Shown here: positions 1-64,000 of the stretch, piece by piece | Layout: each line of letters starts with the position of its first letter | Position numbering within the stretch: the first letter of the stretch is position 1 | Origin: Emergencia timonensis | GTDB taxonomy: Bacteria; Bacillota; Clostridia; Peptostreptococcales; Anaerovoracaceae | Assembly (NCBI RefSeq): GCF_900086585.1 | Contig: NZ_FLKM01000009.1 | Location: 186,001-250,000, forward strand | Direction of reading: 5' to 3' | DNA length: 64,000 nucleotides | Made by a program: the position numbers and the translations under genes | The notes under the pieces: generated by a model | Told to the model about the DNA's origin: nothing | The model's database searches: none | The model's input: only the letters and a program-made list of their open reading frames with translations

Positions 1-1
1 C

Positions 2-742
2 TTTGTAGAAGCCGTGGAAGCTCTGGCAGGTATTACCGCAAGTTGGAGTCCGCCGCCTGTTTCTGCACCCAAAGAGGAACCCAAGGTGCTTCTTCTGCCA
101 CCCAGGAATAAAAACTGTGACCGAGTGACCCAGTATCTTTTCGGACGTGGCATTGATTTTCAGATCATTCAGGAGTGCATTGCAGACGGTACGATTTATG
201 AAAGTGCCAGGTATCACAATGTTGTTTTTATCGGCAAGGATGAAAGCGGAACCCCTAAGTATGCAGCCTATCGTGGTACGATGGCCAGCTCCTTTAAGGG
301 CGATGCATCGGGAAGTGACAAGCGGTACTCTTTTCGCCTTCTGGCAAGAGAGCCTTGCCAGTCGGTGCATCTGTTTGAAGCAGCCATTGATTTACTCTCC
401 TATGCGACCCTGCTCAAATGTGAAGGTAAGGACTACAAAAAAGAAAATCTGCTTTCTCTTTCGGGTGTATATCAGCCAAAGAAAGAGATAAAAGACAGCA
501 AAATCCCCATTGCCCTCTCCACTTTTTTGAAGGTAAATCCACAAGTAAAGACCATTTTTCTGCATCTGGACAATGACAAAACAGGCAGGCTCTGTACTGC
601 CGCCTTAAAAGAATTGTTGCAGAAAGACTACCAGATCGTTGATGATCCCCCGCCTGTTGGCAAGGATTTCAACGATTTTTTATTGTCCTATTTAGGAATT
701 GCAAGGCCAAATCGGAGCCATGAAAGGAGGGATGCCCGTTGA
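2..742 (+). CDS. DUF3991/TOPRIM-domain protein of the ICE (5' end outside window)
   Basis: The reading frame is open to the left edge, so the first GTG at 14 is unlikely to be the true start and the gene is partial. The visible part (about 246 residues) ends with a TOPRIM-like acidic motif, HLDNDKTGR, near residue 190, the D-x-D-x-TG pattern of primase/topoisomerase nucleotidyl-transfer folds. Proteins with DUF3991 plus TOPRIM sit upstream of the mobilization genes in Tn1549-like elements and are thought to act in DNA processing or priming of the transferred strand. Family assignment is from recognition of the motif and the neighbourhood; the exact role is inferred. Confidence 0.75.
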   Translation, partial: FVEAVEALAGITASWSPPPVSAPKEEPKVLLLPPRNKNCDRVTQYLFGRGIDFQIIQECIADGTIYESARYHNVVFIGKDESGTPKYAAYRGTMASSFKGDASGSDKRYSFRLLAREPCQSVHLFEAAIDLLSYATLLKCEGKDYKKENLLSLSGVYQPKKEIKDSKIPIALSTFLKVNPQVKTIFLHLDNDKTGRLCTAALKELLQKDYQIVDDPPPVGKDFNDFLLSYLGIARPNRSHERRDAR

Positions 743-815
743 TTGTCCACTGATTTGCAGAAGGAAACACCACGGCATTGAAATTAAATTGAACAAAGAA
801 AGCGAGGAAAATTCA

Positions 816-1109
816 TTGAAAAAATTTAAGGTTACTCTGACTGGACACTATCAAAAGACCATTTCCGTTTATGCGGAAACCCCGGAACAGGTAAAAGAAA
901 AGACAGAAACCATCCTGTTTGACACTGACCTGATCGACTTTTCGGATGAGGATTTCATTGGCGGTGAAGCTGTCGTCACCGTAGACCGGGAGGACGGTCT
1001 TGAAGAATCGGTCGAGGAAGAAACGGATGAGGACGACTGCTGTTCGGGCTGCCCGTACTTCTGTTCCGTTTGCGGAGAATGTGTGTACGAGGACGAGTGC
1101 GAAGAGTGA
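816..1109 (+). CDS. DpnD/PcfM-family small acidic protein
   Basis: A 97-residue protein starting at TTG 816, eight bases after an AGCGAGGA ribosome site. In-frame codons upstream overlap the previous gene and lack a ribosome site. The N-terminal part (KKFKVTLTGHYQKTISVYAE) matches the PcfM/DpnD type found beside conjugation genes. The C-terminus is very acidic and carries a cluster of cysteines (CCSGCPYFCSVCGEC) that could bind zinc or form a redox site. The function of the family is not established; a DNA-processing accessory role is inferred from position only. Confidence 0.7.
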   Translation: MKKFKVTLTGHYQKTISVYAETPEQVKEKTETILFDTDLIDFSDEDFIGGEAVVTVDREDGLEESVEEETDEDDCCSGCPYFCSVCGECVYEDECEE

Positions 1110-1125
1110 TGTCTTACCAAGCACT

Positions 1126-1190
1126 GAATTTGGTTATCCAGAAATCTTCTGGATGCCAAATTCGCTTGTTAGGGGGGCAGCCCCTAATAC
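1126..1190 (+). other. Candidate origin of transfer (oriT)
   Basis: A large imperfect inverted repeat occupies 1126-1163: arms GAATTTGG / CCAAATTC (outer) and ATCCAGAA / TTCTGGAT (inner) around a 3-base loop. It is followed immediately by GCTTGTTAGGGGGG and a short GGGGCAGCCCC dyad. It lies in the only sizeable non-coding gap before DUF3789, mobC and the relaxase. An inverted repeat followed by a short nick region just upstream of mobC/relaxase is the usual layout of MobP-type oriT sites. The nick position is not shown by sequence alone. Confidence 0.6.
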
Positions 1191-1215
1191 CCCGGCAAAG
1201 GAAAGGAGTTTAAGA

Positions 1216-1356
1216 ATGAGTGAATTTATTGCGTTTACCATGGGCGGAATTTTCGGCGTTGTACTGATGTGCTGCCTGCAGATCAACCGGCTCTATGCCA
1301 GAAAGGATGTGGAAAATGAGAAACCGAAGCGTACAGATCCTGTTTCGTCTGAATGA
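1216..1356 (+). CDS. DUF3789-family small membrane protein
   Basis: A 46-residue protein starting at ATG 1216 behind GAAAGGAG. It consists of one hydrophobic segment (FIAFTMGGIFGVVLMCCLQI) and a short charged tail, as expected for a single-pass inner-membrane peptide. DUF3789 genes are regularly found between oriT and mobC in Clostridial conjugative elements; no function is known. It overlaps the start of mobC by 41 bases in another frame, suggesting translational coupling. Confidence 0.7.
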   Translation: MSEFIAFTMGGIFGVVLMCCLQINRLYARKDVENEKPKRTDPVSSE

Positions 1357-1648
1357 GGAAGAAGCACAGTATCTCTATGAGCTTGTAAAAAAATCCGGCC
1401 GCTCCAAAGAAGCGTTCCTGCGGGAAATGGTCAAGGGCTACCGACTTTGTGAAAAGCCTGATCCTGAATTTTATAAGATCATGCGGGAACTGTCTGCTAT
1501 CGGCAACCGTATCAACCAGCTTGCCGCAAAAGCCAATGCCTTGGGATTTGTGGACGCCCCTATGCTTTCACAGGAAGCAAAGAAGTGGCATGAGTTTCAG
1601 GTGGATGTCCGAAAAAAATATCTGCTTCCCCAAAGGCAATCAGGATAA
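1316..1648 (+). CDS. mobC: MobC relaxosome accessory protein
   Basis: The 110-residue protein starts at ATG 1316 (MRNRSVQILFRLNEEE); codons further upstream add residues not expected in the family. It has the ribbon-helix-helix-like N-terminus (FRLNEEEAQYLYELVKKSG) and the C-terminal MobC signature around ELSAIGNRINQLAAKAN. MobC proteins bind oriT and help the relaxase open and nick the DNA. Its stop codon overlaps the relaxase start (TAATG), so the two are translationally coupled. The candidate oriT lies just upstream. Confidence 0.9.
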   Translation: MRNRSVQILFRLNEEEAQYLYELVKKSGRSKEAFLREMVKGYRLCEKPDPEFYKIMRELSAIGNRINQLAAKANALGFVDAPMLSQEAKKWHEFQVDVRKKYLLPQRQSG

Positions 1649-3057
1649 TGGCAGTCTGTGAGATCTGGGATGTACGGGGCAGGCTTGACCATCCGATTGA
1701 CTACGCTGAAAACCCGGAAAAGACTGCCAATCCCAATTATTCGGGAACAGACCTTCAGGCTTTGGTGGATGTGATGGAATATGCGACCAATCAGGATAAG
1801 ACGGAGCAGCGTTTTTTTGTCACGGGTGTCAACTGTGACCCTGCCTCTGCCAGAGAGGAAATGATGATCGCCAAAGAACAGTGGAATGATGAAAGTGAGA
1901 TCATCTGCTATCACGGGTTCCAGAGTTTTAAATCGGGAGAGGTCACGCCCAAACAGGCACACGAAATCGGTGTCAGACTTGCCCAGCGGATGTGGGGCGA
2001 CAGATTTCAGGTAATCGTTGCTACTCATCTGAATACGGATTGCCTGCACAATCACTTTGTTGTGAACTCGGTTTCTTTTATGGACGGGAAACATTACCAC
2101 GACAACAAAGCCAATCTTCGATTGCTTCGCCAGCGTTCCGATGAGCTGTGCCGGGAATATGCCCTTTCGGTCATAGAACATCCAAGCGGCAGAAAGAAAC
2201 CCTATGCGCTTTATCAGGCGGAAAAGAATGGGATGCCCACACGGGACAACGTGGCAAGGCAGGCAGTGGATGAAGCGATCAGCAAGTCCTTTACCCTGAA
2301 AGACTTTGATCGTCAGATGGCGGAAATGGGATACCATGTCCGATTTGATCCGAACCGAAAATACTGGACGATCATAGGGAAAGGAGGGAAGCGCCCCAAG
2401 CGGCTTTACAAGCTGGGAGAAGATTATACCAACGAGAGGATTATGGAGCGCATCCGGGAAAATTCCTATGCCGTTAAGTTTTCCCGGTTTGCCGGGCCGC
2501 AAAAACCAATCCCGGTGTACCGCCTGAAAGGAACTCTGAATGGAGCAAAGAAAATCGGCGGGCTGCGGGGGCTGTATCTGCATTATTGCTACAAGCTCGG
2601 TATTCTTCCGAAAAACAGAAAACAGAATTATGCAAGGCTTCATTATCTTTTAAAGGATGACCTGATGAAGATGGAAGCTATATCGCAGGAAACAAGGCTG
2701 CTTTGCCGGAATCGCATTGATACGGTAGAGCAGCTTTGTTCTTATAAGGAATCTTTGGAAACGGAAATGGCTGCCCTGCTTCAAAAGCGCAAGGGACTTT
2801 ATTCTCAATCCCGCAAGATGGGCGGTGAAGAAAAGGAAGCGATACGGTCACAGCTTTCCGATCTTTCCAAACGATTGCGAGAAATCCGAAAGGAGGTGAA
2901 ACTGTGCGAGGGGATCGAGGCCCGTAACGATACCCTCAAGGAAAAGCTGAAAACCATACGGGCGGATGAAGAACAGCAAAGAAAGGAGCTGATGACGAAT
3001 GAACACAAGCGGCGAAGCGGCAGAACAGATCGTCCGAATGAGCTTGGAGGGATTTGA
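1648..3057 (+). CDS. MobP-type relaxase
   Basis: A 469-residue DNA-nicking and strand-transfer enzyme of conjugation. The metal-binding histidine motif is clear at about residues 126-137 (HLNTDCLHNHFVVNSVSF). The N-terminal tyrosine needed for the covalent DNA link is probably in IDYAENPEKT near residue 20. The C-terminal third (from about residue 340) is charged and predicted to be coiled-coil, probably for contact with DNA or the coupling protein. Length and layout fit the MobP family of Tn1549-like ICEs. It overlaps pcfB by 59 bases. Confidence 0.92.
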   Translation: MAVCEIWDVRGRLDHPIDYAENPEKTANPNYSGTDLQALVDVMEYATNQDKTEQRFFVTGVNCDPASAREEMMIAKEQWNDESEIICYHGFQSFKSGEVTPKQAHEIGVRLAQRMWGDRFQVIVATHLNTDCLHNHFVVNSVSFMDGKHYHDNKANLRLLRQRSDELCREYALSVIEHPSGRKKPYALYQAEKNGMPTRDNVARQAVDEAISKSFTLKDFDRQMAEMGYHVRFDPNRKYWTIIGKGGKRPKRLYKLGEDYTNERIMERIRENSYAVKFSRFAGPQKPIPVYRLKGTLNGAKKIGGLRGLYLHYCYKLGILPKNRKQNYARLHYLLKDDLMKMEAISQETRLLCRNRIDTVEQLCSYKESLETEMAALLQKRKGLYSQSRKMGGEEKEAIRSQLSDLSKRLREIRKEVKLCEGIEARNDTLKEKLKTIRADEEQQRKELMTNEHKRRSGRTDRPNELGGI

Positions 3058-3814
3058 AGTCGCCGCCAGGATTACCGGTGCTGGTGCGAAAAACATTGCG
3101 ATCCTTTTGTATTCGATTCTCAAAGAAGAAAAGAAAACCAAAGGCAAGGCAAGACTCACCAACATGCTGCGCTCTGGAAAGGAACTGAAAGTCTTTACCG
3201 TCAAGAATGGTGATTTGAAGAAGTTCACACAGGAAGCCAAGAAATACGGTGTGCTCTACTGTGTGCTTGCTGACCGAAAAAACAAAGATCCAAATGCCGA
3301 GGTAGATGTGATCGCCCGTGCGGAGGATGCATCCAAGATCAGCCGTATTGCGGAGCGCTTCAAACTGGCATCGGAAAGCACGGCTTCTATTGTGACGGAA
3401 AAAGAAAAGTCCAAAGATACGAAGGACGGCCAGCCGGAGCCAGACATCGGAGTACAGGAAAAGGCAGAGAAAGATAAACTTCTTGACGCACTGATGGGTG
3501 CGCCGGTTCAGAAGGTGGAACATGCCCCGGAAAACCCCTCAGTGGCAAAGACCGAAAAATCCCCTCAGTCCGAGCCTATCTTAGAGCAGCCAAAGAAGTC
3601 CGCAGAGGGGGCTACTATGACTAAGGAAAAACCTTCTGTCAGAGAGGAACTGCGGAAAATCAAAGAGAGCCGTAAGGAGAAGGAAGCGGAGACTTCCCCT
3701 TCCCTGGACAAAAGCTCTGCTTCCGACAAAGCAAAGAAATCGCCAGCAGGAAAAACAGAGCATAAACAGCCGCCAAGGCGGAAAAAGAAACCCAAATCCA
3801 AAGAAACGAGGTAA
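2999..3814 (+). CDS. pcfB: PcfB-family (DUF3801) mobilization protein
   Basis: 271 residues. The N-terminal half (to about residue 130) is the conserved DUF3801 fold, recognised from MSLEGFEVAARITGAGAKNI and the following Lys-rich helices. The C-terminal half is low-complexity, highly charged and Lys/Glu-rich, probably disordered. In the enterococcal pCF10 system PcfB-type proteins are accessory factors for substrate recognition between relaxosome and coupling protein. It overlaps the relaxase end and is followed directly by the ArdC-like gene, in the same operon. Confidence 0.8.
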   Translation: MNTSGEAAEQIVRMSLEGFEVAARITGAGAKNIAILLYSILKEEKKTKGKARLTNMLRSGKELKVFTVKNGDLKKFTQEAKKYGVLYCVLADRKNKDPNAEVDVIARAEDASKISRIAERFKLASESTASIVTEKEKSKDTKDGQPEPDIGVQEKAEKDKLLDALMGAPVQKVEHAPENPSVAKTEKSPQSEPILEQPKKSAEGATMTKEKPSVREELRKIKESRKEKEAETSPSLDKSSASDKAKKSPAGKTEHKQPPRRKKKPKSKETR

Positions 3815-3820
3815 ATGATA

Positions 3821-4684
3821 ATGAGTATTTATGATGTATTTAACGGCGGCAGTAAACCGTTTGATAAAGCGGAATGGGCTGCCCAGAAGCAGGCACAGCG
3901 AAAGGAAGCCTATGAGCTGATTGACAGTACCTGTGCGGAAATGATGACAAACGGCGACAGCTTCCGCCAGTACCTGGATGTGCAGAGCCGTTTTGACCGA
4001 TACTCGGTTGCCAATGCCATTTTGGTATCTGCCCAGAAACCCGATGCAGTGCAGCTGAAAGATTACAGCACATGGAAGCAGAATCGGATCTATGTCAACA
4101 AGGATGCACACAAGATTGTGATTCTCGAACCGGGTAAGGAGTATACCCGTGAGGATGGTTCAAAGGCAGTCGGCTATAATGCAAAGATTGTTTATGACAT
4201 TTCTGAAACCTCTGCGGCAGGAAAAGTACAGGCACCAGATGCGAAAACCATGCGGGAGCTTGTTTCTGCCCTGATTGATGCAAGCCCGGTTCCCTTTGTT
4301 CCGGTTGACGATCTGGAAATGCCTGCCTACTACGATAGTAAGCAGCAGACGATTTTTATTAAGACCGGTCTTTCCGAAGAACAGCTTTTTGTGAGCATGG
4401 CAAAGGAAGTTTCTGCAGCGGTCTTTGACTTCAAACACAATGAAAGCCGTGATGCTTCCGATTTCAAATCCTTCTGTGTCGCCTATATGGTCAGTGAACG
4501 CTATGGCGTAGATACCAGAGGGTTCAGTTTCGACCGGCTTCCGGGAGAATTTTCGGAAATGGATACGCAGGTGTTCAAAGGCGAACTTAACTCCATGCGT
4601 GATGTTCTGGGAGAAATCCAGAGCGACATGTTTAAGAGCCTGGAAAAGAACAGACCGCCTAAGAACAAGGAGCAGGAACGCTAA
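3821..4684 (+). CDS. ArdC-like ssDNA-binding protein with degenerate protease site
   Basis: I choose ATG 3821 (MSIYDVFNGG) rather than ATG 3815, because the ACGAGGT ribosome site at 3806-3812 would be too close to the latter. The N-terminal part (about residues 40-110: RYSVANAILVSAQKPDA, then DYSTWKQNRIYVNKDAHKI) is the ArdC N-terminal ssDNA-binding domain. ArdC proteins normally follow this with an HExxH metallopeptidase domain. Here the equivalent helix reads SMAKEVSAAVF and lacks both histidines, so protease activity is unlikely. It probably protects or escorts the entering single strand. Placement between pcfB and virD4 is typical of these elements. Confidence 0.72.
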   Translation: MSIYDVFNGGSKPFDKAEWAAQKQAQRKEAYELIDSTCAEMMTNGDSFRQYLDVQSRFDRYSVANAILVSAQKPDAVQLKDYSTWKQNRIYVNKDAHKIVILEPGKEYTREDGSKAVGYNAKIVYDISETSAAGKVQAPDAKTMRELVSALIDASPVPFVPVDDLEMPAYYDSKQQTIFIKTGLSEEQLFVSMAKEVSAAVFDFKHNESRDASDFKSFCVAYMVSERYGVDTRGFSFDRLPGEFSEMDTQVFKGELNSMRDVLGEIQSDMFKSLEKNRPPKNKEQER

Positions 4685-4699
4685 TCGGAGGTAGAGCCT

Positions 4700-4897
4700 A
4701 TGAAAGAAGAACGATACCATATCGCACTGGATAAGTACGACAGAAATATCGTGATCAATGCCTTAAATACCTTGCGGACACGGCAGATACAGGAGGAACG
4801 CCCCACCGAGCCTGTGGATGAACTGATCGACAAGGTAGCCAATGCCCCGACAAAGAAAGTCAGGGTGATTCCCTGTAAGTGTCATGAGGAACGATAA
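4700..4897 (+). CDS. Small conserved ICE protein of unknown function
   Basis: 65 residues with a good GGAGGTAG ribosome site nine bases before ATG 4700. It is rich in charged residues with no membrane segment; a helix around residues 10-30 (YDRNIVINALNTLRTRQIQ) dominates. The C-terminus carries a short CKCHEER tail. It overlaps the virD4 start by 14 bases, so it is probably translated in tandem with it. I recognise it only as a small gene that recurs at this place in related elements. Confidence 0.65.
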   Translation: MKEERYHIALDKYDRNIVINALNTLRTRQIQEERPTEPVDELIDKVANAPTKKVRVIPCKCHEER

Positions 4898-6677
4898 CAG
4901 CCGGAAAACGAGCATCATCCTTTCTGTCTGCGGGATTGTTCCTGTCGTATGGTTTGCTCTGCTGACAGCACCCTATGTCAGTGGAGGCATGGTAGAGATC
5001 GTCAACGGATTACCCGTGGCAATGAGCCACCCTTTTGCAATCAGGATGTGTGAGGACAGCTTAAAAACTGTCCTTCTTTTTTTGCTTGCTTATGCAATGG
5101 GAATCGGCATTTATTTCTCTACCCGCAGGAACTACCGCAGACGGGAGGAGCATGGCTCGGCAAAATGGGGCAACACCGGGGCTTTGAATAAAAAGTACCG
5201 GGATAAAGATCCGTCCGCAAATAAGCTGCTGACACAGAATGTCCGTATTGGCCTGGATGGCAGAAAACACCGCAGAAACCTGAACATTTTAGTATGCGGC
5301 GGTTCCGGCGCAGGAAAAACAAGATTTTTCTGTAAGCCCAATGCCATGCAGTGCAATACCTCTTTCGTGATCCTCGATCCGAAAGGAGAAATTGTCCGTG
5401 ACATTGGCGGCCTGTTCGAAAAGAAAGGCTATGAAGTGCGTGTCCTTGATCTGATCAATATGCACCGAAGCCATTGTTACAATCCTTTTGTTTATCTTAG
5501 GAATGACAACGATGTGCAAAGACTGGTGACTAATCTATTTAAAGCAACCACTCCCAAAGGCGCACAGTCACAAGATCCCTTCTGGGATACAGCGGCCAGT
5601 ATGCTGCTTCTGGCACTGGTGTTCTATCTGAAATACGAAGCACCGCCCGAAGAGCAGAACTTCCCAATGGTCATGGAGCTTTTACGGGCTGGTGAAGTCC
5701 GGGAAGATGATGACAGTTATGTCAGTCCTCTGGATGAACTGTTTGACCGGCTGGAACTGGATAACCCGGAGCATATCGCCCTGAAGTATTACAGGGATTA
5801 TCACTCCGGTTCGGCTAAGACCTTAAAGAGCATTCAGATCACCCTTGCCGCAAGGCTTGAAAAATTCAATCTGGAGAGCCTTGCCGGTTTGACAGCTACG
5901 GATGAGCTTGACCTGCCCTCTTTGGGCGAAAAGAAAGTTGCTTTGTTCGCTCTGATACCAGACAACGATACGAGCTTTAACTTCCTTGTCAGTATCCTTT
6001 ATACGCAGCTTTTCCAGCAACTCTTCTATCTTGCCGACCACAAGTACGGCGGCAGCCTGCCTGTCCACTGCCATTTCATCATGGACGAGTTTGCCAACGT
6101 GAGCCTGCCGGATGATTTTGACAAGATCCTTTCTGTGATGCGCTCCCGTGGCGTATCCGTCAGCATCATTCTTCAGAATCTGGCACAGCTGAAAGCACTC
6201 TTTGAAAAGCAATGGGAAAGCATTGTGGGAAACTGCGATGAATTTTTGTATCTGGGCGGCAACGAACAAAGTACCCACAAATATGTGTCCGAGCTTTTAG
6301 GTAAGGAAACCATTGACACGAACACCTATGGAAAAAGCTCCGGGCGCAGCGGAAACTATTCGACCAACTATCAGATTTCAGGACGTGAACTGATGACCCC
6401 GGATGAGGTGCGTATGCTGGATAACCGTTATGCACTGCTGTTTATCCGTGGGGAGCGTCCGGTTATGGATCTGAAGTACGACATCCTGAAGCACCCGAAT
6501 GTGAAGCTGACGGTGGATGGCGGCCAGCCGCCGTATATCCACGGAGAGCCGACCCAGGCTGTCGCTACGCTCGTGTTTGACAGTGAAATTCCAGAAAATG
6601 CCGTAAGCATTGCATCTGTCAACACAACTTATGAACTTCTGTCCGATGAGGATTTGGAAGAAATGTTTAACATCTAA
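4884..6677 (+). CDS. virD4: VirD4/TraG-type coupling protein ATPase
   Basis: 597 residues. Two N-terminal membrane segments (about residues 10-32 and 60-80) are followed by a cytosolic ATPase domain. The Walker A motif is CGGSGAGKTRFF near residue 138 and the Walker B motif is HFIMDEFANV near residue 396. The type IV coupling protein brings the relaxase-DNA complex to the secretion channel. Length and motif layout match PcfC/TraG proteins of Gram-positive ICEs. The start overlaps the preceding small gene, so translation is likely coupled. Confidence 0.93.
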   Translation: MRNDNSRKTSIILSVCGIVPVVWFALLTAPYVSGGMVEIVNGLPVAMSHPFAIRMCEDSLKTVLLFLLAYAMGIGIYFSTRRNYRRREEHGSAKWGNTGALNKKYRDKDPSANKLLTQNVRIGLDGRKHRRNLNILVCGGSGAGKTRFFCKPNAMQCNTSFVILDPKGEIVRDIGGLFEKKGYEVRVLDLINMHRSHCYNPFVYLRNDNDVQRLVTNLFKATTPKGAQSQDPFWDTAASMLLLALVFYLKYEAPPEEQNFPMVMELLRAGEVREDDDSYVSPLDELFDRLELDNPEHIALKYYRDYHSGSAKTLKSIQITLAARLEKFNLESLAGLTATDELDLPSLGEKKVALFALIPDNDTSFNFLVSILYTQLFQQLFYLADHKYGGSLPVHCHFIMDEFANVSLPDDFDKILSVMRSRGVSVSIILQNLAQLKALFEKQWESIVGNCDEFLYLGGNEQSTHKYVSELLGKETIDTNTYGKSSGRSGNYSTNYQISGRELMTPDEVRMLDNRYALLFIRGERPVMDLKYDILKHPNVKLTVDGGQPPYIHGEPTQAVATLVFDSEIPENAVSIASVNTTYELLSDEDLEEMFNI

Positions 6678-6691
6678 AGGAGGATTTATCT

Positions 6692-7045
6692 ATGAAATTT
6701 TTTAGCAAGAAGGATACCCAGAAGAAAGAAACCGTGAAGCTGCCGATGAGCAGAAAGACCAAAAGAGCGTTGATGGCGTATGCAGGTGCAGTGCTCTGTA
6801 TGACCTGTTTTACCACAACGGCATTTGCCGCCAACGATCCCATTACCGTAGTCAACAACCTCTCCGACTTTATTTTCGGACTGGTCAGGGCTGTGGGTAT
6901 GATCATGCTCGGCTTTGGTATCGTACAGATCGGCCTTTCTCTGAAATCTCATGATCCGTCCCAGAGAGCGAATGGATTCCTGACTCTTGCGGGCGGCGTA
7001 GTCATTACCTTTGCAAAGGAGATCCTTACCCTGATCACAGGCTAA
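6692..7045 (+). CDS. Maff2-family membrane protein (VirB2-like pilin candidate)
   Basis: 117 residues, ribosome site AAAGGAGG before ATG 6692. Three hydrophobic stretches are visible: a leader-like segment with an AFA-AN cleavage-type junction near residue 47, then two segments in the C-terminal half (FIFGLVRAVGMIMLGFGIVQI and the segment ending ITFAKEILTLITG). This size and topology resembles VirB2/TrbC pilins. The Maff2 family is found next to virD4 in Tn1549-like elements. The pilin role is inferred from topology and position. Confidence 0.75.
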   Translation: MKFFSKKDTQKKETVKLPMSRKTKRALMAYAGAVLCMTCFTTTAFAANDPITVVNNLSDFIFGLVRAVGMIMLGFGIVQIGLSLKSHDPSQRANGFLTLAGGVVITFAKEILTLITG

Positions 7046-7112
7046 GATAACGGACGAAACAAGACAATGGGAGCAGATCTGCTGCGGCAGAAATGCTCCC
7101 ACTGTCTGTTTT

Positions 7113-7718
7113 ATGACAAGAAAGGAGGTTGAATTTATCGAGAATATAAAAAAATATGGCATCATCTACGCCGATCCACCGTGGCGCTACAACCAGAAAA
7201 ATCTTTCTGGAGCAGCAGAACATCATTACCGCACCATGAGCATCGAAGAAATCTGTAAGTTGAAAGTGGCAGAAGTGGCCGATCAACATTGTGTCCTGTT
7301 TTTATGGGCGACATTTCCTCAATTACCCGAAGCCTTAAAGGTAATAAAAGCATGGGGCTTTCAATATAAAACAGTTGCATTTGTTTGGCTAAAACAGAAC
7401 AAAAGTGGAAAAGGATGGTTCTTCGGTCTTGGATTTTGGACAAGAGGAAATGCGGAAATCTGCCTGTTCGCCACAAAAGGAAAACCTCGCAGACAATCAA
7501 AACGTACTCATCAGTTTATCATCAGCCCTTTGCGTGATCATAGTCAGAAACCGGATGAAGTCCGAGAGAAAATCGTTGAGCTGATGGGCGACCTGCCGCG
7601 ATTGGAATTGTTTGCCCGCCAAAAAACAGATGGTTGGGATGTGTGGGGCAACGAAGTTGTAAGTGATGTTGAAATCAGCAGTTATGCAGAGAAAACAGGA
7701 GGTGGTTTATGTGTCTGA
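7113..7718 (+). CDS. MT-A70-family adenine methyltransferase
   Basis: 201 residues with the catalytic DPPW motif (IIYADPPWRYNQ, about residues 17-28) and a C-terminal motif typical of MT-A70/Ime4-like N6-adenine methyltransferases (KTDGWDVWGNE). In bacteria these are DNA methylases of phages and mobile elements, often guarding against host restriction. ATG 7113 has no ribosome site in front of it, whereas a perfect AAAGGAGG lies inside the frame at 7122-7129 with no standard in-frame start after it. The start is therefore uncertain. The gene sits between maff2 and the VirB6-like gene, where the transfer operon is usually uninterrupted, and overlaps the next gene by 8 bases. Confidence 0.85.
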   Translation: MTRKEVEFIENIKKYGIIYADPPWRYNQKNLSGAAEHHYRTMSIEEICKLKVAEVADQHCVLFLWATFPQLPEALKVIKAWGFQYKTVAFVWLKQNKSGKGWFFGLGFWTRGNAEICLFATKGKPRRQSKRTHQFIISPLRDHSQKPDEVREKIVELMGDLPRLELFARQKTDGWDVWGNEVVSDVEISSYAEKTGGGLCV

Positions 7719-8547
7719 TAACTGGGTCGTACAAAATCTTGAAAATGCCCTGAATACATGGAATGAAAAGTTAGCCGAGATATGGCAGCTTATTACCCAG
7801 TCACCGGAGCAGTTCAAAGGCGGTACGATATGGTCTGTTATCCTGAATATCCACGGCGCACTACAGGCAATCGGGCTTGCCCTGCTGGTGCTGTTCTTTG
7901 TCGTTGGTGTCATGCGTACCTGCGGCAATTTTGCAGAAGTCAAAAAGCCGGAACATGCTTTAAAGCTGTTTATCCGTTTCGCCCTTGCAAAAGGAGTCGT
8001 CACCTATGGTTTAGAGTTGATGATGGCTCTCTTTAATATCATTCAGGGTGTGGTTTCCACGATCATGAATGCCGCTGGGTTTGGCTCTGCCACACAAACG
8101 GTACTGCCACAGGAAATCGTTACAGCCGTTGAGGACTGTGGCTTTTTTGAGAGTATCCCCCTCTGGGCAGTCACATTGATCGGCGGTCTGTTTATTACGA
8201 TACTGTCGTTCATTATGATTATGTCTGTCTATGGCAGATTTTTTAAACTGTATCTCTATACGGCGATTGCTCCCATCCCTCTTTCCACTTTTGCAGGGGA
8301 ACCGAGTCAGAGTGTTGGCAAGAGCTTCATCAAAAGTTATGCCGCTGTCTGCCTGGAAGGAGCGATCATTGTGCTTGCCTGCATCATCTTTTCCCTGTTT
8401 GCAGCGGCTCCACCGGCAGTCAACCCGGATGCGGCAGCGGTATCTATGGTATGGAGCTACATCGGGGAACTGGTATTCAATATGCTCGTCTTAGTCGGTG
8501 CGATCAAAATGGCTGACCGTGTTGTACGGGAAATGATGGGCTTATAA
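7711..8547 (+). CDS. VirB6/TrbL-like polytopic channel protein
   Basis: I choose GTG 7711 (MSDNWVVQNLENALN) because AGGAGGTGG ends seven bases before it. This gives 278 residues with about six membrane segments, the clearest being ALQAIGLALLVLFFVVGVM, LWAVTLIGGLFITILSFIMI and AIIVLACIIFSLFA. Proteins of this type form the inner-membrane part of the conjugation channel. It is followed 14 bases later by the PrgI gene. Family assignment rests on topology and conserved order rather than a single diagnostic motif. Confidence 0.82.
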   Translation: MSDNWVVQNLENALNTWNEKLAEIWQLITQSPEQFKGGTIWSVILNIHGALQAIGLALLVLFFVVGVMRTCGNFAEVKKPEHALKLFIRFALAKGVVTYGLELMMALFNIIQGVVSTIMNAAGFGSATQTVLPQEIVTAVEDCGFFESIPLWAVTLIGGLFITILSFIMIMSVYGRFFKLYLYTAIAPIPLSTFAGEPSQSVGKSFIKSYAAVCLEGAIIVLACIIFSLFAAAPPAVNPDAAAVSMVWSYIGELVFNMLVLVGAIKMADRVVREMMGL

Positions 8548-8561
8548 AGGAGGTATCCATT

Positions 8562-9002
8562 TTGGAAGTAAAGATCAATAAAGAAATCCGTAACTATACG
8601 GAAAGTATGTTTTTCGGACTGTCGTTAAGGCAGTTCATTTTTTCTGTCCTTGCCTGCGGCGTTGCGGTAGGCTTGTATTTTCTTCTCCGCCCATACTTTG
8701 GCATGGAAACCCTTAGCTGGGTATGTATTTTAGGGGCATTCCCCTTTGCGGCGATGGGCTTTATCAAATATAACGGTATGACCGCAGAACAGTTTGTCTG
8801 GGCATGGTTTAAATCCGAATTTCTGATGCCCAAGAAACTGATGTTCCGTCCAGACAATCTTTATTACGAAGCCATGAAGTCCAGCATCGAGGCCAGAGAA
8901 AAAGGACTTCCCGTTGTTCCCAAAAAACAGAGACGAAAAGAGCCAAAGGAGCAAAAACAGAATAAGAAGAAAGCGAAAAAGAATAAAGGAGGTGCAGCAT
9001 GA
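8562..9002 (+). CDS. PrgI-family membrane protein (VirB3-like)
   Basis: 146 residues starting at TTG 8562 behind AAGGAGGT. The order is a short N-terminal cytosolic part, then two adjacent membrane segments (about residues 22-42 and 48-66), then a conserved stretch (NGMTAEQFVWAWFKSEFL), then a Lys-rich tail. This is the PrgI pattern; PrgI acts with VirB4 at the inner face of the transfer channel. The gene overlaps virB4 by four bases (ATGA), as is common for the pair. Confidence 0.85.
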   Translation: MEVKINKEIRNYTESMFFGLSLRQFIFSVLACGVAVGLYFLLRPYFGMETLSWVCILGAFPFAAMGFIKYNGMTAEQFVWAWFKSEFLMPKKLMFRPDNLYYEAMKSSIEAREKGLPVVPKKQRRKEPKEQKQNKKKAKKNKGGAA

Positions 9003-11332
9003 TCAAGACCCTGAGAACCCTGTTCAAGCAGGATAAGGAAAAATTCGTCGTGCCTAAGTCGGTACAGAATGTCATTCCCATTTATACCATCTGGGAAGAT
9101 GGCATTTTCCTTGTCGGCAGGAACAAATATGCAAAGACCTTTAAATTTGAGGACATCAATTATGCCGTGGCCAGCCGTGAGGACAAGGAAGCCATGTTTT
9201 TGGAATACTCCGAACTGCTCAATGCTTTTGACAGCGGCGCTACCACAAAGCTCACCATCAATAACCGCCGTCTGAACCGGGTGGATTTTGAGCAGACCAT
9301 CCTGATCCCCATGGCAGAGGACGGTCTGGATAAGTACCGTAAGGAGTACAACAAGATGCTGCTGGATAAGGCAACCGGAGCAAACTCTATCGTGCAGGAC
9401 AAATATGTGACTATTTCTGTGTGCAAAAAGAATATCGAAGAAGCACGGAACTATTTTGCCCGTGTGGGTGCCGACCTTGTCACTCATTTTTCCCGCCTGG
9501 GCGCACGATGCGTGGAACTGGAAGCGGAAGAAAAACTCCGTATCTTCCACGACTTCTACCGTACCGGCGAAGAAACCGCTTTTACCTTCGATATGGTACA
9601 GAGTATGCGCAAAGGCCATGATTTCAAAGACTTTATCTGCCCGGACACCTTTGAGTTTGAAAAGGACTGCTTCCGTATGGGAGATCGATACGGGCGTGTG
9701 ATCTTCCTTAGAGAATACGCTGCTTATATCAAAGACAGCATGGTAGCGGAGCTTTGTGAGCTGAATCGAAATATGATGCTGTCGATTGACGTTGTCCCGG
9801 TTCCCACGGATGAAGCTGTGCGGGAAGTGGAAAACCGACTGCTCGGTGTTGAAACCAATATTACGAACTGGCAGAGAAAACAGAATCAGAATAATAACTT
9901 CTCCGCAGTTGTCCCGTATGACCTTGAGCAGCAGCGCAAGGAAAGTAAGGAATTTCTGGACGACCTGACAACCCGTGACCAGCGGATGATGTTTGCGGTG
10001 CTGACAATGGTGCATACCGCTGAAACCAAAGAGCAGCTGGACAGCGATACGGAAGCCCTGCTGACCGCTGCCAGAAAGCATTTGTGTCAGTTTGCGGTGC
10101 TGAAATATCAGCAGATGGACGGACTGAACACGGCGCTGCCGTTTGGTGTGCGTAAGATCGATGCCCTGCGCACGCTGACAACGGAGAGCCTTGCCGTATT
10201 TATCCCGTTCAGGGTGCAGGAGATCTACCACAAGGACGGTGTATATTACGGGCAGAATGTGATCAGCAAGAACATGATTATTGCCAACCGCCGCCACCTG
10301 CTCAACGGAAACTCCTTTATTCTCGGTGTGTCTGGTGCAGGTAAATCCTTTACGGCAAAAGAAGAAATGACCAATATCATCCTCACAGATCCCAATGCGG
10401 ATGTTATTATTATCGACCCTGAGCGAGAATATTCTCCACTGGTAAAAGCCATGCAGGGCGAAGTAATCCACATTTCTGCGACCAGTGAAAACCACATCAA
10501 TGCAATGGATATGAACTCCGATTACGGTGACGGCGCAAACCCGGTCATTCTGAAATCGGAGTTTATTTTGTCTCTCTGTGAACAGCTCATTGGCGGTGCA
10601 AGTCTGGGGGCAAAACAGAAATCCATTATCGACCGCTGTACGGCCAGTGTTTACCGCCACTATCAGCAGGGAAATTATCAGGGTGTCCCGCCTACTTTAC
10701 AGGACTTCCGTGAAGAACTGCTCAAACAGAATGAGCCGGAGGCGCAGGAAATCGCTCTTGCCATTGAGCTGTTTACCGATGGCAGCCTGAACACCTTTGC
10801 CAAGAACACCAATGTGGATACCCACAGCCGTCTGATCTGCTATGACATTCTGGATCTGGGCAAACAGTTGCAGCCGATCGGTATGCTGGTTGTCCTGGAC
10901 AGTATTCTAAACCGCATTACGCAGAACAGAGCCAAGGGCAGGAACACGTTCATTTTCATTGATGAAATCTATCTGCTGTTCCAGCATGAATACTCGGCAA
11001 ACTTCCTCTTTACCCTCTGGAAGCGTGTGCGTAAATATGGTGCATACTGTACCGGTATCACACAGAATGTGGACGATCTTTTGCAGAGCCATACCGCAAG
11101 GACAATGCTTGCCAACTCTGAATTTATCATCATGCTCAATCAGGCGTCTACGGACAGGATTGAGCTTGCCAAGCTTTTGAACATCTCTGACCTTCAGATG
11201 GGCTATATCACCAATGTAGGCGCAGGCCAGGGACTTTTAAAGGTAGGCAGTTCCCTTGTACCGTTTGTCAACAAATTCCCGCATAATACGGAACTGTATA
11301 AACTGATGACGACCAAGTTTGGAGAGGTTTAA
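8999..11332 (+). CDS. virB4: VirB4/TraE-type conjugation ATPase
   Basis: 777 residues. Walker A is GVSGAGKSFTAKEE near residue 442 and Walker B is TFIFIDEIYLLF near residue 650. The N-terminal half is the CagE/TrbE/VirB domain that couples to PrgI and membrane components. It powers assembly and substrate transfer through the type IV channel. Full length with no disruption. A ribosome site (AAAGGAGG) lies within the end of the PrgI gene. Confidence 0.94.
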   Translation: MIKTLRTLFKQDKEKFVVPKSVQNVIPIYTIWEDGIFLVGRNKYAKTFKFEDINYAVASREDKEAMFLEYSELLNAFDSGATTKLTINNRRLNRVDFEQTILIPMAEDGLDKYRKEYNKMLLDKATGANSIVQDKYVTISVCKKNIEEARNYFARVGADLVTHFSRLGARCVELEAEEKLRIFHDFYRTGEETAFTFDMVQSMRKGHDFKDFICPDTFEFEKDCFRMGDRYGRVIFLREYAAYIKDSMVAELCELNRNMMLSIDVVPVPTDEAVREVENRLLGVETNITNWQRKQNQNNNFSAVVPYDLEQQRKESKEFLDDLTTRDQRMMFAVLTMVHTAETKEQLDSDTEALLTAARKHLCQFAVLKYQQMDGLNTALPFGVRKIDALRTLTTESLAVFIPFRVQEIYHKDGVYYGQNVISKNMIIANRRHLLNGNSFILGVSGAGKSFTAKEEMTNIILTDPNADVIIIDPEREYSPLVKAMQGEVIHISATSENHINAMDMNSDYGDGANPVILKSEFILSLCEQLIGGASLGAKQKSIIDRCTASVYRHYQQGNYQGVPPTLQDFREELLKQNEPEAQEIALAIELFTDGSLNTFAKNTNVDTHSRLICYDILDLGKQLQPIGMLVVLDSILNRITQNRAKGRNTFIFIDEIYLLFQHEYSANFLFTLWKRVRKYGAYCTGITQNVDDLLQSHTARTMLANSEFIIMLNQASTDRIELAKLLNISDLQMGYITNVGAGQGLLKVGSSLVPFVNKFPHNTELYKLMTTKFGEV

Positions 11333-11345
11333 GAAAGGAGAAGTT

Positions 11346-11750
11346 ATGTCAGAGATACGCTTTAACGGAACAGCCCACAGAGATTTTTTCCTTGAAAACA
11401 TGAACAAGTGCAGAGTCAACGACTGCTATCACCGGGCATTTTTCTATGTCATGGGGATTGCTTCAGAAACCAGGGCAAATATCAACCAGATGTTTGACTT
11501 TAAAAATGACTGTATTAACCCGGATGGGATGCATGGCGGATGGCAGACCAGCGGAACTGTTAGGGTCTGCCGCCTTGCCTTTAACCTCTGGAACGGTTAC
11601 ACCGATATGGACAGCCCCCAGTCTTTTACACCGGAAGATCTGTTCTGCTGTGAATTTGCCCCCTACTTCATGGAGGGCATCAAGGTCAGGTATCCCGAAT
11701 ATTGCAGGGATCTTCCTGCACCCAGAAAACAAAATGAACGGTTACGATAA
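11346..11750 (+). CDS. DUF6075-family protein
   Basis: 135 residues from ATG 11346 (MSEIRFNGTAHRDFF), with AAAGGAG just before; upstream in-frame codons overlap virB4. It is soluble, with several Cys/His/Trp residues (KCRVNDCYHRAFFYVMGIA; DLFCCEFAPYFMEGI). The same protein type follows virB4 in many related elements; no function is known. The chain is compact and lacks membrane segments or a signal peptide, so it probably acts in the donor cytoplasm. Confidence 0.7.
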   Translation: MSEIRFNGTAHRDFFLENMNKCRVNDCYHRAFFYVMGIASETRANINQMFDFKNDCINPDGMHGGWQTSGTVRVCRLAFNLWNGYTDMDSPQSFTPEDLFCCEFAPYFMEGIKVRYPEYCRDLPAPRKQNERLR

Positions 11751-11764
11751 GAAAGGAGAAGCCC

Positions 11765-12538
11765 ATGAAAAAGTATCAATCTATAATCTGCCTGGTTGCC
11801 GCCGTGTGCCTTTTAGGTACGGCGGCTTTTTCTATTTATCACATCTATGATCACTATGAACAGCTGGACGAACAGACGGAAGTATTTGACGAGATTGCGG
11901 AAGTGGTGGCACAGGCTCCCGATGAAGAACCTGTTCCTGATGATGTCCCCGTCAGCGAAGGCCAAGATGTCCTGTCCAAGTACAAGGAGCTGTATTTGCA
12001 GAATGAAGATATGGTAGGCTGGATTTCCATTTCCGGCACGTCTATTAACTACCCTGTTATGCAGACGAAGGATGAACCGAATTACTATCTCAAACACAAC
12101 TTTGAAAAGCAGTACAGTGATTTAGGTACTCCGTATATTCAGGAAAACTGTGATCTGCTTACCAGTGATAATCTCATCATTTACGGGCATCACATCAGTG
12201 GAAACCGCATGTTTGGAGCTTTGGAGGATTATAAATCCAAGAGCTTTTATGAGGAACACAAAACCATTCAGTTTGATACCCTGACAGAGCAGGCAGAGTA
12301 TGAGATCGTTGCTGTATTTAAGACGGTCGCTTACAGCTCCAGCGGTTATCGCTATTATGATTTTGTGAATGCGGAGAATGAGGAAGAATTTAATGCCTAT
12401 ATCGAAACGTGTAAAGAGCTTGCCCTGTATGATACGGGTGTCACTGCTGACTATGGTGACAGGCTGATTACCCTTTCTACCTGTGAGTATTCGGCTACAA
12501 ATGGAAGGCTTGTCGTGGTAGCAAAAAAGACTGCATGA
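11765..12538 (+). CDS. srtB: Class B sortase
   Basis: 257 residues: an N-terminal membrane anchor (about residues 7-25), an acidic linker, then the sortase domain. Catalytic residues are visible: histidine in YGHHISGNRMFGAL (about 142), cysteine in TLSTCEYS (about 240) and arginine in NGRLVVVAKK (about 249). The SGTSINYPVMQ and NYYLKHNF motifs are typical of SrtB-like enzymes. In these ICEs the sortase probably anchors an adhesin or surface component aiding mating; no LPxTG-type substrate is seen in this window. Confidence 0.9.
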   Translation: MKKYQSIICLVAAVCLLGTAAFSIYHIYDHYEQLDEQTEVFDEIAEVVAQAPDEEPVPDDVPVSEGQDVLSKYKELYLQNEDMVGWISISGTSINYPVMQTKDEPNYYLKHNFEKQYSDLGTPYIQENCDLLTSDNLIIYGHHISGNRMFGALEDYKSKSFYEEHKTIQFDTLTEQAEYEIVAVFKTVAYSSSGYRYYDFVNAENEEEFNAYIETCKELALYDTGVTADYGDRLITLSTCEYSATNGRLVVVAKKTA

Positions 12539-12571
12539 GGAAAGTACAGCTTCTAAGAAAGGAGGGCTTCT

Positions 12572-14335
12572 ATGGCAGATATTAAAACCAGAGATGCAGT
12601 CAAAGGCACGATTAAGACCATAGATAAAGCCGCCGTTGCTTCAGAGCGTATGAAAGCTGCCTATGCAAAGACAAAGGAGAAAGCGGAAGAAGGATATTAC
12701 GCCAATGAAGGCTCTGCTACGGAATATGCTGCGGATAAGATCTCCTATGCTTCTGACCGGGTAAAGGATGAAGGTATCCACCAGTTCAATAAGCAAGGGC
12801 AAAAAGGCGTTAAGACCACCAAAGAAACTGTCGTTAAGGCAAAGGACAAAATGGCTGATTTTAAGCAGAAGCGGGCTGTCAAAGCTGCTGAGCAGAGGTC
12901 AGCAAGGAATGTGTCTGGACAGAACGGCTTGCAGATCCATCGTGGAACTGCAGGCCGTTCTCCTGTTTCGGATGCTTCTGTCCAGACCATAAAAACAGCA
13001 ACAGATACCAAAAGAACGATTAAGCAGTCTGCCAGAAGCGCAGGAAAAACTGTTAAGACAGTGGCAAAAGGCTCTGTAAAAACAACCGAAAGAAGCGTAA
13101 AAACAGCACAGGTGACTTCCAAAGCGGCCATTAAGACCACACAGCAGGCTACCAAAACCGCACAGGCAGCGGCAAAGGCTTCTGCCAAAACCGCACAGAA
13201 AGCAGCGCAGGCGGCAAGAGCATCCGCAAAGGCATCTGCAGCGGCGGCTAAAACAACCGTCAAAGCCACCATAGCGGCTGTCAAAGCGATCATTGCAGGA
13301 ACAAAAGCATTGATAGCAGCGATTGTTGCAGGCGGCTGGATCGCAATAGTGATTATTTTGATCGTGGTATTGCTTGGTTGTGCGATCTCCCTGTTTGGCG
13401 GCGGCAGTGAAAGCACTTCTTATACTCCGGTCAGTGCCGAGGTAGAAGCTTATGAACCGCTGATCCAGAAATATGCAAAGCAGCATGGGATTCCTGAATA
13501 TGTGGAGCTTATCAAGGCGGTCATGATGCAGGAGTCTGGAGGACAGGGAAACGATCCCATGCAGGCATCGGAATGTGGGTATAACACACAGTACCCAAAT
13601 ACACCGAATGGCATTACAGACCCGGAATATTCCATCAATGTCGGTATCCAGAATTTAGCTGCTTGTCTGAATGCCGCACAAGTGGAAAATCCCGTGGACA
13701 TGGATCGGATCAAACTGGCCCTGCAGGGATATAACTTCGGAAATGGCTATATCACATGGGCGCAGACCAATTACGGCGGCTACACTTATGCCAATGCGGT
13801 TGAGTTTTCCACAATGCAGGCAGAGCGATTGGGATGGGACAGCTATGGTGATACCCAGTATGTTTCTCATGTACTGCGCTATTATCCTTTCGGGCGGGCA
13901 TTTACCAGTGGCGGTAATCAGGCAATCGTGGAAGTTGCCCTGACGCAGCTTGGCAATGAGGGCGGACAGCCCTACTGGTCATGGTATGGTTTCAGCAGCC
14001 GGGAAGAATGGTGTGCCTGCTTTGTTTCATGGTGTGCAGAGCAGTGCGGTTATATCGAAGGTGGCTTTATCCCGAAGTTTGCAGGATGCGTCAGCGGTGC
14101 AAACTGGTTCAAAGAACGGAACCAATGGCAGGACAGAAACTATGAGCCTACTGCGGGGGACATTATTTTCTTCGATTGGGAAGGCGATGGTTCAACCGAC
14201 CATGTAGGTATTGTAGAGAAATGCGAAAACGGAGTTGTCTACACCGTAGAAGGAAATTCCGGCGATGCGGTAAAACAAAGACAATATACGGTTGGAAGCA
14301 GCTCCATCTATGGATATGGTGTTCCAGCCTACTAA
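12572..14335 (+). CDS. Membrane-anchored lysozyme-like plus CHAP cell-wall hydrolase (CD1108 type)
   Basis: 587 residues. The first 240 or so are Lys/Ala/Thr-rich and cytosolic, with many KTAQxA-like repeats, followed by one membrane segment (about 250-272: WIAIVIILIVVLLGCAISLF). Outside come a lysozyme-like domain (about 290-420, with KAVMMQESGGQGNDPMQASE) and a C-terminal CHAP domain with catalytic Cys (EWCACFVSWCAEQCGY) and His (TDHVGIVEKCENG). This is the VirB1-like enzyme that opens peptidoglycan for the channel. It is the last gene of the visible transfer operon. Confidence 0.9.
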   Translation: MADIKTRDAVKGTIKTIDKAAVASERMKAAYAKTKEKAEEGYYANEGSATEYAADKISYASDRVKDEGIHQFNKQGQKGVKTTKETVVKAKDKMADFKQKRAVKAAEQRSARNVSGQNGLQIHRGTAGRSPVSDASVQTIKTATDTKRTIKQSARSAGKTVKTVAKGSVKTTERSVKTAQVTSKAAIKTTQQATKTAQAAAKASAKTAQKAAQAARASAKASAAAAKTTVKATIAAVKAIIAGTKALIAAIVAGGWIAIVIILIVVLLGCAISLFGGGSESTSYTPVSAEVEAYEPLIQKYAKQHGIPEYVELIKAVMMQESGGQGNDPMQASECGYNTQYPNTPNGITDPEYSINVGIQNLAACLNAAQVENPVDMDRIKLALQGYNFGNGYITWAQTNYGGYTYANAVEFSTMQAERLGWDSYGDTQYVSHVLRYYPFGRAFTSGGNQAIVEVALTQLGNEGGQPYWSWYGFSSREEWCACFVSWCAEQCGYIEGGFIPKFAGCVSGANWFKERNQWQDRNYEPTAGDIIFFDWEGDGSTDHVGIVEKCENGVVYTVEGNSGDAVKQRQYTVGSSSIYGYGVPAY

Positions 14336-14341
14336 AAATCA

Positions 14342-14384
14342 GCAAAAGAAAACCAGAGGATTTTTTATTCCTCTGGCTCTTTTG
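14342..14384. terminator. Bidirectional terminator between transfer operon and xre gene
   Basis: Stem CCAGAGGA / TCCTCTGG (14353-14360 and 14369-14376), with outer arms GCAAAAG / CTTTTGC and T-rich flanks on both strands. It lies between the convergent hydrolase and xre genes and overlaps the xre stop region. Confidence 0.8.
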
Positions 14385-14724
14385 CCATACATAACCCGTT
14401 CACAGTTGCTTCTATGACGGACAGTTCTCTATCGTTGAGTTTGTCGAGCTGTGCGTCTAAACGTCTGCGGACGGAACTTTTCTTCACTTCTTTTTTAGGA
14501 AATACGTATTCATCAACAGACACATCGAACATGGTAATCAGCTGAATAAACAGCTCAATACTTGGGTGTTGTCCCTCGTTCTCAATGGACTGAATGTGTC
14601 GTGGAGCATATCCAATAATCCCGGCAAGTTGCTCCCTGGTCATTCCTCTGGCTTCACGGGCTTTTTTGATTGCCTGTCCAATGGGCATAAAATCAAAGTC
14701 AAAATCGTTGTTTCTTTCGTCCAT
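14365..14724 (-). CDS. XRE-family HTH regulator of the ICE
   Basis: 119 residues starting at ATG 14724 (MDERNNDFDFDF), with a GGTGGTGAG ribosome site just upstream on the minus strand. The HTH spans about residues 16-70 (IGQAIKKAREARGMTREQLA, then SIENEGQHPSIELFIQLITMF). The C-terminal part is helical and charged. It is transcribed toward the transfer operon end. A Cro/CI-like regulator at this position could control conjugation genes, but no operator is proven. Confidence 0.85.
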   Translation of the reverse strand: MDERNNDFDFDFMPIGQAIKKAREARGMTREQLAGIIGYAPRHIQSIENEGQHPSIELFIQLITMFDVSVDEYVFPKKEVKKSSVRRRLDAQLDKLNDRELSVIEATVNGLCMAKEPEE

Positions 14725-14898
14725 AAGCTCACCACCTTGTAGCAATATAATGTTACTTTTCTATTGTACAGAGGTCATAGTTCTTATGAAACGATGTGAA
14801 ATTTCCTGTAATAAGAGATTTTATATCTTATATATAGAGATATAATTTCAGATTTCCTATTTGCATTATTTTTTGGAAAACAATATGACTCGTGATTC

Positions 14899-15369
14899 AA
14901 ACAGCATAAACGTGAGAATATCCGCATGGGAAGACCCAGCGCCACAGACGCGGAGGTGGAACAGGCCGCCGAACAAAGTGGTTGCGACGCCTTTATCCGC
15001 AGGCTGGACAATGGCTATGATACGGTTGTCGGCAGCGCCGGTTCCCACCTTTCCGGCGGGGAGCGCCAGCGTATTGCCATCGCCCGTGCCATGCTGAAAA
15101 ATGCACCGGTTGTCATTTTGGACGAGGCAACTGCCTACATCGACCCCGAAAATGAGGCACTGGTACAGAAAGCCATTTCCGCTTTGACTGTCGGCAAGAC
15201 CCTGATTGTGATTGCACACCGGCTGTCTACCATTGTTGGAGCGGACAACATCGTTGTGGTGAAGGATGGAACCGTCCACGCACAGGGTACGCATAAGAAA
15301 CTGCTGGAAACCTGCCCCCTCTACCGGGATATGTGGCAGGCGCATATTGGTGCGAAAGATCAGATGTAA
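14899..15369 (+). pseudogene. 5'-truncated ABC half-transporter (ATPase C-terminus only)
   Basis: Only the last ~150 residues of a half-transporter remain: the frame becomes recognisable at about 14914 (ENIRMGRPSATDAEVE), then the signature LSGGERQRIAIARAML, Walker B VVILDEATAYIDPEN and the H-loop IAHRLST. The membrane domain and Walker A are missing, and the sequence upstream is unrelated AT-rich DNA. It cannot hydrolyse ATP on its own. It was evidently the upstream partner of the intact gene at 15384, by analogy with the two intact pairs further on. The deletion junction is near 14890-14914. Confidence 0.85.
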
Positions 15370-15383
15370 GGGGGTGTTGTCAG

Positions 15384-17120
15384 ATGTACGGAACATTGAA
15401 AAAAATTTTTGCTTTTGCAGGTAGCAAAAAGGGGCTACTGAAAAAGTCTCTGTTGTTTGCGTTCCTGTCCGGGCTGTTTTCAGCCATGCAGTTTGCTGCC
15501 CTCTTTGTGGTAATTGGCGCGCTGGTATCTGACAACCGGGACGGAAAGTTTATCTGGATTTCGCTGGGGATTATGGCTGTTTCCCTCATTGGGCATATCA
15601 TCACGCTCTATTTCTCCACGATGGAGCAAACGGAAACCGGCTATTGCATGGTGGTGGAAAAGCGTATCCACATCGGGGATCGGCTGCGCTATATCCCGAT
15701 GGGCTACTTCAACAAGAATAGCATCGGGAATATTACCGCTATTGTTACAACAACTTTGGGCGATGTAGAGAACTCGGCAGCCCGTGTCCTGGTGTCAGTG
15801 CTGGGCGGATTTTTCAACTCAGTGGCTCTTGTCATCGTCCTACTGATATTCGACTGGCGGATTGGTCTTATGGCCGCTGCCGGTGTCCTGATTTACCTTG
15901 CGGCGGCGGAACTGGCACTTCGCAAATCTGTCACGCTCAGCGGGGTACGCCAGCACACACAGGAGTCCCTTGTGGAGTCCGTGTTGGAGTACATTCAAGG
16001 AATGGGGATTGTCAAAGCATTTGGGCTGGAACAGGATAGCACGCAGTCTATCGGCAGTGCAATCCATGCAAGCTGCCGGGACAATCTGAAATTAACAAAA
16101 GCCAGTGTCCCCTATGACGCTATCAAACAGGCCGTTGTCCGAGTGTTCAGCGTCTTGCTGCTTTTGTCCTCGGTCTGGTTCTGGTTGGACGGCTCCCTGC
16201 CGTTGGCCTACGGTCCGATTTTGGTGATTGCTTCTTTCATGGTGTTCAACGACTTGGAGAATGCCGGGAACATGGCTTCTCTGCTCCAAATGCTGGCGGC
16301 CTCAATGGATACGGCAAATTCCATTGACGATACGCCGGTGATGGACGAGAAGGGCACGGACATTACGCCGAAGTCCAGCGAGATCGTGTTTGACAAGGTG
16401 GATTTTTCGTATGCAGACCGCAAGATACTGGATCAGGTCAGCTTTACCATTCCCGAAAAAACGACTACGGCTATTATTGGCCCTTCCGGGGCAGGTAAGA
16501 CAACGATGTGCAACTTGATTGCCCGTTTTTGGGATGTGAACGCCGGAAAGATTACCATAGGCGGCACAGATGTACGGGATTTCAAACTGGACGGTCTGAT
16601 GAAGAATATCTCGATGGTGTTCCAGAGCGTGTACCTGTTTGCAGATACGATTGAAAATAATATCAAGTTTGGCTGCCCGGACGCCACCCATGAGCAGGTG
16701 GTTGAAGCGGCAAAAAAGGCTTGCTGCCATGACTTTATTTCTGCTCTGCCGGAGGGTTATGATACTGTGATCGGCGAGGGCGGCGGCACTTTGTCTGGTG
16801 GTGAAAAGCAGCGCATCTCCATCGCCCGCGCCATGCTGAAAAATGCGCCTATCATTATTTTGGACGAGGCAACTAGCAGCGTTGACCCGGAGAATGAGGA
16901 CGAATTGCAGCGGGCTATCGAGGCACTGACTCATGACAAGACCATTATTATGATTGCCCATCGCCTGAAAACCGTTCGCAGCGCTGATCAAATCCTCGTG
17001 TTAAACAATGCTCACATTGTCCAGAGCGGCACTCATGCGGAGCTGATCCAGCAGAAGGGCTTGTATGCCGACTTTGTGACGGCCAGACAGGAGGCCATCG
17101 GCTGGAAACTGGTGCAGTAA
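15384..17120 (+). CDS. ABC half-transporter (membrane domain plus ATPase), orphaned
   Basis: 578 residues from ATG 15384 (MYGTLKKIF), behind AAGGGGG. Six membrane segments lie in the first 310 residues. The ATPase follows: Walker A IIGPSGAGKTTMCNL (about 365), Q-loop SMVFQSVYLF, signature LSGGEKQRISIARAML, Walker B IIILDEATSSVDPEN. Half-transporters of this kind work as heterodimers, as in YbtP/YbtQ or IrtA/IrtB siderophore importers; the fold alone does not separate import from export. Its natural partner is truncated at 14899-15369, so it may be non-functional or may pair with a half-transporter from the other cargo modules. Confidence 0.88.
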   Translation: MYGTLKKIFAFAGSKKGLLKKSLLFAFLSGLFSAMQFAALFVVIGALVSDNRDGKFIWISLGIMAVSLIGHIITLYFSTMEQTETGYCMVVEKRIHIGDRLRYIPMGYFNKNSIGNITAIVTTTLGDVENSAARVLVSVLGGFFNSVALVIVLLIFDWRIGLMAAAGVLIYLAAAELALRKSVTLSGVRQHTQESLVESVLEYIQGMGIVKAFGLEQDSTQSIGSAIHASCRDNLKLTKASVPYDAIKQAVVRVFSVLLLLSSVWFWLDGSLPLAYGPILVIASFMVFNDLENAGNMASLLQMLAASMDTANSIDDTPVMDEKGTDITPKSSEIVFDKVDFSYADRKILDQVSFTIPEKTTTAIIGPSGAGKTTMCNLIARFWDVNAGKITIGGTDVRDFKLDGLMKNISMVFQSVYLFADTIENNIKFGCPDATHEQVVEAAKKACCHDFISALPEGYDTVIGEGGGTLSGGEKQRISIARAMLKNAPIIILDEATSSVDPENEDELQRAIEALTHDKTIIMIAHRLKTVRSADQILVLNNAHIVQSGTHAELIQQKGLYADFVTARQEAIGWKLVQ

Positions 17121-17131
17121 AGGAGGTAGCG

Positions 17132-17552
17132 ATGAAACTTCATGCGTCCGGGGAGGACTATCTGGAAACCATCCTTGTTCTCCATAAGAAACTTGGCATG
17201 GTGCGCTCCGTAGATGTTGCCCGGCACATGGGAGTGTCAAAACCGAGTATTTGTGTGGCGGTCAACACTCTGAAAGACGGCGGCTTTGCTCACAATGGAT
17301 GAAGATCACTTTCTCCATTTGACCGATGTAGGCCGCAAGGTTGCTGAAAAGATTTATGAACGTCATTGCTTTTTTACGGAACAGCTTATCGCGGCAGGTG
17401 TTGATCCTGAAACTGCAGAAGTTGATGCCTGCCGGATAGAACATGTGATCAGTAATGAAAGTTTTGAACGTTTGAAAGAGGCCGCCTTTAGAAATCAGGA
17501 AAACGAGATTTCTGCCCTGTCAAAAGAGATAAAGGATAAGCCCACCGAATAA
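17132..17552 (+). pseudogene. Frameshifted DtxR-family metalloregulator
   Basis: ATG 17132 behind AAAGGAGG starts a DtxR-like protein (SGEDYLETILVLHKKLGMVRSVDVARHMGVSKPS), but the frame stops near 17302. The rest (DEDHFLHLTDVGRKVAEKIYERH, then DACRIEHVIS) continues in another frame to 17552. Compared with the intact copy at 31420-31917, the sequence around 17283-17295 has one extra base (GGCTTTGCTCACAATGG against GGCTTTCTCATAATGG). The N-terminal HTH and the metal-binding/dimer domain are therefore on separate frames. A TTG at 17286 could restart the C-terminal piece. Confidence 0.88.
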
Positions 17553-17602
17553 AAAAAACGGTGTTTCGGTGGGCGGATTCATCATGCCTGATTACACATC
17601 TT

Positions 17603-17638
17603 CCCTCTGAACCCGTTTTGGGTTTGGAGGGATTTTTT
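17603..17638 (+). terminator. Terminator after the dtxR pseudogene
   Basis: Imperfect stem CCCTC..AACCC / GGGTTTGGAGGG followed by TTTTTT at 17633-17638. The same structure lies at 31968-32003 in the second copy. Confidence 0.7.
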
Positions 17639-17811
17639 ATGTGCTGGTCTGCTTCAGCCGCCCCGCTGCTTATCCAAAGCAGCAACTACCTACATAATTT
17701 CATACAGGAATGAGGATAGCCTCTCAAAAAAATCTTCTGCTGTTGGTGGCACTCTCACGCCCCTAATGTAGAAGTTTTAGCTCTACAACGTAGTTCTCAT
17801 TTTTCTCACTG

Positions 17812-17843
17812 CCGCAAAGGTTTAACAGCCTTTGCGGTTTTTT
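17812..17843 (+). terminator. Strong hairpin with T-run in the leader of the sigma-like gene
   Basis: Perfect stem CCGCAAAGG / CCTTTGCGG (17812-17820, 17829-17837) followed by TTTTTT. It lies about 110 bases before the sigma-like gene and is preserved in the second copy, so it may be an attenuator rather than a leftover end. Confidence 0.75.
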
Positions 17844-17952
17844 GTTTGTCGATATTTGTCGGGAAAAAGGACAAGCCTTCTTCCGGTATCGGCTGTCGTT
17901 CTCCGCCCTTTCCAATCTGAGTGTTCAAACAAATCAGATTGGAGGTAAGAAA

Positions 17953-18381
17953 ATGGCATATAACCATGGAAAAGCAGAGCGCAAATGGAAGCTCTGGAAA
18001 GAGAAAGAAGAAAAGATTTTAAGAGACAGCGGTGTTTCTGAAGATATAATTGAAGCAATCCGTTTCTATGACCGTCAGGCATTTAATTCAGATAGACGCT
18101 ATTATGAGCGTGTGCAGGAAACAGGTACATATCTGGATACCGTAGCAGCATCCACAGATCAGCCGGAACCGAAAACAGTACAGGACTTCTTAGATTATAT
18201 TGAGAATCAGGAATTGTATCATATACTGATCACAGTGGACAGGCTTACCCTGCAGATCGTTCTGATGAAGATCCAGGGGTATAGCACCCATGAAATCGCC
18301 AGGCATCTAAAGATTACCGAAAAGGCGGTTTACAGACGTATGGACAGGCTGAAAGAAAAAGTGAAGAAGATCTTTGAATAA
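17953..18381 (+). CDS. Sigma-70 region 4-like HTH protein, copy 1
   Basis: 142 residues from ATG 17953 (MAYNHGKAERKWKLWKEKEE), with GGAGGTAAG before it. The C-terminal part (about 90-138: LTLQIVLMKIQGYSTHEIAR, then ITEKAVYRRMDRLKEKVKKI) is an HTH like sigma region 4. Such sigma-like genes are common in Tn1549/CTn elements and are thought to control transfer or excision genes. Its twin at 32319-32759 differs at few positions until the last ten residues. No separate region 2 is present, so it may act as an activator rather than a complete sigma factor. Confidence 0.8.
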   Translation: MAYNHGKAERKWKLWKEKEEKILRDSGVSEDIIEAIRFYDRQAFNSDRRYYERVQETGTYLDTVAASTDQPEPKTVQDFLDYIENQELYHILITVDRLTLQIVLMKIQGYSTHEIARHLKITEKAVYRRMDRLKEKVKKIFE

Positions 18382-18546
18382 TTCATTATAATCACAAAGC
18401 AGGGTGTGAGAACAAACTCCGCCCTGCTTATCATTTATTAGAAAAAATAAAACTGTTATCAAAACCAGTATTTAAAAATTTTATCAGTAATAAAGTGCAG
18501 AATGATGTTTGGATTGCTATTTTTATGCAACTATTTCTTGTTGCTC

Positions 18547-18603
18547 TTGACAAAACCTTTTTTAGAGATTAAAATTATAACAGTGTTATATAGCACTGTT
18601 ATA
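18547..18603 (+). promoter_or_regulatory. Promoter and TetR operator
   Basis: TTGACA (18547-18552), a 17-base spacer, then TAAAAT (18570-18575). Immediately after the -10 is a perfect 10+10 inverted repeat, TATAACAGTG / CACTGTTATA (18576-18585 and 18594-18603), with an 8-base centre. It covers the predicted transcription start of the following tetR gene, so autoregulation by that repressor is the likely reading. Confidence 0.82.
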
Positions 18604-18609
18604 TAGGAG

Positions 18610-19233
18610 GTGTGCAAAATAAACGGAAATGGAACGACTTTAGAAAATATCCATCGGGCAGCGAAAGCAGAATTTTTAGAAAAAGGATATAAAGACGCTT
18701 CCCTGCGGAATATTGTGAAATCCGTGGGAATGACTACCGGAGCCTTTTACGGATATTACAAAAGCAAAGAAGAACTTTTTGAAGCCATCGTTGGTGAACA
18801 TTATGAATATATTCGTAACCGTTTTATAAAGGCACAGCAGGAGTTCGCCGAACTACCAGCTGCCCAGCAGCCGGAAGTCATGAGTGATATTTCGGGAATC
18901 TGCATGTACGATATTCTCTATTATGCGTACGAACATTTAGAGGAATGTAAACTGATCCTCTGCTGTTCGGAAGGGACAAAATTTGCCGGGCTAATTGATG
19001 AAATGGTGGAGATTGAGGTAGATGGGACGCATGCCTATCAGGATGTCTTAAGGCAGCTTGGACGGCCCTCTCCGCATATCGATCCTTCGCTGGAGCATAT
19101 TCTGATCACCGGAATGTTTCATACTTTTTTTGAATTGATCATCCACGAAATGCCGCTAAAAGATGCCGAAAACTACGTTAGAGAAATGCGCGCCTTTTAT
19201 ACAGCAGGATGGATGAAAATTATGGGGCAGTAA
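18610..19233 (+). CDS. TetR-family regulator (start uncertain)
   Basis: About 205 residues. The N-terminal HTH is clear (ENIHRAAKAEFLEKGYKDAS, then IVKSVGMTTGAFYGYYKSKEELF), followed by a helical ligand domain with cysteines (ECKLILCCSEG). The only standard in-frame start, GTG 18610, overlaps the AGGAGG ribosome site at 18605-18610 and so is poorly placed. ATA at 18619 is at ideal spacing, which suggests a mutated ATG or use of a rare start. It is followed by the ABC pair and methyltransferase, which it may control together with the DtxR-type regulator. Confidence 0.85.
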   Translation: MCKINGNGTTLENIHRAAKAEFLEKGYKDASLRNIVKSVGMTTGAFYGYYKSKEELFEAIVGEHYEYIRNRFIKAQQEFAELPAAQQPEVMSDISGICMYDILYYAYEHLEECKLILCCSEGTKFAGLIDEMVEIEVDGTHAYQDVLRQLGRPSPHIDPSLEHILITGMFHTFFELIIHEMPLKDAENYVREMRAFYTAGWMKIMGQ

Positions 19234-19249
19234 TGCCTTATAATTTTTG

Positions 19250-19308
19250 TTCGACAGTTAGCTACAGCTAACCTAAATTCGGATATTGTAAGAACATAGA
19301 CGTGTTCT
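19250..19308 (+). promoter_or_regulatory. Promoter region with DtxR/IdeR-like iron box
   Basis: A 16-base palindrome GTTAGCT-AC-AGCTAAC lies at 19257-19272. Read as the 19-mer at 19258-19276 it matches the known DtxR/IdeR consensus (TTAGGTTAGSCTAACCTAA) at 15 of 19 positions, including the whole right half CTAACCTAA. It falls between a possible -35 (TTCGAC, 19250) and -10 (TAAATT, 19274). A second dyad AGAACA / TGTTCT lies at 19291-19308. The ABC operon starts at 19345. Repression by an iron-loaded DtxR-type protein is the inference. Confidence 0.7.
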
Positions 19309-19344
19309 CTTTATCATAAACACAAAGAAAAGGAGGAATTTTTT

Positions 19345-21117
19345 TTGAAAAAACAATCCAATTTATCACGCCTGCTGGAAATTGCAGGCAGCCATAAGTA
19401 CCTGACCTATGCTTCCTGGGTGCTTTCTGCAATCAGTGCCCTGATTGCTCTGGTACCCTTCTATTACATCTGGAAAATGATCAAGGAAGTATTGGAGGTG
19501 GCACCGAATTTTGGCCAGGCACAGAACCTGACCGGTAATGGCTGGATGGCAGTATTGTTTGCGGTTATAGCGGTGCTTGTCTACATAGCAGGGCTGATGT
19601 GTTCCCATTTAGGGGCATTTCGTATCGCCACAAACCTGCGTATCCAGACCATGAAACATATTGTCAGACTTCCCTTAGGTTTTGCCGAAAGTTTTGGCAG
19701 CGGAAAACTGCGCAAGATCGTCAACGAATCCAGCGCAGCCACTGAAACCTATCTCGCTCATCAGCTTCCCGACAGAGCCAATGCCATTGCAACCCCCTGT
19801 GGTCTTTTGGTGCTGTTGTTTGCATTTGACTGGAGACTGGGACTGTTGAGCCTTGTTCCGGTTGTGCTGGGATTTCTGATCATGATGACAATGACCGGAA
19901 AGCAGATGCAGGAAAAGATGAAAGAATACCAGAATGCGCTGGATGATATGTCCAACGAAGCGGTAGAGTATGTCCGTGGGATTCCGGTGGTAAAAACCTT
20001 TGGCCAGACGATCTTTTCCTTTAAGAAGTTTAAAGACTCCATTGACCGGTATAAAGTATGGGTGATTGCTTATACCAAGCAGCTTCGGACACCGATGATG
20101 TTCTATACAGCTGCGATCAACGGAGTTTTTGCCACACTGATCGCCGGAGGACTGTTGCTTACACAAGACGGTGTGACTTCCGGTTTCTTACTGGATCTCA
20201 TTTTCTATATCATTATTACGCCGGTTATTTCTGTCACACTGACACGCATTATGTTCCAAAGTGAAAACGCCATGATCGTAGACGACGCTTTACAGAGAAT
20301 TGACAGCGTTTTGAATTTGAAGCCTCTGGAGGAAACGAAACATCCAAAGCATCCTCAAAACGCTTCCGTGGAACTGAAATCGGTTCATTTCAGCTATGAT
20401 GGAGAAAAAGAAGTATTAAAAGATATTTCACTGACCATTCCTGCAGGGCAGACGGTAGCTTTTGTAGGCCCGTCCGGCGGTGGTAAGACAACCCTTGCCA
20501 ACCTGATTTCCCGATTCTTTGATCCCCAGAGCGGAATGGTAAAAATCGGTGGTGTTAATGTGAAAGACATCCCAAAAGAGGAACTCATGAATACGGTGTC
20601 TTTCGTATTTCAGAACAGCCGTCTCATCAAGGCGTCCATTCTGGAAAATGTGCGTATGGGAAAACCGGAAGCTACCCGTGAGGAAGTTCTGACTGCCCTT
20701 CATCACGCGCAATGCGATGATATTCTGGAAAAACTCCCACAGGGTGTGGATACGGTCATCGGTACAAAGGGGGTCTATCTTTCCGGTGGAGAGCAGCAAC
20801 GAATTGCCATTGCCCGTGTGATGCTGAAAAATGCGCCGATTATTATTCTGGATGAAGCCACTGCCTTTGCTGACCCGGATAACGAAAGCCGTGTACAGGC
20901 TGCTTTCTCAAAACTTTCCGAGGGAAAGACAGTGATTATGATTGCCCACAGGCTTTCTACCGTAACAAATGTGGATCAGATTTTTGTCATTCAGGACGGA
21001 CAGGTTGCCGAGTGCGGGAACAGTCGTGAATTGCTTGCAAAAGACGGCATTTTCAGCCGTATGTGGAAAAATTACCAGACTTCCGTGCAATGGAAGGTAA
21101 CAAAGGAGGTGCAGTGA
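19345..21117 (+). CDS. ABC half-transporter A of the TetR-linked pair
   Basis: 590 residues from TTG 19345 with AAAAGGAGG before it. The membrane domain has six segments (first FVxx-rich segment near residues 20-42), then the ATPase: Walker A VGPSGGGKTTLANL (about 374), signature LSGGEQQRIAIARVML, Walker B IIILDEATAFADPDN. It resembles the protein at 27791 along its length (both begin ..LARCLE/LSRLLEIAGSHK..). Heterodimer with the next gene is expected. A role in iron-siderophore import, as in YbtPQ/IrtAB, is inferred from the iron box and the cargo context; drug or peptide export is the alternative. Confidence 0.88.
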   Translation: MKKQSNLSRLLEIAGSHKYLTYASWVLSAISALIALVPFYYIWKMIKEVLEVAPNFGQAQNLTGNGWMAVLFAVIAVLVYIAGLMCSHLGAFRIATNLRIQTMKHIVRLPLGFAESFGSGKLRKIVNESSAATETYLAHQLPDRANAIATPCGLLVLLFAFDWRLGLLSLVPVVLGFLIMMTMTGKQMQEKMKEYQNALDDMSNEAVEYVRGIPVVKTFGQTIFSFKKFKDSIDRYKVWVIAYTKQLRTPMMFYTAAINGVFATLIAGGLLLTQDGVTSGFLLDLIFYIIITPVISVTLTRIMFQSENAMIVDDALQRIDSVLNLKPLEETKHPKHPQNASVELKSVHFSYDGEKEVLKDISLTIPAGQTVAFVGPSGGGKTTLANLISRFFDPQSGMVKIGGVNVKDIPKEELMNTVSFVFQNSRLIKASILENVRMGKPEATREEVLTALHHAQCDDILEKLPQGVDTVIGTKGVYLSGGEQQRIAIARVMLKNAPIIILDEATAFADPDNESRVQAAFSKLSEGKTVIMIAHRLSTVTNVDQIFVIQDGQVAECGNSRELLAKDGIFSRMWKNYQTSVQWKVTKEVQ

Positions 21118-21118
21118 T

Positions 21119-22852
21119 ATGATCAAAAAACTGCAGAAAAAATATGCCCTGTCTGAACAGGGAGCAAAAGACCTGATCAAAGGCTGCCTGGCCTGTGTCC
21201 TTCAGAATCTGTCTTTTATGTTTCCGGTGGGACTTTTATATTACCTGGTTAGCGATCTGATGAACGGGGGTGTTCCCGGTGGGAAAATTCCATTTTATGT
21301 GGCAGGCTGCGTGGTGTGTATCGGCTTGATTCTGCTGACCACTTTCTTTCAATACAATGCGACCTATTTTGCCACTTACAAAGAAAGCGGTATCCGCCGC
21401 ATTACCCTGGCAGAGCATCTGCGCAAAATCCCCCTTTCCTTTTTCGGGAAAAAGGATTTAGCCGATCTTACCAGTACCATTATGGCGGATTGCACCTTCC
21501 TGGAGCAGAGTTTTTCGCATTTTATCCCTGAGCTTGCGGGTTCGATCATTTCTACAGTTCTGATTTCTGTCGGTCTGCTCTTTACGGACTGGAGAATGGC
21601 ACTGGCTGCCTTATGGGTTCTGCCGGTTGCCTTTGCGATTGTGGGATTTTCCGCAAAGATTCAGGAAAATCTGAATCAGAAAGCCATGGATGTAAAGATG
21701 GCCTGCGCAGACGGAATACAGGAGTGTATTGAAACGGTACGTGACCTGAAAGCAAATAATGCGGAGCAGGCATATTTAAAAGGGCTGGAAAAGAAGATCC
21801 GTGCTGTGGAGCATCGTTCCATCCTCAATGAATTTGGTCTTGCTGCTTTTGTGGTTTCCGCGTCACTGGTGCTGAAGCTTGGTATTGCAACGGTTGCGCT
21901 GGTGGGAGCTGTTCTACTCATGCAAGGAAGCCTCTCCGTGCTTACATTCTTTATGTTCCTTCTGGTAGTATCCCGTTTATATGACCCTCTGCAGGGCGCG
22001 CTCCAGAATCTTGCGGCAGTCATCAGTACACGAACCAACATTGCCCGAATGAATGAGATTCTCGATCATCCAATCCAGCAAGGCAGTGACAGGCTTTCCA
22101 ATCAGGGGTATGATATTGTCTTTGACCATGTTGGGTTTGCCTACAATACCGGAGAAACGGTATTGAAAGATGTTTCCTTTACGGCAAAACAGGGAGAGGT
22201 TACGGCTTTGGTCGGCCCATCTGGCGGCGGGAAAACAACCGTATCCCGGCTGGCTGCAAGATTCTGGGATATTAACAGAGGAAAGATTACCGTGGGAGGT
22301 ATGGATGTATCCCGAATAGACCCGGAAACACTGCTTTCTCTGTATTCCATCGTATTCCAGGATGTCACACTGTTTGACAATACGATTCTGGAGAATATCC
22401 GAATCGGAAACAAAGACGCCACAGATGAACAGGTCATTGCGGCTGCGAAACTTGCCAATGTGGATGAATTTGCCAAAAAACTGCCGGATGGATGGCATAC
22501 CAATATCGGAGAAAATGGCTGTGAACTATCCGGCGGAGAGCGTCAGCGTATCTCTATTGCCCGTGCATTTCTGAAAAATGCGCCGATCATTCTTTTGGAT
22601 GAAGCGACTGCTTCCCTGGATGTGGAAAATGAAACTCTGATACAGACAGCCCTTTCCCGTCTGATCGCAGATAAAACCGTTCTGGTTATCGCCCACAGAA
22701 TGCGTACCGTAGCCGGAGCGGATAAGATCGTTGTCCTTTCTGATGGCACCGTGGCAGAAGAAGGATCACCAAAGGATCTGGAAGAAAAGAATGGTGTATA
22801 TGCCCATATGGTAAAACTGCAGACAGAAAGTCAGAACTGGAAACTTTCGTAA
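21119..22852 (+). CDS. ABC half-transporter B of the TetR-linked pair
   Basis: 577 residues. The start ATG 21119 is one base after the preceding stop codon, with AAAGGAGG inside the end of the upstream gene. The membrane domain occupies the first ~310 residues; ATPase motifs are Walker A VGPSGGGKTTVSRL (about 362), signature LSGGERQRISIARAFL and Walker B IILLDEATASLDVEN. The N-terminus (LSEQGAKDLIKGCLAC) parallels the protein at 29610 (LSEKGYSDLKKAITAC), so the two pairs are paralogous. Tight spacing supports a heterodimer with the upstream product. Confidence 0.88.
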   Translation: MIKKLQKKYALSEQGAKDLIKGCLACVLQNLSFMFPVGLLYYLVSDLMNGGVPGGKIPFYVAGCVVCIGLILLTTFFQYNATYFATYKESGIRRITLAEHLRKIPLSFFGKKDLADLTSTIMADCTFLEQSFSHFIPELAGSIISTVLISVGLLFTDWRMALAALWVLPVAFAIVGFSAKIQENLNQKAMDVKMACADGIQECIETVRDLKANNAEQAYLKGLEKKIRAVEHRSILNEFGLAAFVVSASLVLKLGIATVALVGAVLLMQGSLSVLTFFMFLLVVSRLYDPLQGALQNLAAVISTRTNIARMNEILDHPIQQGSDRLSNQGYDIVFDHVGFAYNTGETVLKDVSFTAKQGEVTALVGPSGGGKTTVSRLAARFWDINRGKITVGGMDVSRIDPETLLSLYSIVFQDVTLFDNTILENIRIGNKDATDEQVIAAAKLANVDEFAKKLPDGWHTNIGENGCELSGGERQRISIARAFLKNAPIILLDEATASLDVENETLIQTALSRLIADKTVLVIAHRMRTVAGADKIVVLSDGTVAEEGSPKDLEEKNGVYAHMVKLQTESQNWKLS

Positions 22853-22875
22853 AGAGGCAAAAAGGAGGACTGGTT

Positions 22876-23682
22876 ATGCAAAAATTAGGCGTTTTGGAGG
22901 ATACCTTGTTTATCCCTATGCTGGGCAGAATCTATGCCAGTGAGCATTGCCCGCAAATTTTATATGATAAAAAAGCATTGGAATTGAAAAAGAAGCTGCC
23001 TTCAGGCTTGATCGAACAGAATATGCAGAACCAGTATACCCTCTTGGCCTCTGCTTCCCGGTCTGCCAATATGGATCGGATTATTCGGTCTTTTCTGGAA
23101 CGCAGACCGGACGGTGTGATTGTTCAGCTGGGCTGTGGTCTGGAAACAACCTATCACCGATGTGATAACGGAAAGGCACACTGGTATGCCGTGGATCTGC
23201 CTCATGTGATCGAATACCGGCGAGATCTTCTTCCCGAACCGAAGCGGGAATTTTATATTTCCGGGGATGCCTTTGTGAAGGACTGGATCAAAAAAGTTCG
23301 CAATGATGTACTTGATGCTCCTATTCTCGTTACTGCAAGCGGGTTATTTCATTATTTTGAGGAACATAAGGTCATTGCCCTTCTGCGTATGATTGGGCAA
23401 TTTGGAAATATGGAAGTTGTTTTTGATACGGTGAACAAAAGAGGCATGACCATGATGAAGAAAAAATATATGAAACAGGTCGGCCATGCCGATGCACAGA
23501 TGTTCTTTTATGTGGATTCAGCGGAAGAACTGGCAGCAAAGATCGGGGGTAATGTGAAGGTGATTGCGGAGGAACCATACTATCGTTATATTCCTAAAAA
23601 CGACTTAAAGCTATCCACAAAGGTCAGTATGGCAGTTTCTGATCAATTCAAGATGGTGAAGATGATACAGTTGAAATTATAG
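22876..23682 (+). CDS. PPM1/LCMT-like class I methyltransferase
   Basis: 268 residues, ribosome site AAAGGAGG before ATG 22876. The SAM-binding motif is VIVQLGCGLETTYHR (about residues 78-92), followed by the acidic motif WYAVDLPHVIEYRR and the domain-typical TASGLFHYFEEHKV. These are hallmarks of the COG3315 family of carboxyl or O-methyltransferases found near polyketide and siderophore-type clusters. It is in one operon with the two ABC genes, so it may modify the transported molecule or a resistance target. The substrate is unknown. Confidence 0.82.
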   Translation: MQKLGVLEDTLFIPMLGRIYASEHCPQILYDKKALELKKKLPSGLIEQNMQNQYTLLASASRSANMDRIIRSFLERRPDGVIVQLGCGLETTYHRCDNGKAHWYAVDLPHVIEYRRDLLPEPKREFYISGDAFVKDWIKKVRNDVLDAPILVTASGLFHYFEEHKVIALLRMIGQFGNMEVVFDTVNKRGMTMMKKKYMKQVGHADAQMFFYVDSAEELAAKIGGNVKVIAEEPYYRYIPKNDLKLSTKVSMAVSDQFKMVKMIQLKL

Positions 23683-23721
23683 ATACTTTTGCGCGGAAAA
23701 GAAAAGAGGTGAAATCTTGTT

Positions 23722-23841
23722 ATGACATATAATAATTGTTACCTCAATCAACTCTACAGTGATTTGCTTTTCAATGAATTAGAGCGAGGATGTATTACTC
23801 AAATAAAAATTAAGCACGGGGTGATTTTTTCTAATTGGTAA
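23722..23841 (+). CDS. Possible 39-residue peptide between operons
   Basis: A short frame from ATG 23722 with an AGAGGTG site 11 bases upstream, which is slightly far. The sequence has no recognisable motif, and its base composition is more AT-rich than the cargo operons on either side. It could be a leader peptide or chance. The remainder of 23683-23900 holds a TATAAT-like element near 23868 that may serve the araC gene. Confidence 0.3.
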   Translation: MTYNNCYLNQLYSDLLFNELERGCITQIKIKHGVIFSNW

Positions 23842-23900
23842 TGAAACTACCAAAAAAACTATTATATAATTAGTTTATATCAACTGATAGGGAGGTGGAA

Positions 23901-24863
23901 ATGAGCATGAGTGAACTCCACAAACCAGAATGGTATGGGGAATATGCTGTAATTAAAAATAAGTATAATGATTATGTTCAAGTGGAGTATAAATGCAATG
24001 GAACAGGAAGCCTATATGACTATGATCTTTTCCCTGGTATTGACTTGATTTTTATGGATTTTAATTGTTCAGATATTTTCCATGAGCCTATTCCTAATAA
24101 GAATATCATTGAAATCCGGCATTACCAAAAAGGACGTGTTGAGTTTGAGCTAAGAAATAACAAAGTGTTCCACATGAAAGAAGGAGAATTTTGCATTAAT
24201 GCTCTTGCAAATATTCCTGCGGCGTATTCCTTCCCCTTTGGATATAGTGTGGGGCTAAGCTGTGTGATCGATAAAGATTCTGTCGATGTGCAAACGCAAC
24301 AAATTTTTTCTTACTACAACATTGATGTTCTAAATCTTGGGCGAGAATTGGAATTAGAAAAAAATTGGTTTTTATGTCGAACACCACAGCGATTGTTGCA
24401 TATCTTCGATGAATTGTACGCCGCAAAAGGTATTGAAGGGAGAGATTACTTCCGTATTAAATTATTGGAACTCTTTTATCATATCAAACAACTGCGGATT
24501 GAAGATCAGTATGAAGCAACATATTATGCCAAGGAACAAATTGAAATTATCAAGCGAATCCGGCAACAGCTTATAGAAAACCTCGACAAAAAAATACCTA
24601 TAGAAGAACTCTTACAAAGAGAGCCAATGAGCAAAGTCACATTTCAGGCTATTTTCAAACAGATTTATGGCGACACCCCCTATGCGCATATCAAAAATTA
24701 CAAAATGAATCTTGCAGCTGTTTATTTGCAGGAAACAGATCAATCTATCACGCAAATAGCTGGTGAACTTGGATATTCAAATATTAGTAAGTTTGCGAGG
24801 GCTTTTCAAGAAGTGTTTGGAATGCTTCCAAAGGATTATCGTAAAGTAAAAAAATCAAATTAA
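23901..24863 (+). CDS. AraC-family transcription regulator
   Basis: 320 residues from ATG 23901 behind GGGAGG; GTG 23895 overlaps the ribosome site. The C-terminal ~100 residues carry the double HTH (IPIEELLQREPMSKVTFQAI and ITQIAGELGYSNISKFARAF, ending FGMLPKDYRK). The N-terminal part is a putative ligand-sensing domain. The next gene cluster is the ECF transporter, as in YbtA-type and related loci where an AraC regulator senses the siderophore. The gene is AT-rich compared with its neighbours. Confidence 0.88.
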   Translation: MSMSELHKPEWYGEYAVIKNKYNDYVQVEYKCNGTGSLYDYDLFPGIDLIFMDFNCSDIFHEPIPNKNIIEIRHYQKGRVEFELRNNKVFHMKEGEFCINALANIPAAYSFPFGYSVGLSCVIDKDSVDVQTQQIFSYYNIDVLNLGRELELEKNWFLCRTPQRLLHIFDELYAAKGIEGRDYFRIKLLELFYHIKQLRIEDQYEATYYAKEQIEIIKRIRQQLIENLDKKIPIEELLQREPMSKVTFQAIFKQIYGDTPYAHIKNYKMNLAAVYLQETDQSITQIAGELGYSNISKFARAFQEVFGMLPKDYRKVKKSN

Positions 24864-24900
24864 CTTTTGGGCTGTTTTGGGCGACTGTCTTTTCATTTGG

Positions 24901-24971
24901 AGTAGTTAGCGGATGCGAACTACTGTATAATAGCGTCGTGGTTAGTTTTAGCTAACCACGACGCTATTATA
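24901..24971 (+). promoter_or_regulatory. ECF-operon promoter with 40-bp perfect palindrome
   Basis: TATAAT at 24926-24931 begins a perfect inverted repeat with 20-base arms (24926-24945 and 24952-24971) and a 6-base centre. The centre of the palindrome reads GTTAG-N6-CTAAC, the same core as the iron-box palindrome at 19257. A second dyad, AGTAGTT / AACTACT, lies just upstream (24901-24923). No good -35 is visible, which fits an activator-dependent promoter. A hairpin in the leader is possible too, but no T-run follows. Confidence 0.75.
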
Positions 24972-24989
24972 TTTAAGGAGGGTTCTGGA

Positions 24990-25601
24990 ATGGAACAAAC
25001 GGTAAAGAAAAAAATAGGTGTTCGCGATGTTATGACGATTGCCGCAATGATGGTCATCAATTTCGCGATTGCAATGGTGATTGGTATGGTTACATTGCCT
25101 TTCCCGGTAGTATATTTGTACGGTTCCGCTGGAATTGATGCATTTGTCGGAGCAACTTTTTATTTGGTTGCGGCAAATCGCATTAACAAACACGGATTGT
25201 TGTTTGCTTGGGCTGCAGTTTATGGACTAATCCAAGGTGTTATGGGTTATATGTTCTTGGTTCCCTATTTCTTGATTGTAGCCCTCATTGCCGAGTTATG
25301 CATGGTTGGCAAGAATACATACCGAAGCGCAGTTCGCAACCGAATTGGCTGGATGGTCAACTCAATCGGAAATTTTGTAGGCTGTGCCGTACCGCTGTGG
25401 TGGTCTTGGGACAGCTATCAGGAAATGGCAGCAAGCAGCGGTTTTGATGCAAATACCTTGAATATGCAGCTCTCTATGGTGACTTCTCCGGCGCTGATGC
25501 TTCTGGGTGTTGTCATTACTGCGGTTCTTGCAATTCTTGGTACATTGTTCGGCCAGCGGTTGCTCAGAAAGCATTTCCAAAAAGCAGGTATTGTAGGATG
25601 A
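24990..25601 (+). CDS. ECF transporter S component (MptD-type)
   Basis: 203 residues, ribosome site AAGGAGGG, with about six membrane segments and the short charged loops of S components. The N-terminus (VKKKIGVRDVMTIAAMMVIN) and the region WWSWDSYQEMAASSGF fit the MptD/Trep_Strep group of substrate-binding S proteins. The specific ligand of this group is not settled. The S gene overlaps the T gene by four bases and the ATPase follows, giving a dedicated ECF set. Context suggests a metal chelate or related small molecule. Confidence 0.82.
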   Translation: MEQTVKKKIGVRDVMTIAAMMVINFAIAMVIGMVTLPFPVVYLYGSAGIDAFVGATFYLVAANRINKHGLLFAWAAVYGLIQGVMGYMFLVPYFLIVALIAELCMVGKNTYRSAVRNRIGWMVNSIGNFVGCAVPLWWSWDSYQEMAASSGFDANTLNMQLSMVTSPALMLLGVVITAVLAILGTLFGQRLLRKHFQKAGIVG

Positions 25602-26299
25602 TGGTCGGAGAAAAAAAGCAAAAACGCATTGACCAGATCGATGGGCGCACAGTTCTTTTCCTTACGCTGTGCGCCTGCATCGTGACCTTTCTTACAACAA
25701 GTTTTTTAGGGCATGGTTGTTTTAGCTTTTTGATCTTTTTAATCCTCTGCTGGTTCGGCTTATATAAACAGGCTCTGGGATGCTTTGCGGTCTATTTAGT
25801 GGCGATTGTATGGCTGATGATCGAGACAAAATATCAGATCAGCATCCCCTCTCCGCTACTACTCAGCATGATTTACAAGCTGTTGCTTCCCGCTATGCCA
25901 GCTTATCTTCTGGCTAAAATCCCGTCCGGGAAACTGACAGCCAGCCTGCGAAAAATGCCGATTCCTACCCGTATCATGCTTGTATTGATTGTCATGCTCC
26001 GGTTTGCTCCTACTGTGCTACATGAATTTGGAGAAGTCAGGGAGGCCATGAAAATTCGTGGTTTCTTAAAATCGGTTGGCAATGTTTTGAAACACCCAAT
26101 GGACACATTGGAATATGCCATTGTCCCGATGGTATTTCGCTCCTTAAAGATCGCGGACGAGTTAGCCGCTTCTGCCATAGTCAGGGGAATTGAAAGCCCC
26201 TACAAGAAAGAAAGTTACTATGTCAGCCGGATTGCTGCGCTGGATTGCTTTTTGATTGTTGTCAGCGTGGGAGCTACTATGTGCTGCTGTCTTTTATAG
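25598..26299 (+). CDS. ECF transporter T component (CbiQ/EcfT-like)
   Basis: 233 residues with about five to six membrane segments. The two coupling-helix signatures with A-x-x-RG are visible: EAMKIRGFLKSV (about 150) and AASAIVRGIESP (about 190). These bind the ATPase subunits. It starts within the end of the S gene (ATGATG overlap), so translation is coupled. Together with the S protein and the double ATPase it forms a complete importer. Confidence 0.87.
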   Translation: MMVGEKKQKRIDQIDGRTVLFLTLCACIVTFLTTSFLGHGCFSFLIFLILCWFGLYKQALGCFAVYLVAIVWLMIETKYQISIPSPLLLSMIYKLLLPAMPAYLLAKIPSGKLTASLRKMPIPTRIMLVLIVMLRFAPTVLHEFGEVREAMKIRGFLKSVGNVLKHPMDTLEYAIVPMVFRSLKIADELAASAIVRGIESPYKKESYYVSRIAALDCFLIVVSVGATMCCCLL

Positions 26300-26309
26300 G
26301 AGGAATGGA

Positions 26310-27788
26310 ATGGGAAAAGAAATAATGATCCGTGACCTGACCTTTTCCTATGGCGGGAACGGAAATCAACTGGAACATATATCGTTAGACATTGCTGCCG
26401 GAGAAGTCATTGTTATGACCGGCCCATCAGGAAGTGGAAAAAGCTCTTTGACAAGAGTGATTAACGGACTGATCCCCTATTTTTACGAGGGGGAATTAAG
26501 CGGGGATGTTTTTGTGGACGGGAAACCGCTGAAAGAAATTCCGTCCTGGGAGCGCGGCAAAATCGTAGGGAATGTATTCCAAGACCCCAGGAGCCAGTTT
26601 TTTGCCAATGAGGTTGCCGGTGAGGTTGCTTTCGGCTGTGAAAACTACGGTTATTCCCATGAGGAAATTCGGAACCATGTTCACCGGGCGGCGGCGGACA
26701 TTAAGATTCAAAACATTCTGGATCATAGCCTGCACAGCCTGTCCTATGGAATGCGCCAGAAGGTTGCGATTGCATCGGCAGAGGCGATAGACCCGGAAAT
26801 CTATGTAATGGATGAACCGTCTGCCAATCTGGATATTGCATCTACTTATCGCTTTGCGGACATTATCTGCGATTTGAAACAGCAGGGAAAAACCATTATC
26901 ATAGCAGAACACCGGCTTTATTATCTGATGGATCTGGCAGACCGCTTCCTGTGTGTGCAGAAAGGAAAAATTGTGCGTGAATTTACCGCACAACAAATGA
27001 AAGCTCTGACTAATAAGGAAATCCAGGCATTGGGACTTCGCACTCCTGACCTGCATCAGATTGAGCAGACGGAAATCCCGTCTGCGGCAACCGGCGAGGT
27101 TGTCCTGAAAGTGAAAAAACTGAACCACTCTTTTGGTGAAACAATTGTAGCTAAGGATATTGACTTTCAATGCCGTAAGGGAGAAGTGATTGCCCTGATC
27201 GGCCCCAACGGAACGGGCAAAAGCACCATAGGGCGAATCTTGGCAGGGCTTTTGAAAGAGAAATCCGGCGAAGTCGTTTTATTCGGAAAGCATTGCAGAC
27301 CCAAAGACCGCTTGGGAAAGGTCTGGTACATTCCCCAGGATTTAGACAGCCAGCTATTCGGTGAGGATTTGCTGGACGAACTGACTACTGGCTCAGAGGC
27401 CAGCCCGGAGCGGAAGCAAGCGGCAGAAGAAATTCTGGAAGCCCTGGAACTGACGCCGTTCATCAAACAGCATCCCTCTACGCTGTCAGGAGGGCAAAAG
27501 CAGAGGCTGGCTCTTGGCGTAGCTCTGATACACGAAGCACCTATTATCATACTTGACGAACCTACAAGTGGGCTGGACGGCACGAATATGCGGAATGTCA
27601 GCCGGATGATCCGCAAACTGGCGAAGATGGGGCGCACCATTATCGTCATTACCCATGACGCAGAGTGTGCGCTTGCCTGTTGCGAGCGGGCAATGCGCCT
27701 TGAAAACGGATATATTACTGATGATTTTCAAATCAGAGGAGCAGAGCTTCTTTTGAAAAAAATTGGGTATGACCAAAAGGAGGGTTAG
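26310..27788 (+). CDS. Fused double ECF ATPase
   Basis: 492 residues from ATG 26310 with TAGGAGG before it; an earlier in-frame start lies inside the T gene. Two ATPase domains are fused. Domain 1: Walker A GPSGSGKSSLTRV, signature LSYGMRQKVAIASA, Walker B YVMDEPSANLD. Domain 2: Walker A GPNGTGKSTIGRI, signature LSGGQKQRLALGVA, Walker B IIILDEPTSGLD. This replaces the separate EcfA and EcfA' subunits. The signature of domain 1 has Tyr-Gly-Met where Gly-Gly-Gln is usual, so one ATP site may be weaker. The stop is two bases before the next ABC gene. Confidence 0.9.
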   Translation: MGKEIMIRDLTFSYGGNGNQLEHISLDIAAGEVIVMTGPSGSGKSSLTRVINGLIPYFYEGELSGDVFVDGKPLKEIPSWERGKIVGNVFQDPRSQFFANEVAGEVAFGCENYGYSHEEIRNHVHRAAADIKIQNILDHSLHSLSYGMRQKVAIASAEAIDPEIYVMDEPSANLDIASTYRFADIICDLKQQGKTIIIAEHRLYYLMDLADRFLCVQKGKIVREFTAQQMKALTNKEIQALGLRTPDLHQIEQTEIPSAATGEVVLKVKKLNHSFGETIVAKDIDFQCRKGEVIALIGPNGTGKSTIGRILAGLLKEKSGEVVLFGKHCRPKDRLGKVWYIPQDLDSQLFGEDLLDELTTGSEASPERKQAAEEILEALELTPFIKQHPSTLSGGQKQRLALGVALIHEAPIIILDEPTSGLDGTNMRNVSRMIRKLAKMGRTIIVITHDAECALACCERAMRLENGYITDDFQIRGAELLLKKIGYDQKEG

Positions 27789-27790
27789 GA

Positions 27791-29617
27791 ATGACACAGC
27801 AAAATGAGAAACAGCCGAAGGCAAAGACTGGACTGGCGCGTTGCCTGGAATTAGCTTCGGGTCATAAATGGCTTTTGTTTCTATCAGGGTTTCTGGCTGC
27901 GCTGGCAGCAATTTGTTCTTTTGCACCTTATTTATCAATTTATTACATCGTTCGGGAAATCCTGTTTGTTTACCCGGATATGTCGCTCTTGAATGTTTCT
28001 GCAATCTCAACCTGGGGCTGGCTTGCCCTGGCTGGTATTTTGGGGAACATCGTATTTTACTTTTTTGCCTTACTGTGTTCCCACATTGCAGCGTTTGGAA
28101 CGCTTTATGAATTGAAGGTGGCCTTTGCCGACCACATTATGCATATTCCGCTTGGGTATCATCTGACCTTGGGCAGCGGCAAACTGAGAAAAATCATGGA
28201 CGAAAACATTGAAAGCGTTGAGAAATTTATTGCTCACCAGCTCCCGGATTTTGTCGCCTCTTTGGTCGCACCGCTTGTTCTGGTCATTATTCTTCTTGGG
28301 ATTGACTGGCGGTATGGTGTGGTTTGTCTGGTTGGTATTGTTCTGGCCTTCATCGTTCAGTTTGCAGGATTCAACGGTGAAGCAAAGGAAAAAATGCACC
28401 GTTTTCAGACCGCCCAGGAGAACATGAACAGCGCCTCTGTGGAATATGTGCGCGGTATGCCGGAGATCAAAGCATTTAATCAGACCGCAGATTCTTTTAA
28501 GCGGTTGAGCAAATCTATTAAGGACTATACCTCTTTCGTGCTGGAGTACGCATTGGGCTGGCAAAACTGTATGCCTGCATTTACCACAATCATCAACAAT
28601 ATTTATCTGTTTTTAATTCCGGTAGGTGTTCTGATCGGGATGCATACTACGGATTTCAGAGAGTATTCGTTGACATTCATTTTCTACCTGATTATTGTAC
28701 ATGCGATTTCCGGTATCCTGAATAAGATCATGTTTATCTCGGAGTCCTTTACGCAGATTGACGGCAATGTAGAGCGCATGGATGAAATCTTGCGTATCCC
28801 GGTTCTGCCGGAAAAGAATACAAAGGCTGTTATACAAAACTATGACATTGCTTTTCAGGATGTCAGCTTTTCCTATGAAACTGATTCCCAAGTCAAGGCC
28901 CTGGCTCATGTCTCTTTCCTTGCGCCTCATGGCAAGGTAACAGCCGTTGTCGGCCCTTCCGGTGGCGGTAAAAGTACCATAGCCAACCTAATCTCCCGAT
29001 TTTATGATGTGACGGACGGAAGTATTCAAATCGGTGGTGTTGACATTCGGGATATTCCGCTGGATGCGCTGATGGATAAGGTCAGCTTTGTATTTCAGGA
29101 TACATTCCTCTTTAAGCAGAGCATCCTGGATAACATCCGCATGGGAAATCCAGATGCTACGGAGGAACAGGTGATTGCGGCGGCAAAGGCGGCAAGATGC
29201 CACGAATTTATCGAGCAACTTCCAAACGGTTATCAGACTGTGATTGGAAGCACCGGCGTTCATCTCTCAGGTGGTGAACGCCAACGGATTGCCATTGCAA
29301 GGGCTATCGTAAAGGATGCCCCTATCATCGTACTGGACGAGGCAACCGCATTCAGCGACCCGGAAAATGAGTACCTGATTCAAAAAGCCTTTGAAAAGCT
29401 AATCCAGAATAAAACGGTTGTAATGATTGCCCATCGTCTGTCTACGATTCGCAACGCTGACCAGATCCTTGTCATGGAAAAAGGACACCTGATTGAATCT
29501 GGCACCCATGACGAGTTGCTGAAGAAGGGTGGAAAATACGCGCAGATGTGGAGCAGCTATACGGAGTCGATCAACTGGAAAATCAGTACAAGGAAAGGCG
29601 GTGTGATCTATGAGTAA
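27791..29617 (+). CDS. ABC half-transporter A of the ECF-linked pair
   Basis: 608 residues; ATG two bases after the ATPase stop, ribosome site AAAGGAGG inside it. The membrane domain is followed by Walker A VGPSGGGKSTIANL (about 386), signature LSGGERQRIAIARAIV and Walker B IIVLDEATAFSDPEN. It is paralogous to the protein at 19345. The gene is in one operon with the ECF importer, the next half-transporter and probably the dtxR gene. This combination recalls the import half of yersiniabactin- and equibactin-type loci, including YbtP/YbtQ-like heterodimers. Confidence 0.89.
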   Translation: MTQQNEKQPKAKTGLARCLELASGHKWLLFLSGFLAALAAICSFAPYLSIYYIVREILFVYPDMSLLNVSAISTWGWLALAGILGNIVFYFFALLCSHIAAFGTLYELKVAFADHIMHIPLGYHLTLGSGKLRKIMDENIESVEKFIAHQLPDFVASLVAPLVLVIILLGIDWRYGVVCLVGIVLAFIVQFAGFNGEAKEKMHRFQTAQENMNSASVEYVRGMPEIKAFNQTADSFKRLSKSIKDYTSFVLEYALGWQNCMPAFTTIINNIYLFLIPVGVLIGMHTTDFREYSLTFIFYLIIVHAISGILNKIMFISESFTQIDGNVERMDEILRIPVLPEKNTKAVIQNYDIAFQDVSFSYETDSQVKALAHVSFLAPHGKVTAVVGPSGGGKSTIANLISRFYDVTDGSIQIGGVDIRDIPLDALMDKVSFVFQDTFLFKQSILDNIRMGNPDATEEQVIAAAKAARCHEFIEQLPNGYQTVIGSTGVHLSGGERQRIAIARAIVKDAPIIVLDEATAFSDPENEYLIQKAFEKLIQNKTVVMIAHRLSTIRNADQILVMEKGHLIESGTHDELLKKGGKYAQMWSSYTESINWKISTRKGGVIYE

Positions 29618-31343
29618 GCTGAAAGAAAAGTTAATGCTATCGGAGAAAGGCTACTCCGACTTAAAAAAAGCAATTACAGCCTGCACAATAACCAATATTG
29701 CACTGCTACTTCCTTCAATGGTAGCCTGCCTACTTTTTTGGGAACTGCTGAAACCGTTCACCGGAGAAGCAATTTCATGGGACGCACTGTGGAAGCTGCT
29801 GGGACTGGGAGTGGTTGCGGCTATTCTGGTATTCCTGGCTGCAAAAAATGATTATAGAAAAACCTACATTGCTTCTTATAAAGAGGCCAGCACGACCAGA
29901 CTTCGGATCGCAGAACATCTTCGCAAGCTCCCCATGAGCTTCTTTAACACAAAAGATTTATCTGATATTACCACAAACATGATGGCGGATTGCAGCAGCA
30001 TGGAATCCATGCTCAGCAGTACCATTCCGCCGCTGATCGCAAATATTATCTCTGTCACCCTGACCTGCATTTGTCTGGCATTTTTTGACTGGAGAATGGC
30101 CCTTGCGATTTTCTGTACGATGCCGGTCACATTTCTTATCATCTGGTGCAGACGCAAGCTGCAACTCCGTCTGTTTGATAAACAGGTGGATGTGAAGTTG
30201 GAGGCGTCCAGCCAGATTCAGGAATACCTGGAAGGTATCAAAATTATTAAATCCTGCGGCCTTAGCGGTTCCCGTTTCTCCACGCTGGACAAAGCACTCC
30301 AAGCCATGAGAAAAATCGCCATCAGGGTGGAACTGGCCTCTGGTATTCTGGTTCAGGGAGCCAGCCTGGTTCTGCAAGCAGGTCTTGGTATCACCATTTT
30401 TATTGGAACGGTACTGATAACTGGCGGTCAAATTGAACTGCTTCCTTTGCTGGTGCTGTTCATGTTCTCCACGCAGATTTACGGCCCAATCCTTGCCATC
30501 CTTTCGCAGTTAACCTCTCTGTTTCATTTGGGGACTGTTACCAACCGTATGCGTACCCTGCTGACCACCCCTGTTATGGAGGGCGAAGATAAGGATATGG
30601 CTAACTATGACATTGAATTGAAAAATGTCACTTTCGGATATAACCGGGACGATGTTATCAAGGATGTATCTTTTTCTATTCCAACTGGCAGCGTAACAGC
30701 CCTAGTAGGGCCTTCCGGTAGCGGCAAAAGCACAATTTCCAAACTCATTGCCCGCTTTTGGGATGTAAGAAAAGGTCAGATTTCCATTGGTGGTATGGAT
30801 GTCCGCACCATTGAACCGGAACACCTGATGCGCTGTATGTCCTTTGTATTTCAGGATGTGACCTTGTTCAACGACACTGTTTTTAATAACATCCGCGTAG
30901 GCAACATGAACGCTACCGAAGAGCAGGTCATGGCGGCGGCAAAGGCAGCGTACTGTAACGAATTTATCCAGCGATTGCCGGATGGTTATCAGACTATCTT
31001 GGGGGAGAACGGCAGCACTCTTTCTGGAGGAGAACGTCAGCGAATCTCCATTGCCCGCGCTCTGCTGAAAGATGCCCCGATTATTCTTCTTGATGAAGCA
31101 ACAGCATCTCTTGACCCGGAGAACGAGGTTTTAATCCAGCGGGCCATTGCAAAGCTGGTGGAGGGTAAGACGGTCATTATGATTGCTCACCGGCTCCGTA
31201 CTGTGGTGGATGCCGACCAGATCATCGTTTTGAAAGATGGTAAACTGGTCGAGCAAGGAACGCATGGAGAATTGATGAAAAAGAAAGGGCTGTATGAAAA
31301 GTTGTATCATATTCAGCAGGAAAGCCTTGGATGGACTGTGTAA
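29610..31343 (+). CDS. ABC half-transporter B of the ECF-linked pair
   Basis: 577 residues, starting eight bases inside the end of the previous gene. Motifs: Walker A VGPSGSGKSTISKL (about 365), Q-loop SFVFQDVTLF, signature LSGGERQRISIARALL, Walker B IILLDEATASLDPEN, H-loop IAHRLRT. It is paralogous to the protein at 21119. The overlap and matched ATPase halves support a heterodimer. It is followed by the intact dtxR copy after about 75 bases. Confidence 0.89.
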   Translation: MSKLKEKLMLSEKGYSDLKKAITACTITNIALLLPSMVACLLFWELLKPFTGEAISWDALWKLLGLGVVAAILVFLAAKNDYRKTYIASYKEASTTRLRIAEHLRKLPMSFFNTKDLSDITTNMMADCSSMESMLSSTIPPLIANIISVTLTCICLAFFDWRMALAIFCTMPVTFLIIWCRRKLQLRLFDKQVDVKLEASSQIQEYLEGIKIIKSCGLSGSRFSTLDKALQAMRKIAIRVELASGILVQGASLVLQAGLGITIFIGTVLITGGQIELLPLLVLFMFSTQIYGPILAILSQLTSLFHLGTVTNRMRTLLTTPVMEGEDKDMANYDIELKNVTFGYNRDDVIKDVSFSIPTGSVTALVGPSGSGKSTISKLIARFWDVRKGQISIGGMDVRTIEPEHLMRCMSFVFQDVTLFNDTVFNNIRVGNMNATEEQVMAAAKAAYCNEFIQRLPDGYQTILGENGSTLSGGERQRISIARALLKDAPIILLDEATASLDPENEVLIQRAIAKLVEGKTVIMIAHRLRTVVDADQIIVLKDGKLVEQGTHGELMKKKGLYEKLYHIQQESLGWTV

Positions 31344-31419
31344 TTGGTATATGCAGGAGCATAACACTGGGAGTATTTGGAAATCATCTGCTAGCAAGAA
31401 GAAAGGGGGGCGCACATGG

Positions 31420-31917
31420 ATGTTTTCATTGGTTATTCGTGAAGCATGGGAAGAATTGCAAAAAAAACAGACGAAGGAAAGCAAAGAGTTTATGAAGCCC
31501 GTAATAACTCCGTCCGGGGAGGACTATCTGGAAACCATCCTTGTTCTCCATAAGAAAATGGGTATGGTGCGCTCCGTAGATGTTGCCCGGCACATGGGAG
31601 TGTCAAAACCGAGTGTTTGTGTGGCGGTCAACACCCTGAAAGACGGCGGCTTTCTCATAATGGATGAAGATCACCTTCTCCATTTGACCGATGTGGGCCG
31701 GGAGGTTGCCGAAAAGATTTATGAGCGCCATTGCTTCTTTACGGAACAGCTTATCGCAGCAGGTGTTGATCCTGAAACCGCAGAAGTCGATGCCTGCCGG
31801 ATAGAACATGTAATCAGTAATGAAAGCTTTGAACGGTTGAAAAAGGCTGCCTTTAGAAATCAGGAAAACGAGATTTCTGCCCTGTCAAAAGAGATAAAGG
31901 ATAAGCCCACCGAATAA
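31420..31917 (+). CDS. DtxR-family metal-dependent repressor (intact copy)
   Basis: 165 residues from ATG 31420 (MFSLVIREAWEELQKK), behind AAAGGGGGG; a shorter form could begin at the later ATG of MKPVITPSGEDY. The winged HTH is clear (VRSVDVARHMGVSKPSVCVA). Metal ligands are visible: the Asp and Glu of GEDYLETI, the His of ERHCFF, and DACRIEH. The cysteine in DACRIEH sits where DtxR/IdeR use Cys102, rather than the Glu of MntR, which favours iron over manganese. It lacks the C-terminal SH3-like domain of DtxR. It likely represses the cargo promoters when iron is plentiful. Confidence 0.87.
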   Translation: MFSLVIREAWEELQKKQTKESKEFMKPVITPSGEDYLETILVLHKKMGMVRSVDVARHMGVSKPSVCVAVNTLKDGGFLIMDEDHLLHLTDVGREVAEKIYERHCFFTEQLIAAGVDPETAEVDACRIEHVISNESFERLKKAAFRNQENEISALSKEIKDKPTE

Positions 31918-31967
31918 AAAAAACGGTGTTTCGGTGGGCGGCTTCATCATGCCTTATTACACATCTT

Positions 31968-32003
31968 CCCTCTGAACCCGTTTTGGGTTTGGAGGGATTT
32001 TTT
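31968..32003 (+). terminator. Terminator after intact dtxR
   Basis: Same imperfect CCCTC..AACCC / GGGTTTGGAGGG stem with TTTTTT as at 17603-17638. Confidence 0.7.
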
Positions 32004-32176
32004 ATGTGCTGGTCTGCTTCAGACGCCCCGCTGCTTATTCAAAGCAGCAACTACCTACATAATTTCATATAGGAATGAGGATAGCCTCTCAAAAAAATCT
32101 TCTTCTGTTGGTGGCACGCTCACGCCCCTAATATAGAAGTTTTAGTTCTACAACATAGCTCTTATTTTTCTTACTG

Positions 32177-32208
32177 CCGCAAAGGTTTAACAGCCTTTGC
32201 GGTTTTTT
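32177..32208 (+). terminator. Hairpin with T-run before the second sigma-like gene
   Basis: Stem CCGCAAAGG / CCTTTGCGG followed by TTTTTT, identical to 17812-17843. Confidence 0.75.
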
Positions 32209-32318
32209 GTTTGTCGATATTTGTCGGGAAAAGGGATAAGCCTTCTTCCGGTATCGGCTGCCGTTCTCCGCCCTTTCCAATCTGAGATTTCAAACAAATC
32301 AGATTGGAGGTAAGGAAA

Positions 32319-32759
32319 ATGGCATATAACCATGGAAAAGCAGAGCGCAAATGGAAGCTCTGGAAAGAGAAAGAAGAAAAGATTTTAAGAGACAGCGGTG
32401 TTTCTGAAGATATGATTGAAGCAATCCGTCTCTATGACCGTCAGGCATTTAATTCAGACAGACGCTATTATGAGCGTGTGCAGGAAACAGGTACATATCT
32501 GGATACCGTAGCAGCATCCAACGATCAGGCAGAACCGAAAACAGTACAAGATTTTTTGGATCATATTGAAAATCAGGAATTGTATCATGTACTGATCACT
32601 GTGGACAGGCTTACCCTGCAGATCGTTCTGATGAAGATCCAGGGGTATAGCACCCATGAAATCGCCAGGTATCTGAAGATTACCGAAAAGGCGGTTTACA
32701 GACGCATGGACAGGTTAAAAGAAAAAATCAAAAAATATTTTAACGTGAGGGGAAATTGA
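32319..32759 (+). CDS. Sigma-70 region 4-like HTH protein, copy 2
   Basis: 146 residues from ATG 32319 with GGAGGTAAGG before it. Almost the same as the protein at 17953 (for example MAYNHGKAERKWKLWKEKEE and GYSTHEIARYLKITEKAVYR), but the last ten residues differ (KIKKYFNVRGN against KVKKIFE), marking the end of the duplicated segment. This copy is in the normal place for such a gene, near the recombinase end of the ICE. It is probably the resident copy and the other the later arrival, though the reverse cannot be excluded. Confidence 0.8.
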   Translation: MAYNHGKAERKWKLWKEKEEKILRDSGVSEDMIEAIRLYDRQAFNSDRRYYERVQETGTYLDTVAASNDQAEPKTVQDFLDHIENQELYHVLITVDRLTLQIVLMKIQGYSTHEIARYLKITEKAVYRRMDRLKEKIKKYFNVRGN

Positions 32760-32773
32760 TAGGTTCCCATTGG

Positions 32774-32811
32774 CGACAGGGTGAGAGGACGAAATCCTCC
32801 ACCCTGTTTTC
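32774..32811 (+). terminator. Terminator after sigma-like copy 2
   Basis: Stem ACAGGGTG..AGGA / TCCT..CACCCTGT around CGAAA, followed by TTTTCC. Just beyond the sigma-like stop codon. Confidence 0.65.
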
Positions 32812-33343
32812 CTTTGTGTGGCAAAAACAGGATTGTTCCTTGACAACCGAATAGTCATTCGCCAAATACTTCCTCTTTGTGATTGTGATGAGCATAAGCG
32901 TGCGGAGCAGTACGCCAAGACCTGCCGACAAGCAAATAGCGATGAAAGGTGGTGAGCGAGCCTATACTGACTCCAAATATCGGGTAGCCCCCGGTTTCGC
33001 CATAACCCACAAAGAGCATAATGGTACTCCCGTCCAGTCACAGTCCGAGCGGTATCCAATCCGCCGCAGGCAATGAGGGCGGCTCTGGCAGACCGTCAGT
33101 TGGGGTGAAACTCCCGTGGAGTCAGTTCGCTGCTGACCGTTTGGCGACTTCCCTGCGCTTTTTCGTATTTGCATTTCGGGGTGTCGAGGACAAATAGAAA
33201 TGCCATGATCATAAAGCCAGACACAAGGTTATCAATGAGAACAGAGCTTTGTTTTATATGCTCCAGACCTCAAAAAGCCTTTTGCCTGGCTTATTACATA
33301 GACAGAATTATTATTTGTCGAATATAGATTGGAGGTTATAAAG
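32812..33343. other. Unassigned 530-bp gap before the toxin gene
   Basis: No frame with a plausible start and recognisable protein was found on the plus strand. On the minus strand two short frames (about 33174-32962 and 32931-32740) together have protein-like composition but no recognised family and no clear ribosome site. The DNA around 32930-33130 is more GC-rich than its surroundings, so an RNA or a decayed gene is possible. Confidence 0.45.
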
Positions 33344-33730
33344 ATGGAAAAAACATATAGACGTGGTCAAATATATTACGCCGACTTAAATCCTGTGATT
33401 GGTTCAGAACAGGGCGGGATAAGACCTGTACTTATTATCTCTAATGATATAGGCAACAGATATAGTCCTACTGTAATCGTTGCAGCAATCACAAGTCGGG
33501 CAAGAGGAAAGACAAAATTACCCACACACATTCCTACTGAAAATTTCGATGGTCTGGAAAAAAATTCAATCATCCTTCTTGAACAAATACGAACGATTGA
33601 TAAGCAAAGATTAAAAAGTTATTTGGGAATTATCCCGGAAAATATAATGGCAAGAGTTGATACAGCTCTTGCCATTAGTATTTCGCTTCGCATTTGTTCG
33701 GATAGAAAATGTACAATCAGAAAGAAATAA
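33344..33730 (+). CDS. MazF/PemK-type toxin
   Basis: 128 residues from ATG 33344 ([20 protein letters not shown]), with GGAGG before it. The MazF fold signature is clear: [28 protein letters not shown], then VIVAAITSR, and [11 protein letters not shown]. MazF proteins are ribosome-independent mRNA interferases. No MazE-like antitoxin gene precedes it; the upstream 530 bases have no obvious frame. The small downstream gene does not look like an antitoxin. In an ICE such a toxin would favour retention of the element. Confidence 0.85.
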
Positions 33731-33813
33731 CGGTAATCGCACATTGGTAATATCAAGATTGTATTTTTATAATTTGAGCATACAGTCGCTTTGGATATAG
33801 CGGAGGTATTTGA

Positions 33814-33960
33814 ATGGAAGATGTAAAACAAAATGCGGAACAATTATTTTCTAATTCAGAAAATGAACAAGAAGCGTTTGAGGTTTTTATTAAAGCAATG
33901 ACACAGATCATTGAAAAATATGGAAAGATTGTTTTGCATGAGTTAGATTATGCTGCGTAA
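33814..33960 (+). CDS. Small protein upstream of the serine recombinase
   Basis: 48 residues (MEDVKQNAEQLFSNSENEQE...VLHELDYAA), ribosome site CGGAGGT before ATG 33814. It is acidic and mostly helical. Small proteins of this look are common directly before large serine recombinase genes in Clostridial ICEs, where they may help excision; that role is not established. It is separated from the recombinase by 51 bases. Confidence 0.6.
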   Translation: MEDVKQNAEQLFSNSENEQEAFEVFIKAMTQIIEKYGKIVLHELDYAA

Positions 33961-34011
33961 ATTTGCGCAGCTTTACATATCACATTTTCCTGAATTTTCG
34001 GAGGTGGAAAG

Positions 34012-35700
34012 ATGAATAGAGAAGGAAAAAAATGTGTTTTGTATCCAAGAGTAAGTACTGAGATGCAGGTTGATGGATATAGTCTTGAAGGACAGAAAAA
34101 CAGTTTAAAGCGGTTTGCGGATCGTGAAGAAATGGAGATTGTGGGTATTTATGAGGATGCAGGGAAATCTGGAAAATCTATCGAAGGACGGCCAGCATTT
34201 AAGAAAATGCTTTCCGATATAAAGTATGGATTGGAAATTGATTATATTCTGGTATATAAACTTTCTCGTTTTGGTAGAAATGCAGCGGATATTCTAAACT
34301 CTTTGGAATTTGTACAATCTTATGGGATAAACCTTATCTGCATAGAAGAAGGAATCGACTCATCACAAACCAGTGGCAAACTTTTGATTTCTGTCCTTTC
34401 GGCTGTGGCTGAAATAGAGAGAGAAAATATTATAGAGCAGACGATGAACGGACGAAGAGAAAAGGCAAGACAAGGCGGTTGGAATGGAGGATTCGCTCCG
34501 TATGGATATTATCTGAAAGATAATAAGCTCCTAATTCAAGAAACTGAGGCAGAAGCCATAAGAATTATATATGATAAATTTGGTAATTCAGATATTGGAC
34601 TTGGTGGGATTGCAAAATACCTGAATCTTCAAGGAATCAAAAAGATACCTCGTCAAAATGGTAAATTAGAAACATGGAGCAGTCATTTTATACGTTTAAT
34701 ATTAGATAATCCTGTTTACTGCGGTAAAATTGCTTATGGAAGAAGGACACGAGAAAAGGTTAAAGGAACGAAGAATGAATATAAACAAGTTCATACAGAT
34801 GATTATATTTTAGAGGATGGGCAACACGAAGCTATTATCAGTGAAGAACTTTGGCAAAAAGTTCATGCGAAACGATTGGCAACAGGAGTTAAGCAACCAT
34901 CAAAAATCGGAAAAGATAGAGCGCACCTTTTAACCGGCCTATTAAAATGTCCGATTTGTGGAAGCTCAATGTATACCAATAAACATGCATGGACAAACAA
35001 AGATGGCACATATAAAGAAGTTTACTATTATATATGTGGAAGAAATAAGCAGGAGAGGGGCCATCATTGTGATTACAAAGCTTCATTGAGAAAAACAGAA
35101 ATAGAGCCTTTGGTAATTGAAGCAGTGAAAGAATTGGTCAGCGACAAATACTTTGCCCAGGAAATTGAAAAACGAATTGGTGCACAGACAGATACTTCTA
35201 TGATTGATAAAGAGCTTGCTAATTATGAGAGAAAGTTAAAAGAAGTTGACCTAAACAAGGCACGGTTGGAGCGAGAGATTGATAATTTACCAATTGATGC
35301 TCGTTATAGAGAAAGAAAACTTCACGATATGATATTACGTCTTGATGGACTGTATGATACGATTGTGGAGCTGGAAGAACGAATCGAGGATGCAAAACTT
35401 AGGAGAAATTCCATTGAGATGGAGGCAATCACTCTGGACAACATTTACAAAATCATGCTTAATTTCGGAAAACTCTATGATATAATAAGTGATGAAGAAA
35501 AGAAGAGTATAATTACTTATCTTATAAAGGAAGTTCAAATTTATCCGCATGGTGAATCGGAAATGCCGTTAAAGTCTATTGAGTTTAACTTTCCGATATA
35601 TCGTGATGGTAAAGAAGTAAGGAAGATTTTGTGGGAATCTGGTAATACCGTTGAGACGGTAATTCTTTTGTCCCATACAAGTCACCAGACAGTATTATAA
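34012..35700 (+). CDS. Large serine recombinase (ICE integrase)
   Basis: 562 residues, ribosome site GGAGG before ATG 34012. The N-terminal resolvase domain has the catalytic Ser15 (YPRVSTEMQ), then ELDRF-type region KLSRFGRNAADILNSL and EIERENIIEQT. A recombinase domain follows (about 165-290), then a zinc ribbon (CPICGSSMY near 312, with ICGRNKQERGHHC) and a coiled-coil (about 400-470). These features define the integrase type that inserts and excises Tn1549/Tn4451-like elements. It marks the right end of the ICE; the attachment site should lie just past the gene. Confidence 0.93.
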   Translation: MNREGKKCVLYPRVSTEMQVDGYSLEGQKNSLKRFADREEMEIVGIYEDAGKSGKSIEGRPAFKKMLSDIKYGLEIDYILVYKLSRFGRNAADILNSLEFVQSYGINLICIEEGIDSSQTSGKLLISVLSAVAEIERENIIEQTMNGRREKARQGGWNGGFAPYGYYLKDNKLLIQETEAEAIRIIYDKFGNSDIGLGGIAKYLNLQGIKKIPRQNGKLETWSSHFIRLILDNPVYCGKIAYGRRTREKVKGTKNEYKQVHTDDYILEDGQHEAIISEELWQKVHAKRLATGVKQPSKIGKDRAHLLTGLLKCPICGSSMYTNKHAWTNKDGTYKEVYYYICGRNKQERGHHCDYKASLRKTEIEPLVIEAVKELVSDKYFAQEIEKRIGAQTDTSMIDKELANYERKLKEVDLNKARLEREIDNLPIDARYRERKLHDMILRLDGLYDTIVELEERIEDAKLRRNSIEMEAITLDNIYKIMLNFGKLYDIISDEEKKSIITYLIKEVQIYPHGESEMPLKSIEFNFPIYRDGKEVRKILWESGNTVETVILLSHTSHQTVL

Positions 35701-35756
35701 ATGTCAAAGCTGAATTTGGAAAAGGCAGTTGGTGATGTGAGAATAGGAGAATTTGT

Positions 35757-35903
35757 ATGGCGACCGTGAAAAAAACTATTTCTGCTAAAGGTATTGTTAT
35801 TGGCATCTATACAACAAATTTTGAAAATGAGCTTATCTCGACATTGGAAGTGGTAAGTTTAAATGATTTACCAAAATTAGAAGCTAGCCCACAGAAGAAT
35901 TGA
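35757..35903 (+). pseudogene. Fragment resembling the N-terminus of a KilA-N protein
   Basis: A 48-codon frame from ATG 35757 with AGGAGA before it. Its first ~25 residues (ISAKGIVIGIYTTNFENELI) resemble the start of KilA-N domain proteins, but the rest (STLEVVSLNDLPKLEASPQKN) does not continue the domain. It is probably a scrap left at the ICE junction. The identification rests on recognition of a short stretch only. Confidence 0.4.
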
Positions 35904-35984
35904 ATCAGCGCAAGATATGAGAAAAGCATAAATTGTATTTGAACAAAATATAGAACGTAAGAGAACTATGGGAGGACAATATTT

Positions 35985-37454
35985 ATGGAATGGAAAAAAC
36001 TATTAACACAAACTCGGTTAATTAATGAAGAGAAGGATCCAAAAGCATTTGATGATTATTATATAAGCCCATTTGAAAGGGATTATGAGCGGATTGTTTC
36101 TAGTGCGGCATTTAGAAGGCTGCAGGATAAGACTCAGGTTTTTCCATTGTCTAAGAGTGATTTTGTCAGAACCAGATTAACACATTCTATAGAAGTATCG
36201 ACAATCGCAAAACAGTTAGGAATTATGTGTTTTCAAAATACATCGTTATATCAGCATTTGCCAATTGACTGTAACGAGCAGAACAATGAAAAATTAAAGT
36301 CCCAAAGAGTTGGTGATATTGAAGCAGTTTTATCTTGTGCTGGATTATTGCATGATCTTGGGAATCCACCATTTGGGCATGTCGGTGAAGAAATAATAAG
36401 GGAATGGTTTAAGGGTAATCTTAAAGATATTTATCTTTTAAGGTGCAATGATGAAAAGCCTGCTTCAGATTTGTTGAGTAAGAAGCAAATTACAGATTTA
36501 GAGAATTTTGAAGGTAATGCTCAGGCTTTGAGAATTCTATCGAAGGCGCGGCACCAATCAGAGATTAATTTGCCATTTTCGATTATTAGCGCGTTGATTA
36601 AATATCCCACAAGATGCGACGAAATAGGAGAAGCTCATATTAGACACAAAATGGGGTGCTACCAGGCTGAAGAAAGCACTTTTTTACAAATTGCTGAAAA
36701 AGTGGGCACTGTGAACGCAGATGGGGAAGTGATTCGCAATCCTTTGGCATATTTAGTTGAGGCAGCAGACGATATCGCATATATGACTGCCGATTTGGAG
36801 GATGCAGTAAAGTCGGGAATAGTCAGCGTTGATGAGTTGTTGCATTTTTTCGAAAATACATATGAGGCATTGGGAGAAAAAAACAGGGAATCTCAACAGC
36901 ATATGGATAGAACAAAAGAAATCATTGACAAATTGAATTCTCTTAATGAAACAGAAAAAGATAAGGCCAAAGTAATGAGCCAATGGGGAACATACCTTAG
37001 AAAATGGTTGATGTATGTTGTGTGCTGGAGATTTTCAAAAAGTTATGAGGATATTTTGCAAGGAAAATTTAACTATGATTTATTCTATGATAATAATCAT
37101 AGCTTAACAGAAAAATTATTAAAAAAGGCAATGAGTGAATTTGTTTTTGATTCGCGCGTGATTGTGGAGCCGGAAATATCTGCGCAGATTATTCTTAATT
37201 TTTTGTTAGATAAGTTTGTTCCGGCTGTTGTCCGATTTGATAATTATGGAGTGATGACAATGCAAGACAAAAAAGTAATTACTCTTATTTCCTCTAATTA
37301 CATTAATGATTACTTTAAAGCAAAGGAAACGGATGCTATTACAGATGAGATAGAACTCTTGTATCGTAGAATATTAATTGCGACGGATTTTATAAGCGGA
37401 ATGACGGATGGATATGCAAAAACATTGTATAAAAAAATGTCGGGGCTAGAATGA
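35985..37454 (+). CDS. dgt: dGTP triphosphohydrolase (HD-domain dNTPase)
   Basis: 489 residues from ATG 35985 behind GGGAGGAC. The family opening FDRDY-type motif (ISPFERDYERIVSSAAFRRL) and the metal-binding HD residues are visible: RTRLTHSIEVS (about 62) and LLHDLGNPPFGHVGEE (about 120), with YLVEAADDIAYMTADLED (about 253). The enzyme cuts dNTPs to nucleoside and triphosphate. It stands alone between ICE scraps, so it may be an accessory gene. Related dNTPases can starve phage replication, but a defence role here is inference. Confidence 0.88.
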   Translation: MEWKKLLTQTRLINEEKDPKAFDDYYISPFERDYERIVSSAAFRRLQDKTQVFPLSKSDFVRTRLTHSIEVSTIAKQLGIMCFQNTSLYQHLPIDCNEQNNEKLKSQRVGDIEAVLSCAGLLHDLGNPPFGHVGEEIIREWFKGNLKDIYLLRCNDEKPASDLLSKKQITDLENFEGNAQALRILSKARHQSEINLPFSIISALIKYPTRCDEIGEAHIRHKMGCYQAEESTFLQIAEKVGTVNADGEVIRNPLAYLVEAADDIAYMTADLEDAVKSGIVSVDELLHFFENTYEALGEKNRESQQHMDRTKEIIDKLNSLNETEKDKAKVMSQWGTYLRKWLMYVVCWRFSKSYEDILQGKFNYDLFYDNNHSLTEKLLKKAMSEFVFDSRVIVEPEISAQIILNFLLDKFVPAVVRFDNYGVMTMQDKKVITLISSNYINDYFKAKETDAITDEIELLYRRILIATDFISGMTDGYAKTLYKKMSGLE

Positions 37455-37480
37455 AAATATAATAATCTATGTATGACAAC

Positions 37481-37582
37481 ATGATTTTATGGAAATTTGG
37501 TAATACCGTTAAAATGGCATGTCTCTTGAGCGACAGGAAACAGTATGAGAAAGTCAAACTCGAGGTTGATCTGGAAGGCTAA
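37481..37582 (+). pseudogene. Remnant of a second serine recombinase C-terminus
   Basis: A 33-codon frame (ILWKFGNTVKMACLLSDRKQ, then KLEVDLEG) that parallels the last residues of the recombinase at 34012 (ILWESGNTVETVILLSH). The DNA at 37483-37512 matches 35625-35654 at most positions. It is likely the tail of another, degraded recombinase or a gene end duplicated by integration. Confidence 0.5.
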
Positions 37583-37628
37583 TTAAAGAAAAAAAGATAT
37601 TGAGGTAAAATACCGAACTTAAAGCGAT

Positions 37629-37665
37629 TAGCTGCTGATGCGAACAAAGCATTGGCAGCTATTTT
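37629..37665 (+). terminator. Terminator downstream of dgt region
   Basis: Stem TAGCTGC..ATGC / GCAT..GCAGCTA followed by TTTTAAT. Confidence 0.65.
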
Positions 37666-37827
37666 AATAACTCCTTGCAACTGATTTGACGGAAGTGTAA
37701 AATAATAAATAAAGTTACTATTATGTTTCGCTAATCTGCTTGTTATGCAAATGGATAGTAAGGTTAAAATGGGCGGGGCTTAATTAAATATATGTGCTGT
37801 GGATAGTAGCAGAAAGGAAGCCCTAGC

Positions 37828-38019
37828 ATGCTTCCGGGAATTGTTTACTTAAACAATATGAGAGAAATTCACTTTTCAAAAAACCTCAAAATTGCCGAAT
37901 TACTGCACGAATATGAATATGTACGTGAGTTTGGGGAAGGTGTTGATCGTATGTACTATGAAATGGAGCAGGCAGGATTGCCCGACCCGGAATACCGGAC
38001 AGAGGCTTTCATGGTGTAA
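37828..38019 (+). pseudogene. C-terminal remnant of an AlbA_2/AAA_4-type ATP-binding protein
   Basis: A 63-codon fragment (AELLHEYEYVREFGEGVDRM, then GLPDPEYRTEAFMV) typical of the C-terminal part of Schlafen-like AlbA_2 DNA-binding/ATPase proteins, which are normally about 400-500 residues. No upstream domain is present. The piece sits in the decayed stretch between dgt and the core genes. The sequence from 38020 to 38425 shows no gene. Confidence 0.65.
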
Positions 38020-38425
38020 CGGGCAATTAAAAATAAATAGTTTCTGGAACAGCAGATTTCTAACATCCCCTAAGATACCCCCCAAAAAAAAATAAATAAA
38101 ATCAAATATGGGAGTATTGTAGAGAGCCTAGAAGTAAGCATGAAATTATGGAGTTTTTTTTGATATAAGGATGCGAAGAATTTCACTTAAAATTATCTGA
38201 ATCCTCTTATTCAAGTTGGGAAGTTAGCGATGACAATCCCAGATAAACCGAATAGTAAAAACTAAAAGTATGTAGCAAAATATGAGGAATAAAGAGTGAT
38301 GTTTAAATACGGATAAAAATTAACAATGGAAAGTCTAGCGAGTAAGAACTGCCGTTTTGATTGAACAAAAGCTTTTGTGGTAGATCATAACAATATTTAC
38401 ATGTTACAAAGAAAGGAAACCTCAC
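38020..38425. other. 406-bp gap without a recognised gene
   Basis: AT-rich sequence with short frames only. The last 25 bases include an AAAGAAAGGAAA ribosome site for the next gene. I see no repeat or RNA signature. Confidence 0.5.
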
Positions 38426-38860
38426 ATGGGTCTGATAGAAATGGCCAGCGGTAACTCCGTCTGGCGTGGAATGGATTATTACGAGAACAAAAAGGTTGTC
38501 TCATGGGAACAGACGAGGACGGATACTTATGATGGAATTGTCTCTGGCAGTGGGGTCAATCGTTACACTGTACATATAGATAAAGCGCATCCGAGGAAAT
38601 CTACCTGCAATTGCCCATTTGCTGAAGGACGAAGCGTCATCTGCAAGCATATGATCGCTCTCTACTTCACCGCCGAACCGAAGGTTGCAAAGGACTTCTT
38701 AAAAGAAGTAGAGGAATGGGAGGCTGAGGAAGAAGAACGAAATCAGCAGCACTATGAGGATTTAAAGAAGTATGTGAAGAGCCTTTCGAAGGCGGAGCTG
38801 CAAGAACGATTGTTGGCGGCAATGGTTGAACTTGAGGAACGAGAAACCTATTATCGGTAA
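38426..38860 (+). CDS. SWIM zinc-finger protein
   Basis: 144 residues, ribosome site AAAGGAAA before ATG 38426. The SWIM motif CxC...CxH is clear at about residues 61-75 (STCNCPFAEGRSVICKHMIA). The rest is a helical, acidic tail. SWIM domains bind DNA or protein and often occur beside helicases; no helicase is present here, so the role is unknown. Followed 40 bases later by a DUF1653 gene in the same direction. Confidence 0.82.
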   Translation: MGLIEMASGNSVWRGMDYYENKKVVSWEQTRTDTYDGIVSGSGVNRYTVHIDKAHPRKSTCNCPFAEGRSVICKHMIALYFTAEPKVAKDFLKEVEEWEAEEEERNQQHYEDLKKYVKSLSKAELQERLLAAMVELEERETYYR

Positions 38861-38900
38861 CTAAGTCAGAAATGAATCGTACTTATTTTGGAGGAACAAC

Positions 38901-39116
38901 ATGGACAAAATCATCCCGGGGCGTTATCGCCATTTCAAAGGCAACGAATACGAAGTGCTATATATTGCAAAGCACAGCGAGACGCTGGAACCCATGGTAG
39001 TCTACCGCGCGCTTTACGGCGAGAGGGGGATCTGGGTCCGCCCGGCGTCCATGTGGAATGAGACGGTGAGCCGCGATGGCAAAACATACAAACGGTTTAC
39101 CTATATCGGGGAGTAA
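38901..39116 (+). CDS. DUF1653-domain protein
   Basis: 71 residues with the full DUF1653 pattern: PGRYRHFKGNEYEVLYIAKH, then VVYRALYGERGIWVRPASMW and a GKTYKRFTYI ending. Ribosome site GGAGGA before ATG 38901. The family is small, soluble and widespread; its function is unknown. It is followed by a strong bidirectional hairpin and may share a transcript with the SWIM gene. Confidence 0.85.
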   Translation: MDKIIPGRYRHFKGNEYEVLYIAKHSETLEPMVVYRALYGERGIWVRPASMWNETVSRDGKTYKRFTYIGE

Positions 39117-39170
39117 CTTTCGAAAAGTAAATCGCAGGGCAATATCCCCCTTAACTAGCTTACATCAATC

Positions 39171-39206
39171 AAAAACACGAGCCGCTTATGATAGCGGCTC
39201 GTGTTT
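39171..39206. terminator. Strong bidirectional terminator
   Basis: Perfect 14-bp stem AAACACGAGCCGCT / AGCGGCTCGTGTTT with 6-base loop. Separates the DUF1653 gene from the convergent MFS gene. Confidence 0.85.
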
Positions 39207-39208
39207 CT

Positions 39209-39290
39209 ATCCAAGCCAATTTCTTATCGAGGCTAATTGTACTTTCATCTAAGATGATGGATCCAAGCCAATTTCTTATCCAGGCTTTTT
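39209..39290. repeat. 20-base direct repeat
   Basis: ATCCAAGCCAATTTCTTATC occurs at 39209-39228 and 39261-39280, each followed by an AGGCT-like stretch. It lies between the terminator and the MFS gene end. Confidence 0.7.
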
Positions 39291-39336
39291 CTATCTAATC
39301 AAGTCAGCCTATCCAATCAGTTTTCAACTCAACCTA

Positions 39337-40599
39337 TCACTGTGCAATCTTCTCTTCTTGTTTCGCTTTCTCTAGCTTAATCTCTTTTGCAAAGAACATG
39401 AGCACGATATAGAAGACGGTGACGGCGATCATGGCCACCATCAGCATGCGGTGATTTGTTCCGAAGAGGCTCGCGGCGCCCAGGAAGATAACGCCGGCGA
39501 CATTGCCCATGAACATGAGCAGGCCTTCGGAGGTTCCTTCTGAGGTCGGATAGCAGGATTCTGCGGCAAAGGTCAGGGTCAGCGGTGCGCCGCCGACGAT
39601 AAAGAATCCGTAAATTGCTGCGGCGATGGCCAGGCCGCCAAAGCCTTTCATGGCGAGGAAAAGTGCAAAGCCGACGCAGCCGATGATGTTGACGACAATC
39701 ATATATGGCAGCCGCTTATGTTGTTTATCCTTATCGGAAATCAAGGATATGATCAAGCTGCCGATGATGCCGATTCCCAGGATGATAACGCCGATAATGC
39801 CGACCTGTGTGGCGTCGACGCCTTCATTTGTCAGGTTGCGCAGGATTGGCTCGATCATGGTAAAGAAGGTGTTAAATACGCCGAATACACAGAAAAACAT
39901 TAATAATGCCAGGATGAAATTTTTCTTTTTTAGAGCGAATTTAATGCCCTCTTTGAAATCGGAGCGTCCAGCTAATTCTTCCGGGCAAGGTGGTGTCGGC
40001 GGTTTTTCTTTTACGAAAATCAAAAATAAGATTGCCGAAACAACGCCTACCGCACCGTAAGTAAGCAGCATGCTTTTGATGGTCATTCCCGATTCCAGCA
40101 GCACCGGTGTGAGCAGCAGCCCTACGCACATGCCGAAATAGCTGCAGAGGAGCCCTACGCTGTTGGCCGTGGCGCGCTCTCTTTCTGGGAACCATTTGCC
40201 GGCCACCAGTCCAGGTGAGTTTAAGAGGAATGGCTGTGCAATGGCGAAGCCGACGGTCATGACTAAGACCAGCGTATAACTATCTCCGAAAAGACCACGC
40301 AGTAAAGCGCATATTCCGGTAAGGACGACTCCGAATCCGACTGCCTTCTTGAAGCCAAAGCGTTCAAAGGCGGCAAGGGATGGAATGGAAACGATAATCA
40401 TACCTGCCATAAAGATAATTGAAAGAAGGCTGATCGCGCTTTCTCCTTTTGTCGCGTCGGTAAATCCATAGTACTTCCACGCATCTGTGGTGATTGAGAA
40501 GAACGTAGTCCACATGAGCTGAATCACGCCCGTACACAATCCGTAAATCCCAAGTACAACCCAGCGGTATCCGTAGACTTGATAATTTTGTTCCTTCAT
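39337..40599 (-). CDS. MFS transporter, OFA (oxalate/formate antiporter) type
   Basis: 420 residues with twelve hydrophobic segments. The opening VYGYRWVVLGIYGLCTGVIQLMWTTFF and the motif FPERERATANSVGLLCSYFG are typical of the OFA family and related carboxylate carriers. The substrate is not evident from sequence. It has a near-perfect promoter of its own (minus strand, 40781-40753) with a dyad inside, and a tetR gene points away from it, so the TetR protein likely controls it. Confidence 0.85.
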   Translation of the reverse strand: MKEQNYQVYGYRWVVLGIYGLCTGVIQLMWTTFFSITTDAWKYYGFTDATKGESAISLLSIIFMAGMIIVSIPSLAAFERFGFKKAVGFGVVLTGICALLRGLFGDSYTLVLVMTVGFAIAQPFLLNSPGLVAGKWFPERERATANSVGLLCSYFGMCVGLLLTPVLLESGMTIKSMLLTYGAVGVVSAILFLIFVKEKPPTPPCPEELAGRSDFKEGIKFALKKKNFILALLMFFCVFGVFNTFFTMIEPILRNLTNEGVDATQVGIIGVIILGIGIIGSLIISLISDKDKQHKRLPYMIVVNIIGCVGFALFLAMKGFGGLAIAAAIYGFFIVGGAPLTLTFAAESCYPTSEGTSEGLLMFMGNVAGVIFLGAASLFGTNHRMLMVAMIAVTVFYIVLMFFAKEIKLEKAKQEEKIAQ

Positions 40600-40752
40600 T
40601 GGTTATTCACCATCCTTTCCGACGGTGCTCCGGTCTGTATTTACTTGTTAGCCGTTCCACTGATGATACAAATCTTTCAGCACGTCATAAGAATCTTTCG
40701 GCGCATAGGTTACCGCAGCCTGCGCCTATAATTTATTTAAATATTCAGTTTA

Positions 40753-40781
40753 ATTATACGTCGGTATAAAATTAGTGTCAA
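40753..40781 (-). promoter_or_regulatory. Promoter of the MFS gene with inner operator
   Basis: On the minus strand: TTGACA (40781-40776), 17-base spacer, TATAAT (40758-40753). A dyad TTATAC-GTCG-GTATAA (40754-40769) overlaps the -10 and spacer, where a repressor would block RNA polymerase. Confidence 0.85.
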
Positions 40782-40796
40782 GTCTGAAAATTCTAA

Positions 40797-40825
40797 TTGC
40801 CTCTTTTTTTGTTCTAGTGTAGAAT
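40797..40825 (+). promoter_or_regulatory. Promoter of the divergent tetR gene
   Basis: TTGCCT (40797-40802), 17-base spacer, TAGAAT (40820-40825). It lies back to back with the MFS promoter, less than 20 bases away. Confidence 0.7.
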
Positions 40826-40857
40826 ATATGCAAAGAAGGAAAGGAGAGTGGTCCACC

Positions 40858-41454
40858 ATGGTAAGACATTCCCGCAGAGAATTAAACAAACGCAAATGCC
40901 GCGCCAGAATCTTGAAGTCATCGCGTAAATTGTTCAGCACAAAAGGGTATGAAAATACGACCATTGAGGACGTGGCCCAACGCTCTGAGGTTTCTAAAGC
41001 CACCCTCTATAACTACTTTCCCAATAAAGAAAGCCTTTTAATCGGAATTGCAGAAGAAGAGCTGGACCAGATTCGTCATTTTATCGCCCATGATTTGAAA
41101 AACGAGGCCGATGCGGCAGAAAAAATTCGCCGTGTCCTGGAAGTGTTCATTTTGGATTCCATACAGTATATCAATCTCTCAAGAAAGATTACCTACTTGA
41201 ATTCCTGCGAGACCAGTCCCCTCTATGCCACGCGCATGGATATGATGGCGATTTTTTTAGAACTGGTTTTAGAGGCACAGAAGCAAGAGAGCTTTCGCAG
41301 TGACCTAAACCCTGACGACATCGTAGACATCATCATGAGCGTCTATTTGATGGCGCAGTTCGAATGGAATGATATTGACCGTTACACGCCGGAATTTTGC
41401 TGTCAAAAGCTCAATCGGATTTTGGACATTGTTCTATTTAATAAAATTTGCTAA
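40858..41454 (+). CDS. TetR-family regulator of the MFS transporter
   Basis: 198 residues from ATG 40858 (MVRHSRRELNKRK). ATG 40828 would lie only a few bases from the predicted transcription start, so I reject it. HTH is clear: ILKSSRKLFSTKGYENTTIE, then DVAQRSEVSKATLYNYFPNK. The C-terminal part is a helical ligand domain with the usual long helices. It is divergent from the MFS gene, with overlapping promoter and operator region between them, so it probably represses both. Confidence 0.87.
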   Translation: MVRHSRRELNKRKCRARILKSSRKLFSTKGYENTTIEDVAQRSEVSKATLYNYFPNKESLLIGIAEEELDQIRHFIAHDLKNEADAAEKIRRVLEVFILDSIQYINLSRKITYLNSCETSPLYATRMDMMAIFLELVLEAQKQESFRSDLNPDDIVDIIMSVYLMAQFEWNDIDRYTPEFCCQKLNRILDIVLFNKIC

Positions 41455-41601
41455 CCTTAACGACCCTCTGAGGATTGATTTCCCCGGCGGGATTTTTTTT
41501 TATGAGTTAAACAGGTACGTCGAACTGCACATGTGCTCACCATATAATTGGGAATGCAAAATGCTTCACATCGAAATGATGTAAGCGTTTTTTTAATTTA
41601 T

Positions 41602-41642
41602 GTCAAAGTTAATTGACTTTTTGCCTTCCTCCATGCTAAACT
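41602..41642 (+). promoter_or_regulatory. Promoter and operator of the xre operon
   Basis: TTGACT (41613-41618), 18-base spacer, TAAACT (41637-41642). The -35 overlaps a dyad GTCAA-AGTTAA-TTGAC (41602-41617), a likely site for the XRE protein encoded at 41689. Confidence 0.65.
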
Positions 41643-41688
41643 CAAGGCAGAGAAAAAAGAAGGCTTATGAAAGCAGGGATACAACATT

Positions 41689-41886
41689 ATGGCTAAGAAT
41701 CTCAGGCTCAAGGCTGCACGGGCGGCACTAGACATGACGCAGAAAGATTTAGCAGAAGCAATCGGTATCAGCCGGCAAACGATGAATGCGATTGAAAAAG
41801 GCGACTATTACCCGTCGCTAAAACTCTGCATTGAAATCTGCAAGGTAGTGGGAAAGACTTTAGATGAATTATTTTGGGAGGATTAG
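41689..41886 (+). CDS. Small XRE regulator (YozG-like)
   Basis: 65 residues, almost only an HTH: LRLKAARAALDMTQKDLAEA, then ISRQTMNAIEKGDYYPSLKL and the ending GKTLDELFWED. Such single-domain XRE proteins commonly control a following membrane protein gene, which is the case here, with the next start four bases away. Confidence 0.88.
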   Translation: MAKNLRLKAARAALDMTQKDLAEAIGISRQTMNAIEKGDYYPSLKLCIEICKVVGKTLDELFWED

Positions 41887-41889
41887 ATT

Positions 41890-42330
41890 ATGAAAAAGAG
41901 GGGAAATTTAGACGAACTCCAATTATTGAGAAGAGGAGATGTCTTCAAGCACGGTTTCTTATCTCTGACAGGGCTATTATTGGTCAATGCACTGCTGTAC
42001 TCGTATGGAATAGAATGGACTTCAGGAAAGTGGGCAGAACTGACGATCATTCTCTTTGTGATTGTGCTGTGCAGTGTTGAGTTCATCTATTACGACATCT
42101 ACCCTTTGACAGAAAAGCGGCAAAAGGGAGGCATCTATTTTCTTGGACTGTTTGGACTGATATCCATAGCAGCCTGCGGATACGATTTGGCAGTGGAAAA
42201 AGTCGGGATCATTGCCGATGGAAAAATCACAGCCAGCGCCTTGGGCATCCTGTATGGCATCATGTTCCTCTCAGTCTTTTTCGCTTATAAGCTGAAAACG
42301 AAGTATAACCTTAAATATGAATCTGACTAA
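41890..42330 (+). CDS. Membrane protein of the xre operon (DUF6773-like)
   Basis: 146 residues with four hydrophobic segments. A short charged N-terminus (MKKRGNLDELQLLRRGDVFKHG) precedes the first segment, and a conserved acidic stretch EFIYYDIYPLTEKRQ lies between segments 2 and 3. The pairing with a small XRE gene is typical of this family. No function is known. It is translationally close to the xre gene. Confidence 0.65.
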   Translation: MKKRGNLDELQLLRRGDVFKHGFLSLTGLLLVNALLYSYGIEWTSGKWAELTIILFVIVLCSVEFIYYDIYPLTEKRQKGGIYFLGLFGLISIAACGYDLAVEKVGIIADGKITASALGILYGIMFLSVFFAYKLKTKYNLKYESD

Positions 42331-42345
42331 TAGGGGGGAAGGAAA

Positions 42346-42789
42346 ATGGCAAAAAAGACAAAGTCGAGATGGGAAGTCATAAAGCCAATTCTTGTAATTT
42401 TCATCCTCACTGCTTGTGCAATTATGTTATTCTATGGCTTTAAAGAACCGGGTGTCCAACTGACTGATACGCAGATACAGGTTAAAGGCATGTATGGCCT
42501 GGAAATCGATTTTACCGATATAAAAGACGTGACATTGATTGAAAAAAGCATGCGAGAGATCGGAATTGGCACAAGAACCAACGGATTTGGCGGCATGGGA
42601 AGCACCCTAAAAGGGAATTTTAAATCCGCGGACTTAGGAAAACACATGCTCTTTGTCAATGCGGACGCATCGCCAACGATACGAATCGCGCGAAAGAGTG
42701 ATGCTGACATCTATATCAGCTTCAAGGACAGCAAAAAAACCGAGACTTTATTTTCTGAGTTGAGCAGGGAATCACTTTATTCCCAATAA
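42346..42789 (+). CDS. Membrane-anchored bacterial PH-domain-like protein
   Basis: 147 residues: one N-terminal membrane segment (PILVIFILTACAIMLFYGF), then a beta-rich domain with VQLTDTQIQVKGMYGLEIDF and IKDVTLIEKSM, followed by RIARKSDADIYISFKDSKKT. This beta-strand pattern with a final helix fits bacterial PH-like domains. It is 15 bases after the previous gene with GGGGGAAGG before the start, so in the same operon. Role unknown. Confidence 0.6.
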   Translation: MAKKTKSRWEVIKPILVIFILTACAIMLFYGFKEPGVQLTDTQIQVKGMYGLEIDFTDIKDVTLIEKSMREIGIGTRTNGFGGMGSTLKGNFKSADLGKHMLFVNADASPTIRIARKSDADIYISFKDSKKTETLFSELSRESLYSQ

Positions 42790-42803
42790 AGGAGAGACAG
42801 CAC

Positions 42804-43901
42804 ATGGCAGAATTATTAAAAGATATGTACAACTACGAATCACTTCATGAAATCGCAAAGAGGATACAGTCGGTTTATCACCCCTTTCAGGTTGACGAAT
42901 TTTTGAAATCCACAATGGATCAGTCGTGGGATGATTTAGAATTAAAAGCCAGAGTTCGAAAAATCAGTTCAAATTTAGGCAGATATCTGCCGGCAGATTA
43001 TGGAGATGCGCTGGCAATACTCGATCAAGTAGTGTCAACCTGTTCTTCCAACTTTTTTGGCATTCTATTCCCCGATTTTGTTGAAGTCTATGGGCAAGAC
43101 GAAAAGAACTGGAACTTATCGATAAAAGCCCTGGAACGATATACTCCTTACTCCTCTTCGGAGTTTGCCGTGCGGCCGTTTATCATAAATCAGGAAGAAC
43201 GTATGATGGCACAGATGTATGCCTGGTCCAAACACGAGAATGAACACGTAAGAAGGCTTGCAAGCGAAGGCTGCCGCCCGCAGCTTCCGTGGGCACAGGC
43301 TCTGACAAAATTTAAAAAAGACCCTGCGCCGATTCTGCCCATATTGGAGCAGTTAAAGGCCGATCCTTCCCCCTATGTGCGGAAGAGCGTCGCCAATAAT
43401 CTGAACGATATTTCTAAAACCCATCCAGAACGAATCGCAAAACTGGCAAAGGATTGGTACGGCAAAAACAAAGACACAGATTGGATTGTAAAGCATGGCT
43501 GCAGAACATTACTGAAAAAGGGCGATCGCGAGGTGCTGGCAATTTTCGGATATCAAAATGCTGACTGCATTGCAGTCAATGACTTTTTATTAGATAAAAC
43601 CACCGTCGCTATGGGGGAAGACCTTTGCTTTTCCTTTTATATTTTAACAGATGAGGCGACAAAAGTGAGACTGGAATATGCAGTCGATTATGTGAAAGCC
43701 AGTGGCAAAAGAAGCAGAAAAATATTCCAGATCTCTGAACTTTCTTTGAACAAAAACGAAAAGAAATTCTACAGCAAAAAGCTTTCTTTTGCTGATTTAA
43801 CCACAAGGAAGCACTACCCAGGAATGCATGCGATTACACTGATTGTCAATGGTGCGGAGCGATGTAACGCGGATTTTGAGTTGACTGAAAATAACATGTA
43901 A
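42804..43901 (+). CDS. alkC: AlkC-type DNA glycosylase (HEAT-repeat alkylation repair)
   Basis: 365 residues, ribosome site GGAGAG. The HEAT-like repeat region occupies about residues 20-240 and includes the family motif RRLASEGCRPQLPW (about 148) and SPYVRKSVANNLNDIS. From about 255 onward a beta-rich Ig-like domain follows. This layout is that of AlkC, which excises 3-methyladenine without flipping the base. It may be in the same transcript as the PH-domain gene (15-base gap). It is one of several alkylation-repair genes within 8 kb. Confidence 0.87.
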   Translation: MAELLKDMYNYESLHEIAKRIQSVYHPFQVDEFLKSTMDQSWDDLELKARVRKISSNLGRYLPADYGDALAILDQVVSTCSSNFFGILFPDFVEVYGQDEKNWNLSIKALERYTPYSSSEFAVRPFIINQEERMMAQMYAWSKHENEHVRRLASEGCRPQLPWAQALTKFKKDPAPILPILEQLKADPSPYVRKSVANNLNDISKTHPERIAKLAKDWYGKNKDTDWIVKHGCRTLLKKGDREVLAIFGYQNADCIAVNDFLLDKTTVAMGEDLCFSFYILTDEATKVRLEYAVDYVKASGKRSRKIFQISELSLNKNEKKFYSKKLSFADLTTRKHYPGMHAITLIVNGAERCNADFELTENNM

Positions 43902-44004
43902 GATGAAAGTTGTCAAGTTGGAATACGAAGACGCCGCATATGAATCCGTATTTCAGTGCAGAATAAAAGTATCTCGATAATCTAATATAAAGGAGTATAC
44001 TATT

Positions 44005-45279
44005 ATGAGCATGTACAACGCAGTATTAGCCAGAAATACAGAAAATGCCCCAAGTGACGGCGGTCGTTCTTCGCAGACTGTTGCCTTCTCTCACTACAAC
44101 AACCTCTCGGCCCAGCTGCCCATTGAGCCCCAATCAGGCAAGCTGGCGGCAGGCGGCGTCAAAGAACAGGCAAAACAATGTTTTGAAAATATCAAAGCGA
44201 TTGTTGAAAGCATCGACCATTGTCTGAGTGATGTAGTTAAAATTACGATCTTCGTCAAAAATATCAAAGATATAGAAGTCATAGACGAGGTTTACAAAAC
44301 ATTTTTTCCCGTCTATGTGCCTGCACGGACAGTAGCGGCTGTGGCCGCTTTGCCCATGGATGCTTTGGTACAGGTAGAAGCCCTTCTCTCTAACGGCGAA
44401 GGTACCATTCCAAATGCACCGCAGGCAGGCGACCTGATAAAGCTGACAAATAACACGGAAAATGCGCCGACTTGTCCGCTGTCAACGCAGACTGTTGCAT
44501 TTTCTCATTACAATCATCTTTCGGCACAGCTGCCTATTGAAGCGAAATCAGGCAAATTGGTCACTGGCGGTGTGAAAGAACAGGCGGCACAATGCTTCAA
44601 AAATATCAAGGCTATTTTGGAAAGCATTGACGTTCCTTTTGACGACATCGTCAAACTGAATATTTTTCTTAAGAACCTATCAGACACTGACACGATGAAT
44701 GAAGTATACCGAACATTCTTTCCGGATTCTGCTATTGCAAGGACTGCTGCTTACGTTCCTGCCCGCACAGTCATTGCAGCGTCAGCGTTGCCGATGAACG
44801 CATGTATTCAAGTGGAAGCAGTCGTATCCCATGGGGACGGAACGCCTCCGCAAGCTGTAGAAGACAGACACGGACTGATCGTAGAAGCAAACAATACGGA
44901 CAAAGCGCCGAAATGCCCTCTGTCAACGCAGACGGTAGCCTTTTCCCATTACAACCATCTCTCGGCGCAACTGCCTTTAGACCCGCATACCGGCGCTGTG
45001 GTAACAGGAGGCGTAAAAGAGCAGACAAAGCAGTGCTTAACCAACATCAAAGCAATCGTAGAAAGCATCGGCCATGTGATGGACGATGTGGTGAAGGTAA
45101 ACATTTTTTTGAAAAATATTGCAGATATCAATGCTATGGACGAAGTGTACAAAGAGTTCTTCCCAGGCGGGATTCCTGCCAGAAGAATTGTCGGCGTAGC
45201 AGACTTGCCTGAACAAGCCTGTATCCAAATTGACGCAGTCGTATCTAATGCGGAGGGAACACCGCCAACGACAAAATAA
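44005..45279 (+). CDS. Triple RidA-domain fusion protein
   Basis: 424 residues, ribosome site AAAGGAG before ATG 44005. Three RidA-like domains in tandem: about 1-147, 148-294 and 295-424. Each has the repeated block LSTQTVAFSHYNHLSAQLP (slightly varied in domain 1), then GGVKEQ, then a VPAR/IPAR arginine and the ending QVEA or QIDA. RidA proteins are normally ~130-residue homotrimers that hydrolyse reactive imines, with the conserved arginine at each subunit interface. Here one chain could form a covalent trimer. Domain 2 has a short insertion near SAIARTAAY. No signal peptide. Confidence 0.87.
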   Translation: MSMYNAVLARNTENAPSDGGRSSQTVAFSHYNNLSAQLPIEPQSGKLAAGGVKEQAKQCFENIKAIVESIDHCLSDVVKITIFVKNIKDIEVIDEVYKTFFPVYVPARTVAAVAALPMDALVQVEALLSNGEGTIPNAPQAGDLIKLTNNTENAPTCPLSTQTVAFSHYNHLSAQLPIEAKSGKLVTGGVKEQAAQCFKNIKAILESIDVPFDDIVKLNIFLKNLSDTDTMNEVYRTFFPDSAIARTAAYVPARTVIAASALPMNACIQVEAVVSHGDGTPPQAVEDRHGLIVEANNTDKAPKCPLSTQTVAFSHYNHLSAQLPLDPHTGAVVTGGVKEQTKQCLTNIKAIVESIGHVMDDVVKVNIFLKNIADINAMDEVYKEFFPGGIPARRIVGVADLPEQACIQIDAVVSNAEGTPPTTK

Positions 45280-45292
45280 CCTTATCATACAG

Positions 45293-45338
45293 AAAAGCAA
45301 CAGGAGTTCATTCCTTCAGGAAATCCTGTTGCTTTTTT
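45293..45338. terminator. Bidirectional terminator
   Basis: Stem AAAAGCAACAGGA / TCCTGTTGCTTTT with flanking A and T runs, between the convergent RidA-fusion and spore photoproduct lyase genes. Confidence 0.85.
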
Positions 45339-45375
45339 AATTCTTTCCTTTGATTAGAATCTGTGTTAAGTCACA

Positions 45376-46371
45376 TTAACTGACGTACAAAATCTTCACA
45401 TCGCCTAAAATCCGTTTGATTTCTGAACGCAGAAATTCTTCTGCCTTTTTTCTTTCTTCCGGCTTATAGCAATATTTACCTCTGCCGCGTCCTGTCATCA
45501 GCTCTTTGTCATATAGATCCGGTGCGTTGGGAAAAGCGTCGCCGTTGATGGCGCGATGGATATAGGAATAGGTCATCAAGATGATCTCCAAAAACATTTC
45601 CTTTTTCACCTTTTCTGATAAACCGTCCCGCAGCTGCTCTAAAAGTTCTGTGTACAGTTCTTTCCAGCCATCTACCAACATGACCGGCGCAATTAAAAGT
45701 CCGCAGGGGTAACCAGCTTCGCACATTTTGTTTACGGCTTCTATTCGCTTTTGTAAATCAGATGTGCCCAGTTCAATACGATTGATGAGAGGCTGGGGAT
45801 TGACACTCATGCGAAAAATAACCTTCCCTTTGTGAGGCAGATCGAGAAGGCTGTCCACCATGTGAAATTTTGTTGGAAAGGTCAAACTGCCAACACCTTC
45901 CTCAGCAAAGCGAGGTATGGTGTAGAGGAGATTGCTCGTTATGGTATTTTCAAGAACCAGGTCACTGTTGCTGCCGATTTCAAAAGTCAAGGGTTTTTCA
46001 CTGCCGCGGCTTTTCTTGATTAAACGGTCCAGCATCTGTTCTCTGTTGACAAACAGGCGCAGATAAGCACACTTGTTATAGTTGCATACCAGATAACAAT
46101 ACAGGCACATGGCGGTACAGCCAGACGAGGTGTAGGGGACTAAATAGTCTGACACCTTTTGATTCTCCACATATTTGTGAGTTTTTCTAGTGCCTATAAT
46201 TAAATTTCGCTTCATTTTTCCAAACTCGGCGTTTTCTTTTTCACGCATTTCTTTTATGGAATTGTGACTATCGATCGGTATCCACGGCAAATCGGTAAAT
46301 TGATCTTTTAATTGTTTACCCAATTCATAGGAAAGACTATTCGGCTCATAATATACTGCATCAAATTTCAT
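45376..46371 (-). CDS. splB: Spore photoproduct lyase (radical SAM)
   Basis: 331 residues. The iron-sulfur motif CxxxCxxC is SSGCTAMCLYCYLVC (about residues 84-98), in the position and context of SplB enzymes, preceded by GTRKTHKYVENQKVSDYLVP. The later motif RMSVNPQPLINRIELGTSDL is also typical. The enzyme reverses the thymine dimer-like photoproduct formed in spore DNA by UV light, using S-adenosylmethionine. This gene is good evidence that the host makes spores. The length is close to the Bacillus enzyme. Confidence 0.87.
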   Translation of the reverse strand: MKFDAVYYEPNSLSYELGKQLKDQFTDLPWIPIDSHNSIKEMREKENAEFGKMKRNLIIGTRKTHKYVENQKVSDYLVPYTSSGCTAMCLYCYLVCNYNKCAYLRLFVNREQMLDRLIKKSRGSEKPLTFEIGSNSDLVLENTITSNLLYTIPRFAEEGVGSLTFPTKFHMVDSLLDLPHKGKVIFRMSVNPQPLINRIELGTSDLQKRIEAVNKMCEAGYPCGLLIAPVMLVDGWKELYTELLEQLRDGLSEKVKKEMFLEIILMTYSYIHRAINGDAFPNAPDLYDKELMTGRGRGKYCYKPEERKKAEEFLRSEIKRILGDVKILYVS

Positions 46372-46508
46372 AACTCACCCTCTATTCTAACTATTAGTCA
46401 GACATATTTCTTTTTATCGTAGTATGTGCATGTGGGCGCATATTTATGATATCCAACACGGATCTGAAACGAATGGCAGTTCCTTGGTCATGGAAGTGGA
46501 CAAAATGC

Positions 46509-46868
46509 TTATTCTATTAATTTGAGACAGTTTTTTGGAACCCATCCATTTTGTTTATCCGATGCGCGGACACACCAAAGCCAGCCGTTTAATTCGTGAT
46601 GGCCGGTTACCACGTCTCCTACGGTTACAGTCATTTCCTTTGCTGTGTAATTGGTTGTTGCAACAGCTGTTTCACCGTTGATTTGCAAGATCTGCAGGGG
46701 AGTCCACCCGCTCTTTCCGGTCTTCTTGGAAATACAGCGAATCCAATTTGGCCATGCGGCGTCTTCCTTGTATTCCTCACCGAGTTGCACCACATCACCT
46801 GTGTTCAATATAATAGGATCAGGATTGCTATCTTCGTATTGTTGTATGACAGTATAAAAATTTTGCAT
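46509..46868 (-). CDS. Tandem SH3-like domain protein
   Basis: 119 residues with two SH3-like halves of about 55 residues each. Half 1 has ILNTGDVVQLGEEYKE and GKSGWTPLQIL; half 2 has VTVGDVVTGHHELNGWLWCV and QNGWVPKNCLKLIE. Each half ends with a GW(T/V)P pattern. There is no signal peptide, so it is either intracellular or a spore-coat protein. Ribosome site AGAGGTGG upstream. Confidence 0.72.
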   Translation of the reverse strand: MQNFYTVIQQYEDSNPDPIILNTGDVVQLGEEYKEDAAWPNWIRCISKKTGKSGWTPLQILQINGETAVATTNYTAKEMTVTVGDVVTGHHELNGWLWCVRASDKQNGWVPKNCLKLIE

Positions 46869-48179
<1,311 letters not shown>

Positions 48180-48211
48180 AGACTTTACTCTATACGACAG
48201 CAAAACACGAA

Positions 48212-48243
48212 AGGCGGGAATCGAATTTTCGATTCCCGCCTCT
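48212..48243. terminator. Bidirectional terminator
   Basis: Stem AGGCGGGAATCGA / TCGATTCCCGCCT with short loop, flanked by A- and T-rich stretches. Between the convergent collagen and ogt genes. Confidence 0.85.
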
Positions 48244-48274
48244 TTAATTATTAGACTCCAGAATACATAACTGT

Positions 48275-48814
48275 TTACAGGGCTGTCCCTTTTTTCGGTA
48301 TGCTCATGCTGCTCATATCCACTCCTTCGAGTGCCAGCAATTGGATCTTCTTTTCAATTCCTCCAGCATATCCCGTTAAGCTGCCAGCTGATCCCACGAC
48401 CCGGTGGCAGGGGATAATGATAGAAATTGGATTATGCCCGACGGCGCCTCCTATGGCTTGCGCAGACATGCCGGGTTTGTTCCGTTTTTTTGCAATTTCT
48501 TTGGCCAACTGGCCGTAAGTGGTAATCTCTCCATAAGGTATCTCACAGAGCAGTTGCCACACTTCCTGACGGAACGCACTGCCCGCAGGAGCAAGGGGCA
48601 AATCTGAAGGAACCGGTTTCCCGCCTGCAAAATATTTGTCCAGCCAGCTTTTGGCGTCGTTAAAGACTGGGAGATCATCATTTTCTGCCATTTCCTCTTG
48701 TACAGTGGCGGCAAAGTACTTCTGTCCTTCCATCCATAGGCCAATCAAAGCGTTTCCGTCGCTTGCCATCGTCAGAGGTCCCAAAGGGGACATATATTCC
48801 ATCTTAAAGTACAT
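48275..48814 (-). CDS. ogt: Methylated-DNA-protein cysteine methyltransferase
   Basis: 179 residues with the active site PCHRVVGSAGSLTGYAGG (about residues 135-152) and the DNA-binding helix GEITTYGQLAKEIAKK. It removes methyl groups from O6-methylguanine by transferring them to the cysteine of PCHR in a suicide reaction. It follows the Ada-AlkA gene by 12 bases and in the same direction, so both probably respond together to alkylation damage. Confidence 0.93.
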   Translation of the reverse strand: MYFKMEYMSPLGPLTMASDGNALIGLWMEGQKYFAATVQEEMAENDDLPVFNDAKSWLDKYFAGGKPVPSDLPLAPAGSAFRQEVWQLLCEIPYGEITTYGQLAKEIAKKRNKPGMSAQAIGGAVGHNPISIIIPCHRVVGSAGSLTGYAGGIEKKIQLLALEGVDMSSMSIPKKGTAL

Positions 48815-48826
48815 TTAACTTTCCTC

Positions 48827-50293
48827 CTATAGTGAATTCCATATATTAATTGCAGCATAGCTTCGCCAGGGACGCCATTTATCGGCCAGCTCAAGAATCT
48901 CTTGTTCAGTACGTGGAGCCAGCGCCTTTTTGATGCCATAGTCGGTATAAAGAAAGGCATCCGTCCAGCCTAAGCACCGCATGGCAAGATACTGTGCTGT
49001 CCATGGACCGATGCCGGATATATCGAGCAGTTTAGCTGTCACCACATGAGGCTCGCTGTTAAAATGAAAACTTAGCTCGCCTTCTTTCAGCGCTTTTGCC
49101 AAGGTCAGTATGGTCTTTGACTTTGAAGCCGAAATGCCAAGGGGACCTAACGTATCCTCAATGGGGCAATCCAATGCAAGGAGGTCTTGTGGCGTTGGAA
49201 ATGCGTGGGTTAATCCTTCGATGCCTGTTTCGATAACAAGTCCAAAGGTTTGTGCTAACCGTCCTGCCAGCGTGCCTGCGGCTTTTACTGAAATTTGCTG
49301 GCCGAGTACAGCGTAAACGGCCATTTCGAAAGGGTCGAAACAGCCTGGCAGCCGTGTACCGCATACGCATAAATTTGGCTGCAGCGCATTCATAACGGAG
49401 AGACTTTTATAAATGACGTCCGGATCACAGTACAGATCGAAGAGATGGCGTATCCGTGATAAGACCTGGGGCACCACAGGCAGAAGGGAGACGGATACCG
49501 TCACCTGCAGAACATTTTTCCGCGGGCGATTTTCTATGCGAATCCAGCCGTAGAAGGTTTTTTTCTGTCTCACAGTCAGACGAACCGTTCTAAAATAAGC
49601 GTCATTCTTTACGACTTCGACGCCGGGAATTGTTCGCAAAGCGAGGAATGAAAGCAACTGTTTCCAGCCGTAAGGCGGCCGATACCCAAGTGTAAGAGTG
49701 ATATTATCCTGTCTTTGGATTTCCTCTCCATTGCCGGACTGCTTACGCAGGGCGGTGGGGGTGAGCTGGTACTGGTTTTTGAAGACATCATTAAAACGAC
49801 GTAGACTGTGAAAGCCAGATGTCATTGCAACATCAAGAACAGAAAGCCTCGTATCTGTTAGCAGATTTTTCGCTAGTAACAGGCGGCAGGTCTGCAAGTA
49901 CTGAATGGGAGAAACGTGATATACGGCGGAAAAGACACGACGCAAATGCCGATCACTGCAGCCCATGGAAAAAGCAAGATCCTCCAAGTTCTCAATGCTG
50001 CCGCAATTCTCTTCTAAAACTCTTGCGGCCTGATGCGCGAGTGACACCGTCGCATCCACCGGTGCAGATCCTGGGGCAAGTTCCGGGCGGCAGAGCAGGC
50101 AGGGGCGAAAGCCTTCTTGTTCTGCTTCCGCTGCTGTAGAAAAATAGGTGCAGTTTTCCGGCTTTGGCAGTTTGGCTCTGCAGATTGGGCGACAGTAGAT
50201 GCCTGTGGAGCGGACGCCGACAAAAAAATGACCGTCAAAGCGTGGATCTTTCGTTTTAAAAGCAGCATACAAAGCCGTTTCCTTACTCTCCAT
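48827..50293 (-). CDS. Ada-AlkA fusion: alkylation sensor, AraC HTH and glycosylase
   Basis: 488 residues. Order: Ada-type zinc methyl-acceptor domain (about 1-75, with YCRPICRAK and CLLCRPEL supplying cysteines); AraC-type HTH (about 85-185, LEDLAFSMGCSDRHLRRVFS and LLTDTRLSVLDVAMTSGFHS); AlkA N-domain (about 200-290); HhH-GPD glycosylase with LLDISGIGPWTAQYLAMRCLG-like hairpin and catalytic Asp in TDYGIKKAL. Methylation of the zinc site turns it into an activator; the C-half excises 3-methyladenine. Start ATG at 50293. Upstream lies the 91-bp repeat array. Confidence 0.9.
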   Translation of the reverse strand: MESKETALYAAFKTKDPRFDGHFFVGVRSTGIYCRPICRAKLPKPENCTYFSTAAEAEQEGFRPCLLCRPELAPGSAPVDATVSLAHQAARVLEENCGSIENLEDLAFSMGCSDRHLRRVFSAVYHVSPIQYLQTCRLLLAKNLLTDTRLSVLDVAMTSGFHSLRRFNDVFKNQYQLTPTALRKQSGNGEEIQRQDNITLTLGYRPPYGWKQLLSFLALRTIPGVEVVKNDAYFRTVRLTVRQKKTFYGWIRIENRPRKNVLQVTVSVSLLPVVPQVLSRIRHLFDLYCDPDVIYKSLSVMNALQPNLCVCGTRLPGCFDPFEMAVYAVLGQQISVKAAGTLAGRLAQTFGLVIETGIEGLTHAFPTPQDLLALDCPIEDTLGPLGISASKSKTILTLAKALKEGELSFHFNSEPHVVTAKLLDISGIGPWTAQYLAMRCLGWTDAFLYTDYGIKKALAPRTEQEILELADKWRPWRSYAAINIWNSL

Positions 50294-50332
50294 GATTTCA
50301 TCCTTCCCTGCGGCGGGTGCCTTAAGATTATG

Positions 50333-50620
50333 GAATCATTATACCATGTGCATTCCTTTGAATATAGAATCGCAGCACATGATTCAATGAACACTTCCTT
50401 GCGGTAACACCGTGAGATTATTGTGTTCATTATACCATGACGATTCCTTTAAAAATAGAATCGAATGTCATGATTCAATGAACACTTCCTTGCGGTAACA
50501 CCGTGAAATTATTGTGTTCATTATACCATGACGATTCCTTTAAAAATAGAATCGAATGTCATGATTCAATGAACACTTCCTTGCGGTAACACCGTGAAAT
50601 TATTGTGTTCATTATACCAC
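50333..50620. repeat. 91-bp tandem repeat array (about 3 copies)
   Basis: The block GATTCAATGAACACTTCC recurs at 50381, 50472 and 50563, a period of exactly 91 bases. Copies 2 and 3 are nearly identical; copy 1 is diverged. Each unit contains the dyad AATGAACAC / GTGTTCATT and a nested pair ATGAC..GATTC / GAATC..GTCAT, so units fold as hairpins. It lies within 40-330 bases upstream of the ada-alkA start. No frame runs through it. Confidence 0.92.
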
Positions 50621-50730
50621 ATCTTGACGAAGAATCTCGCCATTTTCGGACCTGTATTCACAAAAAGTATCCGAGGCTCTAGCAAAGCGTTTTGCTGCTA
50701 ATGCTGCCGTGTTTCTTCACATCTTCGCTG

Positions 50731-51367
50731 TTACGGAGAACGGCCAATTTACCAGCAAGCTGCGTAACCGTTCAGGGATTAGGCCCAGATACTGCGTAAC
50801 TGATGCGTCTGCCTGCCCCCGCTGTTACGGAGAACGGCCAATTTACCAGCAAGCTGCGTAACCGTTCAGGGATTTGGCCCGGATACTGCGTAACTGATGC
50901 GTCTGCCTGCCCCCGCTGTTACGGAGAACGGCCAATTTACCAGCAAGCTGCGTAACCGTTCAGGGATTAGGCCCAGATACTGCGTAACTGATGCGTCTGT
51001 CTGCCCCCGCCGTTACGGAGAACGGCCAATTTACCAGCAAGCTGCGTAACCGTTCAGGGATTAGGCCCTGATACTGCATAACTGATGCGTCTGCCTGCCC
51101 CCGCCGTTACGGAGAACAGCTATTTTATCAGCAAACAGCGTAACCGTTCAGGGATTAGGCCCTGATACTGCGTAACTGATGCGTCTGCCTGACCCCGCTG
51201 TTACGGAGAACGGCCAATTTACCAGCAAGCTGCCTAACCGTTCAAGGATTTGGCCCTGATACTGCGTAACTGATGCGTCTGTCTGACCCCGCCGTTACGG
51301 AGAACAGCTATTTTATCAGCAAAGAGCGTAACCGTTCAGGGATTTGGCCCTGATACTGCGTAACTGG
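50731..51367. repeat. 94-bp tandem repeat array (7 copies)
   Basis: TTACGGAGAAC recurs at 50731, 50825, 50919, 51013, 51107, 51201 and 51295, a period of exactly 94 bases. Each unit can fold as a hairpin: GAACGG..TTAC..CAGC-AA-GCTG..GTAA..CCGTTC. Units 5 and 7 carry a shared variant (GAACAGCTATTTTATCAGC), which partly breaks the outer pairing. No long frame passes through. The array lies between the 91-bp array and the end of the ABC permease gene. Confidence 0.95.
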
Positions 51368-51392
51368 CGTGCCTTATACACTGGAAAGGAAC

Positions 51393-52124
51393 TTATTTCT
51401 TATTTATCATGATAGCGACTACGCCATAGCCAGCAACACACCATAAGCTTAATTTGATGTAATGAACGAAATCGACTGAGAACATGGTTCCAGCAAACGT
51501 AGACCTGATAATCTGCGCCATGGAGTCAATGGGCAGTATATTGTGGACAACCTGCATCCAGGCGGGCAGCCGATCCATTGGAAAGTTTATGGGAGAAAAC
51601 ATCAGAGCGCCAAACACACACAGCATGCAGACTACCAAGGTGGTCTCTGGTTTCAGCACATAGGAAAAGCCGTAGCCGATTGCAATACAAGTGAGGGCGG
51701 CTAATAGGCATGACGGAATGACTAGCCAGCTGAAAGAGTATCCTGGCCGGAAGATAAAGTGGGCTGAAAGGGTAGAAATAATGATTCCGGGCAATGAAAC
51801 GGCTAACCAGATGACAGTATCCGCGATGACGATGGAAAGCCTGTTGACTGGCAGGGTTTTTAAAAAATTTAAATGCCCTTCCGTCTTTGCGGTGGAGTTC
51901 TGCATGGGCAGGCATGCCAACCCGCAGGTGACGAAAATCATGGTCGGGGCACCGGTTGCAAGATACAAAATGGTGGATTTGTCTATATCAGCATAGAGAA
52001 AAGTGAAGCCGATGGTGATTCCCAGAGATATGATGATCTGCTGCAGTGCATAGAAGATTAGGGTTCCGCCCAGTCTGTTGGCCTGCAGGCTGATAATGCT
52101 TGAAACTTGATTTGTAAATGTCAT
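51393..52124 (-). CDS. ABC-2 type permease
   Basis: 243 residues with six hydrophobic segments, for example IIISLGITIGFTFLYADI, IVIADTVIWLAVSLPGIIIS and ETTLVVCMLCVFGALMFSP. This is the ABC-2 membrane domain used in exporters of drugs, lipids or peptides. It is separated by two bases from the ATPase gene upstream, in the same operon. Substrate unknown. Confidence 0.85.
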   Translation of the reverse strand: MTFTNQVSSIISLQANRLGGTLIFYALQQIIISLGITIGFTFLYADIDKSTILYLATGAPTMIFVTCGLACLPMQNSTAKTEGHLNFLKTLPVNRLSIVIADTVIWLAVSLPGIIISTLSAHFIFRPGYSFSWLVIPSCLLAALTCIAIGYGFSYVLKPETTLVVCMLCVFGALMFSPINFPMDRLPAWMQVVHNILPIDSMAQIIRSTFAGTMFSVDFVHYIKLSLWCVAGYGVVAIMINKK

Positions 52125-52126
52125 TT

Positions 52127-53056
52127 CTAGGCTCCTTTCTTGATTAAATCGATATAAACGTCTTCAAGGGTGGTATCTGATATAGAATAACTGACGATAG
52201 ATTTTTCTGTGACGAGAGTTCGGCCCCATTCCAAGGCACTGTCTATTTTTTCGGGAGCAAGAGTTATTATCATCATGCCATCGCCGTGGCTTGACGATAT
52301 GCCCCATTCTGGAATGCGGAGCTTTTCTGCTGTGCCCTCATCGTCGTAGTGTAAATTCAGTTTCAAGTGATTGGAGAGGCGGCTTTTGATATCGGTAATC
52401 GTACCTGTAGAGATCAGCTTGCCGTCGTCGATGATAGTAACGATATCAGCTACACTTTCTAATTCAAGAATATTATGGGTTACTACGATGACACCGCAGC
52501 CTTTGGCAGTCATCCGCTTGATCTCCTGCCAAAGGCGCTTTCTTCTGACAGGGTCTACGTCATTGGTCGGTTCGTCCAGGATAATAAAGTCTTTGGCACA
52601 GATAACAGCCATACAAAAGGCGGTCAGCCTCTTGATTCCGCCTGATAAAAGATTGCCTGGCGTGTTAACCCACTCCAAAATATCCAGGGCAGAGAACAAG
52701 TAATCAATTTGTTCGTCGATTTCTTCCGGCTTACCGCCCCGCAGTTCGCCCATAAGTCTGACTGCCTTTTTTGGAGTCAGCTCACCAAAAGCCAGCTGCC
52801 CTTGTGTCTGTACTGAGCAGAGAGTTCTGGCCGCTTTAGGATCTTCTTTGACAGAATTTCCAGAGATGAAGATTTCGCCGTCTTCAATCTTGTAAAGTCC
52901 GATAATCTGATTGATCAAAGTGGTTTTTCCAGAACCGTTCTGTCCTAGTATGCCATAGACTTTACCTTTTGGTATCGAAAGAGAGATGTTTTCGTTTGCA
53001 ACTACTTCCCCCTTCTTATTACGGAATTTCTTTGTCAGATTTATGATTTCGATCAT
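52127..53056 (-). CDS. ABC transporter ATPase (exporter type)
   Basis: 309 residues. Walker A GILGQNGSGKTTLINQ (about 35), signature LLSGGIKRLTAFCMAV (about 137), Walker B FIILDEPTNDVDP (about 158), switch His in VVTHNIL. A C-terminal extension of ~80 residues is usual for DrrA/NatA-like ATPases. The signature reads LSGGI where LSGGQ or LSGGM is common. It overlaps the padR gene by four bases and works with the permease that follows. Confidence 0.9.
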   Translation of the reverse strand: MIEIINLTKKFRNKKGEVVANENISLSIPKGKVYGILGQNGSGKTTLINQIIGLYKIEDGEIFISGNSVKEDPKAARTLCSVQTQGQLAFGELTPKKAVRLMGELRGGKPEEIDEQIDYLFSALDILEWVNTPGNLLSGGIKRLTAFCMAVICAKDFIILDEPTNDVDPVRRKRLWQEIKRMTAKGCGVIVVTHNILELESVADIVTIIDDGKLISTGTITDIKSRLSNHLKLNLHYDDEGTAEKLRIPEWGISSSHGDGMMIITLAPEKIDSALEWGRTLVTEKSIVSYSISDTTLEDVYIDLIKKGA

Positions 53057-53679
53057 TGAGGCACCTCCTTATTGTTGTGCAGCGATTCTCTGAATTCCTC
53101 AAACCAGGAAATTTCAAATTTTATCTTTGCTAAACCCAGATGCAGGGTAGCAAGTTGGTATTGGGCAATCTGCTCGATCATCTCTAAAGGGGTCTTGCCG
53201 TTATCTGGATTCAATATTTCTGGCTCAGCCCCGCACTGCTGCAGCATAACCAGATATTCTTCGTCGAATTGGGTGCTGTCTCCGACGCTCTCTTGTATTT
53301 TCTGCAACATGGCAAGTTCCTGATATAGTTCTTTGATGTAAGAATCCAGTGATGTTATCTGAGCCTCTTTTTCTAAAAAACCCAAAAAGAAAAACTTGTT
53401 CAATTCCATATTCTTCTCTTTGTACTTCATCGGTGCAGAGATGTTAGAAAAGAATTTCCTTTTCCCTGCTGTTGTAATCGAATAGACCTTTTTGTTAACG
53501 CCGTTTTCTACGTGCTCGGAAAAGGTAATGCATTCCATCTCCAACAACTTCTTTATGGCAGTCTGCATGCTTCCCAAACTGCTGCTGCTGATTGAAGTGA
53601 AATTTGTTTCAATCATTTTACGCATTTCGTAGATTGTCCAGTTGCCGATCATTAACAAGCCTAGAATATTTGTGTCCAT
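53053..53679 (-). CDS. PadR-family regulator of the ABC exporter
   Basis: 208 residues: a winged HTH at about 1-85 (LMIGNWTIYEMRKMIETNFT, then TITTAGKRKFFSNI-like wing), followed by a helical PadR C-terminal dimer domain. The first residues MDTNILGLLMIG follow the usual opening of PadR proteins. It is the first gene of the operon and probably a ligand-responsive repressor of it. Its promoter carries a matching dyad. Confidence 0.82.
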   Translation of the reverse strand: MDTNILGLLMIGNWTIYEMRKMIETNFTSISSSSLGSMQTAIKKLLEMECITFSEHVENGVNKKVYSITTAGKRKFFSNISAPMKYKEKNMELNKFFFLGFLEKEAQITSLDSYIKELYQELAMLQKIQESVGDSTQFDEEYLVMLQQCGAEPEILNPDNGKTPLEMIEQIAQYQLATLHLGLAKIKFEISWFEEFRESLHNNKEVPQ

Positions 53680-53698
53680 TTCTCATAACCTCCTCGTA

Positions 53699-53733
53699 TT
53701 ACTAATAGTAACATTGCTTATAGATGGTGTCAA
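53699..53733 (-). promoter_or_regulatory. Promoter and operator of the padR-ABC operon
   Basis: Minus strand: TTGACA (53733-53728), 17-base spacer, TACTAT (53710-53705). The -10 lies in the dyad TTACT-AAT-AGTAA (53699-53711), a likely PadR site. Confidence 0.75.
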
Positions 53734-53774
53734 GGGCAAGAGACTGAAACTTGCCCGGTAAAATCTGTTAATCC

Positions 53775-54323
53775 TTATTTTAAGATAGCACTGATGATTT
53801 TGCTCATTTCTTCTGGTCTTTTTCTCGGACTTTCGGAACACCAGAGAATTGTAACTTTCCAGAATCCCGCCAGCTTAAAGGCAAATTCATACTGATACTG
53901 TTCGTATTGTTTTTCCAGTATTTCTTTGCTGATCTCGGCAGAGACATGTCCTGACTTCAGAGCTGCTTCGTAGATGAGAGATAGCAGATGATCCTCTACG
54001 AAGTAGAGCAGGTGTGCCTTATTGAGCAGAAGAAGTATATCAATGTAACCTTCCCAAAATTCAAAATAAGATCTTGCGACGGTCTCCAAGGTGTCTGCGC
54101 TGTTGGCGATGATTTTAGCTGCAAAGTCATTCATCAGAAGTTTGGTCGTATACTCCATAACCTCATCCTTTGATTTGAAATAACGATAAAAGGTTCTTCT
54201 GCCAAGACCCGCCTGATTGACAATTTGATTGATTGTTATATCTCGATAATCTCGTCGTTTGAGTAAGGCAAAGAGCGCGTCTATGATCCACTTCCTCGTC
54301 TTGTTTTCTTCCTTGATTTCCAT
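53775..54323 (-). CDS. TetR-family regulator
   Basis: 182 residues from ATG 54323 (MEIKEENKTRKW), with GGGAGGAAA just upstream; the longer frame adds residues without a ribosome site. HTH: WIIDALFALLKRRDYRDITI, then IVNQAGLGRRTFYRYFKSKDE. Divergent from the membrane protein gene at 54460. The intergenic palindrome probably serves it as operator. Confidence 0.85.
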   Translation of the reverse strand: MEIKEENKTRKWIIDALFALLKRRDYRDITINQIVNQAGLGRRTFYRYFKSKDEVMEYTTKLLMNDFAAKIIANSADTLETVARSYFEFWEGYIDILLLLNKAHLLYFVEDHLLSLIYEAALKSGHVSAEISKEILEKQYEQYQYEFAFKLAGFWKVTILWCSESPRKRPEEMSKIISAILK

Positions 54324-54393
54324 AATTTCCTCCCGCGGCACAAAATGAAATATTTGTATCACTTTTTCTTCACTTATTGCTCTCAGTAACTGA

Positions 54394-54406
54394 TAGTATT
54401 ATACTA
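54394..54406. promoter_or_regulatory. Palindromic operator between tetR and membrane protein gene
   Basis: Perfect 13-base palindrome TAGTAT-T-ATACTA, also containing a TATTAT-like -10. It sits in the 136-base divergent gap, so the TetR protein likely binds here. Confidence 0.6.
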
Positions 54407-54459
54407 GGTTTAAAATAAGTGCACAAGTGTGCCGCCACAGTTGATAAAAGGAGCAAAAT

Positions 54460-54957
54460 ATGTTATTAGCAATTGAATGCATAATCGCCTGTATCGCACT
54501 AACGCTGATTATCCTTCCTGCACTATATCAAAACCCTGTCAAACAGATCATGTCCTATCCGCCGTCCATCAGAGAGAGGGTGGAAAGTCTGCCTCAATAT
54601 GCGGGTGTAATCCAAAAAATAGAGCGGCGACATATTGCCGTTAAAATTAGCGCTGTATTTCTATTTGCAATTGTTCTGGGTCTAACCGCCTATTTCTCAG
54701 GCGCAAAGACTTTCAATAGTGCCTATGTCCATGTGTTTATGCTGTTTTTAGCAGTCAATGTTTACGATGTCGTCGTATTGGATATTGGTTTGTTCTGCCA
54801 CAGTAAGAAACTGAGAATTCCGGGAACAGAAGACATGGAGCAAGTCTACCGTGATCCTTGGTTTCATGTAATTGGAGGACTCAAGGGGATTTTGATTGGC
54901 GCTGTGACCGCCTTGCTGTCAGCCTGTATTGTTCAAATCCTTTCCATAGTGCAGTGA
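54460..54957 (+). CDS. Unknown membrane protein beside TetR
   Basis: 165 residues with four hydrophobic segments (IIACIALTLIILPALY; ISAVFLFAIVLGLTAYFS; YVHVFMLFLAVNVYDVVVLD; GILIGAVTALLSACIVQIL). Ribosome site AAAGGAG. Between segments lies a conserved-looking soluble loop with RIPGTEDMEQVYRDPWFH. I do not recognise a named family with certainty. The divergent tetR gene probably controls it. Confidence 0.65.
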   Translation: MLLAIECIIACIALTLIILPALYQNPVKQIMSYPPSIRERVESLPQYAGVIQKIERRHIAVKISAVFLFAIVLGLTAYFSGAKTFNSAYVHVFMLFLAVNVYDVVVLDIGLFCHSKKLRIPGTEDMEQVYRDPWFHVIGGLKGILIGAVTALLSACIVQILSIVQ

Positions 54958-55323
54958 AAATAAAAATGACAGGATGCCGTAAGAATGATATAATGGCGTT
55001 GTGCTGCAGTTTCTATGAGAAATCCGTGACAGCAGAAACCGAAAGATAGCATATTACCTAAAAGAGACGCCACGATAGTTCTGGGCTTTTTGAACCTTTT
55101 TCAAATATCTGCAGAAAAAAAATGCTGGTCCACCTTGTAGAAATACCACTCAACTGTTACGGCTGATGGAGGGCGAGGTAAAGTGGAATATCGCCTTTCA
55201 GCAAGGAGAGGATATGGAATATCCTACAGCCAAGTGCTGGGGAAGATGGGGATACAAGCCGGTGAAATCGGCTTTATACTTTGGAATCGCTTAAGATAGA
55301 ATTTTAATCAGGAGGAAAATCAT
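54958..55323. other. 366-bp gap with a small gene scrap
   Basis: A 42-codon frame from ATG 55166 to 55294 reads like a protein end (GEDMEYPTAKCWGRWGYKPV) but belongs to no family I can name and has no ribosome site. The rest shows nothing. Probably a decayed gene. Confidence 0.4.
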
Positions 55324-55860
55324 ATGTTTACAGATGCGAGGAGTAAGCGGGTCATATTTGTCGCACACTGCCTGCTCAATCAAAATTCAATTTCTGACGG
55401 TACAGCAGATTACCCGGGCGCCAATGAGGAAATTCTGCAAATCTTACTGAAGGCAAAAGTGGGTATCGTGCAGATGCCTTGTCCGGAGCTCTGCTGCCTT
55501 GGATTAGACAGAGGAAATGTTTTGGGCGCTGAAAGTCCAGTCGTAGTTGAGAATACACGTATTCGCAAAGCGATGCAAGAACCGTCTGTGTCCGCACAGC
55601 TTTCGGTGCTGACGGAGTTTGTCATGAGACAGATTTTTGAGTACCACAAGCACGGATTTGAGGTTATCGGCATTGTCGGCATCAATCGTTCTCCTTGCTG
55701 CGGCGTCAATACCACTTCCGACGATAATCGGGAGCTAGAAGGGCAGGGCGTCTTTATTACAAAGTTAAAGGCGGCGCTGACAGACATCAATTTAGAAATT
55801 CCCGTCATAGGTGTAAAAGCAGACGCGGATGCAGCAATGCGGGTAGAAGCGCTTCTGTGA
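55324..55860 (+). CDS. TudS-related (DUF523-like) putative desulfidase
   Basis: 178 residues, ribosome site AGGAGGA before ATG 55324. Conserved Cys positions of the group are visible: AHCLLNQNSISDG (about 19), MPCPELCCLGLDRG (about 55) and GINRSPCCGVNTT (about 122). TudS enzymes are [4Fe-4S] desulfidases acting on thiouracil; related proteins such as the C. difficile CD3072 type are uncharacterised. The cysteines suggest an iron-sulfur cluster. It is followed by the DUF6144-like gene with 27 bases between, so a joint role in thiol/sulfur chemistry is possible. Confidence 0.78.
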   Translation: MFTDARSKRVIFVAHCLLNQNSISDGTADYPGANEEILQILLKAKVGIVQMPCPELCCLGLDRGNVLGAESPVVVENTRIRKAMQEPSVSAQLSVLTEFVMRQIFEYHKHGFEVIGIVGINRSPCCGVNTTSDDNRELEGQGVFITKLKAALTDINLEIPVIGVKADADAAMRVEALL

Positions 55861-55887
55861 CCGATTAAAACATAGGAGGAATTGAAG

Positions 55888-56466
55888 ATGAAGAATTTTA
55901 ATATGCCGGACTTTGTCAGTCCCACTTTAGAACAAGAGGAGATGGAACGGCTGAAAAAAAGTCTGACAAAACATATATCAAAGAAGGATGCTGAGGAATT
56001 TCTTGCTTTAATTCCGCTAGATGTTAACGCAGGAGCGGATCAACGTGGATTGTGGGTTGAAAACATGTGCAGAGCTCTGGAAGATCACTTTGATAAAGAG
56101 GAAATTATCGAGATACGCAAAGACTGTTACTGCGATGAAAATGGCAGACTCCAGGAGGCAGCAAAATCTTTAAGAGAAGTTTACGAGTCTGTCGGCTGTG
56201 ATTTGGCAAACATGGTAGCGGTCCTTAACGAGAGTGGCGCAGGCTGGTATATGGAAGGAAAAGTGCTGTATACCAAAATGTTCGTTTGTGAATGTCCCAT
56301 GTTAGAACAAGGACGTATTCACCAGTCTCTGACCTGGTGTCACTGCACGGCAGGATACAGCAAAGCTTTGTTCGAACATATATTTGAACGTCCAGTGGAA
56401 GTGGAGGTTCTGCAGAGTATCAAGCAGGGTTTTGACTACTGTTTAATGCGGGTTGAGATCGTCTGA
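55888..56466 (+). CDS. DUF6144-like cysteine-rich protein
   Basis: 192 residues from ATG 55888, eight bases after AGGAGG. Conserved-looking cysteines: KDCYCDENGR (about 88), FVCECPMLEQGR (about 132) and LTWCHCTAGYSKALFEHIF (about 151), ending VEVEVLQSIKQGFDYCLMRV. This resembles DUF6144 and L-2-amino-thiazoline hydrolase-like proteins, whose ending often reads CxF.I. The function is unknown. Co-directional with the TudS-like gene. A hairpin with eight T residues follows at about 56463-56492. Confidence 0.7.
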   Translation: MKNFNMPDFVSPTLEQEEMERLKKSLTKHISKKDAEEFLALIPLDVNAGADQRGLWVENMCRALEDHFDKEEIIEIRKDCYCDENGRLQEAAKSLREVYESVGCDLANMVAVLNESGAGWYMEGKVLYTKMFVCECPMLEQGRIHQSLTWCHCTAGYSKALFEHIFERPVEVEVLQSIKQGFDYCLMRVEIV

Positions 56467-56493
56467 TCGAAGAATCAGGCGGTCTTTTTTTTC

Positions 56494-56520
56494 ACACTAT
56501 GATGGGACCTTCATATGATA
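56494..56520 (+). promoter_or_regulatory. Sigma-K-like promoter of the glycosyltransferase gene
   Basis: AC (56494-56495), 16-base gap, CATATGATA (56512-56520), matching the sigma-K pattern AC-N16/17-CATAnnnTA. It is 58 bases before the start codon. Confidence 0.65.
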
Positions 56521-56569
56521 TCAAGATAGCCTTTATATAAGCCTATACAGCATATGAAGGAGGATATGA

Positions 56570-57649
56570 ATGATAACAATCAGCTTATGCATGATACTCA
56601 AAGATGAAGAGGACGTTTTGGATCGCTGTCTTTCCAGCGTCAAAGGATTGGTAGATGAAATAATCATCGTAGATACAGGCTCAACAGATGCGACAAAGCA
56701 GATTGCTTTACAATATACAGACCAGGTTTTTGATTTTGCCTGGATTGACGACTTTGCCGCTGCTAGAAATTATGCTTTTTCTAAAGCAAATAAGGAATAT
56801 TGTATGTGGCTGGATGCGGACGATGTGATAGAAGAGAAGGATCGATTGGATTTCTTAACTCTCAAAAATACACTTACCTTGGACACAGATATTGTTATGA
56901 TGCGTTATAATACTGCCTTTGATGACGACGGAAATCCATCGTTCTGGTACTATCGGGAGAGAATTATCCGCAATGATCAAAGCCATCCATGGCAGGGAGC
57001 TGTCCATGAAGTCATTACACCGAATGGCAATCTCCTATATTCTGATGTTGCGATTTGCCACAGGAAACTTGGTGCAGGTGATCCCGACCGCAATCTCAAT
57101 ATTTATAGAAAACTGCTGGCAGAAGGCAGAATTCTTTCTGCGCGCGAACAGTATTACTATTCTCGCGAGTTGTACTATCACCAGTTGTATGACGATGCGA
57201 TTGAAGCCTTTGGCGTTTTTTTGTCACTGCCTGACGGATGGATGGAGGATAAAATCGAGGCCTGCATCATGTCGTCAAAGTGTTATATGCTGACTGGCAA
57301 AAGTGACGAAGCGCTGCTGATGCTTTTTCGAAGTTTGCTCTACGATATTCCCAGGGCGGAAGTCTGCTGTGAAATTGGAGACTGCTTTATGAAAACAGGG
57401 CGGTTTGAAACGGCAGCCTTTTGGTTTGAAACGGCGCTGGACTGCCAGATGGATTATCGCAAGGGCGGATTTATCCTGCCTGACTGTTACGACTACATTC
57501 CGGCGATTCAGCTCTGTGTCTGTTATGATAAACTGGGTGAAGTAGAAAAGGCAAAAGCGTATAATGACAAAGCTGGCGAGTACAAACCAAATGCATCGGC
57601 ATTTTTGCACAACAAAAAATATTTTGATAAAAAATTAAAATCTCATTGA
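56570..57649 (+). CDS. GT2 glycosyltransferase with TPR-like C-terminus
   Basis: 359 residues, ribosome site AAGGAGGA. N-terminal GT2 domain (about 1-210): ISLCMILKDEEDVLDRCLSS, EIIIVDTGSTDATK and the metal-binding DADD in WLDADDVIEEKD (about 83-86). The C-terminal third (about 215-350) is built of helical pairs resembling TPR repeats (ALLMLFRSLLYDIPRAEVCC; AAFWFETALDCQ). This SunS-like layout is typical of peptide/protein glycosyltransferases. The next gene is a Thr-rich collagen protein, so O-glycosylation of its threonines is the likely role. Confidence 0.85.
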   Translation: MITISLCMILKDEEDVLDRCLSSVKGLVDEIIIVDTGSTDATKQIALQYTDQVFDFAWIDDFAAARNYAFSKANKEYCMWLDADDVIEEKDRLDFLTLKNTLTLDTDIVMMRYNTAFDDDGNPSFWYYRERIIRNDQSHPWQGAVHEVITPNGNLLYSDVAICHRKLGAGDPDRNLNIYRKLLAEGRILSAREQYYYSRELYYHQLYDDAIEAFGVFLSLPDGWMEDKIEACIMSSKCYMLTGKSDEALLMLFRSLLYDIPRAEVCCEIGDCFMKTGRFETAAFWFETALDCQMDYRKGGFILPDCYDYIPAIQLCVCYDKLGEVEKAKAYNDKAGEYKPNASAFLHNKKYFDKKLKSH

Positions 57650-57657
57650 TTTCATGG

Positions 57658-57685
57658 ACCCCCTTTCGCGTAATGTCATATTATA
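57658..57685 (+). promoter_or_regulatory. Sigma-K-like promoter of the large collagen gene
   Basis: AC (57658-57659), 17-base gap, CATATTATA (57677-57685): a full match to AC-N16/17-CATAnnnTA. Start codon 49 bases after the -10. Confidence 0.7.
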
Positions 57686-57725
57686 AAAGTGCGGCATAGC
57701 CGCGAATTGAAAGGGATGTGAATAT

Positions 57726-59765
57726 ATGAATTATAATATAAATGGAAGATGTCGATATATGGATTATGGCATGTGCTATCCAGTATACCACTGTACAGGG
57801 ACTCCAGGCCCAACCGGCCCAACCGGCCCAACCGGTCCAACCGGTCCGACGGGTCCAACTGGACCAACGGGTCCGACTGGTACTGCAGGCATAGCCGGCG
57901 CAACGGGAGCGACTGGCGCAGCAGGTCAAGATGGAACAACACCTATAATTAAGGTTGTCGGGACTATTACAGGCGACCCTGGAACAGATGCCAATGTAGA
58001 TGAAACTCTTTCGCGTGATGGCGTAGATCTGATATTTACAATTCCAGCTGGCCCAACGGGAGCTAGTGGATCACCAGGAGTAACTGGTGCAGATGGAAGA
58101 GACGGAGTTGATGGTGTAACCGGAGCAACTGGCGCAGACGGAAGAGACGGAAGAGATGGCGCTACCGGAGCAACTGGCGCACCGGGAGAAGACGGCGTAG
58201 ATGGAATAGATGGCCCAACTGGTCCGACGGGTCCAACAGGAGCCACTGGTCCGACTGGCCCAACAGGCCCGACAGGAAACACTGGTGTAGGTGTAACGGG
58301 TCCAACTGGGGCAACAGGCCCGACCGGCCCTGGATCTGGCGCTACAGGAGCAACAGGCCCGACGGGTCCGACAGGAGCAACGGGAAACACTGGAGCAGAC
58401 GGAGCAACCGGTCCGACAGGAGCAACGGGAAATACTGGTCCAGATGGAGCAGATGGCCCGACCGGCCCGACAGGAGCAACAGGAAACACTGGAGCAGACG
58501 GTGTGGCGGGAGCCACGGGAGCAACAGGAAACACCGGAGCAGATGGAGCAACAGGCCCAACGGGAGCAACAGGAAATACCGGAGCAGACGGAGCAGATGG
58601 CCCGACCGGTCCGACAGGAGCAACCGGAAACACAGGAGCAGCCGGAGCCACTGGTCCAGCGGGAGCAACGGGCCCAACCGGAGCAGATGGAGCAACAGGC
58701 CCAACGGGAGCAACAGGAAATACCGGAGCAGACGGAGCAGATGGCCCGACGGGTCCGACAGGAGCAACGGGAAGCACTGGAGCAGACGGAGCAACAGGCC
58801 CAACGGGAGCAACAGGAAATACCGGAGCAGACGGAGCCATTGGTCCAGCGGGAACAACAGGCCCAACGGGTCCGACAGGAGCAGCCGGTACAGCAGGAGT
58901 GACTGGCCCAACGGGTCCAACAGGAGCAGCCGGTACAGCAGGCGCGACCGGTCCAACAGGAGCAGCAGGAGTAACAGGCCCAACGGGTCCGACAGGAGCA
59001 GCAGGTACAGCAGGAGTGACTGGTCCAACCGGTCCAACAGGAGCAGCGGGAGCAACAGGCCCAACGGGTCCGACAGGAGCAGCAGGTACAGCAGGCGCGA
59101 CGGGTCCAACTGGAGCAGCAGGAGCAACGGGAGCGAATGGAGCAACCGGTCCAACCGGTCCAACAGGAGCGGCAGGTACAGCAGGAGCAACGGGAGCGAC
59201 GGGTCCAACAGGCGCAGCAGGGGCAACTGGAGCAAATGGAGCGACTGGTCCAACGGGAGCAACAGGAGCAACAGGTCCAACGGGTGCAACGGGAGCAACA
59301 GGTCCAACGGGAGCAGCAGGTACAGCAGGAGCAACGGGAGCGACCGGTCCAACCGGAACTACTGCGACAGTCAATAGTATGAATGCACTCAATACCAATG
59401 GAGCTACCATTGCTGTTCTTTTAGGAGGAACGACTGTTCCTCTTCCAAATGATCAGGTTTTAGACGGCTTCACAGTAGATGCTGGGAATACCACCTTTAC
59501 TGTACCAGCTACGGGAACCTATATGGTGACCTATCGTGTATCGACTACTGCAGGGCTATTAATGTCGTCTCGTGTTATGCGTAACGGTACTGCATTGGCC
59601 GGATCCACTTTCTCACCGGCCGTATCGGTCAGCTCGTATTCGGCAACAACCTTTGCAACCTTGACTGCAGGAGATACTCTTCAACTTCAGCTCTTTGGCC
59701 TGGCAGGAGCAGCAGTTCTTCAGGGCGGCAACGGCGCATCACTGACCGTGGTTAGACTTTCCTAA
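57726..59765 (+). CDS. BclA-like collagen protein, long, with C1q/TNF-like end
   Basis: 679 residues, ribosome site AAAGGGATG. Short head ([20 protein letters not shown]), then a long Gly-x-y region (about 25-545) of [12 protein letters not shown] and GAAGTA types. It is broken once at about 70-110 by a non-collagen stretch ([20 protein letters not shown]). The C-terminal ~130 residues ([20 protein letters not shown]...[13 protein letters not shown]) form the beta-rich BclA-type trimerising domain. No signal peptide. Probably an exosporium filament protein, decorated by the preceding glycosyltransferase. Confidence 0.88.
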
Positions 59766-59818
59766 TGAATTAAACATCGTTAGCTATAAAACGTGATAAA
59801 ATGAGTATAAACAAATCC

Positions 59819-59856
59819 AAAAAGGCAGGGCATGATTTCACATGCCCTGCCTTTTC
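59819..59856. terminator. Terminator of the long collagen gene
   Basis: Perfect 14-bp stem AAAGGCAGGGCATG / CATGCCCTGCCTTT with loop ATTTCA, flanked by A and T runs. Confidence 0.88.
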
Positions 59857-60035
59857 TATTGTCCAGAAATTATATAGAAGCAAATGGCTGTATGCATCAA
59901 AGCGCAGATGTTTTGCAAGGACTGATTAAGTGACGAGGCTTGGAATGTAATTAATAGGTTTTTGCTCTAGCCCATGGCAGTGTGAAAGACCTCTTTTTCT
60001 TATGCATGTAATCCGACCGAATTATACTTTTCAAG

Positions 60036-60400
60036 TTGGAAGGTCTTCAAGAGAATAAAGCCGCTTTTGAACTGTACAAATTAAAGGGACTTTCCATAAC
60101 AAGGCATTATTCGTGTATTCCACATATTGCCGTTCACAAGGATTACAGGTGCAGAGTCATCGCCGCAGATATAATTACAGCACTATTTGAAAGTACAGAG
60201 GCTGACAGTCTTCAGATACTTCACGTTGATAGATCCAGGCAGCAATAGAACTAAGTACATTGAGATTGGTGAATGTTTATTTTGCCTGCATGTCAACAAA
60301 ATGGCTATTGAAAAATACGATGGAATTTTCGTTATCCTGTTGTTCCGACTGCAAAATGGGGCAGGAAGACTGTGATGCGCTGTGTCAAATATTGCAAGAT
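60036..60400 (+). pseudogene. Decayed GNAT acetyltransferase
   Basis: Pieces of GNAT motifs in shifting frames: ENKAAFELYKLKGLSITRHY (the N-x-x-A-x-x-LY-x-x-G-F end motif) and IAVHKDYRCRVIAADIITAL (the acetyl-CoA loop, where R-x-x-G-x-A is expected), then a further piece HVNKMAIEKYDGIFV in another frame. No complete frame exists. The rest of the 59857-60500 gap holds nothing recognisable. Confidence 0.55.
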
Positions 60401-60500
60401 CCAAAATGATATACGCACGCTTATGAACACGTCTCATTTAGTGATTTGCGTAAAGCGGTCAATTAAGGTTTAATACAGAGGAATAATATCCTGACAACGT

Positions 60501-60529
60501 ACCGTTATCCCTCTGCCTTGCATATATTA
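60501..60529 (+). promoter_or_regulatory. Sigma-K-like promoter of the thioester-protein gene
   Basis: CATATATTA (60521-60529) matches CATAnnnTA; AC at 60501-60502 is 18 bases upstream, one more than usual. Start codon 55 bases after the -10. Confidence 0.55.
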
Positions 60530-60575
60530 ATCATGGAGAACTTTCTTCTAAATTCATATATAGGGAGGAATTACT

Positions 60576-62315
60576 GTGCTTGAAACAAAAGCTTCAAATA
60601 TATCAAGGCCGTTTATCATCTATTCCGGCAATGATATCAGCGGAACCGTAGGTGGTAATCCCAGCGTAGAAAGTTACTGCGCCTTGGATTATACCGCAGC
60701 GTCAAGATATCGTTTAAAAAGAGATGACCACAATCAGATATTTCAATTCTTTGGAAACCTTTTAGGCAGTCAAAATAAATTAGTATACTGTCTGGACAAA
60801 TTTGCCGATGGACCATACAATGATGTTCCATATGAAAGCAGACCATTTGAAACCCTCTTTCCTGGAGCCACTGAACGTCAGAAGGAAATGTTTGGCTGGA
60901 TTATGGCTAACGCTTTCCCTTCTGTCAGTGCTAATGATACCTTTGCTCTGGCAGGAGTAGATCCGACGGCAAGTCCTGTACTGGATGACAATGATGCTTA
61001 TGCAGCGGTACAAATCGCGCTTTGGGTATTGCTGGGACAGATTTCTTTAGATGAAGTATATTTCCTCGATTGTACGACGGGAGATCCTCATCCCAAATCT
61101 GATAGAATGAGAGCAACTGTACTTGCGCTTCTCGATCTTGCAGGTCAGTACGTAGACGCAGAATCGAATCCACCAGAAGGATTGACCGCTTCTATCGCAA
61201 GCTGCTGTGGCGGCAGTACTTTTTTAAACTGCTGTAATCAGAGTACTTTACCGACAGATGGAAGCGAGTCATATTTTGTCTTCCAGGGATGTCCCAACGA
61301 AGTCCGCACAATATGCGGAAGACTATTAATCGGCCCTTTCCGTATTCAATCTAGTTTTGCAGGCCAGCCGCAAATTACACTGACCCCGTTCTGTGATTGT
61401 GATGGAGCCTATTCTTGGTCTTACATGGACTTCTGTGGAAACCCAATAGGAGATCCTGCTATTGGGCAGGAATTCTATATCGCTCTGCGAATTCCAGGAA
61501 AGTTTGCATGTTTTACTCTTTCCGCATCGTTTTCAGGGACGATTACTCGGGTTATCGGGTTGGAGGCACAGAGTACGGCATTGAATTATCAGCCAATTGG
61601 TACGGCTTTTGATGATGAACCGATTACTCTGACTGCCAGTCTTTGCATCTGTGTCGAGTATCCTGCGTGCACGAATGTAGAAGTCGAAGGCGGACAGTTT
61701 GGCATCAGTATCAACAATAATAACAATAATAATAACGACAATAATAACAACAATAACAATAACAATAACAACGACTCGCCTGACTATATGGGTGGAGGTT
61801 TAGCTCCATGCCCGTGTATGGGACCTTGTTGTCCGCCATACCCGCCGGAACCACCATATCCACCGTATCCGCCATACCCGCCGGAACCACCATACCCGCC
61901 GGAACCACCATATCCGCCGGAACCACCATATCCGCCATATCCACCATGTCCGCCGGAACCACCGTATCCGCCATATCCACCGTATCCGCCATATCCACCA
62001 TGTCCGCCGGAACCACCGTATCCGCCGGAGCCACCATGTCCGCCGGAACCACCATATCCGCCATATCCACCGTGTCCGCCGGAACCGCCATATCCACCGT
62101 GTCCGCCGGAACCGCCATATCCACCGTGTCCACCGGAACCGCCATGTAGACCAAAACCATGCGATGTTTGTTGCAAGCCGGAACCGCCATGTAGACCAAA
62201 ACCATGTGATATTTGTTGCAAGCCGGAGCCGCCATGCAAGCCGGAGCCGCCATGCAAGCAGAAGCCGCTGCCATGCCGCTGTGCACCGGAACCGCCTAAA
62301 ATAAGGCTGATATAA
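60576..62315 (+). CDS. Thioester-domain protein with Asn-rich and Pro-rich stalk, probable spore surface
   Basis: 579 residues from GTG 60576 behind GGGAGGAA. The N-terminal ~200 residues form a thioester (TQXA-like) domain: Cys72 in LVYCLDKF and Gln146 in AYAAVQIALW are the expected internal thioester pair, which bonds covalently to host amines in Gram-positive adhesins. A Cys-containing beta-rich middle follows (about 200-375), then an Asn/Asp tract (about 383-405), a PPYPPYPPxPPEPP stalk (about 415-530) and a Cys-rich tail (CDVCCKPEPPC repeats). There is no signal peptide or LPxTG motif, unlike known thioester adhesins. Confidence 0.8.
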   Translation: MLETKASNISRPFIIYSGNDISGTVGGNPSVESYCALDYTAASRYRLKRDDHNQIFQFFGNLLGSQNKLVYCLDKFADGPYNDVPYESRPFETLFPGATERQKEMFGWIMANAFPSVSANDTFALAGVDPTASPVLDDNDAYAAVQIALWVLLGQISLDEVYFLDCTTGDPHPKSDRMRATVLALLDLAGQYVDAESNPPEGLTASIASCCGGSTFLNCCNQSTLPTDGSESYFVFQGCPNEVRTICGRLLIGPFRIQSSFAGQPQITLTPFCDCDGAYSWSYMDFCGNPIGDPAIGQEFYIALRIPGKFACFTLSASFSGTITRVIGLEAQSTALNYQPIGTAFDDEPITLTASLCICVEYPACTNVEVEGGQFGISINNNNNNNNDNNNNNNNNNNNDSPDYMGGGLAPCPCMGPCCPPYPPEPPYPPYPPYPPEPPYPPEPPYPPEPPYPPYPPCPPEPPYPPYPPYPPYPPCPPEPPYPPEPPCPPEPPYPPYPPCPPEPPYPPCPPEPPYPPCPPEPPCRPKPCDVCCKPEPPCRPKPCDICCKPEPPCKPEPPCKQKPLPCRCAPEPPKIRLI

Positions 62316-62344
62316 ACGATAAGCTGTTCGAATAGAGTGATAAC

Positions 62345-62386
62345 AAAGGGGCAGAACATGCCAAAGGTGTATTCTGCCCTTTCTAT
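62345..62386 (+). terminator. Terminator after thioester-protein gene
   Basis: Stem AAAGGGGCAGAA / TTCTGCCCTTT with TTTCTATT after it. Confidence 0.75.
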
Positions 62387-62562
62387 TATAACGCACGATA
62401 AAATTGCGGAACTATCTATGATTCAATAGTTTTAACAGAACGATTGAAAGGGTTGGTTATCTGACTATTTTACTTGTGGAAATATTATACATATGATAAA
62501 ATAAAAGGTAGAATAAACGCAGCAGCTACCGTACCCTTTGCTGCGAGCGGATTGGCAGGTGT

Positions 62563-64000
62563 GTGAAGTTGGAATGGAATATTGCTGCGGAATCTATTTC
62601 TTTAGTAATGCTGGGGATTATCTGGGTCTATGCCCGCAAGGGCAGCCGTCTTCCATCTTTAAAGAATAGAATATTTCAATGGTGTGTAATGGTGACTTTT
62701 AGTGCAATTTTCACTAATATTTTGTCTACCATCATGATTTATAACTATGCTCAGATTCCCATGTGGATGACCTGGACTGTTACGATGGTCTACTTTGTAT
62801 TAACGCCTCTTATGGGGCTGGCATATTTTCTCTATACGCTTTCTGTTATCTATGCGGACAGCGGCCAAATCAAGAAGCTTGCTGCTGTTGGAGTTATCCC
62901 TGGAGCGATTTATATTTTGATGATTTTGAGTAATCCCTTCAGCCAATGGATTTTTGGCCTCAACATGAGTGATGGTTACACCAGAGGTCCTTTCATATCT
63001 GTTACATATCTCATATTTTATGCTTACTGCCTCGCTAGTATTGTTGTTACACTGGTCAACCATAAACGGATCGACCGAGAGATTTATAGAATTTTGGCAG
63101 CGTTTCCAGTTCTCGCTGTAGCCGTTATTATCGTGCAGCAGGCTTATCCCAACGTGATTCTTTCTGGTTCAGCGGCAACCTGTGCGCTGTTGATTATCTA
63201 TCTGCACTTGCAGAATAGACAAATTTCTATGGATTATTTGACTAATGTGCCCAATCGTCAGGAACTATTGGACATGTTGGGCTTGATGTTGAAAAAAGTG
63301 CCAAAAAAGAAGTTTGTTTTAGCAGTCGCATCGCTCCGTGACTTTAGACAGATCAATAATGCATGTGGGCAGCAAAAAGGAGACGAACTTTTAAAAATAA
63401 TATGCCAGTTCCTAAAGAAAATCGGCCGCCGAGAAAATGTGTATCGCTTTAGCGGCGATGAATTTGCACTGCTCTTTACCCATGAGGACGAGGCCCAGAT
63501 CAGGCAATGCATGAATGATATACAAGCACGCATGGAACAACCGTGGCAAGTTGATGAATATCACTTCATGTTGAACATGGTCATAGGCGTTGTTCAGTAT
63601 TCTGGTGAAGGGGAGTCACTTGAGCGCTTGGTTAACTCCATCGAATATGCCGTCTCACAGGCGAAATCAGGGAAATATGGCCAGATCTGTTACTGTGACA
63701 AAGAGATGCTGGAGAAGCTGGAGCGCAGACGCAAGGTCATTCAAGTTTTAAAAGAAAAGTTGGACGATGAGAGTTTTCAAATGTATTACCAGCCGATTTA
63801 TTCAGTTAAAAGTGGACGCTTTTTTTATGCGGAGTCTTTGATGAGAATTCCAGATTCGCCGATCGGCCCGATTTACCCATCTGAGTTTATCCCTGTTGCC
63901 GAGGAGACCGGGCTGATTGTAAATATAACCTATATCATTTTAGATAAAGTCTGCAAGTTTATCAATCATTTGATGAGCAAAGGCATCTATGTAGGGTCTA
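62563..64000 (+). CDS. Membrane GGDEF-EAL protein (3' end outside window)
   Basis: At least 479 residues, open to the right edge. Start GTG 62563 (MKLEWNIAAESISLVM) is the first in-frame start, with AGGTG close before it. About seven hydrophobic segments fill the first ~220 residues. A GGDEF domain follows (RFSGDEFALLF near residue 300; Ser replaces the first Gly) and then the start of an EAL domain (FQMYYQPIYS; FFYAESLMRI near 425). Such proteins make or break cyclic di-GMP. The SGDEF form may still be active; the EAL motif begins normally with Glu (AESL). A sporulation or adhesion link is possible but unproven. Confidence 0.85.
   Translation, partial: MKLEWNIAAESISLVMLGIIWVYARKGSRLPSLKNRIFQWCVMVTFSAIFTNILSTIMIYNYAQIPMWMTWTVTMVYFVLTPLMGLAYFLYTLSVIYADSGQIKKLAAVGVIPGAIYILMILSNPFSQWIFGLNMSDGYTRGPFISVTYLIFYAYCLASIVVTLVNHKRIDREIYRILAAFPVLAVAVIIVQQAYPNVILSGSAATCALLIIYLHLQNRQISMDYLTNVPNRQELLDMLGLMLKKVPKKKFVLAVASLRDFRQINNACGQQKGDELLKIICQFLKKIGRRENVYRFSGDEFALLFTHEDEAQIRQCMNDIQARMEQPWQVDEYHFMLNMVIGVVQYSGEGESLERLVNSIEYAVSQAKSGKYGQICYCDKEMLEKLERRRKVIQVLKEKLDDESFQMYYQPIYSVKSGRFFYAESLMRIPDSPIGPIYPSEFIPVAEETGLIVNITYIILDKVCKFINHLMSKGIYVGS

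Follow-up and report, generated by a model that had tools for sequence, protein, structure and literature searches.

According to published work (PMC4450167), proteins with thioester domains (TEDs) almost always carry secretion signals and LPXTG anchors. How a TED protein encoded without a leader, close to genes of collagen-like proteins of the exosporium type, may reach a surface, whether its head forms a thioester at all, and with what the bond would eventually react are the questions raised by a gene of Emergencia timonensis (genome of 4,661,482 bases). The gene lies near the end of the window, i.e. the whole stretch of 64,000 nucleotides (G+C 45.3%) that was analysed, and the features of interest are collected in table 1.

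Table 1. Features of the thioester-head gene, of its product and of its surroundings in the window (for the glycosyltransferase, BclA-like and GGDEF/EAL genes, site and gene are given as one interval).
Feature	Position	Strand	Remarks
Spore photoproduct lyase	45376-46371	-	
Second collagen-like gene	47202-48179	+	CATATTATG 52 nt upstream
Family 2 glycosyltransferase with TPR	56512..57649	+	gene 56570-57649; sigma-K-type -10 box at 56512
BclA-like collagen protein	57677..59765	+	gene 57726-59765; sigma-K-type -10 box at 57677
Sigma-K-type promoter of the thioester-head gene	60501..60529	+	AC 60501-60502, 18-nt spacer, CATATATTA 60521-60529
Ribosome-binding site GGGAGG	60563..60568	+	read from sequence
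Thioester-head gene	60576..62315	+	579 aa, GTG start, no signal peptide
Head, residues 1-365, class II-like thioester domain	60576..61670	+	PF08341; Foldseek (6fwy/6fwv) and VIA-align with low-confidence models
Cys72, predicted thioester cysteine	60789..60791	+	in YCLDKFADGPY; invariant, in the longest invariant run
Gln146	61011..61013	+	in VQIALW; Gln of the helix motif, not the thioester Gln
Gln339, predicted thioester glutamine	61590..61592	+	in STALNYQPIG, flanked by the last two strands predicted for the sandwich; putative
Asn tract, residues 380-399	61713..61772	+	same place in L006, L013 and L014
PPx-repeat stalk passing into Cys-rich tail, residues 421-579	61836..62312	+	
GGDEF/EAL protein	62490..64000	+	gene from 62563, running off the window end; sigma-K-type -10 box 62490-62498

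The reading frame itself leaves little room for a missed leader. The putative ribosome-binding site is separated from the GTG start by 7 bases, and the stop-to-stop frame counts 583 codons against the 579 residues of the open reading frame; being open for merely 4 codons 5' of the GTG, it can hide no in-frame leader upstream of the start. Within the protein, the most hydrophobic 12-residue stretch before Cys72 has a mean of 0.70, against 2.19-2.92 by the same measure in the other TED proteins of the genome (L001, L002, L004 and L005), and the N-terminal secretion signal of wall-anchored TIE adhesins was not found in it. No LPXTG motif was seen by eye in the 579-residue translation, and in a Pfam search at E up to 1 no isopeptide domain was found, the TED being the sole match. 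The leaderless gene announced in the preliminary description is thus confirmed, and so is the succession of an Asn tract (runs at 380-387 and 389-399), a proline-rich stalk (35 PPx triads within residues 421-545) and a Cys-rich tail, in a protein in which 38 of the 579 residues (6.6%) are Cys, 15 of them in the head besides Cys72. The head can be subdivided into a helical/barrel lobe (residues ~1-197), a Cys-rich loop (~198-232) and a predicted beta-sandwich (~233-365).

Full-length relatives were found in Diplocloster modestus (L006, 7971-9710; 60% identity in the best segment) and, at ~74% identity, in genome G518 (L013) and in a record of Monoglobus pectinilyticus (NZ_OY725741.1, L014), which L013 closely matches and in which the gene is annotated as 'thioester domain-containing protein'. 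The order of head, Asn tract, PPx stalk and Cys tail, with no leader, is common to them, and eleven Cys within residues 198-365 are invariant across three full-length relatives. Two further genera thus have full-length relatives with this layout, which is therefore more than a chance arrangement. A fourth independent homologue (L008, from G041) consists of the head lobe only: its frame (1447-2534) stops after this lobe, Cys/Pro-rich codons follow in another frame, and a short stretch near the break resembles a transposon end; the short form may reflect decay, an assembly fault or a natural variant. No leader was seen in L006, L008 or L013.

The gene is rare. Including the window's own genome, it occurs in 2 of the 349 genomes of the family and in 2 of the 391 of the class; G518 is the only carrier among 38 genomes of its family, as is the Diplocloster genome among 383 of its order, and a pattern scan of genome contigs returned at least one relative (L006). 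TED proteins as such are common, with a match in 61 of the 391 genomes of the class, from which 29 TED loci were newly read, and further leaderless TEDs may occur among the rest. In 26 other TED frames (L013 set apart), 1-7 Cys each were counted in the stretch of sequence read, the counts being script-read and not checked one by one, with many frames cut by the locus end; only the Cys counts were used, as the TED finder picked the wrong Cys in several frames (e.g. L002, L005, L013 and L025) and none in 7 of 34. With regard to origin, a mobile element was considered and set aside, there being no phage match and the single plasmid record resembling a chromosomal piece. Two patterns searched against viral contigs gave no match. 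The plasmid record, NZ_OY725741.1, is a 285-kb 'plasmid 17' carrying nusA, infB, rbfA, truB and murA, with nusA, infB and truB near the gene, and is probably a piece of the chromosome.

That the head is a thioester domain, as had been proposed, is supported by PF08341 (Pfam), which matches residues 70-178 with E = 1.1e-8 and 35.9 bits against a 22-bit cut-off; the NCBIfam model of the TQXA domain (TIGR03934) scored below its own cut-off (22 against 30.4 bits). YCLD at 71-74 agrees with the [YFL]C-hydrophobic-hydrophilic motif given for the thioester Cys in the accessible part of PMC4450167, and is kept in the relatives (FCLD in L008). Of the Cys72/Gln146 pair put forward in the preliminary description, the Cys is invariant and lies in this motif; the Gln belongs to a helix motif. 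AYAAVQIALW takes the place of the TQxxPhiW motif of TEDs, with Gln and Trp present and with Val instead of Thr in the window protein as well as in three independent relatives, and the 74 residues between Cys72 and Gln146 fall within the 58-81 that separate the Cys from the TQxxPhiW Gln in eight leader-bearing TEDs (taken from the sampled genomes, with two near-identical pairs, and with the thioester Gln assigned by motif). In the portions of the structural reports drawn on here, the Gln of this motif is described as non-essential for the thioester, the bond-forming Gln being located on a late strand (PMC4450167, PMC6194298). Position and distance from the Cys thus rule out Gln146 as the thioester partner.

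Later conserved Gln residues of the head are found at 264, 298 and 339. Of these, Gln339 is the preferred candidate, also over Gln146, because STALNYQPIG (333-342) ranks second in length (10 residues) among the invariant stretches of the aligned heads of the window, Diplocloster and Monoglobus-like proteins (three full-length), YCLDKFADGPY (71-81) being the longest with 11 residues and DHNQIFQFF the third with 9, and because it sits in a loop that joins the last two strands predicted for the sandwich. Among the strands predicted with AlphaFold, one of some length (310-326) is followed by the loop with Gln339, itself of low prediction quality, and by a last strand (345-361), the order that would be expected for the class II hairpin. 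The 267 residues between Cys72 and Gln339 compare with 195-246 in the same eight leader-bearing, class II-like TEDs, a spacing better matched by Gln298 (226) and Gln264 (192), which are also possible partners. A joint MAFFT alignment placed Gln264 in the Gln column and left ~100 residues unaligned, and hhalign, with low probability, aligned no more than the surroundings of the helix motif; neither was relied on for placing the thioester Gln.

The models were obtained with only two sequences as input, headed by the window protein in one case and by the Diplocloster protein in the other, and reached mean pLDDT values of 52.6 and 47.9, the Gln339 loop being among the worst-predicted parts. With each of them, the Foldseek matches below 1e-3 numbered four, and every one was a chain of 6fwy (TIE86 of Enterococcus faecium) or 6fwv (TIE of Bacillus anthracis), both class II TEDs; the TM-scores to these chains were only 0.16-0.30 and, with such TM-scores and pLDDT values, no Cys-Gln distance can be trusted. 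With the first model, the top two VIA-align rows, again 6fwy/6fwv, gave Z 9.7 over 231 residues (rmsd 18.3) and Z 8.1 over 208 residues (rmsd 17.0), rows 3-50 covering only residues 218-370 at Z 8.0 or less. The hallmark of class II, a beta-sandwich between the third helix and the Gln hairpin, may correspond to strands predicted within residues 234-361 of these low-pLDDT models. The modelling supports the order of the structural elements, not their global geometry. No TED came up in sequence searches of the PDB, for which the single protein and two profiles served as queries, and the rows for a globulin and a microseminoprotein (E 0.46-1.5) were taken as chance matches.

Whether the fold could have been kept as a structural head without the thioester, in a Cys-crosslinked component of the coat or of a fibre, is a fair question at this point. 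The TQxxPhiW motif, which in each of the four independent homologues has Val where Thr is expected, the failure of the alignment to fix the thioester Gln and the 15 further Cys of the head, which could pair instead, would all agree with it; the two runs with the predicted thioester residues, YCLDKFADGPY and STALNYQPIG, are nevertheless the two longest invariant ones in the heads of the three relatives, and no residue of the TQxxPhiW motif is fully conserved among TEDs, its Gln and Trp being non-essential, as far as the accessible text of PMC4450167 goes. A head that has lost its chemistry is regarded as unlikely, and thioester formation by the window protein as likely. Twelve TEDs produced in Escherichia coli showed the 17-Da loss, as described in the same available text (PMC4450167), so that secretion by a Gram-positive cell is not needed for the bond to form.

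Where the protein is made is suggested by the upstream region. The -10 box CATATATTA lies 55 nt before the start, with an AC element in front of it, and AC-N16..18-CATANNNTA is present upstream of the gene in all four independent homologues (at -55 in the window, -57 in both L006 and L013, and -90 in L008, with spacers of 18, 16, 16 and 17 nt, the window's being the longest); L014 carries the promoter too, and is too close to L013 to be counted. In mononucleotide shuffles, with spacers of 15-18 nt allowed, AC and the -10 match came together in 0.8-1.9% of cases per region. Among 60 arrangements of the -10 letters, CATANNNTA is the only one accompanied by AC in any upstream region of the four homologues; when the AC condition is dropped, it is present in all four, and of the other 59 arrangements 50 are absent from every region, 8 are found in a single one and one in two. 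Beyond the -10 box and the ribosome-binding region, the upstream sequences agree at few aligned positions. The exact -10 string CATANNNTA and the spacer are presumably sigma-K elements. In Clostridioides difficile the -35 element is AC for sigma-K and ATA for sigma-E, with similar -10 boxes, according to the available part of PMC3789822. The gene has the sigma-K-like promoter of the preliminary description, with AC at -35 and CATANNNTA at -10, and sigma-K would be its regulator.

On the + strand of the window there are four such sites in 64 kb, and they precede four consecutive genes, namely those of the glycosyltransferase, the BclA-like protein (BclA_C domain, E = 1.1e-47), the thioester-head protein and the GGDEF/EAL protein, with 58, 49 and 73 nt from site to start in the first, second and fourth, respectively. 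Three of the four sites fall within upstream zones that make up 6.7% of the + strand (crude calls, 61 ORFs, the GGDEF/EAL gene being left out of this count as it runs off the window), to be compared with a mean of 0.31 sites in the zones out of 7.4 for the other 59 arrangements (best, 2 of 13). On the - strand none of four sites is in such a zone, a weak control given that the zones cover just 2.2% of it. The link of the GGDEF/EAL gene to the thioester system is uncertain; it may encode a mother-cell cyclic-di-GMP enzyme, or its site may be a chance occurrence in AT-rich DNA. The two collagen-like genes of table 1, one with the BclA_C domain and one further upstream, agree with the exosporium-type neighbourhood described earlier. 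The sequence upstream of the more distant one, CATATTATG, narrowly fails to match the sigma-K -10 box. Elsewhere in the window, at 33018-33119, there is a match to the Rfam pemK RNA (43.1 against 34.8 bits).

The hosts are equipped for sporulation. SpoIVA was found over cut-off in all four host genomes and, at E 0.001, in 86 of the 349 genomes of the window's family, a frequency that gives a ~6% chance of its presence in both carriers of that family. Sigma-K was over cut-off in three of the four, the profile search giving no match at cut-off in G518; the sigma-K model also gave matches below cut-off in 11 of the 14 control genomes, which is what other sigma factors would produce. G518 has two partial sigma-K matches on the same strand, ~27 kb apart (G518:C1:699862-700209, model 108-222, and 727421-727771, model 2-115), which may be the parts of a split gene. 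In Bacillus subtilis and C. difficile, sigK is split by the skin element. The window genome has both SpoIVA and sigma-K, and E. timonensis is said to form spores in the abstract of its published report, and not to form them in the formal description of the species (PMC10213047).

A quite different reading would be that of an adhesin of the vegetative cell, exported by a route not yet described, with the spore context a coincidence. The hydrophobic leaders typical of secreted adhesins that are borne by L001, L002, L004 and L005 would be in line with a vegetative role of the family, but the four independent sigma-K-type promoters, the leaderless relatives and the sporulation genes in all four hosts speak so consistently against it that it is considered very improbable. 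Instead, the four promoters, the conserved architecture and the sporulation genes of the hosts together support a link with the spore, and a location on the spore surface is considered quite likely.

In the mechanism that is proposed, the sigma-K RNA polymerase of the mother cell would transcribe the gene late in sporulation, as it would the BclA-like and glycosyltransferase genes. The unsecreted protein would fold in the mother-cell cytosol and be laid on the forespore from outside, deposition from the mother-cell side being suggested by the missing leader. In the head, Cys72 and probably Gln339 are predicted to join spontaneously with loss of ammonia, while the Asn tract and the PPx stalk would hold the head off the surface and the Cys-rich tail would fix the protein in the coat or exosporium, possibly through disulphides that form once the mother cell has lysed; the tail is conserved, and its function as a crosslinking anchor is plausible. 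Finally, an amine, in all probability that of a lysine on something encountered by the spore in the gut, would react with the exposed thioester to form a covalent bond. The core of the proposal, i.e. a sigma-K-made, spore-surface and thioester-forming protein, is favoured on balance; that the target is a host or environmental amine is a tentative suggestion.

The main rival shares this core and the same chemistry, and differs in the last step. According to it, the thioester bonds lysines of coat or exosporium proteins (e.g. the BclA-like one) and welds the layers together, with no outside target. The promoter type, the same as that of the BclA-like and glycosyltransferase genes, would suit such an assembly linker, and spore proteins would surround the thioester at high concentration when it forms in the mother cell. 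The secreted TEDs studied so far act between surfaces, with a lysine of host fibrinogen as the target or in B. subtilis conjugation, in the portions of the reports considered (PMC4450167, PMC8092201), and the length of the stalk suits display towards the outside. The annotation of the Monoglobus copy shows no collagen-like gene in its surroundings (19 features), and the thioester-head gene is found in 2 genomes of the window's family as opposed to 86 with SpoIVA (of 349); being absent from most SpoIVA-bearing relatives, it is not part of core assembly. Crosslinking within the spore surface is judged rather doubtful, somewhat less so than a purely structural head. As for the outward-directed reading, it is possible, albeit far from assured, that spores of some gut bacteria carry internal thioesters, formed in advance in the cytosol of the mother cell and kept throughout dormancy, which would serve as single-use covalent harpoons for amines of the host, mucus or food. 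A class II TED would then have been freed from secretion and sortase anchoring to become the covalent adhesin of a dormant cell, an interpretation put forward with the same reserve. If true, a TED on the spore surface would provide a dormant particle with covalent, energy-free attachment, and could explain the hold of some gut spore formers on mucus, food fibre or each other.

Among known systems, the sigma-K-controlled bclA1-3 genes of C. difficile provide a close parallel for the setting, as they encode collagen-like spore-surface proteins and share a table with CD3350, a family 2 glycosyltransferase, a combination also found beside the window gene; in the available part of that report no TED protein is mentioned (PMC3789822). 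The endospore appendages (S-, L- and F-ENA) are spore-surface fibres as well, with CC motifs in S- and L-ENA and collagen-like tip proteins, as described in the accessible part of PMC11952670. Their subunits have other folds than the window protein, and DUF4183, the F-ENA family, was found in none of the four host genomes. No spore thioester protein is described in the open-access literature among the matches listed (titles and beginnings of abstracts, subscription literature falling largely outside this scope), in agreement with the statement of the preliminary description that no spore thioester adhesin was known to it. L001, L002, L004 and L005, from the same genome, belong to the TED family PF08341 like the window protein, but have hydrophobic leaders and 5-6 Cys in the stretch read, compared with its 38. 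The class II TIE TEDs (BaTIE, 6fwv; EfmTIE86, 6fwy; SaTIE and TIEpLS20) have in common with it the Cys motif, a similarly spaced helix motif (its Gln and Trp) and a predicted beta-rich region after the third helix, and give the best structural matches. The window protein differs from them in having no secretion signal, LPXTG motif or isopeptide domain (Pfam, E up to 1), and in its 11 invariant Cys within 198-365, its Asn/Pro/Cys tail and its sigma-K-type promoter. What is already known is the TED domain itself, the name of which the Monoglobus copy carries in the public record; what is new is the spore setting, the missing leader and the Cys-rich, class II-like head.
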